Of a stretch of 37,069 nt of DNA, positions 1 to 37,069 are shown one piece after another. Below the pieces are notes generated by a model. That model did not search any database, was not told the origin of the DNA, and saw only the letters and a program-made list of their open reading frames with translations. Position numbers and translations under genes: made by a program. Source of the stretch: Deltaproteobacteria bacterium (GTDB taxonomy: Bacteria; Desulfobacterota; Desulfobacteria; Desulfobacterales; Desulfosarcinaceae); assembly GCA_021819735.1 (NCBI GenBank), contig JAKAFO010000006.1, positions 1 through 37,069 of the forward strand, given 5' to 3'. Each line of letters begins with the position of its first letter. Within the stretch, counting starts at the first letter, position 1.

Positions 1-505
1 TGCGGTCCAGGTTCAGGTGGCGCGCCACCTGCATGGGATCGCCGATCTCCTTGATCATGATCACGTCGGGCCAGAAGGAGAAGACGATCATGTCCTCTTC
101 TTTTTCGCCCATGGCCCGCAACTGCAAACGAATGTTGAGCAGGCGCTGGCCCAGCTCCTGGAACGAAAGGGCCTCCCAGCCTTCGGGATATTCGTAGGCC
201 CGGATCAGGTACAGATCCCGGCGGGGGGTGCCGGGCAGCGGCACCTTGGGCACTTTGATCGAGATCTTGTACTTGGTCATGAACCCCAGATCCATCATAT
301 ATCGGTCCAGCCGCTTGATGCCCGCCTCGGTGAAGATGCCCGACAAGATCGGGGCTTCCTTCATCTCGTCGAAGGGGCCGGACAGATCGCGCAAAAACAG
401 ACCCACTCCCGAACCGTCATGGCCTTCGCGCATGATGTCCATGGCTTCCATGGCCACCATAGGCGAGACGGGCGTTTTGCTGGTTATGGCAAATAAACGA
501 CACAT
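1..505 (-). CDS. Glutamate-synthase-type class II glutamine amidotransferase (3' end outside window)
   Basis: Read on the minus strand, the frame opens at an ATG (503-505) and stays open to the window edge, giving 168 residues. It starts MCRLFAITS. Cys2 is the expected nucleophile of an Ntn-type (class II) glutaminase after Met removal, and an EGHDGSGVG segment follows. I recognise this as the separate amidotransferase domain of split, archaeal-type glutamate synthases found in sulfate reducers. It would release ammonia from glutamine for transfer to 2-oxoglutarate by a partner FMN/Fe-S subunit. A good Shine-Dalgarno (AGGAAAGG) precedes the ATG. The C-terminal part and any synthase partner lie left of the window. 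A dyad pair at 647-688 lies upstream. The exact assignment among class II amidotransferases is from memory of the family. Confidence 0.78.
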   Translation of the reverse strand, partial: MCRLFAITSKTPVSPMVAMEAMDIMREGHDGSGVGLFLRDLSGPFDEMKEAPILSGIFTEAGIKRLDRYMMDLGFMTKYKISIKVPKVPLPGTPRRDLYLIRAYEYPEGWEALSFQELGQRLLNIRLQLRAMGEKEEDMIVFSFWPDVIMIKEIGDPMQVARHLNLDR

Positions 506-931
506 GGTTCACCTTTCCTTTTCAACCCGCGGTGCGCGGCTGGCTAATGAAAAAACCTTTTCTTTTAACAAAAAGCCAATTGAGAAGTCCATAGTAAAAA
601 AGGTGTTTCAGGGGTTTGTCAAGGGTCTCGCTCCGTCTGGCCTCAATACATTATTGTAAAAAAAGCGTTCCATAAAAAACAAAATTGTTAAAGCGTACGA
701 CACCGTCCGCGCCTGGCATGGAGGGCGGAATCACCCCTTTCCCCTTCCGCGGCGCATTGCTTATGCATTTAAATTAGGCTGTTGTCCCAAATGGTTTTCT
801 GCTATCAAGGACAACAAGGGCGCGTGCGGCCGAGCTTTTATAATCATAAAACGTGCCAAGGCCCATGAATAGGCGCTCTGCTTGCTTGTCCAAGGATGCT
901 AGCGACAACGACCCCAAGAACAGGACGGCGC
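506..931. other. Divergent intergenic region between amidotransferase and glnE
   Basis: This 426-bp region separates the minus-strand amidotransferase gene from plus-strand glnE. It is AT-rich between about 541 and 700, unlike the genes on either side. It contains the paired ACA-N4-TGT dyads listed separately (647-688). I found no convincing -24/-12 element on either strand and no RNA gene. A TGGCACG box read on the minus strand at about 852-858 lacks a matching -12 element. Confidence 0.6.
647..688. promoter_or_regulatory. Paired ACA-N4-TGT dyads, third copy of the nitrogen-locus enhancer-like motif
   Basis: TACATTATTGTA (647-658) and ACAAAATTGT (679-688) have centres 31 bp apart. The same type of pair, with 30- and 32-bp spacing, lies upstream of the sigma-54 promoters of glnK and glnD in this window. 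The left pair could serve the amidotransferase gene (minus strand) or glnE (plus strand). No recognisable -24/-12 element sits about 111 bp from it in either direction, so its target is uncertain. That a nitrogen regulator binds here is inference from the shared pattern. Confidence 0.5.
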
Positions 932-3865
932 ATGTCTCCACTGCCCCCCGATCTGCAGACCGAAGCCCTTGCCCGCTGGCAGGCCGTGCGCGAGGCGTTT
1001 GCCCGCGAGGGCCAAGCGTTTCCCGAACTGGATGCCCGTCACGCGCCCCTGGAGCGCGCCTTGGCCTTCAGCGATTTTGTTGTCCACCAATGGGTGCGCC
1101 GGCCGGCGCTGCTCGCCGAACTGCTCCAAAGTGGAATCCTGCACGCCGATGGCGGTCCCGAGGAGATGCGCCGGCGGCTGGTGCGCGCCTGGCAGGCGCG
1201 GTTCGGCCAAGCCTTGCCCGCCTCCTCCGGCGAGGTGATCCCAGCCGATGGCCCCTCCAAGGAGGGGGTGATGCAGGTGCTGAGGGGGTTCCGCCAGCAG
1301 GAGATGGTGCGCATCGCCCTGCGGGACATTTGTGGTTGGGCCGATCTGCGGCAGACCATGGCCGACCTTTCCGCCCTGGCCGACCTCGCCATCGGCGCGG
1401 CCGTGGATTACCTCTATAGCCGGGAATCGGCCGCCTGGGGCCGGCCCGCGGATGCCAAAGGCAATCCCGTGCGCCTGGTGGTGTTGGGCCTGGGCAAACT
1501 GGGGGCCCACGAGCTGAACTTCTCTTCGGACGTGGATCTTATCTTCGCCTACGCCGCCGAGGGGCAGACCGGCGGCGGGACCCAGGGCGCCACCGGCAAC
1601 GAGGCGTTCTTCACCCGTCTGTGCCGGGAATTGATACAGATCGTCGGCACCCCCACGGCCGACGGGTTTGTCTTCCGGGTGGATACCCGGCTGCGGCCCT
1701 ATGGGGATGCCGGACCGTTGGTGATGATCTTCGATCGCCTGGAAGATTACTACCAGGAGCAGGGCCGCGAATGGGAGCGCTATGCCTTGATCAAGGCCCG
1801 GGTGGTGGCCGGAGACCCGGCGGCCGGCGATCTGCTGCTCTCCCGGCTGCGGCCCTTTGTCTTCCGCCGTTACCTCGATTTCGGCGCCTTCGACAGCCTG
1901 CGCGAGATGAAAGGGCGCATCGCCCTGGAGGTGCGCGGCAAGGGCATGCGGGACAACATCAAGCTGGGCCCCGGCGGCATTCGCGAAATCGAATTTTTCG
2001 GCCAGATGTTTCAATTGATCCGTGGCGGCGTCGAATCGGCGCTCCAGATCCGGCCGATCCAACAGGTGCTCCAGGTTTTGGTAAAAAAGCGCTACATTCC
2101 CGAAGCGGTGGGCCGGGCCATGGACGAGGCCTATGTTTTTTTGCGCACCGTGGAAAACCGCCTGCAGCAGTGGGCCGATCAGCAGACCCACCTGCTGCCC
2201 GCCGAGGCCAAGGCGCGGCGGCGTCTGGCGGCCGCCATGGGTTTCGACGGCTGGGAGGCGTTCCTGGGCTGCCTGGACGACCACCGCCGGCGGGTGCATG
2301 GCCATTTCAACGATCTGCTGGCCCCGATCAAGGAGAATGGCGCCGCCAATCCAGAAGGCGATCTGCTCAAGCAACTGCAAGCGCTTTGGCAGGGCTTGGG
2401 CGACAAGGAGCAGCAGGCGGCCCTGATCCGCCGCATCGGCTACCAGGTGCCGGACGAGGTTTTGCGCCAGATGGCGGCCCTCAAGGAGGATCGCGCCCTG
2501 CACGCCATGAGCCGCGTGGGCCGCGAGCGCGTCAACCGGCTGGTGCCGCTGGTGCTGCAGGCCGTCGGCCGCGACCCCCAGGCCGACCTGGTGCTGGGCC
2601 GCATTTTCGACATGATCCGCAGTATCCAGCAGCGCACCTCCTACATCGCGCTGCTCCTGGAAAATCCCTCGATCTTGACCCATCTCGTGCGATTGGCCGG
2701 CGCCAGCCCGTGGATCGCCGCGTTTCTGGGGCAGCACCCGGTGCTGTTGGACGAACTGCTCGACCCCCGCACCCTGTACCGGCCGCCCCCGCGCAAGGAG
2801 ATCCAAGAGGAGCTGGCCCAGCGCCTGGCCGGCGTGGATGCCGAGGACCTGGAGTACCAGATGGAGGTTCTGCGCGTGTTCAAGCAAGTGAACGTGCTGC
2901 GGGTGGCCGCCTCGGATATTACGCATGTGTTGCCGTTGATGAAAGTCAGCGACCATCTCTCCGATATCGCCGAAGTGGTGCTCGAGGGGGCCGTCAATTT
3001 GTGCTTTCAGCAGTTGAAAGACAAATATGGCGCGCCGGCCTGTAGTCTCGTTCAGGGTGGCTGCGAGCGCGGGTTTGCCGTGATCGCCTACGGCAAGCTG
3101 GGCGGCCTCGAACTGGGCTACGGATCGGACCTGGATCTGGTGTTCCTGCACGCCGCCGAGCCGGGCAACACCAGCGGCGGGGCGCGTAGCCTGGACAACG
3201 CCCAGTTCTTCAGCCGCCTGGGCCAGCGGGTGCTGCACCTGCTCACCACCCATACCGGCGCGGGCGTCCTTTACGACATCGACATGCGCCTGCGGCCCAG
3301 CGGGGATTCGGGGATGCTGGTCAGCCACGTGGAAGGCTTCGCCGATTATCAGCGCAACGAAGCCTGGACCTGGGAGCACCAGGCCCTGATCCGCTCCCGG
3401 CCCATCATCGGCGATCCGGTCTTGCGGGCGCGCTTCGATGCCATCCGCCATGAAACCCTTACCCGGCCGCGGGATGTCGAGCGCCTGCGCGGCGAAGTGG
3501 CCGACATGCGCGCGCGCCTGCGCAAAGAGCAAAAGAACGAATCCGGCGCCCACTTCGACATCAAGCAGGGTGCCGGCGGCATCCTCGACATCGAGTTCCT
3601 GGTCCAGTACCTGGCCCTGCGCCACGCCCACCAACACCCGGCCATCATCCGCTGGACCGACAACGTCCGCCTGCTGCAAGCCCTCAACGAAGCCGGCATC
3701 CTGGACAACCCCACCGCCTTCCGCCTGCGCCGGGCCTACCTTATATATAGGGCCATGGTGCACCGCCTCAACCTGGCCCAGCAATCGGCCCGGGTCGGCA
3801 ACGACCGCTTCGAGCAACCGCGCCGGTTCGTGGTCGAGACCTGGAACCGGTTTCTGGGCGCATGA
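932..3865 (+). CDS. glnE: Glutamine synthetase adenylyltransferase / adenylyl-removing enzyme
   Basis: GlnE attaches AMP to, and removes it from, the regulatory tyrosine of type I glutamine synthetase under control of PII and glutamine. The 977-residue protein has the family's duplicated layout. The first nucleotidyltransferase motif, GLGKLGAHELNFSSDVDL, lies near residues 185-205. The second, YGKLGGLELGYGSDLDL, lies near 718-735. The first half is normally the de-adenylylase and the second the adenylylase. Length is close to that of the E. coli enzyme. I chose the ATG at 932 because AGGA lies 6 bases upstream. The in-frame ATG at 896 has AAGG only one base away, which is too close. Its substrate GlnA (29449-30861) and the GlnD sensor lie in the same window. 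The gene converges on the hybrid kinase with 41 bp between stops. Confidence 0.96.
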   Translation: MSPLPPDLQTEALARWQAVREAFAREGQAFPELDARHAPLERALAFSDFVVHQWVRRPALLAELLQSGILHADGGPEEMRRRLVRAWQARFGQALPASSGEVIPADGPSKEGVMQVLRGFRQQEMVRIALRDICGWADLRQTMADLSALADLAIGAAVDYLYSRESAAWGRPADAKGNPVRLVVLGLGKLGAHELNFSSDVDLIFAYAAEGQTGGGTQGATGNEAFFTRLCRELIQIVGTPTADGFVFRVDTRLRPYGDAGPLVMIFDRLEDYYQEQGREWERYALIKARVVAGDPAAGDLLLSRLRPFVFRRYLDFGAFDSLREMKGRIALEVRGKGMRDNIKLGPGGIREIEFFGQMFQLIRGGVESALQIRPIQQVLQVLVKKRYIPEAVGRAMDEAYVFLRTVENRLQQWADQQTHLLPAEAKARRRLAAAMGFDGWEAFLGCLDDHRRRVHGHFNDLLAPIKENGAANPEGDLLKQLQALWQGLGDKEQQAALIRRIGYQVPDEVLRQMAALKEDRALHAMSRVGRERVNRLVPLVLQAVGRDPQADLVLGRIFDMIRSIQQRTSYIALLLENPSILTHLVRLAGASPWIAAFLGQHPVLLDELLDPRTLYRPPPRKEIQEELAQRLAGVDAEDLEYQMEVLRVFKQVNVLRVAASDITHVLPLMKVSDHLSDIAEVVLEGAVNLCFQQLKDKYGAPACSLVQGGCERGFAVIAYGKLGGLELGYGSDLDLVFLHAAEPGNTSGGARSLDNAQFFSRLGQRVLHLLTTHTGAGVLYDIDMRLRPSGDSGMLVSHVEGFADYQRNEAWTWEHQALIRSRPIIGDPVLRARFDAIRHETLTRPRDVERLRGEVADMRARLRKEQKNESGAHFDIKQGAGGILDIEFLVQYLALRHAHQHPAIIRWTDNVRLLQALNEAGILDNPTAFRLRRAYLIYRAMVHRLNLAQQSARVGNDRFEQPRRFVVETWNRFLGA

Positions 3866-3906
3866 GAGAATCAGGTATGCGTTCCGAGGCGGATCGCCAA
3901 GCGGTG

Positions 3907-6900
3907 TCAGAATGAAAGATTCGCGGACGGTTGGGCCGCGGAATGAAGGACCTGATGCACAAGCCTCGATAGATCCGAAAGGATGTAGGGTTTCTGAATG
4001 AAGGCCAGGCATCCCGATTCCATTACCTTTTGCACCTCGCCCTGCAGTCCGTACCCGCTGGAGAGAATGACCTTGACCTTCGGGTCGATCTCCTTGAGCA
4101 TCTGCAATGTCCTTGGGCCGCTTATCCCCGGCATGACCATATCGAGGATGACCAGGTCGATATCCGCATGCTTTTTGCGATATGTATCTATGGCTTGCTC
4201 GCCGCCGGCCGCCAGCGATACCGCATAACCCAAGGCTTCGAGCAGAATGGACGCGGTTTCAAGGATGATGGGTTCGTCGTCCACCACCAGGATCGATCCG
4301 CTGCCTGTGAGCGGAGGTTGATCCGGTGTATTCCCTTCCGCTTCGATGTGCTTGAGGGACGACGGAAAATAGAGCGAGAACGTGGAACCCTCCCCGGGTT
4401 CGCTGTAGGCTTGAATGGTGCCGCCATGGTTGCGCATGATGCCGTAACAGGAAGCCAGCCCCAGGCCGGACCCACCCTGTTCCGATTTTGTCGTAAAGAA
4501 CGGTTCGAAGATACGCACCAGCGTTTCCTTGCTCATCCCCGTTCCTGTGTCGGAGACAGAAATTTTAACATAATTGCCCGCCGGCACTTCATACGGTTTG
4601 GCCTCAAGGGCGTTGAGGGTGATGTTCGCCGTTTGGATATGGAGCGATCCCCCCTTGGGCATGGCATGGCCGGCATTGATGAAGAGGTTGAGCAGCACCT
4701 GCTCGATCTGTCCGGCATCCGCTTCCACGGGATAGATATCCTCTTGCAGGCGCATGTTTGCTTGGATCTCTTTTTTGGTCTCCAGGTAAAATTGGGTGGT
4801 TTTGCGGATCAGGTCGTTCACCGATATGGTTTTGACCTCATATTTGCCGCCGCGGGCGAATCCCAGGAGCTGGCGCGTCAGATTCGCCCCGCGCTTGACC
4901 TGTTCTTCGATCTGGCGCAGGCGCGCGTTATGGGGATGTTCGCGATAATAATCCATCTGCATCAAAGATACATTGCCCTGAATACCGGTGAGGATATTGT
5001 TGAAATCATGAGCCACGCCGCTGGCCAGTTGACCGATGGCATCGAGCTTCTGCGAGTGGTGCAACTGCTGCTCCAGTTTCCGGCGATACTCCTCCTGGCG
5101 CTTTTGTTCGGTGATATCGATAACGTGCGCGATGGCGAAATTTGTCCCTGGAATCAAGGCGATGCTCAGGGACAAATCCCTGATTTCTCCGATGCGGCTC
5201 TTGCCTTTGAACTCATAGGTCGATGGGACGGAACCGGGATCGATTCTGCGCTGAACCCAATAATGGTTCATCATTTCCAGGTATTCGTCCTGCACGAAGG
5301 CGGTCCAGCCCATCTTCCCTTCGATTTCCGCCTTGGTGTATCCAACCAGCTTTTCGAATTTGGAATTGACCAGCAAAATGGTGGCGTTCTCGGACACGAT
5401 GGCGTTGGCGGTGGCTGATTTTTCGAAGATGGTGCGATAGCGATCCTCGCTTTGCCGAAGGGCTTCCTCGGCGCGTTTGCGATCGGTGATATCGATTAGG
5501 TTGACCATGCTTTCCCGGGTGCCCGGAATCATGGTTACGCTCATAAAGAAGTCCCTGATTTCACCGGAACGAATTTTGCCTTTGAATTCGTAGGTCTGCG
5601 GGGAAATGTTCGGATCGGATCGGCGCTGGACGTGATATTGCTTCATTTGCTCAAGGTGTTCGTCTAAGACGAACCGGGTCCAGCTCATCCGGCCTTCCAT
5701 TTGCTCCTTGGTATATCCAACCAGCTTTTCGAAATTGGAGTTGACGAGCAATATAGTGGTATCTTCGGCCATGATCGCATTGGCGGTGGCTGATTTTTCG
5801 AAGATGGTGCGATACCGATCCTCGCTCTGCCGGATGGCCTCTTCGGCCTGTTTGCGCTCGGTGATGTCCAACAATATTCCGTTAAAGACAATCCGGTCGG
5901 CGTGGCGCGTCGGCGTGGAAAGGCCATGAAACCAGAAGGTCCCGCCCGAAGGCCGGATAAAGCGGCCCTCGAAATTCCAGGGCTTGGCGGCTTTTATCGC
6001 CTGCTGAATGGAAGATTGAAATCGTTCCAGGTCGTCCGGATGAATATGGGCCGCGAACCGGTTGAACGCCTCCTCGATGGGGTGCAGCGGCAAATCGAAA
6101 AATTCGGTCAGGCGCTCGCTGGCATAGGTGACCCCCCAATGGCCGTCATCCGTCCCATAGAACTGAAAAACGATCCCCGGCATGTTAGTGGCGATGCCCC
6201 TCAAACGCTCCTCGTTTTGCCGCAAGATCCTTTCGGTTTCCTTGCGTTCGGTCACATCCTGGAGAACGAATATCGAGTGATCTTGCCCGACGATCTGGAT
6301 CGTCCGGGCCGAATAAGTGCCGTGACGCACGGTGCCGTCTTTTTTTCGGAACTCGAATTCACGGTTCTGGATATCCCGGCCGGCTCTCAAATCTTCCACC
6401 ATCCGCTCTCGCTGGCGCGGATCGACCCAAAAGCTGATTTCCTTGGCGGTTTTGCCGATGGCCTCGCCTCGTTTCCACCCCGTGGTGTCCTCGAACCCCT
6501 TGTTGACGTCCACGATCATGCCCCTAGACAAGGTCGTAATGGCAATGCTGTTCGGCGTGGTCAGGAAGATTTTGGTGAATTTATCTTCCGTTTGCTTCAG
6601 TTCGGTGATGTCATGCGCGATCCCCAGGTACCCGGTGATACGGCCTTCGCCGGAACGCATGGCCGTTACCGTCAGGGAGACGTGCAGGCGGGTACCGTCC
6701 CGGCGCACATAGACCCATTCCCGGGTCTCCGCACCTTCCTGTTCCGGCAAGACGGAAAAGACGCGAATTCCTTGCACCGTATAACCGAGTTCGCGGCTCA
6801 AGGCCCTGCCCCGGTCGGCGACTTCGGTTTTATCGTGGAAAAGCAGAGGATTTTGTTTGCCTACAATCTCGTCGGCCGAATAGCCGAGCATGCGTTCCGC

Positions 6901-7029
6901 TCCACGACTAAAGGTCATGATCAGACCCTGGGAATCGGTCGATATGATTGAAAACTCCGACGCAGCGGTCAAGATCGCATCCAGCAGCCGGTTGGAATGC
7001 GCGCTGCTGCCTTTCTCTTCTGGGCGCAT
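3907..7029 (-). CDS. Multi-PAS hybrid sensor histidine kinase with C-terminal receiver
   Basis: This is a soluble-looking sensor kinase of 1040 residues with no obvious membrane segment. In order it shows five PAS/PAC units, a HisKA domain with phospho-acceptor in GVAHDFNN (His about 674), a HATPase domain with DTGTGMS and GSGLGLA boxes, and a receiver domain (VDDEP; acceptor Asp in VILDMVMPG, about 963). Two adjacent PAS units are near-copies: both contain QSEDRYRTIFEKSATANAI followed by a closely similar core. I prefer the ATG at 7029 because GGAGG lies 8 bases upstream. An in-frame ATG at 7065 would add 12 residues but has no clear Shine-Dalgarno. The signal sensed is unknown. No cognate DNA-binding regulator is adjacent, so the output pathway cannot be read from the context. 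Confidence 0.9.
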   Translation of the reverse strand: MRPEEKGSSAHSNRLLDAILTAASEFSIISTDSQGLIMTFSRGAERMLGYSADEIVGKQNPLLFHDKTEVADRGRALSRELGYTVQGIRVFSVLPEQEGAETREWVYVRRDGTRLHVSLTVTAMRSGEGRITGYLGIAHDITELKQTEDKFTKIFLTTPNSIAITTLSRGMIVDVNKGFEDTTGWKRGEAIGKTAKEISFWVDPRQRERMVEDLRAGRDIQNREFEFRKKDGTVRHGTYSARTIQIVGQDHSIFVLQDVTERKETERILRQNEERLRGIATNMPGIVFQFYGTDDGHWGVTYASERLTEFFDLPLHPIEEAFNRFAAHIHPDDLERFQSSIQQAIKAAKPWNFEGRFIRPSGGTFWFHGLSTPTRHADRIVFNGILLDITERKQAEEAIRQSEDRYRTIFEKSATANAIMAEDTTILLVNSNFEKLVGYTKEQMEGRMSWTRFVLDEHLEQMKQYHVQRRSDPNISPQTYEFKGKIRSGEIRDFFMSVTMIPGTRESMVNLIDITDRKRAEEALRQSEDRYRTIFEKSATANAIVSENATILLVNSKFEKLVGYTKAEIEGKMGWTAFVQDEYLEMMNHYWVQRRIDPGSVPSTYEFKGKSRIGEIRDLSLSIALIPGTNFAIAHVIDITEQKRQEEYRRKLEQQLHHSQKLDAIGQLASGVAHDFNNILTGIQGNVSLMQMDYYREHPHNARLRQIEEQVKRGANLTRQLLGFARGGKYEVKTISVNDLIRKTTQFYLETKKEIQANMRLQEDIYPVEADAGQIEQVLLNLFINAGHAMPKGGSLHIQTANITLNALEAKPYEVPAGNYVKISVSDTGTGMSKETLVRIFEPFFTTKSEQGGSGLGLASCYGIMRNHGGTIQAYSEPGEGSTFSLYFPSSLKHIEAEGNTPDQPPLTGSGSILVVDDEPIILETASILLEALGYAVSLAAGGEQAIDTYRKKHADIDLVILDMVMPGISGPRTLQMLKEIDPKVKVILSSGYGLQGEVQKVMESGCLAFIQKPYILSDLSRLVHQVLHSAAQPSANLSF

Positions 7030-7182
7030 GCCGATGCCCTCCGTCTCTTCATTTTGTCGGTCCATGCTTTTAGCTTATCGGCATTCCACGGCCAAAACAA
7101 AAGCGCTTGAAAACCGGGTTAAAAACGCAACTTAAACCGGAAGAATCAAAAGCCGGGGGCCAACTTCGGTTTGCATGGAACG

Positions 7183-7208
7183 AAAAGTGGCCGGCGTGGC
7201 CACTTTTT
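7183..7208. terminator. Bidirectional terminator-like hairpin
   Basis: AAAAGTGGCC (7183-7192) and GGCCACTTTT (7198-7207) form a 10-bp stem around a 5-base loop, with A/T runs on both sides, so the hairpin could act on either strand. It lies in the 326-bp region between the divergent hybrid kinase and the broken ATP-grasp gene, where a terminator is not expected. The rest of that region (7030-7355) shows no other clear structure. Confidence 0.5.
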
Positions 7209-7355
7209 ATTGCGCCAGGCCCATCTTTAGGGTAAGGCGGCATAAACTTTGGCATTTTTCGGCCGATACCATAAGTGATCCGTACGACGAACCTCAATTG
7301 GAAAGGGGATTGATCCGCTTTTGCCCTGACCGCTTAAATTGGAACACGGGAGGCG

Positions 7356-7726
7356 ATGGAACCGACACAGCGACGAACCGACATTCCTGTCTTGATGCTT
7401 CACAATCTGGACCCGTCCTGGGATTCGGCGGAGACGGCGGTGGCCGTGGAATCCGCGGAAAAGCTTGCAACCGAACTAAATAAAGAGGGGCACCCGGTGC
7501 TGGTCGTGCCGGTGACCGATGCGGCCCTCGGCGAGGTGCTTCAGCCATACCCGCCGGAAGATTACGTGGTCTTCAACTGGTGCGAGGAGTTGCCCGGCTG
7601 CCCCCGCAGCGATGCCACGGTGGCCGGCATATTGGAGTCGCTGAAGTTCGCTTACACCGGTTCTTCGTCCAAGGTCCTTTCCCTCAGTTGGGATAAATTG
7701 GCCGTGAAGCAGATGTTGAACAATAT
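7356..7726 (+). pseudogene. ATP-grasp (D-Ala-D-Ala ligase-like) gene, 5' fragment cut by the transposon
   Basis: About 124 codons remain before the transposon's left inverted repeat; the frame then runs about 12 codons into the transposon and stops. The segments VFNWCEELPG, a conserved GILESLKFAYTGS and LSWDKLAVKQML match the pre-ATP-grasp and early ATP-grasp part of D-Ala-D-Ala ligase-like enzymes, which join a carboxylate to an amine using ATP. The ATP-binding and catalytic C-terminal two thirds are missing here. GGGAGG precedes the ATG by two bases. A likely remnant of the last 17 codons lies at 21827-21880, directly before a C39-like protease gene, so the two were probably an operon. The substrate cannot be told from this fragment, and the gene is surely inactive. 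Confidence 0.8.
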
Positions 7727-7764
7727 GGGGCCAGCTCACGAAACGGAAAAAATAGCACGCTAAA
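7727..7764 (+). repeat. Tn3-family terminal inverted repeat, left
   Basis: 38 bp starting GGGGCCAGCTCACGAAACGG. Aligned with the reverse complement of 21789-21826 it differs only at repeat positions 5, 21, 22, 34 and 38. It contains the tnpA stop codon (7760-7762). The 38-bp length and the GGGG start are typical of Tn3-family ends. Confidence 0.94.
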
Positions 7765-10729
7765 CTTCCCCGATCATTCTTAGCGGCCGGAACTTGCCCT
7801 GCTCGATCTGTTTGCTTTGCTGCCAAATATAATCGCCGGTCAGGTTAATATGCTCCCAGCCTAGCGGCGACAGGTGTGGTAGCAGTTTTTCGTCAATTTC
7901 CTTTCCGGAATTCCGCAATGCCTGGACTGCTCGTTCTATGTAGACCGTATTCCACAACACAATGGCGGCCAACACCAGGTTAAGGCCGCTCGCGCGATAG
8001 CGCTGGTTCTCAAAGCTCCGGTCTCGTATTTCCCCAAGCCGGTTCAGAAACACGGCGCGAGCTAGCGCATTCTTCGCCTCCCCCTTGTTTAATTCGATCT
8101 GCACACGCCGGCGCAGCTCAACGTTTTGCATCCAATCGAGTGCGAACAACGTGCGTTCAATGCGGCCGATTTCGCGCAAAGCTACAGCTAGACCGTTCTG
8201 CCGAGGATAACTGCCCAGCTTTCGCAACATCAGCGAGGCGGTGACCGTACCATGTCTGATCGACGCTGCCAGACGCAGGATTTCGTCCCAATTTGCACGA
8301 ATACGCTTAACGTTGACATTGCCGCCGATCAGTTTGGCAAGTGTCGGATACTGCTTGTCGTCCCCGTGAAGATACAGGCGCTTATCGGCCAGGTCGCGGA
8401 TGCGCGGCGCGAAACTGAAGCCGAGCAGGTGCATAAGCGCGAATACATGGTCGGTGAAACCGGCCGTATCGGTGTAGTGTTCCTCGATGCGCAAGTCAGA
8501 CTCGTGGTATAGCAGACCATCCAGAACGTGAGTGGCGTCGCGTACCGTGGCGTTGATGACCTTGATGTGAAAGGGCGTGTACTGGTCGGAAATGTGGGTG
8601 TAAAATTGCACGCCGGGTTTCTGCCCGTATTTCAGATTGACCTGGCCAGCGAACCGCCCCAGGCCGCCAGCCTTGAAATTCTGACCGTCGGACGATGACG
8701 TGGTCCCGTCGCCCCACCAGGAAGCAAACGGCTGATGAAACTGCGCATTGACTATTTCGGCCAAACTGGCCGAGTAAGTTTCGTCCCGGATATGCCACGC
8801 TTGCAACCAGGCCAGCTTGGTGTAGGTCATGCCGGGGCAGGACTCCGCCATCTTCCTCAGCCCAAGGTTGATGGCATCAGCAAGAACGGTGGTTAATAGC
8901 AGGTGTTTGTCTTTGGCCGATTCTCCGCTCTTAAGGTGCTTGAAGTGCCGGGCAAAGTCAGTCCAGCTGTTAACCTCCAGCAGCAGTTCGGTGATTTTCA
9001 GGTGCGGCAATAGGCTGTAGACTTGATGCATCAGTGCTTCGGCCTCGTGCGGAACGGCGTTATCAAGTGGCGTGATCTTGAGGTGTCCCCGGCTGGTGAT
9101 AGAGGCATCGGGCAACTCGTTTGCAGCAGCCATCTTCTCTACAGCTGCCAATTTCCGTTCCAGCACTGCCAGCCTTGCTACAAGATAGCGGTCGCAGTCC
9201 GTTTCGATGGCGAGACCGAGTTCCTGGTGATTGCGCTGCGCTCTGAAGCGCGGAGGTGGCAGTAGGTATTCCTCGAAATCCTTGAACTGGCGCGAGCCCT
9301 GCACCCATATGTCGCCCGAGCGCAGCGAGTTCTTCAGTTCGGATAATACGCATAGCTCATAAAAGCGATGATCCAAGCCATCGGGCGTCCGCACCAGGCT
9401 TTCCCATCGCTTTCGTACAAACGAAGTGGGCGCATCGTTCGGTACTTTACGCGCCTGGCGGTCATTCATGCCCTTAATTACTTCAATGCTGGCCAATAGT
9501 TCGCGGGATGACGGCGCGGCCTTCATGATTAATGAGTCCAGGAAGGTTGGTGTGTAGCGTCGCAGCTGGTTGAAACTGTCTACGATAAGGGCCAGGTAGT
9601 CGAAATTTTCAGGCTGGGCCAGTTTTTCTGCCTCTTTGATGCTCTCACGAAACACGTTCCACGGGATAATGGCCTCAATGGCTTCGAACGGATCGTTGCC
9701 CAACTCCTTGGCGTCCAAAAGGGCGCGGCCGATGCGCAAGTACATGCGCACATTGTCGTTGATCTCCTTGCCGGACTGCTGGAAGTGGTCGGCGTGTTTG
9801 CGTTTGGCTTTGCTGAACAACGCACCCATGAGTCGGTCACGCAGGTCGATGATTTCATCGATCAGCGTGGCGCGAATTTCGAGCAGCACCGCGACCAGGG
9901 TGGCATAGCGTCGGACATGTTCCAGATCGCGCAGGTGTTGGGCGGTCATCTGCACACCTTCGCGAGCCAATTTCAGAACGCGGTTCTGGTGGACGGCATG
10001 TTCGAGCCCCTCCGGCAATGATAGCTGGTGAATAGCTTTCAGCCGCTTCAGATGTGCCAGGATATGCTTGGGGCTTGGCGGGCCGGGCGGCTGGCGAAGC
10101 CAAATAAGACCGCTTCCCTTGGTGCCTTCGCGTAGCGTCAGCAGTTCGTCGAGAGCACGCCTGTGATGATCGGACAGCGATTCGGTCAGTGCCTTGTAGA
10201 CCTGGCGCGTGCCGCGCGTGAGCGCTTCACTGCATAAACGTTCGATGACATCTAATACCGGCAGGATAATGCGCTGCCGCCGCAACATCTCAACCAGCTT
10301 TTCGGCCAGTACGATACCTCGATCTGTTTGCTGGGCCAACTCGGTGAGCTGATGGAGGAACCGCCGGTAATCGGCAGTAGAGAATAGCGTCAGATTTAGC
10401 CAAGCCTGCAATTGCACCAGGTGCTCACGCCTCGTTTGCGCCCGTTGAGCATACCATGGCCAAACATCCGGCGCGATATGCAACTGCCGTCCTACCAAGG
10501 CAAGCAATGCCGGCGGCGGCTCCGCGTCGGTCGGAAGAGCGAAACCGGGATAGCGAAGGTAGCATAGTTGTATTGCGAAGCCAAAGCGGCTGTGGTTGCC
10601 GCGGCGCTGGCGAATTACCGATAGATCGGGTTCCGAAAACGTATAATGCCGAATGAGTTCGTCGTCAGAGACCGGGAAGGTGAGCAGTAAAGCACGCTCG
10701 GCGGGCGTTAAGAAACTGCGACGCGGCAT
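7760..10729 (-). CDS. tnpA: Tn3-family DDE transposase
   Basis: This 989-residue protein is full length for a Tn3-family transposase, which cuts and joins the 38-bp ends in replicative transposition. The N-terminal segment [13 protein letters not shown] and the motif [14 protein letters not shown] are characteristic. The predicted catalytic triad is D681 (SSDGQ), D754 (HYTDTAG) and E884 ([14 protein letters not shown]). The spacing fits the family, and a [19 protein letters not shown] segment follows. No frameshift or stop interrupts the gene. It starts at an ATG 6 bases after the tnpR stop, so the two genes are probably co-transcribed. The stop codon lies inside the left inverted repeat. Confidence 0.97.
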
Positions 10730-10735
10730 GATCCG

Positions 10736-11293
10736 TCAATCCGTTCGCAGGTATTGGTATAGGGTCTCACGGCTGATGCAGAGTTCGCGGGCAAGCTCGG
10801 CTTTTTTTTCGCCGGCAGCAACCCGCTGCCGCAGCTCGGACACTTGGGTGAGTGAGAGCGACTTCTTCCGGCCTCGGTAAGCGCCACGCTGTTTGGCGAG
10901 CGCGATGCCTTCTCGCTGCCGCTCATGGATCAAGGCTCGCTCGAACTCCGCGAATGCTCCCATCACGGGCAGCATTAGGTTCGCCATCGGCGAATCCTCG
11001 CCAGTGAAAGTCAAGTTTTCCTTAACGAACTCAATGCGTACACCGAGCTTGGTCAGTTTATGCACCAATCGGCGCAGGTCATCAAGGTTGCGCGCCAGTC
11101 GATCCATGCTGTGCACCACCACGGTGTCACCCTCGCGCACGAAGGACAGCAGCGCGTCGAGTTGCGGCCGTTTGGCGTCCTTGCCCGATGCCTTATCGGT
11201 GAACACCTTGTTGATCTCGATATGTTCCAGTTGTCGTTCCGGGTTCTGGTCGAAGCTGCTGACCCGGACATAGCCGATGCGTTGACCGTGCAA
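10736..11293 (-). CDS. tnpR: Serine resolvase of the Tn3-family transposon
   Basis: TnpR resolves the cointegrate made by replicative transposition by recombining two res sites. The 185-residue protein begins with RIGYVRVSSFDQN, where Ser12 of the RVS motif is the predicted nucleophile. It continues with VVHSMDRLARNLDDL and GAFAEFERALIHERQREGI, typical of the small resolvase/invertase group. A C-terminal helix-turn-helix (about residues 145-185) ends in LCISRETLYQYLRTD. The start is a TTG with AGGAG six bases upstream. It lies directly ahead of tnpA and just after the res-like region. Confidence 0.94.
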   Translation of the reverse strand: MHGQRIGYVRVSSFDQNPERQLEHIEINKVFTDKASGKDAKRPQLDALLSFVREGDTVVVHSMDRLARNLDDLRRLVHKLTKLGVRIEFVKENLTFTGEDSPMANLMLPVMGAFAEFERALIHERQREGIALAKQRGAYRGRKKSLSLTQVSELRQRVAAGEKKAELARELCISRETLYQYLRTD

Positions 11294-11450
11294 TATGTTC
11301 TCCTAACTATGACAGGTGTCAGGAAGAGATCTATGAGCTTTGACAGAATATGTCAATAAATCGATTAATGAACTCTATTCTGACGCTTTGGAGCCCTATT
11401 CCTGACGTCCGGCTAAGGTATACTTTACCCGACACCTTTTATGGCAATAC
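11294..11450. other. Probable res site and tnpR promoter region
   Basis: The sequence upstream of tnpR contains two palindromes, GACAGGTGTC (11311-11320) and TGACAGAATATGTCA (11341-11355). More TGAC half-sites follow near 11390 and 11402. Repeated TGTCA/TGACA half-sites upstream of tnpR fit a resolvase res site with several dimer-binding subsites, as in other Tn3-family elements. Subsite boundaries and the crossover point cannot be fixed by eye. Confidence 0.6.
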
Positions 11451-11565
11451 GGCGCTTCCATGTTTCGTGAGCCAACCTTATCCGCTAACTCTCCCCTAAT
11501 TGTCAGTCGCCATATTCCAAGACACGCGAATAACCGCGCAACAAACTTACAGAGGAGATCTTATT

Positions 11566-11901
11566 ATGAAACGCAAATTATTCTATCTTGTCGCGTTAGT
11601 CGTGCTTTCCGCATCCGCCACGGGTAGTGCCTTCGCGGCGGACGTCATGGAAAACGATGCTCTGGCTATCCAAACAGCAAAGGTTGGCCTATCACAAGCG
11701 GTCATTACCGCCGAGCAACACGTCGCCGGCAGGGCCTCCAGAGCTGAATTTGAACGGCACAACGGTCAATGGGTCTTTGACGTAGAGGTGGTGAGCGGCA
11801 CGAAGGTCATGGACGTAAAGGTCGACCCTGAAAGTGGCAAGGTACTCACTGCCACGGAGGATAAAGTCGATCACGACGACAAACACGATAAAGAGGATTA
11901 A
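11566..11901 (+). CDS. Exported PepSY-domain protein with acidic tail
   Basis: A 111-residue protein with a signal peptide (MKRKLFYLVALVVL, probable cleavage after SAFA). The mature part resembles a PepSY domain: an amphipathic helix (IQTAKVGLSQAVITAEQHV) followed by the beta strands WVFDVEVVSG and VMDVKVDPESGKVL. Such domains are small periplasmic or membrane-associated modules often encoded beside OmpR-type two-component systems. The last 13 residues are Asp/His/Lys-rich (DKVDHDDKHDKED), which might bind a cation; this is inference. The start at 11566 has GAGGAG eight bases upstream. A longer in-frame start at 11500 would bury the signal peptide. First gene of the plus-strand cargo arm. Confidence 0.82.
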   Translation: MKRKLFYLVALVVLSASATGSAFAADVMENDALAIQTAKVGLSQAVITAEQHVAGRASRAEFERHNGQWVFDVEVVSGTKVMDVKVDPESGKVLTATEDKVDHDDKHDKED

Positions 11902-11922
11902 TCGTGGCACAACTGGTGTGGA

Positions 11923-11952
11923 GCCGGGGCGCGCATGTCGCCCCGGCGTTTT
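11923..11952 (+). terminator. Rho-independent terminator or attenuator after the PepSY gene
   Basis: GCCGGGGCG (11923-11931) and CGCCCCGGC (11939-11947) form a perfect 9-bp stem around a 7-base loop, followed by GTTTT. It lies between the PepSY gene and the COG4705-like gene. It may end most PepSY transcripts and lower expression of the downstream genes. Confidence 0.7.
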
Positions 11953-12000
11953 CCACGAATTGGATCGATATCGGTCTAGACAGTGCCCGGGAGGTTTCCT

Positions 12001-12759
12001 ATGAATAACAAGACCGCACAAACTCTAAGCAAGGTTCCAGAGGTTACATTCATTTTCTGGATAATAAAAATTGCGGCCACCACGCTGGGTGAAACCGGCG
12101 GCGATTCGGTGTCCATGTCAATGAACCTAGGATATCTCATCGGAACGATCATTTTCACGGCGATATTCCTGGCTGCCGTGGTCGCCCAGATTAAAGCAAA
12201 GCACTTCTATCCGTTGCTCTACTGGTCGACTATCATTGCAACGACAACGGTTGGAACGACGCTTGCTGATTTTGCAGACCGCTCGCTCGGAATTGGTTAT
12301 ACAGGAGGATCATCGTTGCTGTTTGTTTTGTTGATGGCTTCTCTGGTTATCTGGTATTGGTCTCTTGGAACGGTATCGGCCACTACCATCAGGTCCCCAA
12401 AAGCCGAGATGTTCTATTGGATAACGATCATGTTTTCCCAAACCTTGGGTACCGCGCTTGGCGATTGGACTGCAGATACGGCTGGCCTTGGCTATGAGGG
12501 CGGTGCGATGGTATTTAGTGCCCTGCTGGTAGTCGTTGTTGCGGCATATTACTGGACAAACATTTCTCGCACCTTGCTATTCTGGGCCGCATTTATCCTC
12601 ACGCGCCCCCTTGGGGCTGTGGTGGGCGACTTTCTCGACAAACCCTTGCGCGCAGGTGGGCTTGCATTAAGCCGCTATTCCGCTTCGGCAGCCCTGCTCG
12701 GATTTATACTGACCTGCATATTACTCTTTCAACAAAGGGCGGCAAAACAACCCCATTGA
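12001..12759 (+). CDS. Polytopic membrane protein, COG4705-like, with internal repeats
   Basis: A 252-residue hydrophobic protein with about eight predicted membrane segments. Function is unknown. I recognise it as like the COG4705 'membrane-anchored protein' family. It has four internal repeats, each with a Thr-x-Gly...Gly-Glu/Asp core: TLGETGGDS (about residues 23-31), TVGTTLADFADRSLGIGY, TLGTALGDWTADTAGLGY and PLGAVVGDFLDKPL. The acidic residues and glycines at the membrane face recur in each unit, suggesting duplication and possibly an ion or small-solute path; that role is inference. ATG at 12001 has GGGAGG six bases upstream. It lies between a PepSY gene and a two-component pair, a neighbourhood I associate with this family. 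Confidence 0.72.
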   Translation: MNNKTAQTLSKVPEVTFIFWIIKIAATTLGETGGDSVSMSMNLGYLIGTIIFTAIFLAAVVAQIKAKHFYPLLYWSTIIATTTVGTTLADFADRSLGIGYTGGSSLLFVLLMASLVIWYWSLGTVSATTIRSPKAEMFYWITIMFSQTLGTALGDWTADTAGLGYEGGAMVFSALLVVVVAAYYWTNISRTLLFWAAFILTRPLGAVVGDFLDKPLRAGGLALSRYSASAALLGFILTCILLFQQRAAKQPH

Positions 12760-12948
12760 CGCAATAATGGATCTATTTCGAAGCCACTTCAAAACCTTCA
12801 ATTAAGTTCAAGGCTAAGCGGGGCAAGGAGGACAACCGTAGGAATCATTAATCCGTCTGTTACTGTCAACTTATCGGATTATTTTTACTGGTTCGACCAG
12901 AAAGGGCTGGGTTCAAAGAGAGCTTATCCGGTATACCGGGGGATATCG

Positions 12949-13608
12949 ATGCGAATTTTGTTGGTCGAAGATGATGACATGATCGGTAAGGCCGTGTCCC
13001 TTGCATTAAAGGATGCTGCTTATGCCGTGGATTGGGTAAAAGATGGCGATACTGCCCATAGCACGCTCAAATACAGCGAGCACCAAGCCGTGCTGCTTGA
13101 CCTGGGTCTCCCCAAACGCGATGGGTTGGATGTGCTGCGACGCCTGCGCCAAGCTGGGAGCAAGATTCCAGTCATTGTCATAACGGCTCGTGATGGTGTG
13201 GAAGATCGAATTCATGGACTTGATCTAGGTGCGGACGATTATCTCGTCAAGCCCTTCGATGTCCACGAATTGCTCGCTCGGTTGCGAGCGGTGGTTCGCC
13301 GTCAAGGGGGGCAAGCGGCTCCCATTCTCACGAACGGAAGAATAAGCCTCGATCAATCTACCCATAGAGCGACCTGCGCCGACGCTGTGGCAGACTTAAG
13401 CGCACGTGAGTACGCATTACTACATGCTCTGTTGCTTCATCCAGGCAGGATTCTCAGCCGATCTGAACTGGAAGAGCGCATATATGGTTGGAATGAAGAG
13501 GTAGAAAGCAATGCGGTCGATTTTTTAATCCACAGTGTGCGAAAAAAACTCTGCGCTGAGGCCATCAAGAACGTGCGCGGCGCGGGCTGGCTTGTGGAGA
13601 AATTATAA
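12949..13608 (+). CDS. OmpR/PhoB-type response regulator, first transposon-borne system
   Basis: A 219-residue regulator. The N-terminal receiver has the acidic pocket VEDDD and the predicted phospho-acceptor D51 in LLDLGLPKRDG, plus the conserved Lys in VKPFD. The C-terminal half is a winged helix (DLSAREYALLHALLLHPGRILSR ... NAVDFLIHSVRKKL). Overall it resembles the QseB/PmrA group. It shares one base with the next gene's ATG (TAATG), so it is translationally coupled to its kinase. The likely targets are the cargo genes themselves, but I found no clear repeated operator to prove it. Confidence 0.92.
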   Translation: MRILLVEDDDMIGKAVSLALKDAAYAVDWVKDGDTAHSTLKYSEHQAVLLDLGLPKRDGLDVLRRLRQAGSKIPVIVITARDGVEDRIHGLDLGADDYLVKPFDVHELLARLRAVVRRQGGQAAPILTNGRISLDQSTHRATCADAVADLSAREYALLHALLLHPGRILSRSELEERIYGWNEEVESNAVDFLIHSVRKKLCAEAIKNVRGAGWLVEKL

Positions 13609-14921
13609 TGAAAAGGTCAATGCAATGGCGACTTACGCTTATGTTAGGCGGTGCTATCCTGGTTTCAGGACTCGTTTCGGCTTTGGTTTCGTTTATTCTA
13701 TCATATGAAGAAGCAAAGGAATTCCAGGATGACACGTTGCGACAGATCGCTCTGCTGACTGCATGGAGCAAAGATGTCCCGACCGAAAGCAAAGAGCTTA
13801 ATCAATTTCATGCTAAAATCGCGCTGGACGATACCGAGTCACGAATTAGCGTAATTCATTTGCCGGACGATCCTCGACCCAAGTGGCTTGTGGAGAATTT
13901 ATCACCTGGACTGCACACACTCGAAACAGGTGGGGATCGATTGAGGATATTCCTGCAGAAAGACTCCTCTGGCAAAACATTGATGGTGACACAACCAACC
14001 GATATTCGTGACGAAATAGCGATTAATAGCGCCCTGCGCACTTTTGCGCCATTGTTGTTATTCCTGCCTATAATGGCGTGGCTGGTTATGTGGATTATTC
14101 GTAGTGAACTTGTACCCATCAAAAAGCTCGCCGGTCATTTGGACGCACAGCCGACGGACCAGCCGCGCCCGCTTGCCCATGAGGGTGTGCCAGACGAAAT
14201 AGTCCCCTTCGTTTATGCGATAAATCGCCTGCTGGAGCGCGTCACTAATCTCATGGGGCAGCAACGGCGTTTCATTGCCGATGCCGCGCACGAACTCAGG
14301 AGCCCTCTTACCGCATTGTCGATCCAGGTACAGAACCTGAAACAGGCTGGATCACTGGAGCGCATGAACGAGCGAATCTTGCCCCTTCAGGATGGCATAG
14401 AGCGAGCGCGAAAGCTAACCGAACAACTCTTGAACCTTGCTAGAATTCAGACGGCAACTACGGAAACCAAGATCGTCGATGTCTCGGCGATGTCACGCCA
14501 ACTGATTGCGGAATACCTTCCCATGGCAGAGGCCAAAGGCATTGACCTTGGACTCGATGAAGCGGCACCGCTCACTCTTTTAGGGGCGCCGGAAAACCTT
14601 CGGCTGATACTCAAGAACGCTCTGGAGAACGCTCTCCAATATGCCCCCAGCGGCGGTGAGGTCACCGTCAGGTTGTTATGCCCAGTTGGTGACAGATCGG
14701 GTTTTGAGATACTCGATAATGGCCCCGGTATTCCAGTATCCGAGCATAAACGCGTGTTTGATCCTTTTTTTCGGCTTCCAGGTACATCCGGCGAGGGCAG
14801 CGGGCTCGGACTCGCAATCGCAATGGAAGCCGCGGCCTGCCAAGGTGGAAGCGTAAGCCTACTCAACCGGCCGGAAGGCCCTGGATTGATATTCCGCTAT
14901 CTTCAGAATTGCAGTACATGA
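13608..14921 (+). CDS. Membrane sensor histidine kinase, partner of the upstream regulator
   Basis: A 437-residue kinase with a first membrane segment near residues 9-30, a periplasmic stretch of about 110 residues and a second membrane segment near 143-162. The phospho-acceptor is H228 in ADAAHELRSPLTAL. The ATP-binding domain has NALENALQYAPSGG, DNGPGIP and GEGSGLGLA. The layout matches the QseC/PmrB group. The periplasmic part has no motif I can assign to a ligand. The gene overlaps its regulator by one base and converges with the small exported-protein gene, leaving 54 bp between stops. Confidence 0.92.
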   Translation: MKRSMQWRLTLMLGGAILVSGLVSALVSFILSYEEAKEFQDDTLRQIALLTAWSKDVPTESKELNQFHAKIALDDTESRISVIHLPDDPRPKWLVENLSPGLHTLETGGDRLRIFLQKDSSGKTLMVTQPTDIRDEIAINSALRTFAPLLLFLPIMAWLVMWIIRSELVPIKKLAGHLDAQPTDQPRPLAHEGVPDEIVPFVYAINRLLERVTNLMGQQRRFIADAAHELRSPLTALSIQVQNLKQAGSLERMNERILPLQDGIERARKLTEQLLNLARIQTATTETKIVDVSAMSRQLIAEYLPMAEAKGIDLGLDEAAPLTLLGAPENLRLILKNALENALQYAPSGGEVTVRLLCPVGDRSGFEILDNGPGIPVSEHKRVFDPFFRLPGTSGEGSGLGLAIAMEAAACQGGSVSLLNRPEGPGLIFRYLQNCST

Positions 14922-14975
14922 TTCATGCACCAAGATGGTATGGGCGGAGCAGGTGGCAGATGGCGGCCGACGAAA

Positions 14976-15374
14976 TCAGAAGCTACAATGGAAGACAAGG
15001 CCATAATAGGTGCTTCCCGCATGATCTTGCTCAATTATGGGCATCAGAATGAGCTTGTCCGTTATTAAGCTGCCGATCGTAGCGCCGATCGTATGAAAAA
15101 CCACGTCTTCTAACATGCTTGAAAATGCTTCTCCGTGCTGAGCTCTATCTATACCCTCGCCTATTATACCGCAACCCGTGCTGAAGCTAAAACCGATCAA
15201 GGCCCTGTGTTCAGGCCAATATTCGTTCGCACCGGCAGTGGCTAATCCGGCTATGGCTGCTCCTCCTGCGACATGGGCCGATTCGCCAGGCACATTTATT
15301 CCGGTTTGAGCCAAAGCCTGGGTAGCAAACAACAGTGCTATACAAAACCATAATAAATACTTCAGTCTCTTCAC
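14976..15374 (-). CDS. Small exported protein, weakly YfiM/DUF2279-like
   Basis: A 132-residue protein with an N-terminal signal (KYLLWFCIALLFATQALAQ) and two further hydrophobic stretches. The pattern SAHVAGGAAIAG ... GIIGEGIDRAQHGEAFSSMLEDVVFHTIGA resembles YfiM/DUF2279-like proteins: an early His, a Gly-rich helix, then Glu/Asp, Ser and Asp before a last Gly-rich helix. The family's function is not well defined and the match is only pattern-level. I place the start at a GTG (15372-15374) because GGAGG lies four bases upstream. An in-frame TTG at 15392 precedes that Shine-Dalgarno. It is the last gene of the minus-strand cargo arm, 75 bp after the transferase gene. Confidence 0.6.
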   Translation of the reverse strand: MKRLKYLLWFCIALLFATQALAQTGINVPGESAHVAGGAAIAGLATAGANEYWPEHRALIGFSFSTGCGIIGEGIDRAQHGEAFSSMLEDVVFHTIGATIGSLITDKLILMPIIEQDHAGSTYYGLVFHCSF

Positions 15375-15449
15375 ACGGCCTCCAAATTTCAAATTCCTAT
15401 AGCGCAGCGTTTCATTTTCTCGCGGCGAAGCCTCGCTTTAACTCTCATT

Positions 15450-17480
15450 CTATTTTGCGGACTGCGCTTTTACGGCCAGTGCGCGACCCTGCTGCATATA
15501 AGCAGCAACCTCACCGACCGACAAAGCATTGTACAGTCCATGTTTATAAAGGTAGCTGGCGACTTGGTAATAACTTATGGTTTCTTCTTCCATCTCCTTA
15601 TCAAGGGGAGCCTGTTTCATCGAACGGCTCGCGAAGCCATAGTGGTATGCGACGTTTTGGCGCACCGGCTTTAAGATGACGAATTCGCCCTCTTCGATGT
15701 GCCCCAGCTTCTGGTAATTGCCGATGATGGCGTGCCCCTCTTGGGGGGCGATGGTACGCACATCATGACCAAAGAAACGGCTCGGATAGCTCCAGTTCAG
15801 AAGTCCGAGCAAGGTGGGGGCGTAATCCGTCTGACTGGCAATTGTGGTAATATGACCGGTCGGCAACTGTCCGCCCGGCGCAAAGATGATGAGCGGTATG
15901 TGATAGTTATCGACGGGCAGTTCGGTCTTGCCCGCGCTGGAAGCGCAATGGTCGGCGACGATGACAAAGACCGTATGCTTAAACCAAGGTTTGGCGCTCG
16001 CATCTTTCAAGAATTGGCCGATGGCGTAGTCTGTATATTTTACGCCGCCGCGACGTTCCGAGATTTTAGAAGGCAGATCGATGCGCCCCTCGGGAAAAGT
16101 GAAGGGCCGGTGATTGGAGGTCGTCATCACAAAAAAGTGGAAGGGTTTGCCCTCCGCATGGACGGCATCGGCTTCGCGCATCGTCCAGCGATACAGATCT
16201 TCGTCGCATGCCCCCCATGCATTCGCGAAGGTAACATCCGACTGGTTTACGGCATTGCGGTCGATGATGCGATAGCCGTTGTTTCCGAAGAAGTAGTTCA
16301 TATTGTCGAAATATCCGTACCCGCCATAGATAAATGCGGTATCATACCCCTTGAGTCTGAATAACGAGCCGAGGGTGAACAATCCCTCATTATGGGGGCG
16401 TTTCACCAGGGAACGGCCCGGCGTGGGCGGCAGGGAAAGGGAAAGCGCTTCCATCCCGCGATCCGTGCGGGTTCCGGTTGCGTAGAAATTGTCGAATACC
16501 AGGCTCTTGGGTTCAAGGGCCGATAAATTCGGCGTCAGGTTGGCATAGGGGCCTGTACTATCCAGGAATTCGGCACTCAGGCTTTCCACCGTGATCTGGA
16601 TCACATTCAACCTGAGTTCCGGGCCTTCCTTGGCATAGAACCGCAACGTGTCCTTCTCTTCAGCCCGCAATAACACCGATCCGTCCTCTACCAGTTCCGA
16701 GCGCATGATCTGAAAGGACTTCTCGATGGGAAGGGTCGGGAAGAACTGGGTAAAATCGAGTTCGTTGTCTTTGAAGGCCGCGACTAAGGACCACAAGCCA
16801 TTCTTGCCAAGTTCTCGGTTGTAATTGTTGGCGAAGTCGGGCAGCCAGTTTTGATTGACGATCAAGCCCACCGCGACGGCCATGATACATGCGATGAACC
16901 CAAAGCGATAACGCTCCCGGGCGGGTGCGACCGAGTTCGCGGCCCACGCGGCCAACAGCCCCGTGCGCCAGATGACTACCTGAAATATCAGGGATAGTGC
17001 GGCGATTGCGCTCAGGATCAAGGGCATGGGGTAGGATTCGTAAATGTTATCGATGACTTCATGGGTGTAGACCAGATAGTCCACGGCGATGAAATTGAAT
17101 CGCACCCCGAATTCATCCCAGAAGACCCACTCGGCGACGATGCTGAACAACATCATGTAAAGAAAAACGAACAGGATCGCCTGGATCAGTAAACGGCCCC
17201 ACAGGCGTTCGAAAAAATGTTTCGGCAATAGCGTCAGGAGCAGGATAAAGGGGATCGCGACCCAGGCCGCCGTGCCGAGGTCATAAATAAAGCCCCAGCC
17301 AAAGGCGGCGGCAAGGCTTGCGTCCCATGAAACATTCTGGGCCGCCTTGATCAGCAACGCGATTCGGGCAACGAATTGGAACCCGAGAAAAAGGGCCAGG
17401 AAAAGAACGATGCCGCCATTGCGCCTTTGGATGCAGGCAGTAAATAGCGCAGAGAGTTTATTGAATGGATTTGGTTTCAT
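15450..17480 (-). CDS. LTA synthase/MdoB-family sulfatase-fold membrane transferase
   Basis: A 676-residue protein with about five N-terminal membrane segments (to residue ~215) and a large extracytoplasmic alkaline-phosphatase-fold domain. Metal-site and catalytic signatures are visible: VIQITVESLSAEF (acidic metal ligand), GTRTDRGMEAL (predicted Thr nucleophile, about T339), FIYGGYGYFDNMNYFF, and VFVIVADHCAS (Asp-His metal ligands). Family members move phosphoglycerol or phosphoethanolamine head groups from phospholipids onto envelope polymers such as lipoteichoic acid, periplasmic glucans or lipid A. In a Gram-negative host, beside an ArnT-like gene and a PmrAB-like pair, an envelope-charge role is plausible, but the acceptor is unknown. 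A 228-bp gap separates it from the upstream kinase gene. Confidence 0.85.
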   Translation of the reverse strand: MKPNPFNKLSALFTACIQRRNGGIVLFLALFLGFQFVARIALLIKAAQNVSWDASLAAAFGWGFIYDLGTAAWVAIPFILLLTLLPKHFFERLWGRLLIQAILFVFLYMMLFSIVAEWVFWDEFGVRFNFIAVDYLVYTHEVIDNIYESYPMPLILSAIAALSLIFQVVIWRTGLLAAWAANSVAPARERYRFGFIACIMAVAVGLIVNQNWLPDFANNYNRELGKNGLWSLVAAFKDNELDFTQFFPTLPIEKSFQIMRSELVEDGSVLLRAEEKDTLRFYAKEGPELRLNVIQITVESLSAEFLDSTGPYANLTPNLSALEPKSLVFDNFYATGTRTDRGMEALSLSLPPTPGRSLVKRPHNEGLFTLGSLFRLKGYDTAFIYGGYGYFDNMNYFFGNNGYRIIDRNAVNQSDVTFANAWGACDEDLYRWTMREADAVHAEGKPFHFFVMTTSNHRPFTFPEGRIDLPSKISERRGGVKYTDYAIGQFLKDASAKPWFKHTVFVIVADHCASSAGKTELPVDNYHIPLIIFAPGGQLPTGHITTIASQTDYAPTLLGLLNWSYPSRFFGHDVRTIAPQEGHAIIGNYQKLGHIEEGEFVILKPVRQNVAYHYGFASRSMKQAPLDKEMEEETISYYQVASYLYKHGLYNALSVGEVAAYMQQGRALAVKAQSAK

Positions 17481-17708
17481 AAGAAAATAGACCTTTCATT
17501 TTTAGAAACAAATAGGAACTCGATTTTTAGGAAGCGTCACCCTGAGGCCACCCCGAATCAATGGGGCTTTCAAGGCCCCGGCAAACTAGAACCGTAATCC
17601 CTGCTGCTAAAAGCGCCGTGGGAGCCTCACAGAAAGGAGGGCCTTGTTGCCGTGACAAGTGTCTATTGGCAGGCGTTCTTAGCGCTGGGCGGATAGGAAT
17701 AGGCCGGG

Positions 17709-19097
17709 CTATCCGCTGGGCAAGCTGATATTCATCTGGGTCCATTGGCCGGGGATGCTTTCAGCATCGATTTTGCCCCCATGCAACTCTATTATTCGCC
17801 GGGTGATCGTTAAACCCAAACCAACTCCGCCAAACAGCATCGAGCGGGACTTTTCGAGTCGGTAAAACTGGTCGAATATGTTTTCCAAATCAGCTTCGGG
17901 AATTCCGGGGCCTGTATTGCCAATGGATAGAAACACGTGCGTAGAGGTTGCGTGCCCAGATATTTTTACCATGCCATCCTTCTTGTTGTATTTGATGGCG
18001 TTGTCGACCAGGTTGACGAGCACTCTTCTGAATTTATCGATATCCGCGAAAACTTTCACTTCGGATGAAATCTCATTGTGAACCACCAATTGCTTGGCGG
18101 CAAAGGCCTCCGCAAAATCATCCAAGACTGGCAATAGCAGTTCGTTTAAAGAGATCTCCATGCACTCGATTGGAGTAGTGGGGTGTTCTAATATGGAAAG
18201 ATCCAGCAGATCGTTTATCAGGCGACTCATGCGGTGCAGCGTTTCCGAGAGCCCAAGCAGCGATGCACGGTGCTCTTCAGGCAAATCCTCACTTTGTAAG
18301 TACTCCTCGGTTTTAAGTCGCAAAAGAGCTACCGGGCTTTTGAGTTCATGGGAGGCGTCGGCCACGAACTGCTTCTGCTTCTCAAACGAATATTGCAAAC
18401 GGTCGAACATTGAATTGAGCGTCTCAGCAAGACGGTAAAGCTCGTCGGGGGTGCGACCCAACGGGATGCGCCGGCTGAGGGTTTTTTCATTGATAACGCT
18501 TGCAAGGCGATTGATGTCACTGATCGGTTTGAGAATTCGGCCCGATAACCAGAATCCCAGAACCGTCAGGACGGTTGCCGATAAGACGAAGCCCACTGCA
18601 ATAACGATACTGAGCTCGATGATTTCTTCGACCGGGTTTTCAATGGGGATACCTACCAAAAGAGTTAACGCTGCACCATTTATATGGATAGCGGTCGACA
18701 TGGCGCGAATCGCCAGGGACTCATTAACCCCTAAATCCGGATAGCGATGTCCTGTGGGGATGCGGCTTAAAACGGTGAATGGCTTCGGTGAACCCGGCAA
18801 GGCAATATCGATATCATTTGCAACAGCGGATTTCCATACGCTTTTTTTCTCGACATCATAAAGACTTAGCCAGCATCGCCTCAAACTCGGTAACGATTCC
18901 ACCGCACGAACAAACCCCTGAACGCTGTCCGCCGATACTCCAATTTGCTCAAAATCAACTGCTTTGCCTCTTAACTCAGTGTCGATCAATTCATAGTATT
19001 CTTCTCCGACGGCTATGAACACAATAGCCGAAAAGATCAAGCTGCCACACAGCCCGGCCCCAACAATCCAAACGGCTATTTTATTGCGGATCTTCAA
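17709..19097 (-). CDS. Membrane sensor histidine kinase, second transposon-borne system
   Basis: A 462-residue kinase with a membrane segment near residues 8-30, a periplasmic region to about 160, a second membrane segment (IVIAVGFVLSATVLTVLGFWL), and a HAMP linker (GRILKPISDINRLASVI). The phospho-acceptor is H250 in VADASHELKSPVALL. The ATP-binding part has NLVDNAIKYNKKDG, NTGPGIP and GGVGLGLTI. It starts at a TTG that overlaps the regulator's stop as TTGA, so it is translationally coupled. The 5'-to-3' order (glycosyltransferase, regulator, kinase, transferase) suggests control of the neighbouring envelope genes. Confidence 0.92.
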   Translation of the reverse strand: MKIRNKIAVWIVGAGLCGSLIFSAIVFIAVGEEYYELIDTELRGKAVDFEQIGVSADSVQGFVRAVESLPSLRRCWLSLYDVEKKSVWKSAVANDIDIALPGSPKPFTVLSRIPTGHRYPDLGVNESLAIRAMSTAIHINGAALTLLVGIPIENPVEEIIELSIVIAVGFVLSATVLTVLGFWLSGRILKPISDINRLASVINEKTLSRRIPLGRTPDELYRLAETLNSMFDRLQYSFEKQKQFVADASHELKSPVALLRLKTEEYLQSEDLPEEHRASLLGLSETLHRMSRLINDLLDLSILEHPTTPIECMEISLNELLLPVLDDFAEAFAAKQLVVHNEISSEVKVFADIDKFRRVLVNLVDNAIKYNKKDGMVKISGHATSTHVFLSIGNTGPGIPEADLENIFDQFYRLEKSRSMLFGGVGLGLTITRRIIELHGGKIDAESIPGQWTQMNISLPSG

Positions 19098-19777
19098 TCA
19101 GTCTCTTCCCTTACAATAAAGCCAACCCCACGAACCGTTTCAATTAAATCCATGCAACCGGCATCCTTTAACTTCTGGCGTAGGTTCTTGATGTGAACGT
19201 CAATGAAATTGGACATTGTAAAGGGATCGTAAGAATCGCCCCATACGTGTTCCGCCAGGTTGAATCGCGTGATAAGACGATTCTTGTTGTACAAGAGGAA
19301 TTCGATCATAGAGAATTCTTTTGGCGTCAATGACAATTTTTCAGCGCCGAATCGAATTTCACGGGTGATCGTATTTAGAGTAAGTCCCCGGGCTGAAAGA
19401 TTTGCTTCGGTCTGCCCGCTTGAACGTCTGAGCAAGGACCGGATTCGTGCCACTAACTCTTCAAACGCAAAGGGCTTTGGCAAATAGTCATCTGCACCGG
19501 CGTCCAACCCTTTGATTCTGTCATCGACAGACCTCCTGGCCGTTAGCATGATAACCGGCGTCTTGATATCGGCCTTTCGTATCTCTTTTAATACCGCCAG
19601 GCCATCTCTTTTCGGCAGCATGATATCGAGCACGATGATGTCATACAAAATTTCGAAAAGCTTGACCAAAGCCTCTTCGCCATCTGCGGCGGTGTCGACG
19701 ACATAGCGTTGGCGAACAAGCGACAATTCCAGTTGCTCGCGAAGCCCTGCATCGTCATCTACCAACAGAATACGCAT
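19094..19777 (-). CDS. OmpR/PhoB-type response regulator, second transposon-borne system
   Basis: A 227-residue regulator. The receiver has VDDDA, predicted acceptor D51 in IIVLDIMLPKRDG, and the conserved Lys in YLPKPFAFEELVARI. The winged-helix output domain has LSLTPKEFSMIEFLLYN ... SNFIDVHIKNLRQKL. AAGGAAG precedes the ATG. The gap to the upstream glycosyltransferase gene (19778-19868) holds an inverted repeat, GGTA-N11-TACC, at 19820-19838. It also holds a hairpin, AAGGCC/GGCCTT, at 19845-19862. The regulator therefore may have its own promoter. Confidence 0.92.
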   Translation of the reverse strand: MRILLVDDDAGLREQLELSLVRQRYVVDTAADGEEALVKLFEILYDIIVLDIMLPKRDGLAVLKEIRKADIKTPVIMLTARRSVDDRIKGLDAGADDYLPKPFAFEELVARIRSLLRRSSGQTEANLSARGLTLNTITREIRFGAEKLSLTPKEFSMIEFLLYNKNRLITRFNLAEHVWGDSYDPFTMSNFIDVHIKNLRQKLKDAGCMDLIETVRGVGFIVREETD

Positions 19778-19819
19778 TAATCTTCCTTCTTGGTCTAAAT
19801 TCGAATTCGTTATAGGAAA

Positions 19820-19862
19820 GGTAACTTACATACATACCTCAATCAAGGCCGTAATCGGCCTT
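19820..19862 (-). promoter_or_regulatory. Possible operator dyad and hairpin upstream of the second regulator
   Basis: GGTAACTTACATACATACC (19820-19838) is an inverted repeat, GGTA-N11-TACC, lying 43 bases upstream of the regulator's start. AAGGCC-GTAATC-GGCCTT (19845-19862) is a 6-bp hairpin just past the glycosyltransferase stop and lacks a T-run. On the minus strand, TATAAC near 19810-19815 could be a -10 element. Autoregulation is plausible but unproven. Confidence 0.3.
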
Positions 19863-19868
19863 AGGAAG

Positions 19869-21443
19869 CTACCTTGGTTCAGCGCCCCCAGTGGCTTGTG
19901 AGCCAAACAACTTCAATTTTTCGGATTGAATCTTGGAATCTTCGCTGGCCACATGCGCTTTGGCTCGCTTCCGGAACAAACTGAATTCATCATAGGTTCC
20001 AATGCATTCTATGTTCTTGTGCATTTCAAGAAATCCAAGAATGTGGCACTGTTTGATAGCATAAAAATCCTGCCCGCTGTCGTCGAAATAGGCCTTAAGC
20101 TGCGATGCGTCGGTTACCTGGATGGCATGGCCAGATGAATAGAATTCAGCTGAATAGGGACGATCATACAGATAGATTAGTCTGCTCGACGGGCTCGTGC
20201 GGATGTGCTGGTAGCATGATACCAGGTCCTTTTGGCTGTTCCGGCCCCGGATAGGGGTAAAAGACCACACGAGGATTAAGAGCCCCACAATCAGCGGGGT
20301 CGAAAACCCAGTGCAAGCTATTCTATACAAGGGCCACTTGAAATTAGTAAGCGTTTCTTCAGCATTTGATTGAACGTTCTCAGGCCACCATTGCGCCATC
20401 AACAGGGCGAAGGCGGGGAGTCCGGTCAGCGCATAGGTCCAGAGTATGTTTCTCGCAAAAGTAAAAAAGAGCATTGGCGCGACCGCCCAGAGGATTAAAT
20501 AAGCGGACCATTCATCGGTTGTATGAAAGGATGGTCTAATGCTACGCCGCTTTGCAACATTAACGACCCATGATCCGAAAAATAGCATGGACCAGGGAAA
20601 TGCCGCGATGATCCAGAACAACCAGATCATGCCACGCGGTTGAACATGTGCGCTCCCGTAGAGGTCCCCTGCCCAACCCGGCTGTGCATAACGCCGCCAA
20701 TGCTCGCCAATCAAAAAATAGTCGAGAAAGCCCGGCGTGCGGGCCTCTGCTGTCATATACCAGGGCAGGGTGAGGGCTGCCGTTAGAAGCAGGCCTCCAA
20801 TCCATGGTATCCGCGACAATACTACGCGCCAACGTTTTCGCCAGACAACCCAGAGACCGATGGGAAGAAATGTGAGCACGATACACACCGGCCCCTTGGA
20901 CAACAAACCGATGGCCTGCCCTACAAAGAAAAGATAACCCCACAGGGTGGCTTGTTTGCCTTTACCATTCAACGCAAGCCAGAAGGCTGTCATGGACAAT
21001 GTGGTGCCCAAAGCCAAGGCGGCGTCGGTCATGACCGCGCCACTGTTGATGAAAAACAGTACCGATGAGATAAGTATCACGCTCGCCACCAGCGCATGGT
21101 CGCGATCACGTCGTTTTATTGCCAACTTGTACGTCAGCCAAACCACCAAGAGCGATAGGAAAAAGGGCGATAGACGCGCGGCAAATTCGTTGGTGCCGAA
21201 TAGTGACATGGTCATCGCGGTCAACCAGATCGATAGCGGAGGTTTGGCCCAGAACTTGGCGCCATGGAGTTGGGGAGTGACCCAGTCACCTGAAGCGACC
21301 ATCTCCCTGGCCACCTCCGCATAGCGTGCTTCAGTATTGTCGGTGAGCGGATAGGCGCCCAAGGTCGCCAGTCGAATTGTAGCGGATATTATCAGTATCG
21401 CTATTAGAACCGTGCGACGGTTTGGATGGTTGATTTGATTCAC
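19869..21443 (-). CDS. ArnT/GT39-like membrane glycosyltransferase
   Basis: A 524-residue polytopic protein with about ten membrane segments. The N-terminal region YPLTDNTEARYAEVAREM, then SGDWVTPQLHGAKFWAKPPL, matches the PMT/ArnT (GT39/GT83) pattern. In that pattern an acidic residue in the first periplasmic loop is catalytic and the KPPL segment is conserved. Family members use polyprenyl-phosphate sugars as donors. ArnT itself puts 4-amino-4-deoxy-arabinose on lipid A, lowering its negative charge. No arnABC-type donor genes are present in the window, so the donor sugar is unknown and a host-made sugar must be assumed. The start is GTG at 21443 with GGAG about 11 bases upstream. It is first in the minus-strand cargo arm. 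Confidence 0.84.
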   Translation of the reverse strand: MNQINHPNRRTVLIAILIISATIRLATLGAYPLTDNTEARYAEVAREMVASGDWVTPQLHGAKFWAKPPLSIWLTAMTMSLFGTNEFAARLSPFFLSLLVVWLTYKLAIKRRDRDHALVASVILISSVLFFINSGAVMTDAALALGTTLSMTAFWLALNGKGKQATLWGYLFFVGQAIGLLSKGPVCIVLTFLPIGLWVVWRKRWRVVLSRIPWIGGLLLTAALTLPWYMTAEARTPGFLDYFLIGEHWRRYAQPGWAGDLYGSAHVQPRGMIWLFWIIAAFPWSMLFFGSWVVNVAKRRSIRPSFHTTDEWSAYLILWAVAPMLFFTFARNILWTYALTGLPAFALLMAQWWPENVQSNAEETLTNFKWPLYRIACTGFSTPLIVGLLILVWSFTPIRGRNSQKDLVSCYQHIRTSPSSRLIYLYDRPYSAEFYSSGHAIQVTDASQLKAYFDDSGQDFYAIKQCHILGFLEMHKNIECIGTYDEFSLFRKRAKAHVASEDSKIQSEKLKLFGSQATGGAEPR

Positions 21444-21788
21444 GCGTGCCTAATCTCCAGCCGGCATTTATTTTTAGAATCAATACGATTACAATTGTGA
21501 AGAAAGCATGAAGGCGTGAATCAGAAAGATAGGATTGTCGCTTAAAGTGGCGGGCTTAATTTCAAGGCAGAGGGGCTTTGGTGAGGAGCGGCTGTTTCCC
21601 CGAAAAGACTCTTAGTTTTTTGATTGCGTCATTTCCCGGCTGCGTAAATGTCCACGCACCAGGCGCTGATCGACCCAACTGAACGACCGGAGCACTTTGC
21701 CCCTCCGTGGTAAAGTAATAATGGCGGCACAGAAAATGGGGATGTCAATTTGGACAAAGTCGGAACAAACATATTGACATAGGAAAGT
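21444..21788. other. Right-end spacer of the transposon
   Basis: 345 bp between the glycosyltransferase start and the right inverted repeat. It should contain the promoter of the minus-strand cargo operon, but no clear -35/-10 pair stands out. It holds a short protein-like relic on the minus strand (21612-21725), listed separately. No intact gene is visible. Confidence 0.5.
21612..21725 (-). pseudogene. Short coding relic near the transposon's right end
   Basis: The minus-strand frame ends at a TAA (21612-21614) and reads LPRRGKVLRSFSWVDQRLV followed by RGHLRS. The phrase RSFSWVDxRLVR resembles the start of small helix-turn-helix proteins that I associate with insertion sequences. There is no start codon with a Shine-Dalgarno and no continuation, so it is at most a decayed fragment from an earlier insertion. 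The identification is from pattern memory only. Confidence 0.25.
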
Positions 21789-21826
21789 CTTAACGTGCTA
21801 TTTTACCCGTTTCGTGAGCTGACCCC
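21789..21826 (-). repeat. Tn3-family terminal inverted repeat, right
   Basis: Reading inward on the minus strand it starts GGGGTCAGCTCACGAAACGG and ends TTAAG. It matches the left end (7727-7764) at 33 of 38 positions. The GGGGTC...TTAAG form is close to the Tn3-family consensus, so this end looks functional. Host sequence resumes at 21827. Confidence 0.94.
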
Positions 21827-21880
21827 TTGCTGGTCAACCTTGCGGCCCAGCGGCATCCGATTTTTTCGCAAGGCGCCTGA
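21827..21880 (+). pseudogene. Probable last 17 codons of the interrupted ATP-grasp gene
   Basis: Directly after the right inverted repeat, one frame reads LLVNLAAQRHPIFSQGA and stops at TGA (21878-21880), 20 bases before the next gene's ATG. A short C-terminal helix ending in an Ala-Gln-Arg-like run would suit the end of a D-Ala-D-Ala ligase-like protein. The tail is too short for a firm call. The argument is positional: the matching 5' fragment ends exactly at the left repeat (7726). Confidence 0.4.
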
Positions 21881-21900
21881 GTAACTTCGATTGGGCATCC

Positions 21901-22425
21901 ATGGTTTGTACAATGAGACCTTATTTTCAAGGCGCACTGGATGGATTGTGCGCAATTTACAGTATTGTAAACGCGACCCGGATCGTCACCGGCATCAATG
22001 AAGAGGCGTCGCGCGAGCTTTTCAGCCGGATCATCGTGTACCTGGAGAGAACCAGCGAACTGAGCACGGTGCTGACCGAGGGCATCGGTTTGCAAAAGAT
22101 CGGCGGCATTTTGCGGGATGTGGTGGGAGACCGGATCCGGCACCGCCGCATGCCCTTCAAGCACCACCCCGAGGTTGCCCTGGATGAATTTTGGCAGGCC
22201 ATGGCGCGCTTTCTCGATGGCGGCGCCAACCGTGCCATACTCATCGAGTTGGGCGGCCCGGCCTGGGATCACTGGACCATCGTGCATTCGATCACGGCCA
22301 AACAGATCCGCTTTTTCGATTCTCACAAGCTCAGGCGTTTGGACCGCCATCGCTGCACAACGACGACGGCAACCTCATTGCGGCCCCACATTCTGTGTCC
22401 GACCCATACCTACTCCCTCTCCTGA
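21901..22425 (+). CDS. Papain/C39-like cysteine protease-fold protein
   Basis: A 174-residue protein. The pattern GALDGLCAIYSIVNATRI carries the probable catalytic Cys in its helix. WDHWTIVHSI carries the probable catalytic His, and RFFDSHKLRRL the third Asp/Asn-type residue. These are the marks of the C39-like/papain fold. The start is uncertain: ATGs at 21901 and 21913 both lack a clear Shine-Dalgarno, and the frame is open up to the transposon end. It lies right after the remnant of an ATP-grasp ligase gene, so the pair may once have made and cleaved a peptide or amide bond; that is inference. If it depended on a promoter upstream of the ATP-grasp gene, the transposon has separated it from that promoter. 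Confidence 0.65.
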   Translation: MVCTMRPYFQGALDGLCAIYSIVNATRIVTGINEEASRELFSRIIVYLERTSELSTVLTEGIGLQKIGGILRDVVGDRIRHRRMPFKHHPEVALDEFWQAMARFLDGGANRAILIELGGPAWDHWTIVHSITAKQIRFFDSHKLRRLDRHRCTTTTATSLRPHILCPTHTYSLS

Positions 22426-22572
22426 TTTAAGAATCCCACATTGCGTGTCTGCATGTCGGCCTGTCCGGCGGCCCTTTGGGCCCGCGCCGGCCGCTACGGT
22501 CCGCGGTGGGCGGCGGATCGGCGGTCGCCGGCGGTGAAGTCGTGGCGGGTGTATCGAGCCGGGCGTTGAAGC

Positions 22573-22614
22573 TACAAATATGTATATCAACGACACCATG
22601 AATACATTAATGTA
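22573..22614 (+). promoter_or_regulatory. Enhancer-like dyad pair for the glnK promoter
   Basis: TACAAATATGTA (22573-22584) and the perfect palindrome TACATTAATGTA (22603-22614) have centres exactly 30 bp apart. Taking +1 as 12 bases after the -12 C (about 22720), the centres lie at -141 and -111. Pairs of sites about three helical turns apart at this distance are typical of NtrC-type enhancers. The half-site ACA/TGT differs from the enteric NtrC consensus, so the binding protein is unknown. Confidence 0.68.
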
Positions 22615-22689
22615 AGTTTAAATCTGGGTATCTGATTTTTTGAAAACATAATTAATGATGAATATTCAAAGCGATAGATAATAATTTAG

Positions 22690-23106
<417 letters not shown>

Positions 23107-23202
23107 ACCATTGAAGAACGTCGAGGGCGCAAGGATTTCTGGGCGGGCAAATTTTATTGCAAAAACGATATGAAGCGAAATGATAGAAAAGGAGTAAAAA
23201 CG

Positions 23203-24606
23203 ATGAAACCGATGAAGCTGATAGGAATTGGATTGCTACTGCTAGGAAGCGGCGTGGCCGTCGCATGGGCCGATGATCCCACACCCTTGAGCAATAAGGA
23301 GGCCATTGACCTGGTGCAGACCCATGCGAACTACATGTGGACCCTGGTGGCGGCCGCCCTGGTGTTCTTCATGCAGGCCGGGTTCGCCCTGGTGGAGACC
23401 GGTTTTACCCGGGCTAAAAATGCCATCAATATCATGATGAAGAACCTCATGGACTTTTGTATCGGCAGCATCGCTTTCTGGGCCGTGGGCTTTGGCCTGA
23501 TGTTCGGCGTCACCACCACGGGCTGGTTCGGCACCAATGGATTTTTTCTGAGCGACTGGACGCCGGATGGCGACCCCTGGGTGCTGGCCTTCTGGATGTT
23601 CCAGGTGGTTTTTGCGGCCACGGCGGCCACCATCGTCTCGGGAGCCATGGCCGAACGCACCAAGTTCTCCTCCTATCTGATTTATAGCGCCGTGATTAGC
23701 GCCGTGATCTATCCGATTTTCGGCAGTTGGGCCTGGGGCAATCTTTTTCACGGCGAGGGCTGGTTGGGAAAGCTGGGATTTATCGATTTTGCCGGCTCCA
23801 CCGTCGTCCATTCGGTGGGTGGCTGGGCTTCTTTGGCGGGCGCCATTGTTCTAGGTCCGCGGCTGGGCAAATACGGCAAGGATGGCACTATCAGGCCGAT
23901 CCTGGGCCATAGCATGACCCTGGCGACCCTGGGTGTCTTTATTCTCTGGATCGGCTGGTTCGGCTTCAATCCAGGCTCCACCACGGCGGCCAATACAAGC
24001 ATCGCCATCATATTCGTGACCACCAACCTGGCGGCCTGTGCGGGGGGGTGTATGGCCCTGTTCGTTTCTTGGCTCAAATTCGGCAAGCCTGACATCGGTA
24101 TGACCCTTAACGGCGTCCTGGCCGGTCTTGTGGCCATCACGGCCGGATGCGCCAATGTGAGCCCCGGCAGCGCGATTATCATCGGCGCCATCGCGGGCGT
24201 CCTGGTGGTTTTCTCCGTTATCTTCATCGACCGCATCAAGATCGATGACCCGGTGGGCGCCGTTTCGGTGCATGCGGTCAATGGCATCTGGGGGACCCTG
24301 GCGGCCGGTATCTTCAACATTACCGGTACCAGTCTTCACCTGGTTGGCGTGCAGCTGCTGGGTATCTTTGCCTGCTTTGTATGGACCTTTCCCTTGGCCT
24401 ACGCGTTGTTCAAGCTGCTCAGCAAAACTGTCGGCCTGCGCGTGTCCCCTGAAGAGGAATTGGAAGGGCTCGATCTGGCCGAGCATGGCGGCGTGGCTTA
24501 CCCCGATTTCGGCATCGCCAGCCACGGCGGTATCGCCGGCCTGCCCAGCCAGCCTTCGGCAGCTGCCATCGGTGTCGGCGCTCCCGTCGCCATGAGGCAG
24601 GGGTAG
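23203..24606 (+). CDS. amtB: Ammonium transporter, first copy
   Basis: A 467-residue Amt/Rh-family channel with a cleavable signal peptide (MKPMKLIGIGLLLLG ... AWA) and about eleven membrane helices. It conducts ammonium across the inner membrane and is gated by GlnK. Family marks are MQAGFALVETGFTRAKNA, the pore histidines in STVVHSVGGWASLAG and VSVHAVNGIWGTLAAGIF, and FNPGS. The ATG at 23203 has AAAAGGAG eight bases upstream. An in-frame ATG at 23170 would add 11 charged residues before the signal peptide and is unlikely. The cytoplasmic tail is fairly long. Confidence 0.96.
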   Translation: MKPMKLIGIGLLLLGSGVAVAWADDPTPLSNKEAIDLVQTHANYMWTLVAAALVFFMQAGFALVETGFTRAKNAINIMMKNLMDFCIGSIAFWAVGFGLMFGVTTTGWFGTNGFFLSDWTPDGDPWVLAFWMFQVVFAATAATIVSGAMAERTKFSSYLIYSAVISAVIYPIFGSWAWGNLFHGEGWLGKLGFIDFAGSTVVHSVGGWASLAGAIVLGPRLGKYGKDGTIRPILGHSMTLATLGVFILWIGWFGFNPGSTTAANTSIAIIFVTTNLAACAGGCMALFVSWLKFGKPDIGMTLNGVLAGLVAITAGCANVSPGSAIIIGAIAGVLVVFSVIFIDRIKIDDPVGAVSVHAVNGIWGTLAAGIFNITGTSLHLVGVQLLGIFACFVWTFPLAYALFKLLSKTVGLRVSPEEELEGLDLAEHGGVAYPDFGIASHGGIAGLPSQPSAAAIGVGAPVAMRQG

Positions 24607-24638
24607 GGTTGATTTGAGAAGGTGTAGCGGTATTTCAA

Positions 24639-24670
24639 GCGGCCGGAGGGATAGCGGATCCTCCGGCCGC
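24639..24670 (+). terminator. Hairpin after the first amtB
   Basis: GCGGCCGGAGG (24639-24649) and CCTCCGGCCGC (24660-24670) form a perfect 11-bp stem around a 10-base loop. Only TTCATC follows, not a full T-run, so it may be a weak or Rho-assisted terminator. It separates glnK-amtB from the glnD promoter region. Confidence 0.6.
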
Positions 24671-24712
24671 TTCATCAAAAACCGCGAGCGCCCTGGAATG
24701 CCATGGCTGTAT

Positions 24713-24755
24713 TACAAATGTGTAGATCCCATCGACCAAGATACGACAATTTTGT
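24713..24755 (+). promoter_or_regulatory. Enhancer-like dyad pair for the glnD promoter
   Basis: TACAAATGTGTA (24713-24724) and ACAATTTTGT (24746-24755) have centres 32 bp apart, at about -143 and -111 from the predicted start at 24862. The first site shares TACAAAT-GTGTA-like sequence with the glnK site at 22573. A near-consensus IHF-like AATCAAATATTCA lies between the pair and the promoter (24762-24774). Same unknown activator as for glnK is inferred. Confidence 0.65.
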
Positions 24756-24835
24756 TGTTTGAATCAAATATTCATGTAAACCTACATCTTGTTTAGTTGA
24801 CTGTAATTAAATCAGAAAACGGACAAAAATCGTCG

Positions 24836-24851
24836 TGGCACACCTATTGCG
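24836..24851 (+). promoter_or_regulatory. Sigma-54 promoter of glnD-amtB-glnK-glnA
   Basis: TGGCACACCTATTGCG has the TGGCAC -24 box and TTGC -12 box with the correct spacing. It shares TGGCACACC with the glnK promoter. The predicted start is about 24862. This decides the start of glnD: a GTG at 24835 that opens the same frame overlaps the promoter and cannot be used from this transcript. Confidence 0.87.
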
Positions 24852-24939
24852 ATACATACAGCAACTCTTTGCTTCCGAACCGGTGCCATGGTTAGCGCCG
24901 GGCGCTGAAGCTCGGATCGATCAGGAGCCCGCGAGCCGC

Positions 24940-27564
24940 ATGATGCCAATGTCCAATACCATGGAAAGCACGCAACCCACCGAGACCTTCAAGGCCCGGC
25001 GCAAGCAGTTGTTGTCCATGGTGGATAACACCAAGGCACAGGAATTTCTCAAGATCCACGCGGCGGCCGTGGACGACTATTTCCTCTCCAGTTTCGCTCA
25101 CAGCGCCGTCGGGCCGCGCATGGGCATCATGCGCAACCCCTACGCCATGATCGCCTTGGGCGGGTATGGCCGAGCCGAGCAATGCGTTTATTCGGACATC
25201 GATCTGCTCTTTCTGTTCGAAGACAAAGTGCCGCCCGAGGCCGAAGCCCTGGTGCGCGAGATCGTCTATCCGCTCTGGGACCTTGGGCTGGAGGTGGGCC
25301 ACGCCACGCGTTCCATCAAGGATTGCATTCAACTGGCCCGTCAGGACCTGGAGGTGCTCACCGCCTTGATCGACGGCCGTTTCGTGTGCGGCATGTCGCC
25401 CCTTTACCACCAGTTGATGGACCGGATGCGGGTCAAGCTGATCGGCGTCAAGCCGGCCCAGATCATTGCCCAACTGGTGGAGCGCAACACCGAGCGCCAC
25501 GCCCGCTTCGGCGACAGCGCCTATCTGCTGGAACCCAATCTAAAGGAAGGCCAGGGTGGCCTGCGCGATTACCACACCATGCTGTGGATCGCCCGCATTC
25601 AATCGGACATCAAGCAGGCCCGCGACCTGGAGTACTACGGCTACCTTTCCAGCAACGAGTACGAAAAGCTGAGCCGTTCGCTGGATTTCGTCTGGACGGT
25701 GCGCAATCAACTGCATCTGCTCATGGGCCGCAAATGCGATCAGTTGCACCTGGAGCACCAGACGCGCCTGGCCGAGGCGATGAAGGTCAAGGGTTTCAAC
25801 GGCCATCTGCCGGTGGAGCGACTGCTGGGCGATTTGCATGGCCACATGGAGTTCGTCAAGCAGTGCTATGACGTTTTCGTTTATGAGCTTGACCAGCGCA
25901 AGCGCCTGAAGCGCAAGAACAAGGCGCTGAAAACCACCGATGTCCAGGGGCTCAAGTTCAACCGCGGCATGCTCAACTTCGTTTCGCCCGAGGCGATTCT
26001 CAACGATCCGCTGTTGCTGGTGAAGATCTTCGCCGAAAGCGCGGTGCACAAGGCGCCGTTGAGCGCCGAGGCGCGCCGCCTGATCCGGGAGTTCTCCGAT
26101 GTCGTTACCCAGAGTTGGTTCCGCGGCTCGCCGGAAGTGGCCGAGATCTTCGAACGGGTTCTGGCCAAGCCCGCGGGAGAGTTCAACGCCCTCTACGCCA
26201 TGCTGGATACCGGTTTTCTGGTGCGCTACATCCCGGAGTTCAAGGGGCTGGTCAACCGCATCCAGTTCGACCAGTACCATCTCTATCCGGTGGCGCGCCA
26301 CCTGCTGCTCACCGTGGGGCTGCTCAAGCAGATCGGCACGGCCAAAAGCGACGAGCCGGACACGCTGGCCCAGAAATTTTACACGGAGATCCGTAACAAG
26401 CGCGTGCTGTTGTGGGCCGCCTTGCTGCACGATATCGGCAAGGCCGAGCCGACTTCCGGCCACTCCGAACGCGGCGCCGCCATGGCTGCCGAAATTTGCG
26501 CCCAGAAGGGATTGAGCGAGGCCGAGATCGAGGCGGTGGTCTTCCTGATCCGCGACCATCTGCTGCTCTTCGAAACCGCCACGCGCCGGGATATCAACGA
26601 CGAGGAGACGGCTCTGAACGTGGCCCGGCGCGTGGTCAAGCCCGAGCGGCTCAAGATGCTCTACCTGCTCAGCGTGGCCGATGCCATGGCCACCGGCCCC
26701 AAGGCCTGGAACGACTGGACCGCTTCGCTGATGCGGTCGCTCTTTTTAAAGACCCTCAACGTCATGGAAAAGGGCGAACTGGTCTCCAGGCGGGCCATGC
26801 GCATCATGGAAGAAAAGCGCGAGCGCGTTCTCGAGGTGGCCAGCACGGCCGAAGAGCGCAAGGCCAACGCCGAATTGCTCAAGTTCATGGCGCCGCGCTA
26901 TATGCTCCATACGCCTTCCCAGGAGATTCCCCAGCACATGGCGCTCTACCGCCAGCTCCAGGACAAATCCTTCGTCTGGCGCATCGACAAGTCGGCCGAT
27001 GGCCAGACCCGCACCATCACCTTGTGCGCCAAGGACCGGCCCGGCTTGCTCTCCCGCGTGGCCGGCGTGCTGACGCTCAACAGCATCGATATTTTGGATG
27101 TGCGCATCTTTACGTGGCGCAACAATGTGGCCCTGGATATCTTCGAGGTCAAACCGCCGCCCGACGTGCTCTTCGAAGAGGAGCGCTGGCAGCGCGCCGC
27201 AGGCAATCTGGAGGCGGCCCTGGCCGATCGACTGGACCTGTCGGCCGAGCTGGCCGAAAAGCGGCTCGGGTTCCGCTCCATCCAATTGGTTTCCAAGGAG
27301 CGGCCCCAGACCGTGGCCATCGACAACGAAACCTCGAGTTTCTTTACCATCGTCGAAGTCATCGCCTGGGATTTCCCCGGGCTGCTCTACCGCATCACCG
27401 ATGCGATTTTCCGCTGTCGGCTGGACATCTGGGTCGCCAAGATCGCCACCCAGGTGGATCAGGTGGTGGATGTCTTCTACGTGCGCAGCTTCGACGGCGA
27501 GAAAGTGGACGCGCCGGACGATGTGGATCGAATACGCAAGACCATCGCGGCGGTGTTGCAGTAG
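24940..27564 (+). CDS. glnD: PII uridylyltransferase / uridylyl-removing enzyme
   Basis: GlnD senses glutamine and adds UMP to, or removes it from, PII proteins, feeding the GlnE/GlnA cascade. The 874-residue protein has the full domain order. The nucleotidyltransferase motif GGYGRAEQCVYSDIDLL starts near residue 74. An HD phosphohydrolase domain has HDIGKAEP (His about 497). Two C-terminal ACT domains follow, with TLCAKDRPGLLSRVAGVL near 690 and VEVIAWDFPGLLYRITDAIF near 800. The ATG at 24940 is the first in-frame Met downstream of the predicted transcription start, with AGGAG about 12 bases upstream. Further Mets lie 1, 3 and 7 codons later. It heads a four-gene operon, 52 bp ahead of amtB. 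Confidence 0.95.
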   Translation: MMPMSNTMESTQPTETFKARRKQLLSMVDNTKAQEFLKIHAAAVDDYFLSSFAHSAVGPRMGIMRNPYAMIALGGYGRAEQCVYSDIDLLFLFEDKVPPEAEALVREIVYPLWDLGLEVGHATRSIKDCIQLARQDLEVLTALIDGRFVCGMSPLYHQLMDRMRVKLIGVKPAQIIAQLVERNTERHARFGDSAYLLEPNLKEGQGGLRDYHTMLWIARIQSDIKQARDLEYYGYLSSNEYEKLSRSLDFVWTVRNQLHLLMGRKCDQLHLEHQTRLAEAMKVKGFNGHLPVERLLGDLHGHMEFVKQCYDVFVYELDQRKRLKRKNKALKTTDVQGLKFNRGMLNFVSPEAILNDPLLLVKIFAESAVHKAPLSAEARRLIREFSDVVTQSWFRGSPEVAEIFERVLAKPAGEFNALYAMLDTGFLVRYIPEFKGLVNRIQFDQYHLYPVARHLLLTVGLLKQIGTAKSDEPDTLAQKFYTEIRNKRVLLWAALLHDIGKAEPTSGHSERGAAMAAEICAQKGLSEAEIEAVVFLIRDHLLLFETATRRDINDEETALNVARRVVKPERLKMLYLLSVADAMATGPKAWNDWTASLMRSLFLKTLNVMEKGELVSRRAMRIMEEKRERVLEVASTAEERKANAELLKFMAPRYMLHTPSQEIPQHMALYRQLQDKSFVWRIDKSADGQTRTITLCAKDRPGLLSRVAGVLTLNSIDILDVRIFTWRNNVALDIFEVKPPPDVLFEEERWQRAAGNLEAALADRLDLSAELAEKRLGFRSIQLVSKERPQTVAIDNETSSFFTIVEVIAWDFPGLLYRITDAIFRCRLDIWVAKIATQVDQVVDVFYVRSFDGEKVDAPDDVDRIRKTIAAVLQ

Positions 27565-27615
27565 GTTTGTATTCGGCTGCCCGGTCGATTTAACGATTGA
27601 AGGAGGAAAAAACGA

Positions 27616-28914
27616 ATGGTACATAGAGCACTCTGGCAACTTGCTGCACTCGTTCTGATTGCCGCCACGCCTGCTTTCGCGGCCGAGACCGCGATCAACA
27701 ACGGTGACACAGCCTGGATGATCGTCTCCACAGCCCTGGTAATGATGATGACCCCCGCGGGTCTGGCCCTGTTTTATGGTGGCCTGGCACGCTACAAGAA
27801 CCTGCTCAACACCTATGCCATGACCTTCACCGCGTACTGCCTGGCCAGCGTCATCTGGGTGGTATACGGTTACAGCCTGGCCTTCGGTCCGGACAAGGGC
27901 GGAATGATCGGCGGTCTGGATTACTTTTTGCTCAGCGGTATCACGGTCGCTTCCATCCAGGGCACGATTCCGCAGTACGTCTTCGTACTGTTCCAAATGA
28001 CTTTCGCGGGCATTACCCTGGCGCTGGTGATCGGTTCGGTCGTGGATCGGCTCAAGTTCTCCTCCTGGCTGGTTTTCTCGTTGCTATGGGTGACCCTGGT
28101 CTACTGCCCGGTGGCCCACTGGGCCTGGGGCGGCGGCTGGATGGCCAAGATGGGGGCCCTGGATTTCGCCGGCGGCACTGTGGTACACATCAACGCTGGC
28201 GTGGCCGGCCTGGTGGTTGCCCTGGTGCTGGGCAAGCGCATCGGTTACGGTCGTGAGGCCATGTTCCCCTCCAGCGTCACCCTGGCGGCCCTGGGCGCGG
28301 CCCTGCTCTGGTTCGGCTGGTTCGGCTTCAATGCCGGCAGTCAGCTGGCGGCCGACGGCGTGGCCGGATCGGCCTTCCTGGTGACCAACACCTCCGCGGC
28401 CATCGCGGCGCTCACCTGGATGTGCGTGGAGTGGGCCCTGGAGAAGAAACCCACCCTGCTGGGTCTGGCCTCGGGGGCCGTGGCCGGCCTGGTGGCCATC
28501 ACGCCGGCGGCCGGCTTCGTGGGGCTGGGCGCCTCGTTGATCATCGGCATGGGCGCGGGTGCGCTGGGTTTTGTGTTCGTGACCAAGCTGAAGCACAAAT
28601 TGGGATACGACGATTCCCTGGACGCCTTTGGCGTGCACGGCATCTGCGGGATTTGGGGCGCCTTGGCCACGGGAATTTTCGCCAACCCGGCAGTGAACTC
28701 CCTGGGGACCGGGCTGCTGTACGGCAATCCCAAGCAACTTTGGATTCAAGCGCTTTCGATCGTCGGCACGGCCGCCTATTCGGGCGTGGCCACCCTGATC
28801 GTGATCGGTATCACGCGATTGGTAACCGGCAGCTTGCGCATCGATGCCGAGAGCGAAATCGTCGGGCTCGACGGCGCGTTCCACGGCGAGCGCGGTTTTG
28901 AAATTCAAGGCTGA
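27616..28914 (+). CDS. amtB: Ammonium transporter, second copy
   Basis: A 432-residue Amt-family channel with signal peptide (LWQLAALVLIAATPAFA) and about eleven helices. The pore histidines sit in GGTVVHINAGVAGLVVAL and FGVHGICGIWGALATGIF. Overall it is clearly diverged from the first amtB (23203-24606) and closer to the typical AmtB length, so this is not a recent duplication. AAGGAGG lies eight bases before the ATG. It sits between glnD and a second glnK, so its partner is probably the adjacent PII copy. Confidence 0.96.
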   Translation: MVHRALWQLAALVLIAATPAFAAETAINNGDTAWMIVSTALVMMMTPAGLALFYGGLARYKNLLNTYAMTFTAYCLASVIWVVYGYSLAFGPDKGGMIGGLDYFLLSGITVASIQGTIPQYVFVLFQMTFAGITLALVIGSVVDRLKFSSWLVFSLLWVTLVYCPVAHWAWGGGWMAKMGALDFAGGTVVHINAGVAGLVVALVLGKRIGYGREAMFPSSVTLAALGAALLWFGWFGFNAGSQLAADGVAGSAFLVTNTSAAIAALTWMCVEWALEKKPTLLGLASGAVAGLVAITPAAGFVGLGASLIIGMGAGALGFVFVTKLKHKLGYDDSLDAFGVHGICGIWGALATGIFANPAVNSLGTGLLYGNPKQLWIQALSIVGTAAYSGVATLIVIGITRLVTGSLRIDAESEIVGLDGAFHGERGFEIQG

Positions 28915-28942
28915 TCCGCTGGCTGAAATTTAATAGATTTAA

Positions 28943-29293
<351 letters not shown>

Positions 29294-29448
29294 TAAAGGA
29301 TTGGCGCTTCCGCAAAAGCTGGCACCAAACTCCCGCATCGGAACGGCGGAAGCGTCGAAAGTACCCATTTTAGAGCTGAAGCACCGCGAAGCAGTACCCA
29401 AGTGCCTCATATAAACGCTAAATGCGGAAATGGTGAAAAGGAGAAGAT

Positions 29449-30861
29449 ATGACACCCAAAGATGTACTTAAGCTGGTCAAAGACAAAAACGTCAAAATGA
29501 TCGATCTGCGCTTCATGGATTTCCCGGGACTGTGGCAGCACCTGACCGTCCCGGCCAGCGAAATGGATGAAGGCAATTTCGAGGACGGTTACGGCTTCGA
29601 CGGTTCGAGCATCCGCGGCTGGCAGCCGATCCACGCCAGCGACATGCTGCTGATTCCCGACCCGGCCAGCGCCAAGATCGATCCCTTCTTCAAGGAGACG
29701 ACCCTGGTGCTGATTTGCGACATCGTCGATCCGGTGACCCGTCAGCCCTACAGCCGCGATCCGCGCTTCATCGCCAAGAAAGCCGAAGCGTATCTGAAGA
29801 GCAGCGGCATCGGCGACGTGGCCTACATCGGTCCGGAAGCCGAATTCTTCATCTTCGACGACATCCGTTTCGAGTCCAAATCCAACAAAGCCTTTTACAG
29901 CATCGACTCGATCGAAGGCGCCTGGAATACCGGCCGCGACGAAGGCCCCAACCTGGGCTACAAGCCGCGTCACAAGGAAGGCTACTTTCCGGTGCCGCCC
30001 ATGGACAAATTCCAGGATCTGCGCACCGAGATGGTGCTGGTGCTCCAGGCCCTGGGCATCGAGATCGAAGCCCAGCATCATGAAGTGGCCACCGCCGGTC
30101 AGTGCGAAATCGACATGCGCTTCAAGCCCCTGGTGCAGATGGCCGACCAGTTGATGTGGTTCAAGTACGTGCTCAAGAACGTCGCCTACCGCCACAACCA
30201 CACCGTGACCTTCATGCCCAAGCCGCTTTTCGAGGACAACGGCAGCGGCATGCACACCCACATGAGCATCTGGAAGGGCGGCAAGCCCCTCTTTGCCGGC
30301 GACAAGTATGCCGGCTTGAGCCAGATGGGCCTGCATGCCATCGGCGGCATTTTGAAACACGCCCGCGCCATCTGCGCCTTCTCCAACCCCACCACCAACT
30401 CGTACAAACGGTTGGTGCCCGGGTTCGAAGCGCCGGTGAACCTGGCCTACTCCAGCCGCAACCGCAGCGCCGCCATCCGTATTCCCATGTATTCGGCGTC
30501 GCCCAAGGCCAAACGCATCGAGTTCCGCACGCCCGACCCCTCCTGCAACGGCTATCTCTCGTTTGCCGCCTGCCTGATGGCCGCCGTGGACGGCATCGAG
30601 AACAAGATCGATCCGGGCGATCCCCTGGACAAGGACATCTACGGCCTGCCGCCCGAGGAGCTGGCCCTGATCCCCTCGGCCCCAGGCTCCCTGGAAGAAG
30701 CCATGAAGGCCATGACCGAAGACAGCGAGTTCCTGCGCAAGGGCGACGTCTTCACCCAGGACGCCATCGACATGTGGATCAGCTACAAGACCAAGCACGA
30801 AGTCAATCCGGTCAAACTGCGGCCGCATCCCCATGAATTCGCCCTCTACTTCGATATTTAA
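29449..30861 (+). CDS. glnA: Type I glutamine synthetase
   Basis: Makes glutamine from glutamate, ammonia and ATP as a dodecamer. The 470-residue protein is the usual length. Marks include [15 protein letters not shown] (N-terminal), EAEFFIFDD (metal-binding Glu), [19 protein letters not shown] (active-site loop), and [20 protein letters not shown] (ATP/glutamate binding). Y398 in DIYGLPPEE aligns with the E. coli adenylylation Tyr397, so this is the subtype regulated by GlnE. AAAAGGAGAAG precedes the ATG. The 155 bp before it hold no clear sigma-54 promoter; glnA is probably read from the glnD promoter and perhaps a weaker local one. A strong terminator follows. Confidence 0.98.
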
Positions 30862-30888
30862 TCCCAAATAGGGCCAACGAAAACCACA

Positions 30889-30930
30889 TCGGCCGGGTCG
30901 GGCAACTTGCCTGACCCGGCCGACCTTTTT
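30889..30930 (+). terminator. Strong rho-independent terminator after glnA
   Basis: TCGGCCGGGTC (30889-30899) pairs with GACCCGGCCGA (30913-30923). The inner GGC/GCC pairs and one G-T wobble extend the stem to 15 bp around the loop AACTT. CCTTTTT follows. It ends the glnD-amtB-glnK-glnA operon and isolates asnB. Confidence 0.93.
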
Positions 30931-31062
30931 ACCGTCTTGCCAACGGCCCATAAACGTGTAACTTACTAAGCATTCGATGAAAACATCGACGGGCGGGTTG
31001 GCGTCTTTTGCACCTTCCGCCGTCGGTCCTTGGCCTTCAGCCTAAACGACAGGAGCCCCTCC

Positions 31063-33063
31063 ATGTGCGGCATCGCCGGCATCGCCAACTTCAAGAGTCC
31101 AGAGAACCAGGAGCCGATCCTGAACCGCATGCTGCGGGCCATGAGCCATCGAGGCCCCGATGCCACCGGCCTTTACCTGGGCGACGCGTGTGGCCTGGGC
31201 CATGCGCGCCTGAGCATTATCGATCTGTCCGGCGGATTTCAGCCCATGCACAACGAGACGCGCAACGTCTGGATCGTTTTCAACGGCGAGGTCTTCAACT
31301 ATCCCGAGCTGCGCGAAGGGTTGATCCGGCGCGGCCATCGTTTTTACTCCCAGAGCGACACCGAAGTGATCGTGCACCTTTACGAAGAGCACGGCCCCGA
31401 GGTTTTTAGCTACCTCAACGGCCAGTTCGCCATCGCCATCTGGGACGAACGCAAGCGCAGCCTGCTGCTGGGCCGCGACCGCGTGGGCATCCGGCCGCTC
31501 TTCTACCATCTGGACAGCGGCCGGCTGCACTTTGCTTCGGAGATCAAGGCGCTCTTCACCGATGGGCGCATTCCCCGGCGGCTCAACCCCCAGACCCTGT
31601 CGGATGTCTTCACCTGCTGGACCCCCGTGGACCCGCTGACGGCCTTCGAGGGCATCCACCAACTGCCGCCGGGCCACCTGGCGATCTTCGACGCAGACGG
31701 CCTGCGCATCCGGCGCTTCTGGCAACTGACCTTTCATGAAGAGGCGCCCGACGAGCGCTCCTTGGAGGCGTGGGAAGAGGAGATGGGCGCCCTGCTGCTG
31801 GATGCCTCGCGCATCCGGCTGCGCGCCGACGTACCCGTGGGGGCCTACCTGAGCGGCGGCATCGACTCCACCTATCTGAGCACCCTGGTGCACAACAATT
31901 TCAACAACCGGCTCAACACCTTCTCGGTGCAGTTCAGCGACAAGCGTTTCGACGAGACCCATTTTCAGCAGGCCGCCCTGCAGGCCATCCAGACCCAGCA
32001 CCGCGCCATCCAGTGCACCTATGACGATATCGGCCGGATCTTCCCCCAGGTGGTGTGGCATGCCGAGGTACCCATGATCCGCACCGCGCCGGCGCCGCTG
32101 ATGATGCTCTCCGGGCTGGTGCGGCGAAGCGATTTCAAGGTGGGTCTCACCGGTGAGGGCGCCGACGAGATCTTCGCCGGTTACGATATCTTCAAGGAGG
32201 CCACGATCCGGCGCTTCTGGGCGCGCCATCCCGAATCGAACCTGCGGCCTTTTCTGCTCAAAAAACTCTACCCCGACATCTTCGAACAGGCCGATGGCCG
32301 GCCCAACGCCTTTTTGATCGGCTTCTTCAAAAAGAACCTGGAGCAGGTGGACTCTCCGGTTTACTCCCACATGGTGCGCTGGCTCAACACCAGCCAGCTC
32401 AAAGGCTTCTTCTCCGCCGACCTGCGCGCCGCGGCCGGCGACCTGGACGCTTTCACCCAGCGCATCGTGGAACAGTTGCCAGCCGCGTTCCACCGGTGGT
32501 CGCCCCTGGCCAAGGCCCAGTATCTGGAGAACACCCTGTTTCTCTCCAACTATTTGCTCTCCTCCCAGGGAGACCGCATGGCCATGGCCAACTCCATCGA
32601 GGGCCGCTATCCCTTCCTCGATTACCGCGTGGTGGAGATGGCCGCGCGCCTGCCGGCCAAGCTGCGGCTCAACGGCCTCACCGAGAAGTACTTGCTCAAG
32701 CGCATGGCCCGCGGCCAGGTGCCGGCCTCGGTCATCGACCGGCCCAAGCAACCCTACCGGGCACCTATCAGCCGTTGCTTCATGGGCGCCAATCCCCCGG
32801 CCTACGTCGCCGAGCTGCTCTCGGACACCGGCCTGAAGCGTTCCGGCTACTTCGACCCGGCCAAGGTCCAGCGCCTGGTGGCCAAGTGCCAGCAGCAGGA
32901 AGGCCGCCTGGTAAGCGAACGCGAGAACATGGCCTTGGTGGCCATTCTCTCCACCCAACTGCTCGACCGGCAGTTTATCCAGGAGTTTCCCAGCTTCAGC
33001 GACGAACCGCTGAAGCACATGGTCGTAGAGCAGCAGGGGGGCGCCACGGAAGCCTTGACTTAG
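31063..33063 (+). CDS. asnB: Glutamine-hydrolysing asparagine synthase
   Basis: Converts aspartate to asparagine using glutamine and ATP. The 666-residue protein begins MCGIAGIANF, with Cys2 as the class II glutaminase nucleophile. A SHRGPDATG segment and a FNGEVFNYPEL segment follow. The synthetase half has the PP-loop SGGIDST (about residues 264-270). Because Cys2 must become the N-terminus, the start is the ATG at 31063 with AGGAG upstream, not the in-frame ATG at 31030. AsnB-type proteins of this length in gene clusters sometimes amidate other substrates. Beside glnA, a primary-metabolism role is the simpler reading. It has its own transcription unit downstream of the glnA terminator. Confidence 0.9.
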   Translation: MCGIAGIANFKSPENQEPILNRMLRAMSHRGPDATGLYLGDACGLGHARLSIIDLSGGFQPMHNETRNVWIVFNGEVFNYPELREGLIRRGHRFYSQSDTEVIVHLYEEHGPEVFSYLNGQFAIAIWDERKRSLLLGRDRVGIRPLFYHLDSGRLHFASEIKALFTDGRIPRRLNPQTLSDVFTCWTPVDPLTAFEGIHQLPPGHLAIFDADGLRIRRFWQLTFHEEAPDERSLEAWEEEMGALLLDASRIRLRADVPVGAYLSGGIDSTYLSTLVHNNFNNRLNTFSVQFSDKRFDETHFQQAALQAIQTQHRAIQCTYDDIGRIFPQVVWHAEVPMIRTAPAPLMMLSGLVRRSDFKVGLTGEGADEIFAGYDIFKEATIRRFWARHPESNLRPFLLKKLYPDIFEQADGRPNAFLIGFFKKNLEQVDSPVYSHMVRWLNTSQLKGFFSADLRAAAGDLDAFTQRIVEQLPAAFHRWSPLAKAQYLENTLFLSNYLLSSQGDRMAMANSIEGRYPFLDYRVVEMAARLPAKLRLNGLTEKYLLKRMARGQVPASVIDRPKQPYRAPISRCFMGANPPAYVAELLSDTGLKRSGYFDPAKVQRLVAKCQQQEGRLVSERENMALVAILSTQLLDRQFIQEFPSFSDEPLKHMVVEQQGGATEALT

Positions 33064-33226
33064 GCGTCGCGGACGCCACGCCGCTCAATGGAATAAGCCT
33101 TCGCGGCGCTTCAAGATGGACGGTAAATAGTGCCATTCGGAAAATGGGCGTGTAACGTCGATGGTAACACCGACTTTGCTTTTTCGTAGCAGATAGATCG
33201 AAAGCGATTAAAAAGGATGCGCCCCC

Positions 33227-35566
33227 ATGGCCCAAAAACCCAGCTACGAAGAACTCGAACAACGGATTCGAGCGCTTGAAAAACAATTGTCAACGCGTGC
33301 AGACGCCGAAGTAACGATAATAAAGTACCACTCCCTTTTCCACAACGCCCAAGTCGCCCTGTTTCGAATCAGCCACGACGGCCGGCTTATCGAGATCAAC
33401 AAACGCTACGCGGAAATGGCCGGTTATTCCGATGTGGAGGCTTGCATGGCGGGATTCAATCCGGCCGATGCCTGGGTTGACCCCAACGCCAGGGCCGAGA
33501 TCCTCAAGACAGTCAGAGAAAAAGGATCGGTGAGCGACTATGATACCCGAATCCGCCGCAAAGACGGAACCATCGTATGGGTCCTGGTTGCCGCCGCCTT
33601 CTTTCCCGAGGAGGGGGTTATCGAAGGCTCCGCCGTCGACATCACCGACCGAAAAAAAATGGAAGAGAACCTCCGGCGAAGCGAAGCGGTCCAGCGCAAA
33701 ATGGTGGCCAATATCGGCGATGTTATTGTCATTATCGACCAGGATGGCATCAATAGATACAAAAGCCCTAACATCGAGAAACTTTTTGGGTGGAAACCCG
33801 GAGATTTGGTCGGAAAGGAGGCATGGGACCTTGTCCATCCGGACGATCTCGAAGCCATGCAGGCCTTTTTCATGGCGCTGATGGGCAAACCCGGCATCAT
33901 GGAGACCGCCGAATGCCGCTACAAGTGCGGGGACGGCAGCTACCGATGGATCGCGTTTTCCGGGGTCAACCTGCTTCACGATCCCGATATCCAAGGGATT
34001 CTGGGCAATTATCACGATATCATGCAAAGAAAGCATGCGGAGCAGACCCTGAAGGAAAGCGAGGCCCGATTCAAGGCGCTCCACGACGCCTCCTTCGGTG
34101 GAATCGCCATCCACGACAAAGGCATCATCCTGGAGTGCAACCAGGGCCTGGCTGAAATGACCGGCTATACCGTGGAAGAATTGAAGGGCATGAACGGTCT
34201 GATGCTGATCGCCGAATCGTCGCGCGGCCTGGTCATGCAGAGGATCGTCGGCGGTTACGAAAAGCCCTATGAATCCAAAGGACTCCGCAAGGACGGGCAA
34301 GAGTATCCGCTGCGCATCGAGGCCAGGAATATCCCCTATAAAGGTAAAATCGTCAGAACCACGGAATTCAGAGACATTACGGAAATAACCAAATCGGAGC
34401 AGGAGCGGAAAAAACTTCAGGAACAGTTGGCCCAGGCCCAGAAAATGGAGTCGGTGGGAAGGCTGGCCGGCGGCGTTGCCCACGACTACAACAACATGCT
34501 CAGCGTCATCCTGGGGTATACGGAGCTGGCGCTTATCAAGAACGGCGCGGCCGGGCCTCTTCGCTCCGAACTCCAGGAAATTCTTAAAGCCGCCAATCAG
34601 TCCGCCGAGATCACTCGGCAGCTTCTGGCTTTTGCCCGCAAACAGACCATCTCCCCCAAAGTGCTCGACCTAAATCAAATCGTTGAAAGCATGTTCAAAA
34701 TGTTCCACCGTCTCATCGGGGAAGACATCCACATCGGCTGGTTTCCGGCCCCGAAGTTGTGGCCGGTCAAAATCGACCCCACGCAGGTTGAGCAGGTTTT
34801 GGCCAACCTGTGTGTCAACGCCAGGGACGCCATTTCAGGGGTCGGTCAGGTGACCATCGAAACCCGCAACGTGGCCGTGGATGAGGCGTATTGCGCCGAT
34901 CACGCCGATGCATCACCGGGCGAATTCGTCCTTCTTCGCGTCAGCGATGATGGATGCGGCATGGACAAAGAAACCCTCGATCGAATTTTCGAACCGTTTT
35001 TCACCACCAAAGACATGGATCATGGAACCGGCCTCGGTTTGGCAACGGTTTACGGTATTGTGAAGCAGAACAACGGATTCATCGATGTCCGCAGCCAGCC
35101 AGGCAAAGGAACCACTTTCGGGATCCATTTCCCGCGTCATGGAGGGGAAGCGGCGGAGCACATTGGTGAAACTATGGGAGCGATCCAATACGGTCACGAT
35201 GAAATGCTGCTGCTGGTCGAGGATGATCTTTCGATCATGAAACTGACGCAGGCCATGCTTGCAGGCATGGGGTACAGGGTCATTTGCGCGAATACACCCC
35301 GAGACGCAGTTCGTCTCGCAGCCGAACACAGGGGCCAAATACGCCTGCTCATCACCGACGTGGTCATGCCCGGCATGAACGGAAAAGAACTTTCCGATCG
35401 GGTCCATGCCCTCTATCCCGGGGTGAAAACCCTCTTCATGTCCGGCTATACGGCCGACGTGATCGCCCATCGGGGTGTTCTGGAGGAAAAGGTCGTGTAT
35501 CTCCAGAAGCCGTTCACCATGGTGGAGCTTGGGGCCAAGGTAAGGCAGGCCCTTGAAAGGGATTAA
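33227..35566 (+). CDS. PAS hybrid sensor histidine kinase with C-terminal receiver
   Basis: A 779-residue cytoplasmic-type kinase. It has a short N-terminal coiled coil (YEELEQRIRALEKQL), three PAS/PAC units (about 25-145, 150-275, 280-395), and a HisKA domain with H419 in GGVAHDYNN. The HATPase domain has DDGCGMD, a GTGLGLATV box and FEPFFTTKD. The receiver has VEDDL and acceptor D711 in LLITDVVMPGMNG. It shares architecture with the kinase at 3907-7029 but is shorter, and the PAS units are distinct. AAGGA precedes the ATG. There is no adjacent output regulator, so the signal and target are unknown. It converges on the zinc-ribbon gene with 23 bp between stops. Confidence 0.9.
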   Translation: MAQKPSYEELEQRIRALEKQLSTRADAEVTIIKYHSLFHNAQVALFRISHDGRLIEINKRYAEMAGYSDVEACMAGFNPADAWVDPNARAEILKTVREKGSVSDYDTRIRRKDGTIVWVLVAAAFFPEEGVIEGSAVDITDRKKMEENLRRSEAVQRKMVANIGDVIVIIDQDGINRYKSPNIEKLFGWKPGDLVGKEAWDLVHPDDLEAMQAFFMALMGKPGIMETAECRYKCGDGSYRWIAFSGVNLLHDPDIQGILGNYHDIMQRKHAEQTLKESEARFKALHDASFGGIAIHDKGIILECNQGLAEMTGYTVEELKGMNGLMLIAESSRGLVMQRIVGGYEKPYESKGLRKDGQEYPLRIEARNIPYKGKIVRTTEFRDITEITKSEQERKKLQEQLAQAQKMESVGRLAGGVAHDYNNMLSVILGYTELALIKNGAAGPLRSELQEILKAANQSAEITRQLLAFARKQTISPKVLDLNQIVESMFKMFHRLIGEDIHIGWFPAPKLWPVKIDPTQVEQVLANLCVNARDAISGVGQVTIETRNVAVDEAYCADHADASPGEFVLLRVSDDGCGMDKETLDRIFEPFFTTKDMDHGTGLGLATVYGIVKQNNGFIDVRSQPGKGTTFGIHFPRHGGEAAEHIGETMGAIQYGHDEMLLLVEDDLSIMKLTQAMLAGMGYRVICANTPRDAVRLAAEHRGQIRLLITDVVMPGMNGKELSDRVHALYPGVKTLFMSGYTADVIAHRGVLEEKVVYLQKPFTMVELGAKVRQALERD

Positions 35567-35589
35567 GCGCAGCCCGTGTGTCTTGCGAT

Positions 35590-35832
35590 TCATGCGTTTT
35601 CGCGGGGTCGATATTCTATGATGGCCCCGCACTGCTCGCAGCGATATCGAACTTCTTCCAGGCTCTCCAAGACTTCGAAGTCAGCTTGGCGCGCGCCGCT
35701 GGTTTCGAAGCATTCAGGGCAGTAGTCGCCGGCGAGTTCCTCGGCGGTCAGCGTCAAATGGCAGCGTCGGCAGCGCAGCCGTTTGCGGTTTTGGGGCAGC
35801 AACACAAGCTGGGTATGGCGGCATTCGGTCAT
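35590..35832 (-). CDS. Small zinc-ribbon protein
   Basis: An 80-residue protein of unknown role. Three CxxC knuckles, CRRC, CPEC and CEQC, in the pattern of one or two rubredoxin-like zinc ribbons suggest structural zinc or a nucleic-acid/protein contact. It starts 15 bases after the radical SAM gene's stop, so it is probably co-transcribed. The Shine-Dalgarno is poor. Confidence 0.65.
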   Translation of the reverse strand: MTECRHTQLVLLPQNRKRLRCRRCHLTLTAEELAGDYCPECFETSGARQADFEVLESLEEVRYRCEQCGAIIEYRPRENA

Positions 35833-35847
35833 GGTAAATGCGTTACT

Positions 35848-36726
35848 CTATAGCCCGCGTTGGCTGTCGCTGCGCAGCAGGCGCGGGTCCCTGCTCTGAA
35901 TCGCTTCATCCAGCAGGGCGAGCATCCCGGCTTTATCGCGCTGCAGCGTGCCGTTGACCGGCAGGTAATTGGAGGCGTGCACGCCCACGAATTTCAGCGG
36001 ATCGAGGGTGAGGCAGTCGAGCAGCGTGCGCATTTCGGCCAGGGTCTCGAATGCATCGAGCAGTTGGAATTCACCGGCCTGGACCTGCCGGAACAGCGGC
36101 GTGCGCGGCACCGGCGTCACGGTCATGGCCGCCAGGTAGCGCGGGCCCATGGCATTGATCATGTAGGCCGTGGCCTGGGCATGAAGCTGGGAGCCTTCAC
36201 CCCGGCCGGCCAACCCCAGCAACACCATGGCCGAAAGGTTGAAATCCGCCGCCACCAGATTCCGGCCTGCCAGCAACATTTGCGGCGCGTCGACCCCTTT
36301 TCGGACTTGGCCCAGGAGGCGGTCGTCGCCCGTCTCCACACCGAGATATGCCTTGGTCAGCCCCGCGGCGCGCAGGGCCCTGAGTTCCTCCATGCTTTTG
36401 CCCAAAGTGCTCTGGGGACCGACATAGGTCCCGACGTGACGCAGGGAGGCAAAGGCGGCATAGAGTTCCTTCAGGATCGCCAGCAGCATGTCGGTGGGCA
36501 TGGCAATGGCGTCGCCGTCGCATAGAAACACTTTGCGCGCATCGCCTAAATGCTGCCGTGCCATGCGGATATCTTCCTTGATCTCCTGCAACGGCCGGAT
36601 TCGAAAGGACTTGTCCTTGTAAGTACCGCAAAAGGTGCACTGGTTGTGAGAACACCCCAGGGTGCACTGCAGCAGGTAGCTGTCGGCTTCGCTGAAGGGT
36701 CGGATGATGGTGCCTTGGTAACGCAT
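35848..36726 (-). CDS. Radical SAM protein of unknown substrate
   Basis: A 292-residue radical SAM enzyme. Near the N-terminus, LQCTLGCSHNQCTFCGTYKD carries the probable [4Fe-4S] cysteines C25, C30 and C33 (Cx4Cx2C spacing), with an extra Cys at 21. The following FLCDGDAI and GVETGDDRLL segments fit SAM-binding motifs of the TIM barrel. I recognise the GCSHNxCTFC form as a widespread uncharacterised radical SAM group. The ATG at 36726 has GGAG about 11 bases upstream. The gene lies 71 bp after a U32 peptidase-like gene and directly before a zinc-ribbon gene, in the same direction. No function can be assigned. Confidence 0.82.
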   Translation of the reverse strand: MRYQGTIIRPFSEADSYLLQCTLGCSHNQCTFCGTYKDKSFRIRPLQEIKEDIRMARQHLGDARKVFLCDGDAIAMPTDMLLAILKELYAAFASLRHVGTYVGPQSTLGKSMEELRALRAAGLTKAYLGVETGDDRLLGQVRKGVDAPQMLLAGRNLVAADFNLSAMVLLGLAGRGEGSQLHAQATAYMINAMGPRYLAAMTVTPVPRTPLFRQVQAGEFQLLDAFETLAEMRTLLDCLTLDPLKFVGVHASNYLPVNGTLQRDKAGMLALLDEAIQSRDPRLLRSDSQRGL

Positions 36727-36797
36727 ACCTGATTTACTCCGGATGAAAGCGTCGTTGGCGCATCATAACACATCGTCAAGCGCGATAGAAGCGCTGG

Positions 36798-37069
36798 TCA
36801 CGCGTCTTCCCGATCCACATGCATTTCGCAGCGCCGGCAGTCGAAGGCGAGCCGATACTTGCGCTGGCCGTCGCTCAGGCGGAGAGGCTCTTTTGGGGCA
36901 GGGTTGCGCTTAGAATACTTCGGGCAGGCATCGAGCTGGTGTCGGAGGCAGTAGCGGGTGGTCATGAGGCGCTTGCCGACCGGGTCGGTTCCGGACTCCA
37001 GGGCCGGTTCGGCCACGGTGGCCCCATGGCGTTGGTAGAACTGCTCGGCTTTGCGGTTCAGGACATTGG
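36798..37069 (-). CDS. Peptidase U32-family protein, C-terminal part (start outside window)
   Basis: The frame is open from the right window edge to a TGA at 36798-36800. The last ~90 residues read NVLNRKAEQFYQRHGATVAE, then LMTTRYCLRHQLDACPK and RLAFDCRRCEMHV. Four cysteines in the CLRH...CPK...CRRC pattern are typical of the C-terminus of U32-family proteins. These include RlhA/TrhP-type proteins that modify rRNA or tRNA. They bind an iron-sulfur cluster through such cysteines. Which U32 subgroup cannot be told from this fragment. It may head an operon with the radical SAM gene. Confidence 0.78.
   Translation of the reverse strand, partial: NVLNRKAEQFYQRHGATVAEPALESGTDPVGKRLMTTRYCLRHQLDACPKYSKRNPAPKEPLRLSDGQRKYRLAFDCRRCEMHVDREDA

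Follow-up and report, generated by a model that had tools for sequence, protein, structure and literature searches.

In a stretch of deltaproteobacterial DNA of 37,069 nucleotides (hereafter, the window), four consecutive genes occupy one arm of a Tn3-family transposon. The question raised by this locus is whether the four genes form a unit and, if they do, what the unit serves.

Composition of the four-gene module

Analyses of open reading frames and Pfam domains placed a PepSY gene, a DUF347/COG4705 gene, a response regulator gene and a kinase gene on the plus strand at exactly 11566–14921, in agreement with the initial annotation. The first gene (11566–11901) encodes an exported PepSY protein (Pfam PepSY, 40.6 bits against a cut-off of 24), which is 63% identical over 76 amino acids to MmfA of the mmf cluster of Tn6048. 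Its tail, as aligned, is rich in Asp and His; the PepSY alignment has the residues HDK in 7 of its 13 rows, two of these seven being identical. The second gene (12001–12759) encodes an MmfC2-like membrane protein (79% identity), in which PF03988 matched in four stretches (209.4 bits; Pfam cut-off, 28.2) and whose structural model (pLDDT 90.9) has eight helices. The four-repeat membrane protein proposed earlier is thus borne out.

Each of the four DUF347 repeats has an invariant Trp-x9-Gly-x4-Asp motif, with one Asp at the same place per repeat (L054, which contains a stop codon, was left out of alignment A1). Alignment and model together show that the invariant acids, four in number, fall in helices 1, 3, 5 and 7, and that a Lys and an Arg in helices 1 and 7 are likewise invariant. 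In fold searches, the model had no clear match to any family or to a solved metal transporter; the best Foldseek E-value against solved structures was 0.31, and the best Z was 6.4, which falls short of the noise level given for helical models.

The remaining genes encode an OmpR-type response regulator (12949–13608; Response_reg and Trans_reg_C; 62% identity to MmfR) and a sensor histidine kinase (13608–14921; HisKA and HATPase_c; 39% identity to MmfS), which keeps the phospho-acceptor His and the ATP-binding motifs. The initial labelling of this pair as QseBC/PmrAB-like holds at the superfamily level only, as all four curated models scored below their equivalog cut-offs (PmrA, 216 of 330 bits; QseB, 206 of 345; QseC, 211 of 475; PmrB, 143 of 314).

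The module is preceded by a leader (11484–11565, plus strand) resembling those of two other loci, L050 and L009. Between the PepSY and DUF347 genes lies a hairpin with an 8-bp stem and a 9-nt loop, followed by a T run (11923–11952, plus strand; hairpin window energy, −21.7), a structure shared, with paired changes, by L050 and L009. This hairpin was found by alignment, its loop being outside the range of our terminator scan; the promoter and terminator scans did not exceed shuffled sequences (4 against a mean of 3.7, and 3 against 4.0, respectively).

We consider it probable that the four genes constitute a compact two-component module for envelope and metal stress. The MmfS-type kinase, located in the inner membrane, would most likely detect metal or cationic stress at the envelope and drive the MmfR-type regulator, which would turn the operon on. 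PepSY, exported and bearing an Asp/His-rich tail, could buffer or report the stress in the periplasm, and DUF347, with its eight helices in four repeats, would be the membrane effector. The hairpin may allow PepSY to be made in excess over the products of the remaining genes. With no more than 39% identity to MmfS, the kinase may respond to a different signal.

The transposon and its converging arm

The carrier has a Tn3 transposase, a resolvase and paired terminal repeats, as expected of the Tn3 family. Its 38-bp terminal inverted repeats (7727–7764, plus strand; 21789–21826, minus strand) are identical at 33 of 38 positions. The minus strand encodes tnpA (7760–10729; NCBIfam transpos_Tn3, 1195.8 bits, cut-off 500) and the serine resolvase gene tnpR (10736–11293; Pfam Resolvase and HTH_7); a presumed res region, at approximately 11294–11430 with no strand assigned, is placed by its position and by alignment with a Delftia element. 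A Tn21-type end had 0 matches in the window, the element having its own related ends. The transposon is inserted in a ddl-like gene, and the host genome has a single full copy of it. Its ends are flanked by AATAT and TTGCT and not by a 5-bp target duplication, for which the loss of about 600 bp of target beside the right end offers an explanation, since it would remove one copy.

The arms converge, the module being on the plus strand and the genes from 14976 to 21443 on the minus strand. The latter encode a small inter-arm protein of no family (14976–15392), an LTA-synthase-like membrane enzyme (15450–17480; Pfam Sulfatase), a second sensor kinase (17709–19097), a second response regulator (19094–19777) and a GT39 glycosyltransferase (19869–21443; Pfam PMT and PMT_2). 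The best models for the second kinase and regulator were the heavy-metal kinase and heavy-metal regulator models, both below cut-off. The initial annotation was therefore right that the converging arms carry two complete, different two-component systems, the second at 17709–19777 on the minus strand. Membership of the other arm in an Arn system was not found: the GT39 protein reached 168 bits with the ArnT model (cut-off, 567), and ArnA was not detected in the host genome (G000, approximately 95% complete) at an E-value of 1e-150.

The genes accompanying the module, for a second two-component system, an LTA-synthase-like enzyme and a GT39 protein, lead us to regard the whole cargo as most likely an envelope-remodelling, metal-stress package. 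It is somewhat unlikely that the arms are unrelated passengers, picked up by the transposon on separate occasions and without a common function. The two response regulators (RR1 and RR2) do fall to different best models, the arms lie on opposite strands, and mmf genes occur in many places without the other arm. Against this, G+C content is alike in both arms (0.516 and 0.512), and homologues of the other arm are found beside or near DUF347 in genomes G445 and G483, the latter having homologues from both arms within 20 kb. If the package reading is true, a regulated response to envelope stress would be able to pass between distant bacteria on transposons.

Genes that adjoin DUF347 in other genomes

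DUF347 is a family without known activity, and its neighbours were surveyed in other genomes. Among the DUF347 matches listed, PepSY lay within 3 kb in 11 of 46 genomes, and 14 of the 40 PepSY matches over the cut-off lay this close (for genome G141 the distance was taken from locus L059; the genome of L028 is not in these counts). Of 36 loci, 13 had a regulator or kinase within 3 kb and 4 had one at 6–9 kb. DUF347 is thus recurrently linked to PepSY and two-component genes, contrary to the outcome that would have refuted the initial annotation. The two-component linkage is not obligatory, since a complete kinase-regulator pair was lacking within 3 kb at 34 of 50 DUF347 loci. Three near-duplicates (L017, L042 and L044) and loci with short flanks were left out of the 50-locus count and the 36-locus near/far counts.

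DUF347 occurs in 23 of 200 genomes of the class of locus L060. When this class was pooled with that of the window (120 near ORFs from 36 loci, a descriptive count of near ORFs only), cytosine/purine-type permeases were the commonest neighbours (8), followed by kinases (6), regulators (4), BacA (3), PepSY (2) and VTT/DedA (2). The permease neighbour probably reflects shared ancestry.

The initial annotation had suggested ion handling, which is possible for DUF347, but its neighbours elsewhere suggest a role in the envelope and with undecaprenyl phosphate no less strongly. On one reading, DUF347 is a divalent-metal exporter and the module a plain metal-resistance unit: the kinase would sense Pb or Zn, PepSY would bind the metal in the periplasm and DUF347 would carry it through the inner membrane. 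The arn and undecaprenyl neighbours elsewhere would then be bystanders of general stress islands. We hold this to be possible, though short of probable. The mmf cluster of Tn6048 is upregulated by Pb and Zn and is described as of unknown function (PMC12029693), and Frankia UppP-DUF347 operons are lead-induced (PMC4531530). The four invariant acids in alternate helices would suit an exporter, and of five plasmid regions viewed, three have DUF347 near DmeF, CzcA-type RND and GDT1-family genes or within a metal-rich stretch. On the other hand, of the 25 families listed for the 133 near ORFs, no metal-transporter family is prominent; the far set, by contrast, includes a CusB/HlyD-type family (3 of 133; the control comprised the nearest 133 of 160 far ORFs). 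The lack of a clear match between the DUF347 model and a solved metal transporter also speaks against an exporter, which would in addition leave the BacA, PAP2 and DedA neighbours to be explained.

These neighbours, and in one locus an LTA-synthase-like gene, are a new observation for DUF347. BacA overlaps or adjoins DUF347 in three genomes of one genus, with DedA nearby (L172–L174, L182 and L183), and in L181 DUF347 is adjoined by an LTA-synthase-like gene 75% identical to that of the window. Of 36 loci, 7 had BacA, PAP2 or DedA within 3 kb and none had one of them at 6–9 kb, a comparison biased toward near hits by queries that were themselves taken from DUF347 neighbours. By Pfam, PAP2 was found in 5 of 133 near ORFs against at most 1 of 133 far ones (p 0.06 to 0.21), and the near/far counts are individually not significant. 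That DUF347 itself acts on undecaprenyl phosphate or a lipid-linked envelope precursor, so that the module sustains envelope modification under stress, would agree with these neighbours, with the arn-like genes following the Desulfobulbus module described below and with the invariant Lys and Arg. We nevertheless judge it unlikely: apart from the bias in the queries, DedA, the known carrier transporter, is already present in many of these islands, and the window module has no BacA, PAP2 or DedA gene. Quite improbable is the broader proposal that DUF347 is, beside DedA and DUF368, a third kind of membrane protein handling the undecaprenyl-phosphate carrier or a lipid-linked envelope precursor, and that mmf modules, including that of the window transposon, are mobile switches sustaining envelope modification under metal or cationic-peptide stress.

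Among the DUF347 matches listed, ArnA lay within 10 kb in 4 of the 10 genomes whose ArnA scored above the cut-off, where about 0.04 would be expected (computed on 9 genomes, and still about 0.04 for 10, one of which was counted together with its neighbours in the frame; G142 was left out of the tally). In G107, G113, G131, G132 and G445, ArnA is on a different contig from the listed DUF347 matches, at a distance that is large or indeterminate. Counted by locus, arn/GT39 genes were no commoner near DUF347 than far from it (3 of 36 loci at 0–3 kb and 3 of 36 at 6–9 kb). A DUF347-arn link was not found in the open-licence papers searched. An mmf-type module that precedes an arn-like operon and the recurrent position of DUF347 beside undecaprenyl-phosphate genes together replace a vague "metal" note by two competing, separable hypotheses.

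Relatives of the module and the mmf cluster of Tn6048

The envelope and metal stress module that we favour has relatives outside this transposon. A deltaproteobacterial metagenome-assembled genome (L050) carries all four genes in an identical order (70, 81, 84 and 74% identity) with a similar leader and hairpin, and its 10.4-kb contig has no match to the tnpA or tnpR of the window. L009 has the four genes and PAP2. In Desulfobulbus rhabdoformis (L028), PepSY, DUF347, regulator and kinase genes follow in this order (47, 75, 62 and 40% identity), with DedA upstream and arnB-C-A-D-T-EF-like genes downstream, all on one strand; tnpA and tnpR are again unmatched in this 20.7-kb stretch. An mmf-type module directly before an arn-like operon, for lipid A aminoarabinose, is new here. 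The proposal that PepSY and DUF347 form one unit with the two-component pair is supported. The idea of an unknown assembly was not borne out, since the module is a shortened mmf cluster and its four genes recur in other genomes.

The other arm likewise has a counterpart. A Marinobacter plasmid (NZ_AP028063) has LTA synthase, kinase, regulator and GT39 genes, the same kinds in the same sequence; it differs in having the LTA synthase gene on the opposite strand and added GT2 and GtrA genes, and neither DUF347 nor PepSY is among the annotations of the 15-kb stretch. The Frankia operons, as far as the available text of PMC4531530 describes them, resemble the module in having DUF347 in a metal-induced operon and differ from it in the presence of UppP; neither PepSY nor a two-component pair is mentioned in that text.

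The closest known system is the mmf cluster of Tn6048 from Cupriavidus metallidurans, as on pAKD16. In a published comparison (PMC12029693), growth with Cd, Co and Zn did not differ between a strain with mmf and one without it. None of the 11 transposon proteins compared is a counterpart of mmfB (UppP), mmfC1, mmfD or eamA, and the DUF347 protein is nearer to mmfC2 than to mmfC1 (79 against 36% identity). The missing mmfB counts against our preferred explanation, as do the unchanged growth with metals, the low identity of the kinase to MmfS, the undetected ArnA of the host genome, the DUF347 loci without a nearby complete pair and the near/far counts given above. The carriers also differ, Tn6048 being a tniABQR element with 25-bp ends; Tn402/Tn5053-type 25-bp ends had 0 matches in the window at up to 3 mismatches, against 2 exact matches in pAKD16. 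An intact Tn6048 inserted in res was considered and rejected, because the Tn6048-type end is absent from the window. The hairpin after PepSY is a further difference of the window module. The blastp matches to mmfA, mmfC2, mmfR and mmfS, at the identities given above, stand in that order and on one strand, and the four-gene arm is, as judged from its sequence, a shortened mmf cluster.

The transposon and its insertion site

The four genes annotated initially at 11566-14921 were all confirmed. Those at 11566-11901 and 12001-12759 encode an exported PepSY protein and a DUF347/COG4705 protein of four repeats, respectively; genes for an OmpR-type response regulator and a sensor kinase follow at 12949-13608 and 13608-14921. 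Together they form one arm of a 14.1-kb Tn3-family transposon, which ends in 38-bp inverted repeats (7727-7764 and 21789-21826; 33 of 38 positions identical) and has tnpA and tnpR on the minus strand (7760-11293). The other arm, on the minus strand, encodes a small exported-looking protein of 138 amino acids, an enzyme resembling LTA synthases, a regulator and kinase (RR2 and HK2) and a GT39 glycosyltransferase; the best models for RR2 and HK2, heavy-metal subfamilies, scored below the cut-off. The small protein, whose gene lies where the two arms meet (14976-15392), matched no family over the cut-off and no plasmid. The two arms have a G+C content of 0.516 and 0.512, as compared with 0.59 in both flanks. 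The host genome contains one copy of the transposon, 80% of which was covered by none of the 1657 plasmid records with a match; the best of these records, a Desulfosarcina plasmid, matched through its tnpA-tnpR part, with 75.8% identity over 26% of the transposon.

The insertion truncates a D-Ala-D-Ala-ligase-like (ddl-like) gene, found at 7356-7763 and from 21827 onward. In G006, a genome of the same genus, this gene is intact and the flanking DNA has the same order and orientation; the match with the window extends to 7722 on the left side and resumes at 21827 on the right side. About 600 bp of the ddl-like gene, beside the right end, are present in G006 but absent from the window. No target duplication was found in the flanks beside the transposon ends, which is explained by an insertion that lost adjacent target DNA. 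The left-side segment 3859-7199 had no counterpart at the corresponding place in G006. The right flank contains two P-II-like genes (22705-23106, with a Pfam basis, and 28955-29293, without one; 73% identical DNA over 231 nt), between which lie a glnD-like gene and an ammonium transporter gene.

DUF347 and its neighbours

The initial annotation had placed the PepSY and COG4705 genes ahead of a two-component pair, and the linkage of DUF347 to the other genes proved to be recurrent, though not obligatory. In Pfam and NCBIfam searches, which (like the ArnA counts below) are free of neighbour-query bias, 11 of 46 genomes had PepSY within 3 kb of DUF347, accounting for 14 of the 40 PepSY matches over the cut-off (rough expectation, 0.09). 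Among 133 near and 133 far ORFs, Pfam identified 8 versus 3 regulators, 7 versus 3 kinases, 5 versus at most 1 PAP2 and 4 versus at most 1 PepSY, none of them significant alone. Local queries, several of which were drawn from DUF347 neighbours and therefore favour near hits, found a regulator or kinase within 3 kb at 13 of 36 loci versus 4 at 6-9 kb (p = 0.025), PepSY at 6 versus 0, BacA/PAP2/DedA at 7 versus 0, and arn or GT39 genes at 3 versus 3; among 50 loci flanked by at least 3 kb in either direction, these queries found regulator plus kinase at 16, PepSY at 8 and a BacA/PAP2/DedA gene at 13. Among 120 near ORFs pooled from loci L145-L180 (classes of the Paenibacillus locus L060 and of the window), the commonest neighbours were cytosine/purine-type permeases (8), a context that did not appear in the families listed for the proteobacterial loci.

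The DUF347 protein was modelled confidently (mean pLDDT 90.9, pTM 0.88) with eight helices. Every repeat in 47 sequences has an invariant Trp, a Gly at +10 and an Asp 5 residues after the Gly (W20-G30-D35, W75-G85-D90, W140-G150-D155 and W195-G205-D210); K23, E31, E136 and R202 are also invariant. Structure searches gave no clear match among solved structures (best Foldseek E 0.31, best Z 6.4), a result as compatible with a known fold as with a new one, and PF03988 had no match in 14 control genomes. An acid recurring in every repeat is suggestive of a cation site, and the four Asp, carried by helices 1, 3, 5 and 7 of the predicted model, would form a single site. The basic residues, taken with the neighbour genes, may indicate a lipid-phosphate substrate.

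Association with envelope and arn genes

DUF347 is rare in the class of the window genome (10 of 291 genomes, host included). ArnA occurs in 36 of these 291 genomes and in 5 of the 10 with DUF347 (p = 0.0035, relatedness ignored). ArnA exceeded the cut-off in 10 of 54 DUF347 genomes, lying within 10 kb of DUF347 in four (G139, G410, G463 and G483; two of one genus) versus about 0.04 expected, and at 28 kb in G380. The arn names rest on NCBIfam searches of G483, where ArnA alone passed its cut-off (1060 versus 777 bits), the others being best models below theirs: ArnB (585/631), ArnC (485/529), ArnD (381/382), ArnT (482/567) and ArnF (76/99). Its BacA protein scored 259/262 and its DedA protein, with UptA (undecaprenyl-phosphate transporter) as best model, only 119/250.

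In Desulfobulbus rhabdoformis (L028), DedA-like, PepSY, DUF347, mmfR-like and mmfS-like genes are followed on one strand by arn-like genes matching the ArnB, ArnC, ArnA, ArnD, ArnT and ArnE/F of G483 (protein comparison; Pfam for three). BacA directly adjoins DUF347 in G410 and G483, with DedA close by, and a single 20-kb stretch of G483 has homologues of LTA synthase, RR2, HK2, DUF347, PepSY and GT39; the comparisons of these three genomes share the near-hit bias of the local queries. In G445, DUF347 (71% identity) adjoins an LTA-synthase-like gene that shares 75% identity with its counterpart in the other arm of the window transposon. In Pseudomonas aeruginosa, lipid A aminoarabinosylation and the resulting colistin resistance are reported to require a DedA transporter (PMC12893004).

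ArnA was not found in the host genome, and the GT39 enzyme of the window scored far below the ArnT cut-off (168 versus 567 bits); thus, the other arm does not in itself constitute an aminoarabinose system. Judged from gene neighbourhoods, the two arms may serve a joint function. The best-supported role of the module is to respond to envelope stress caused by metals or cations. Both metals and cationic peptides elicit responses of PmrAB-type systems.

Relation to the mmf cluster

The window proteins share 63, 79, 62 and 39% identity with MmfA, MmfC2, MmfR and MmfS, in the same order, of the zinc- and lead-induced mmf cluster of Tn6048 from Cupriavidus metallidurans, compared as on pAKD16. Counterparts of its mmfB (PAP2 phosphatase), mmfC1, mmfD and EamA genes were not found. 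The four genes also occur, in the order of the window, in a deltaproteobacterial MAG (L050; 70, 81, 84 and 74% identity) and, with an additional PAP2 gene, in a betaproteobacterial MAG (L009; 76, 82, 81 and 67%). Both resemble the window in the leader 5′ of PepSY and in the hairpin 3′ of it, the paired positions of which covary. The mmf-bearing plasmid pHB44 is reported to have increased bacitracin resistance, which led the authors to mmfB; pBS64, which also bears mmf, had no clear effect (PMC4914505).

In Herbaspirillum sp. RV1423 (L047), a Tn3-family element with paired ends (10724-20209) is apparently inserted at the end of mmfC2, and a response regulator gene follows about 9.5 kb further along. 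On the Massilia putida plasmid NZ_CP019036 (L083; 6971-9734), the gene directly preceding a DedA/PAP2 fusion gene encodes a kinase with 41% identity to the one in the window, and RND efflux genes lie nearby.

Tn6048-type ends were not found in the window. On the Delftia plasmid NZ_CP065697 (L063), a Tn6048-like end lies at about 7400-7700, inside the corresponding stretch beside tnpR of a related Tn3-family element, as expected for a transposon inserting into res sites; elements of the Tn402/Tn5053 type are named "res hunters" (PMC7765201). The lack of Tn6048-type ends in the window and the Delftia end next to tnpR indicate more than one encounter between mmf genes and Tn3-family elements. The arm is a compact, mobile and putatively two-component-controlled version of the mmf module.
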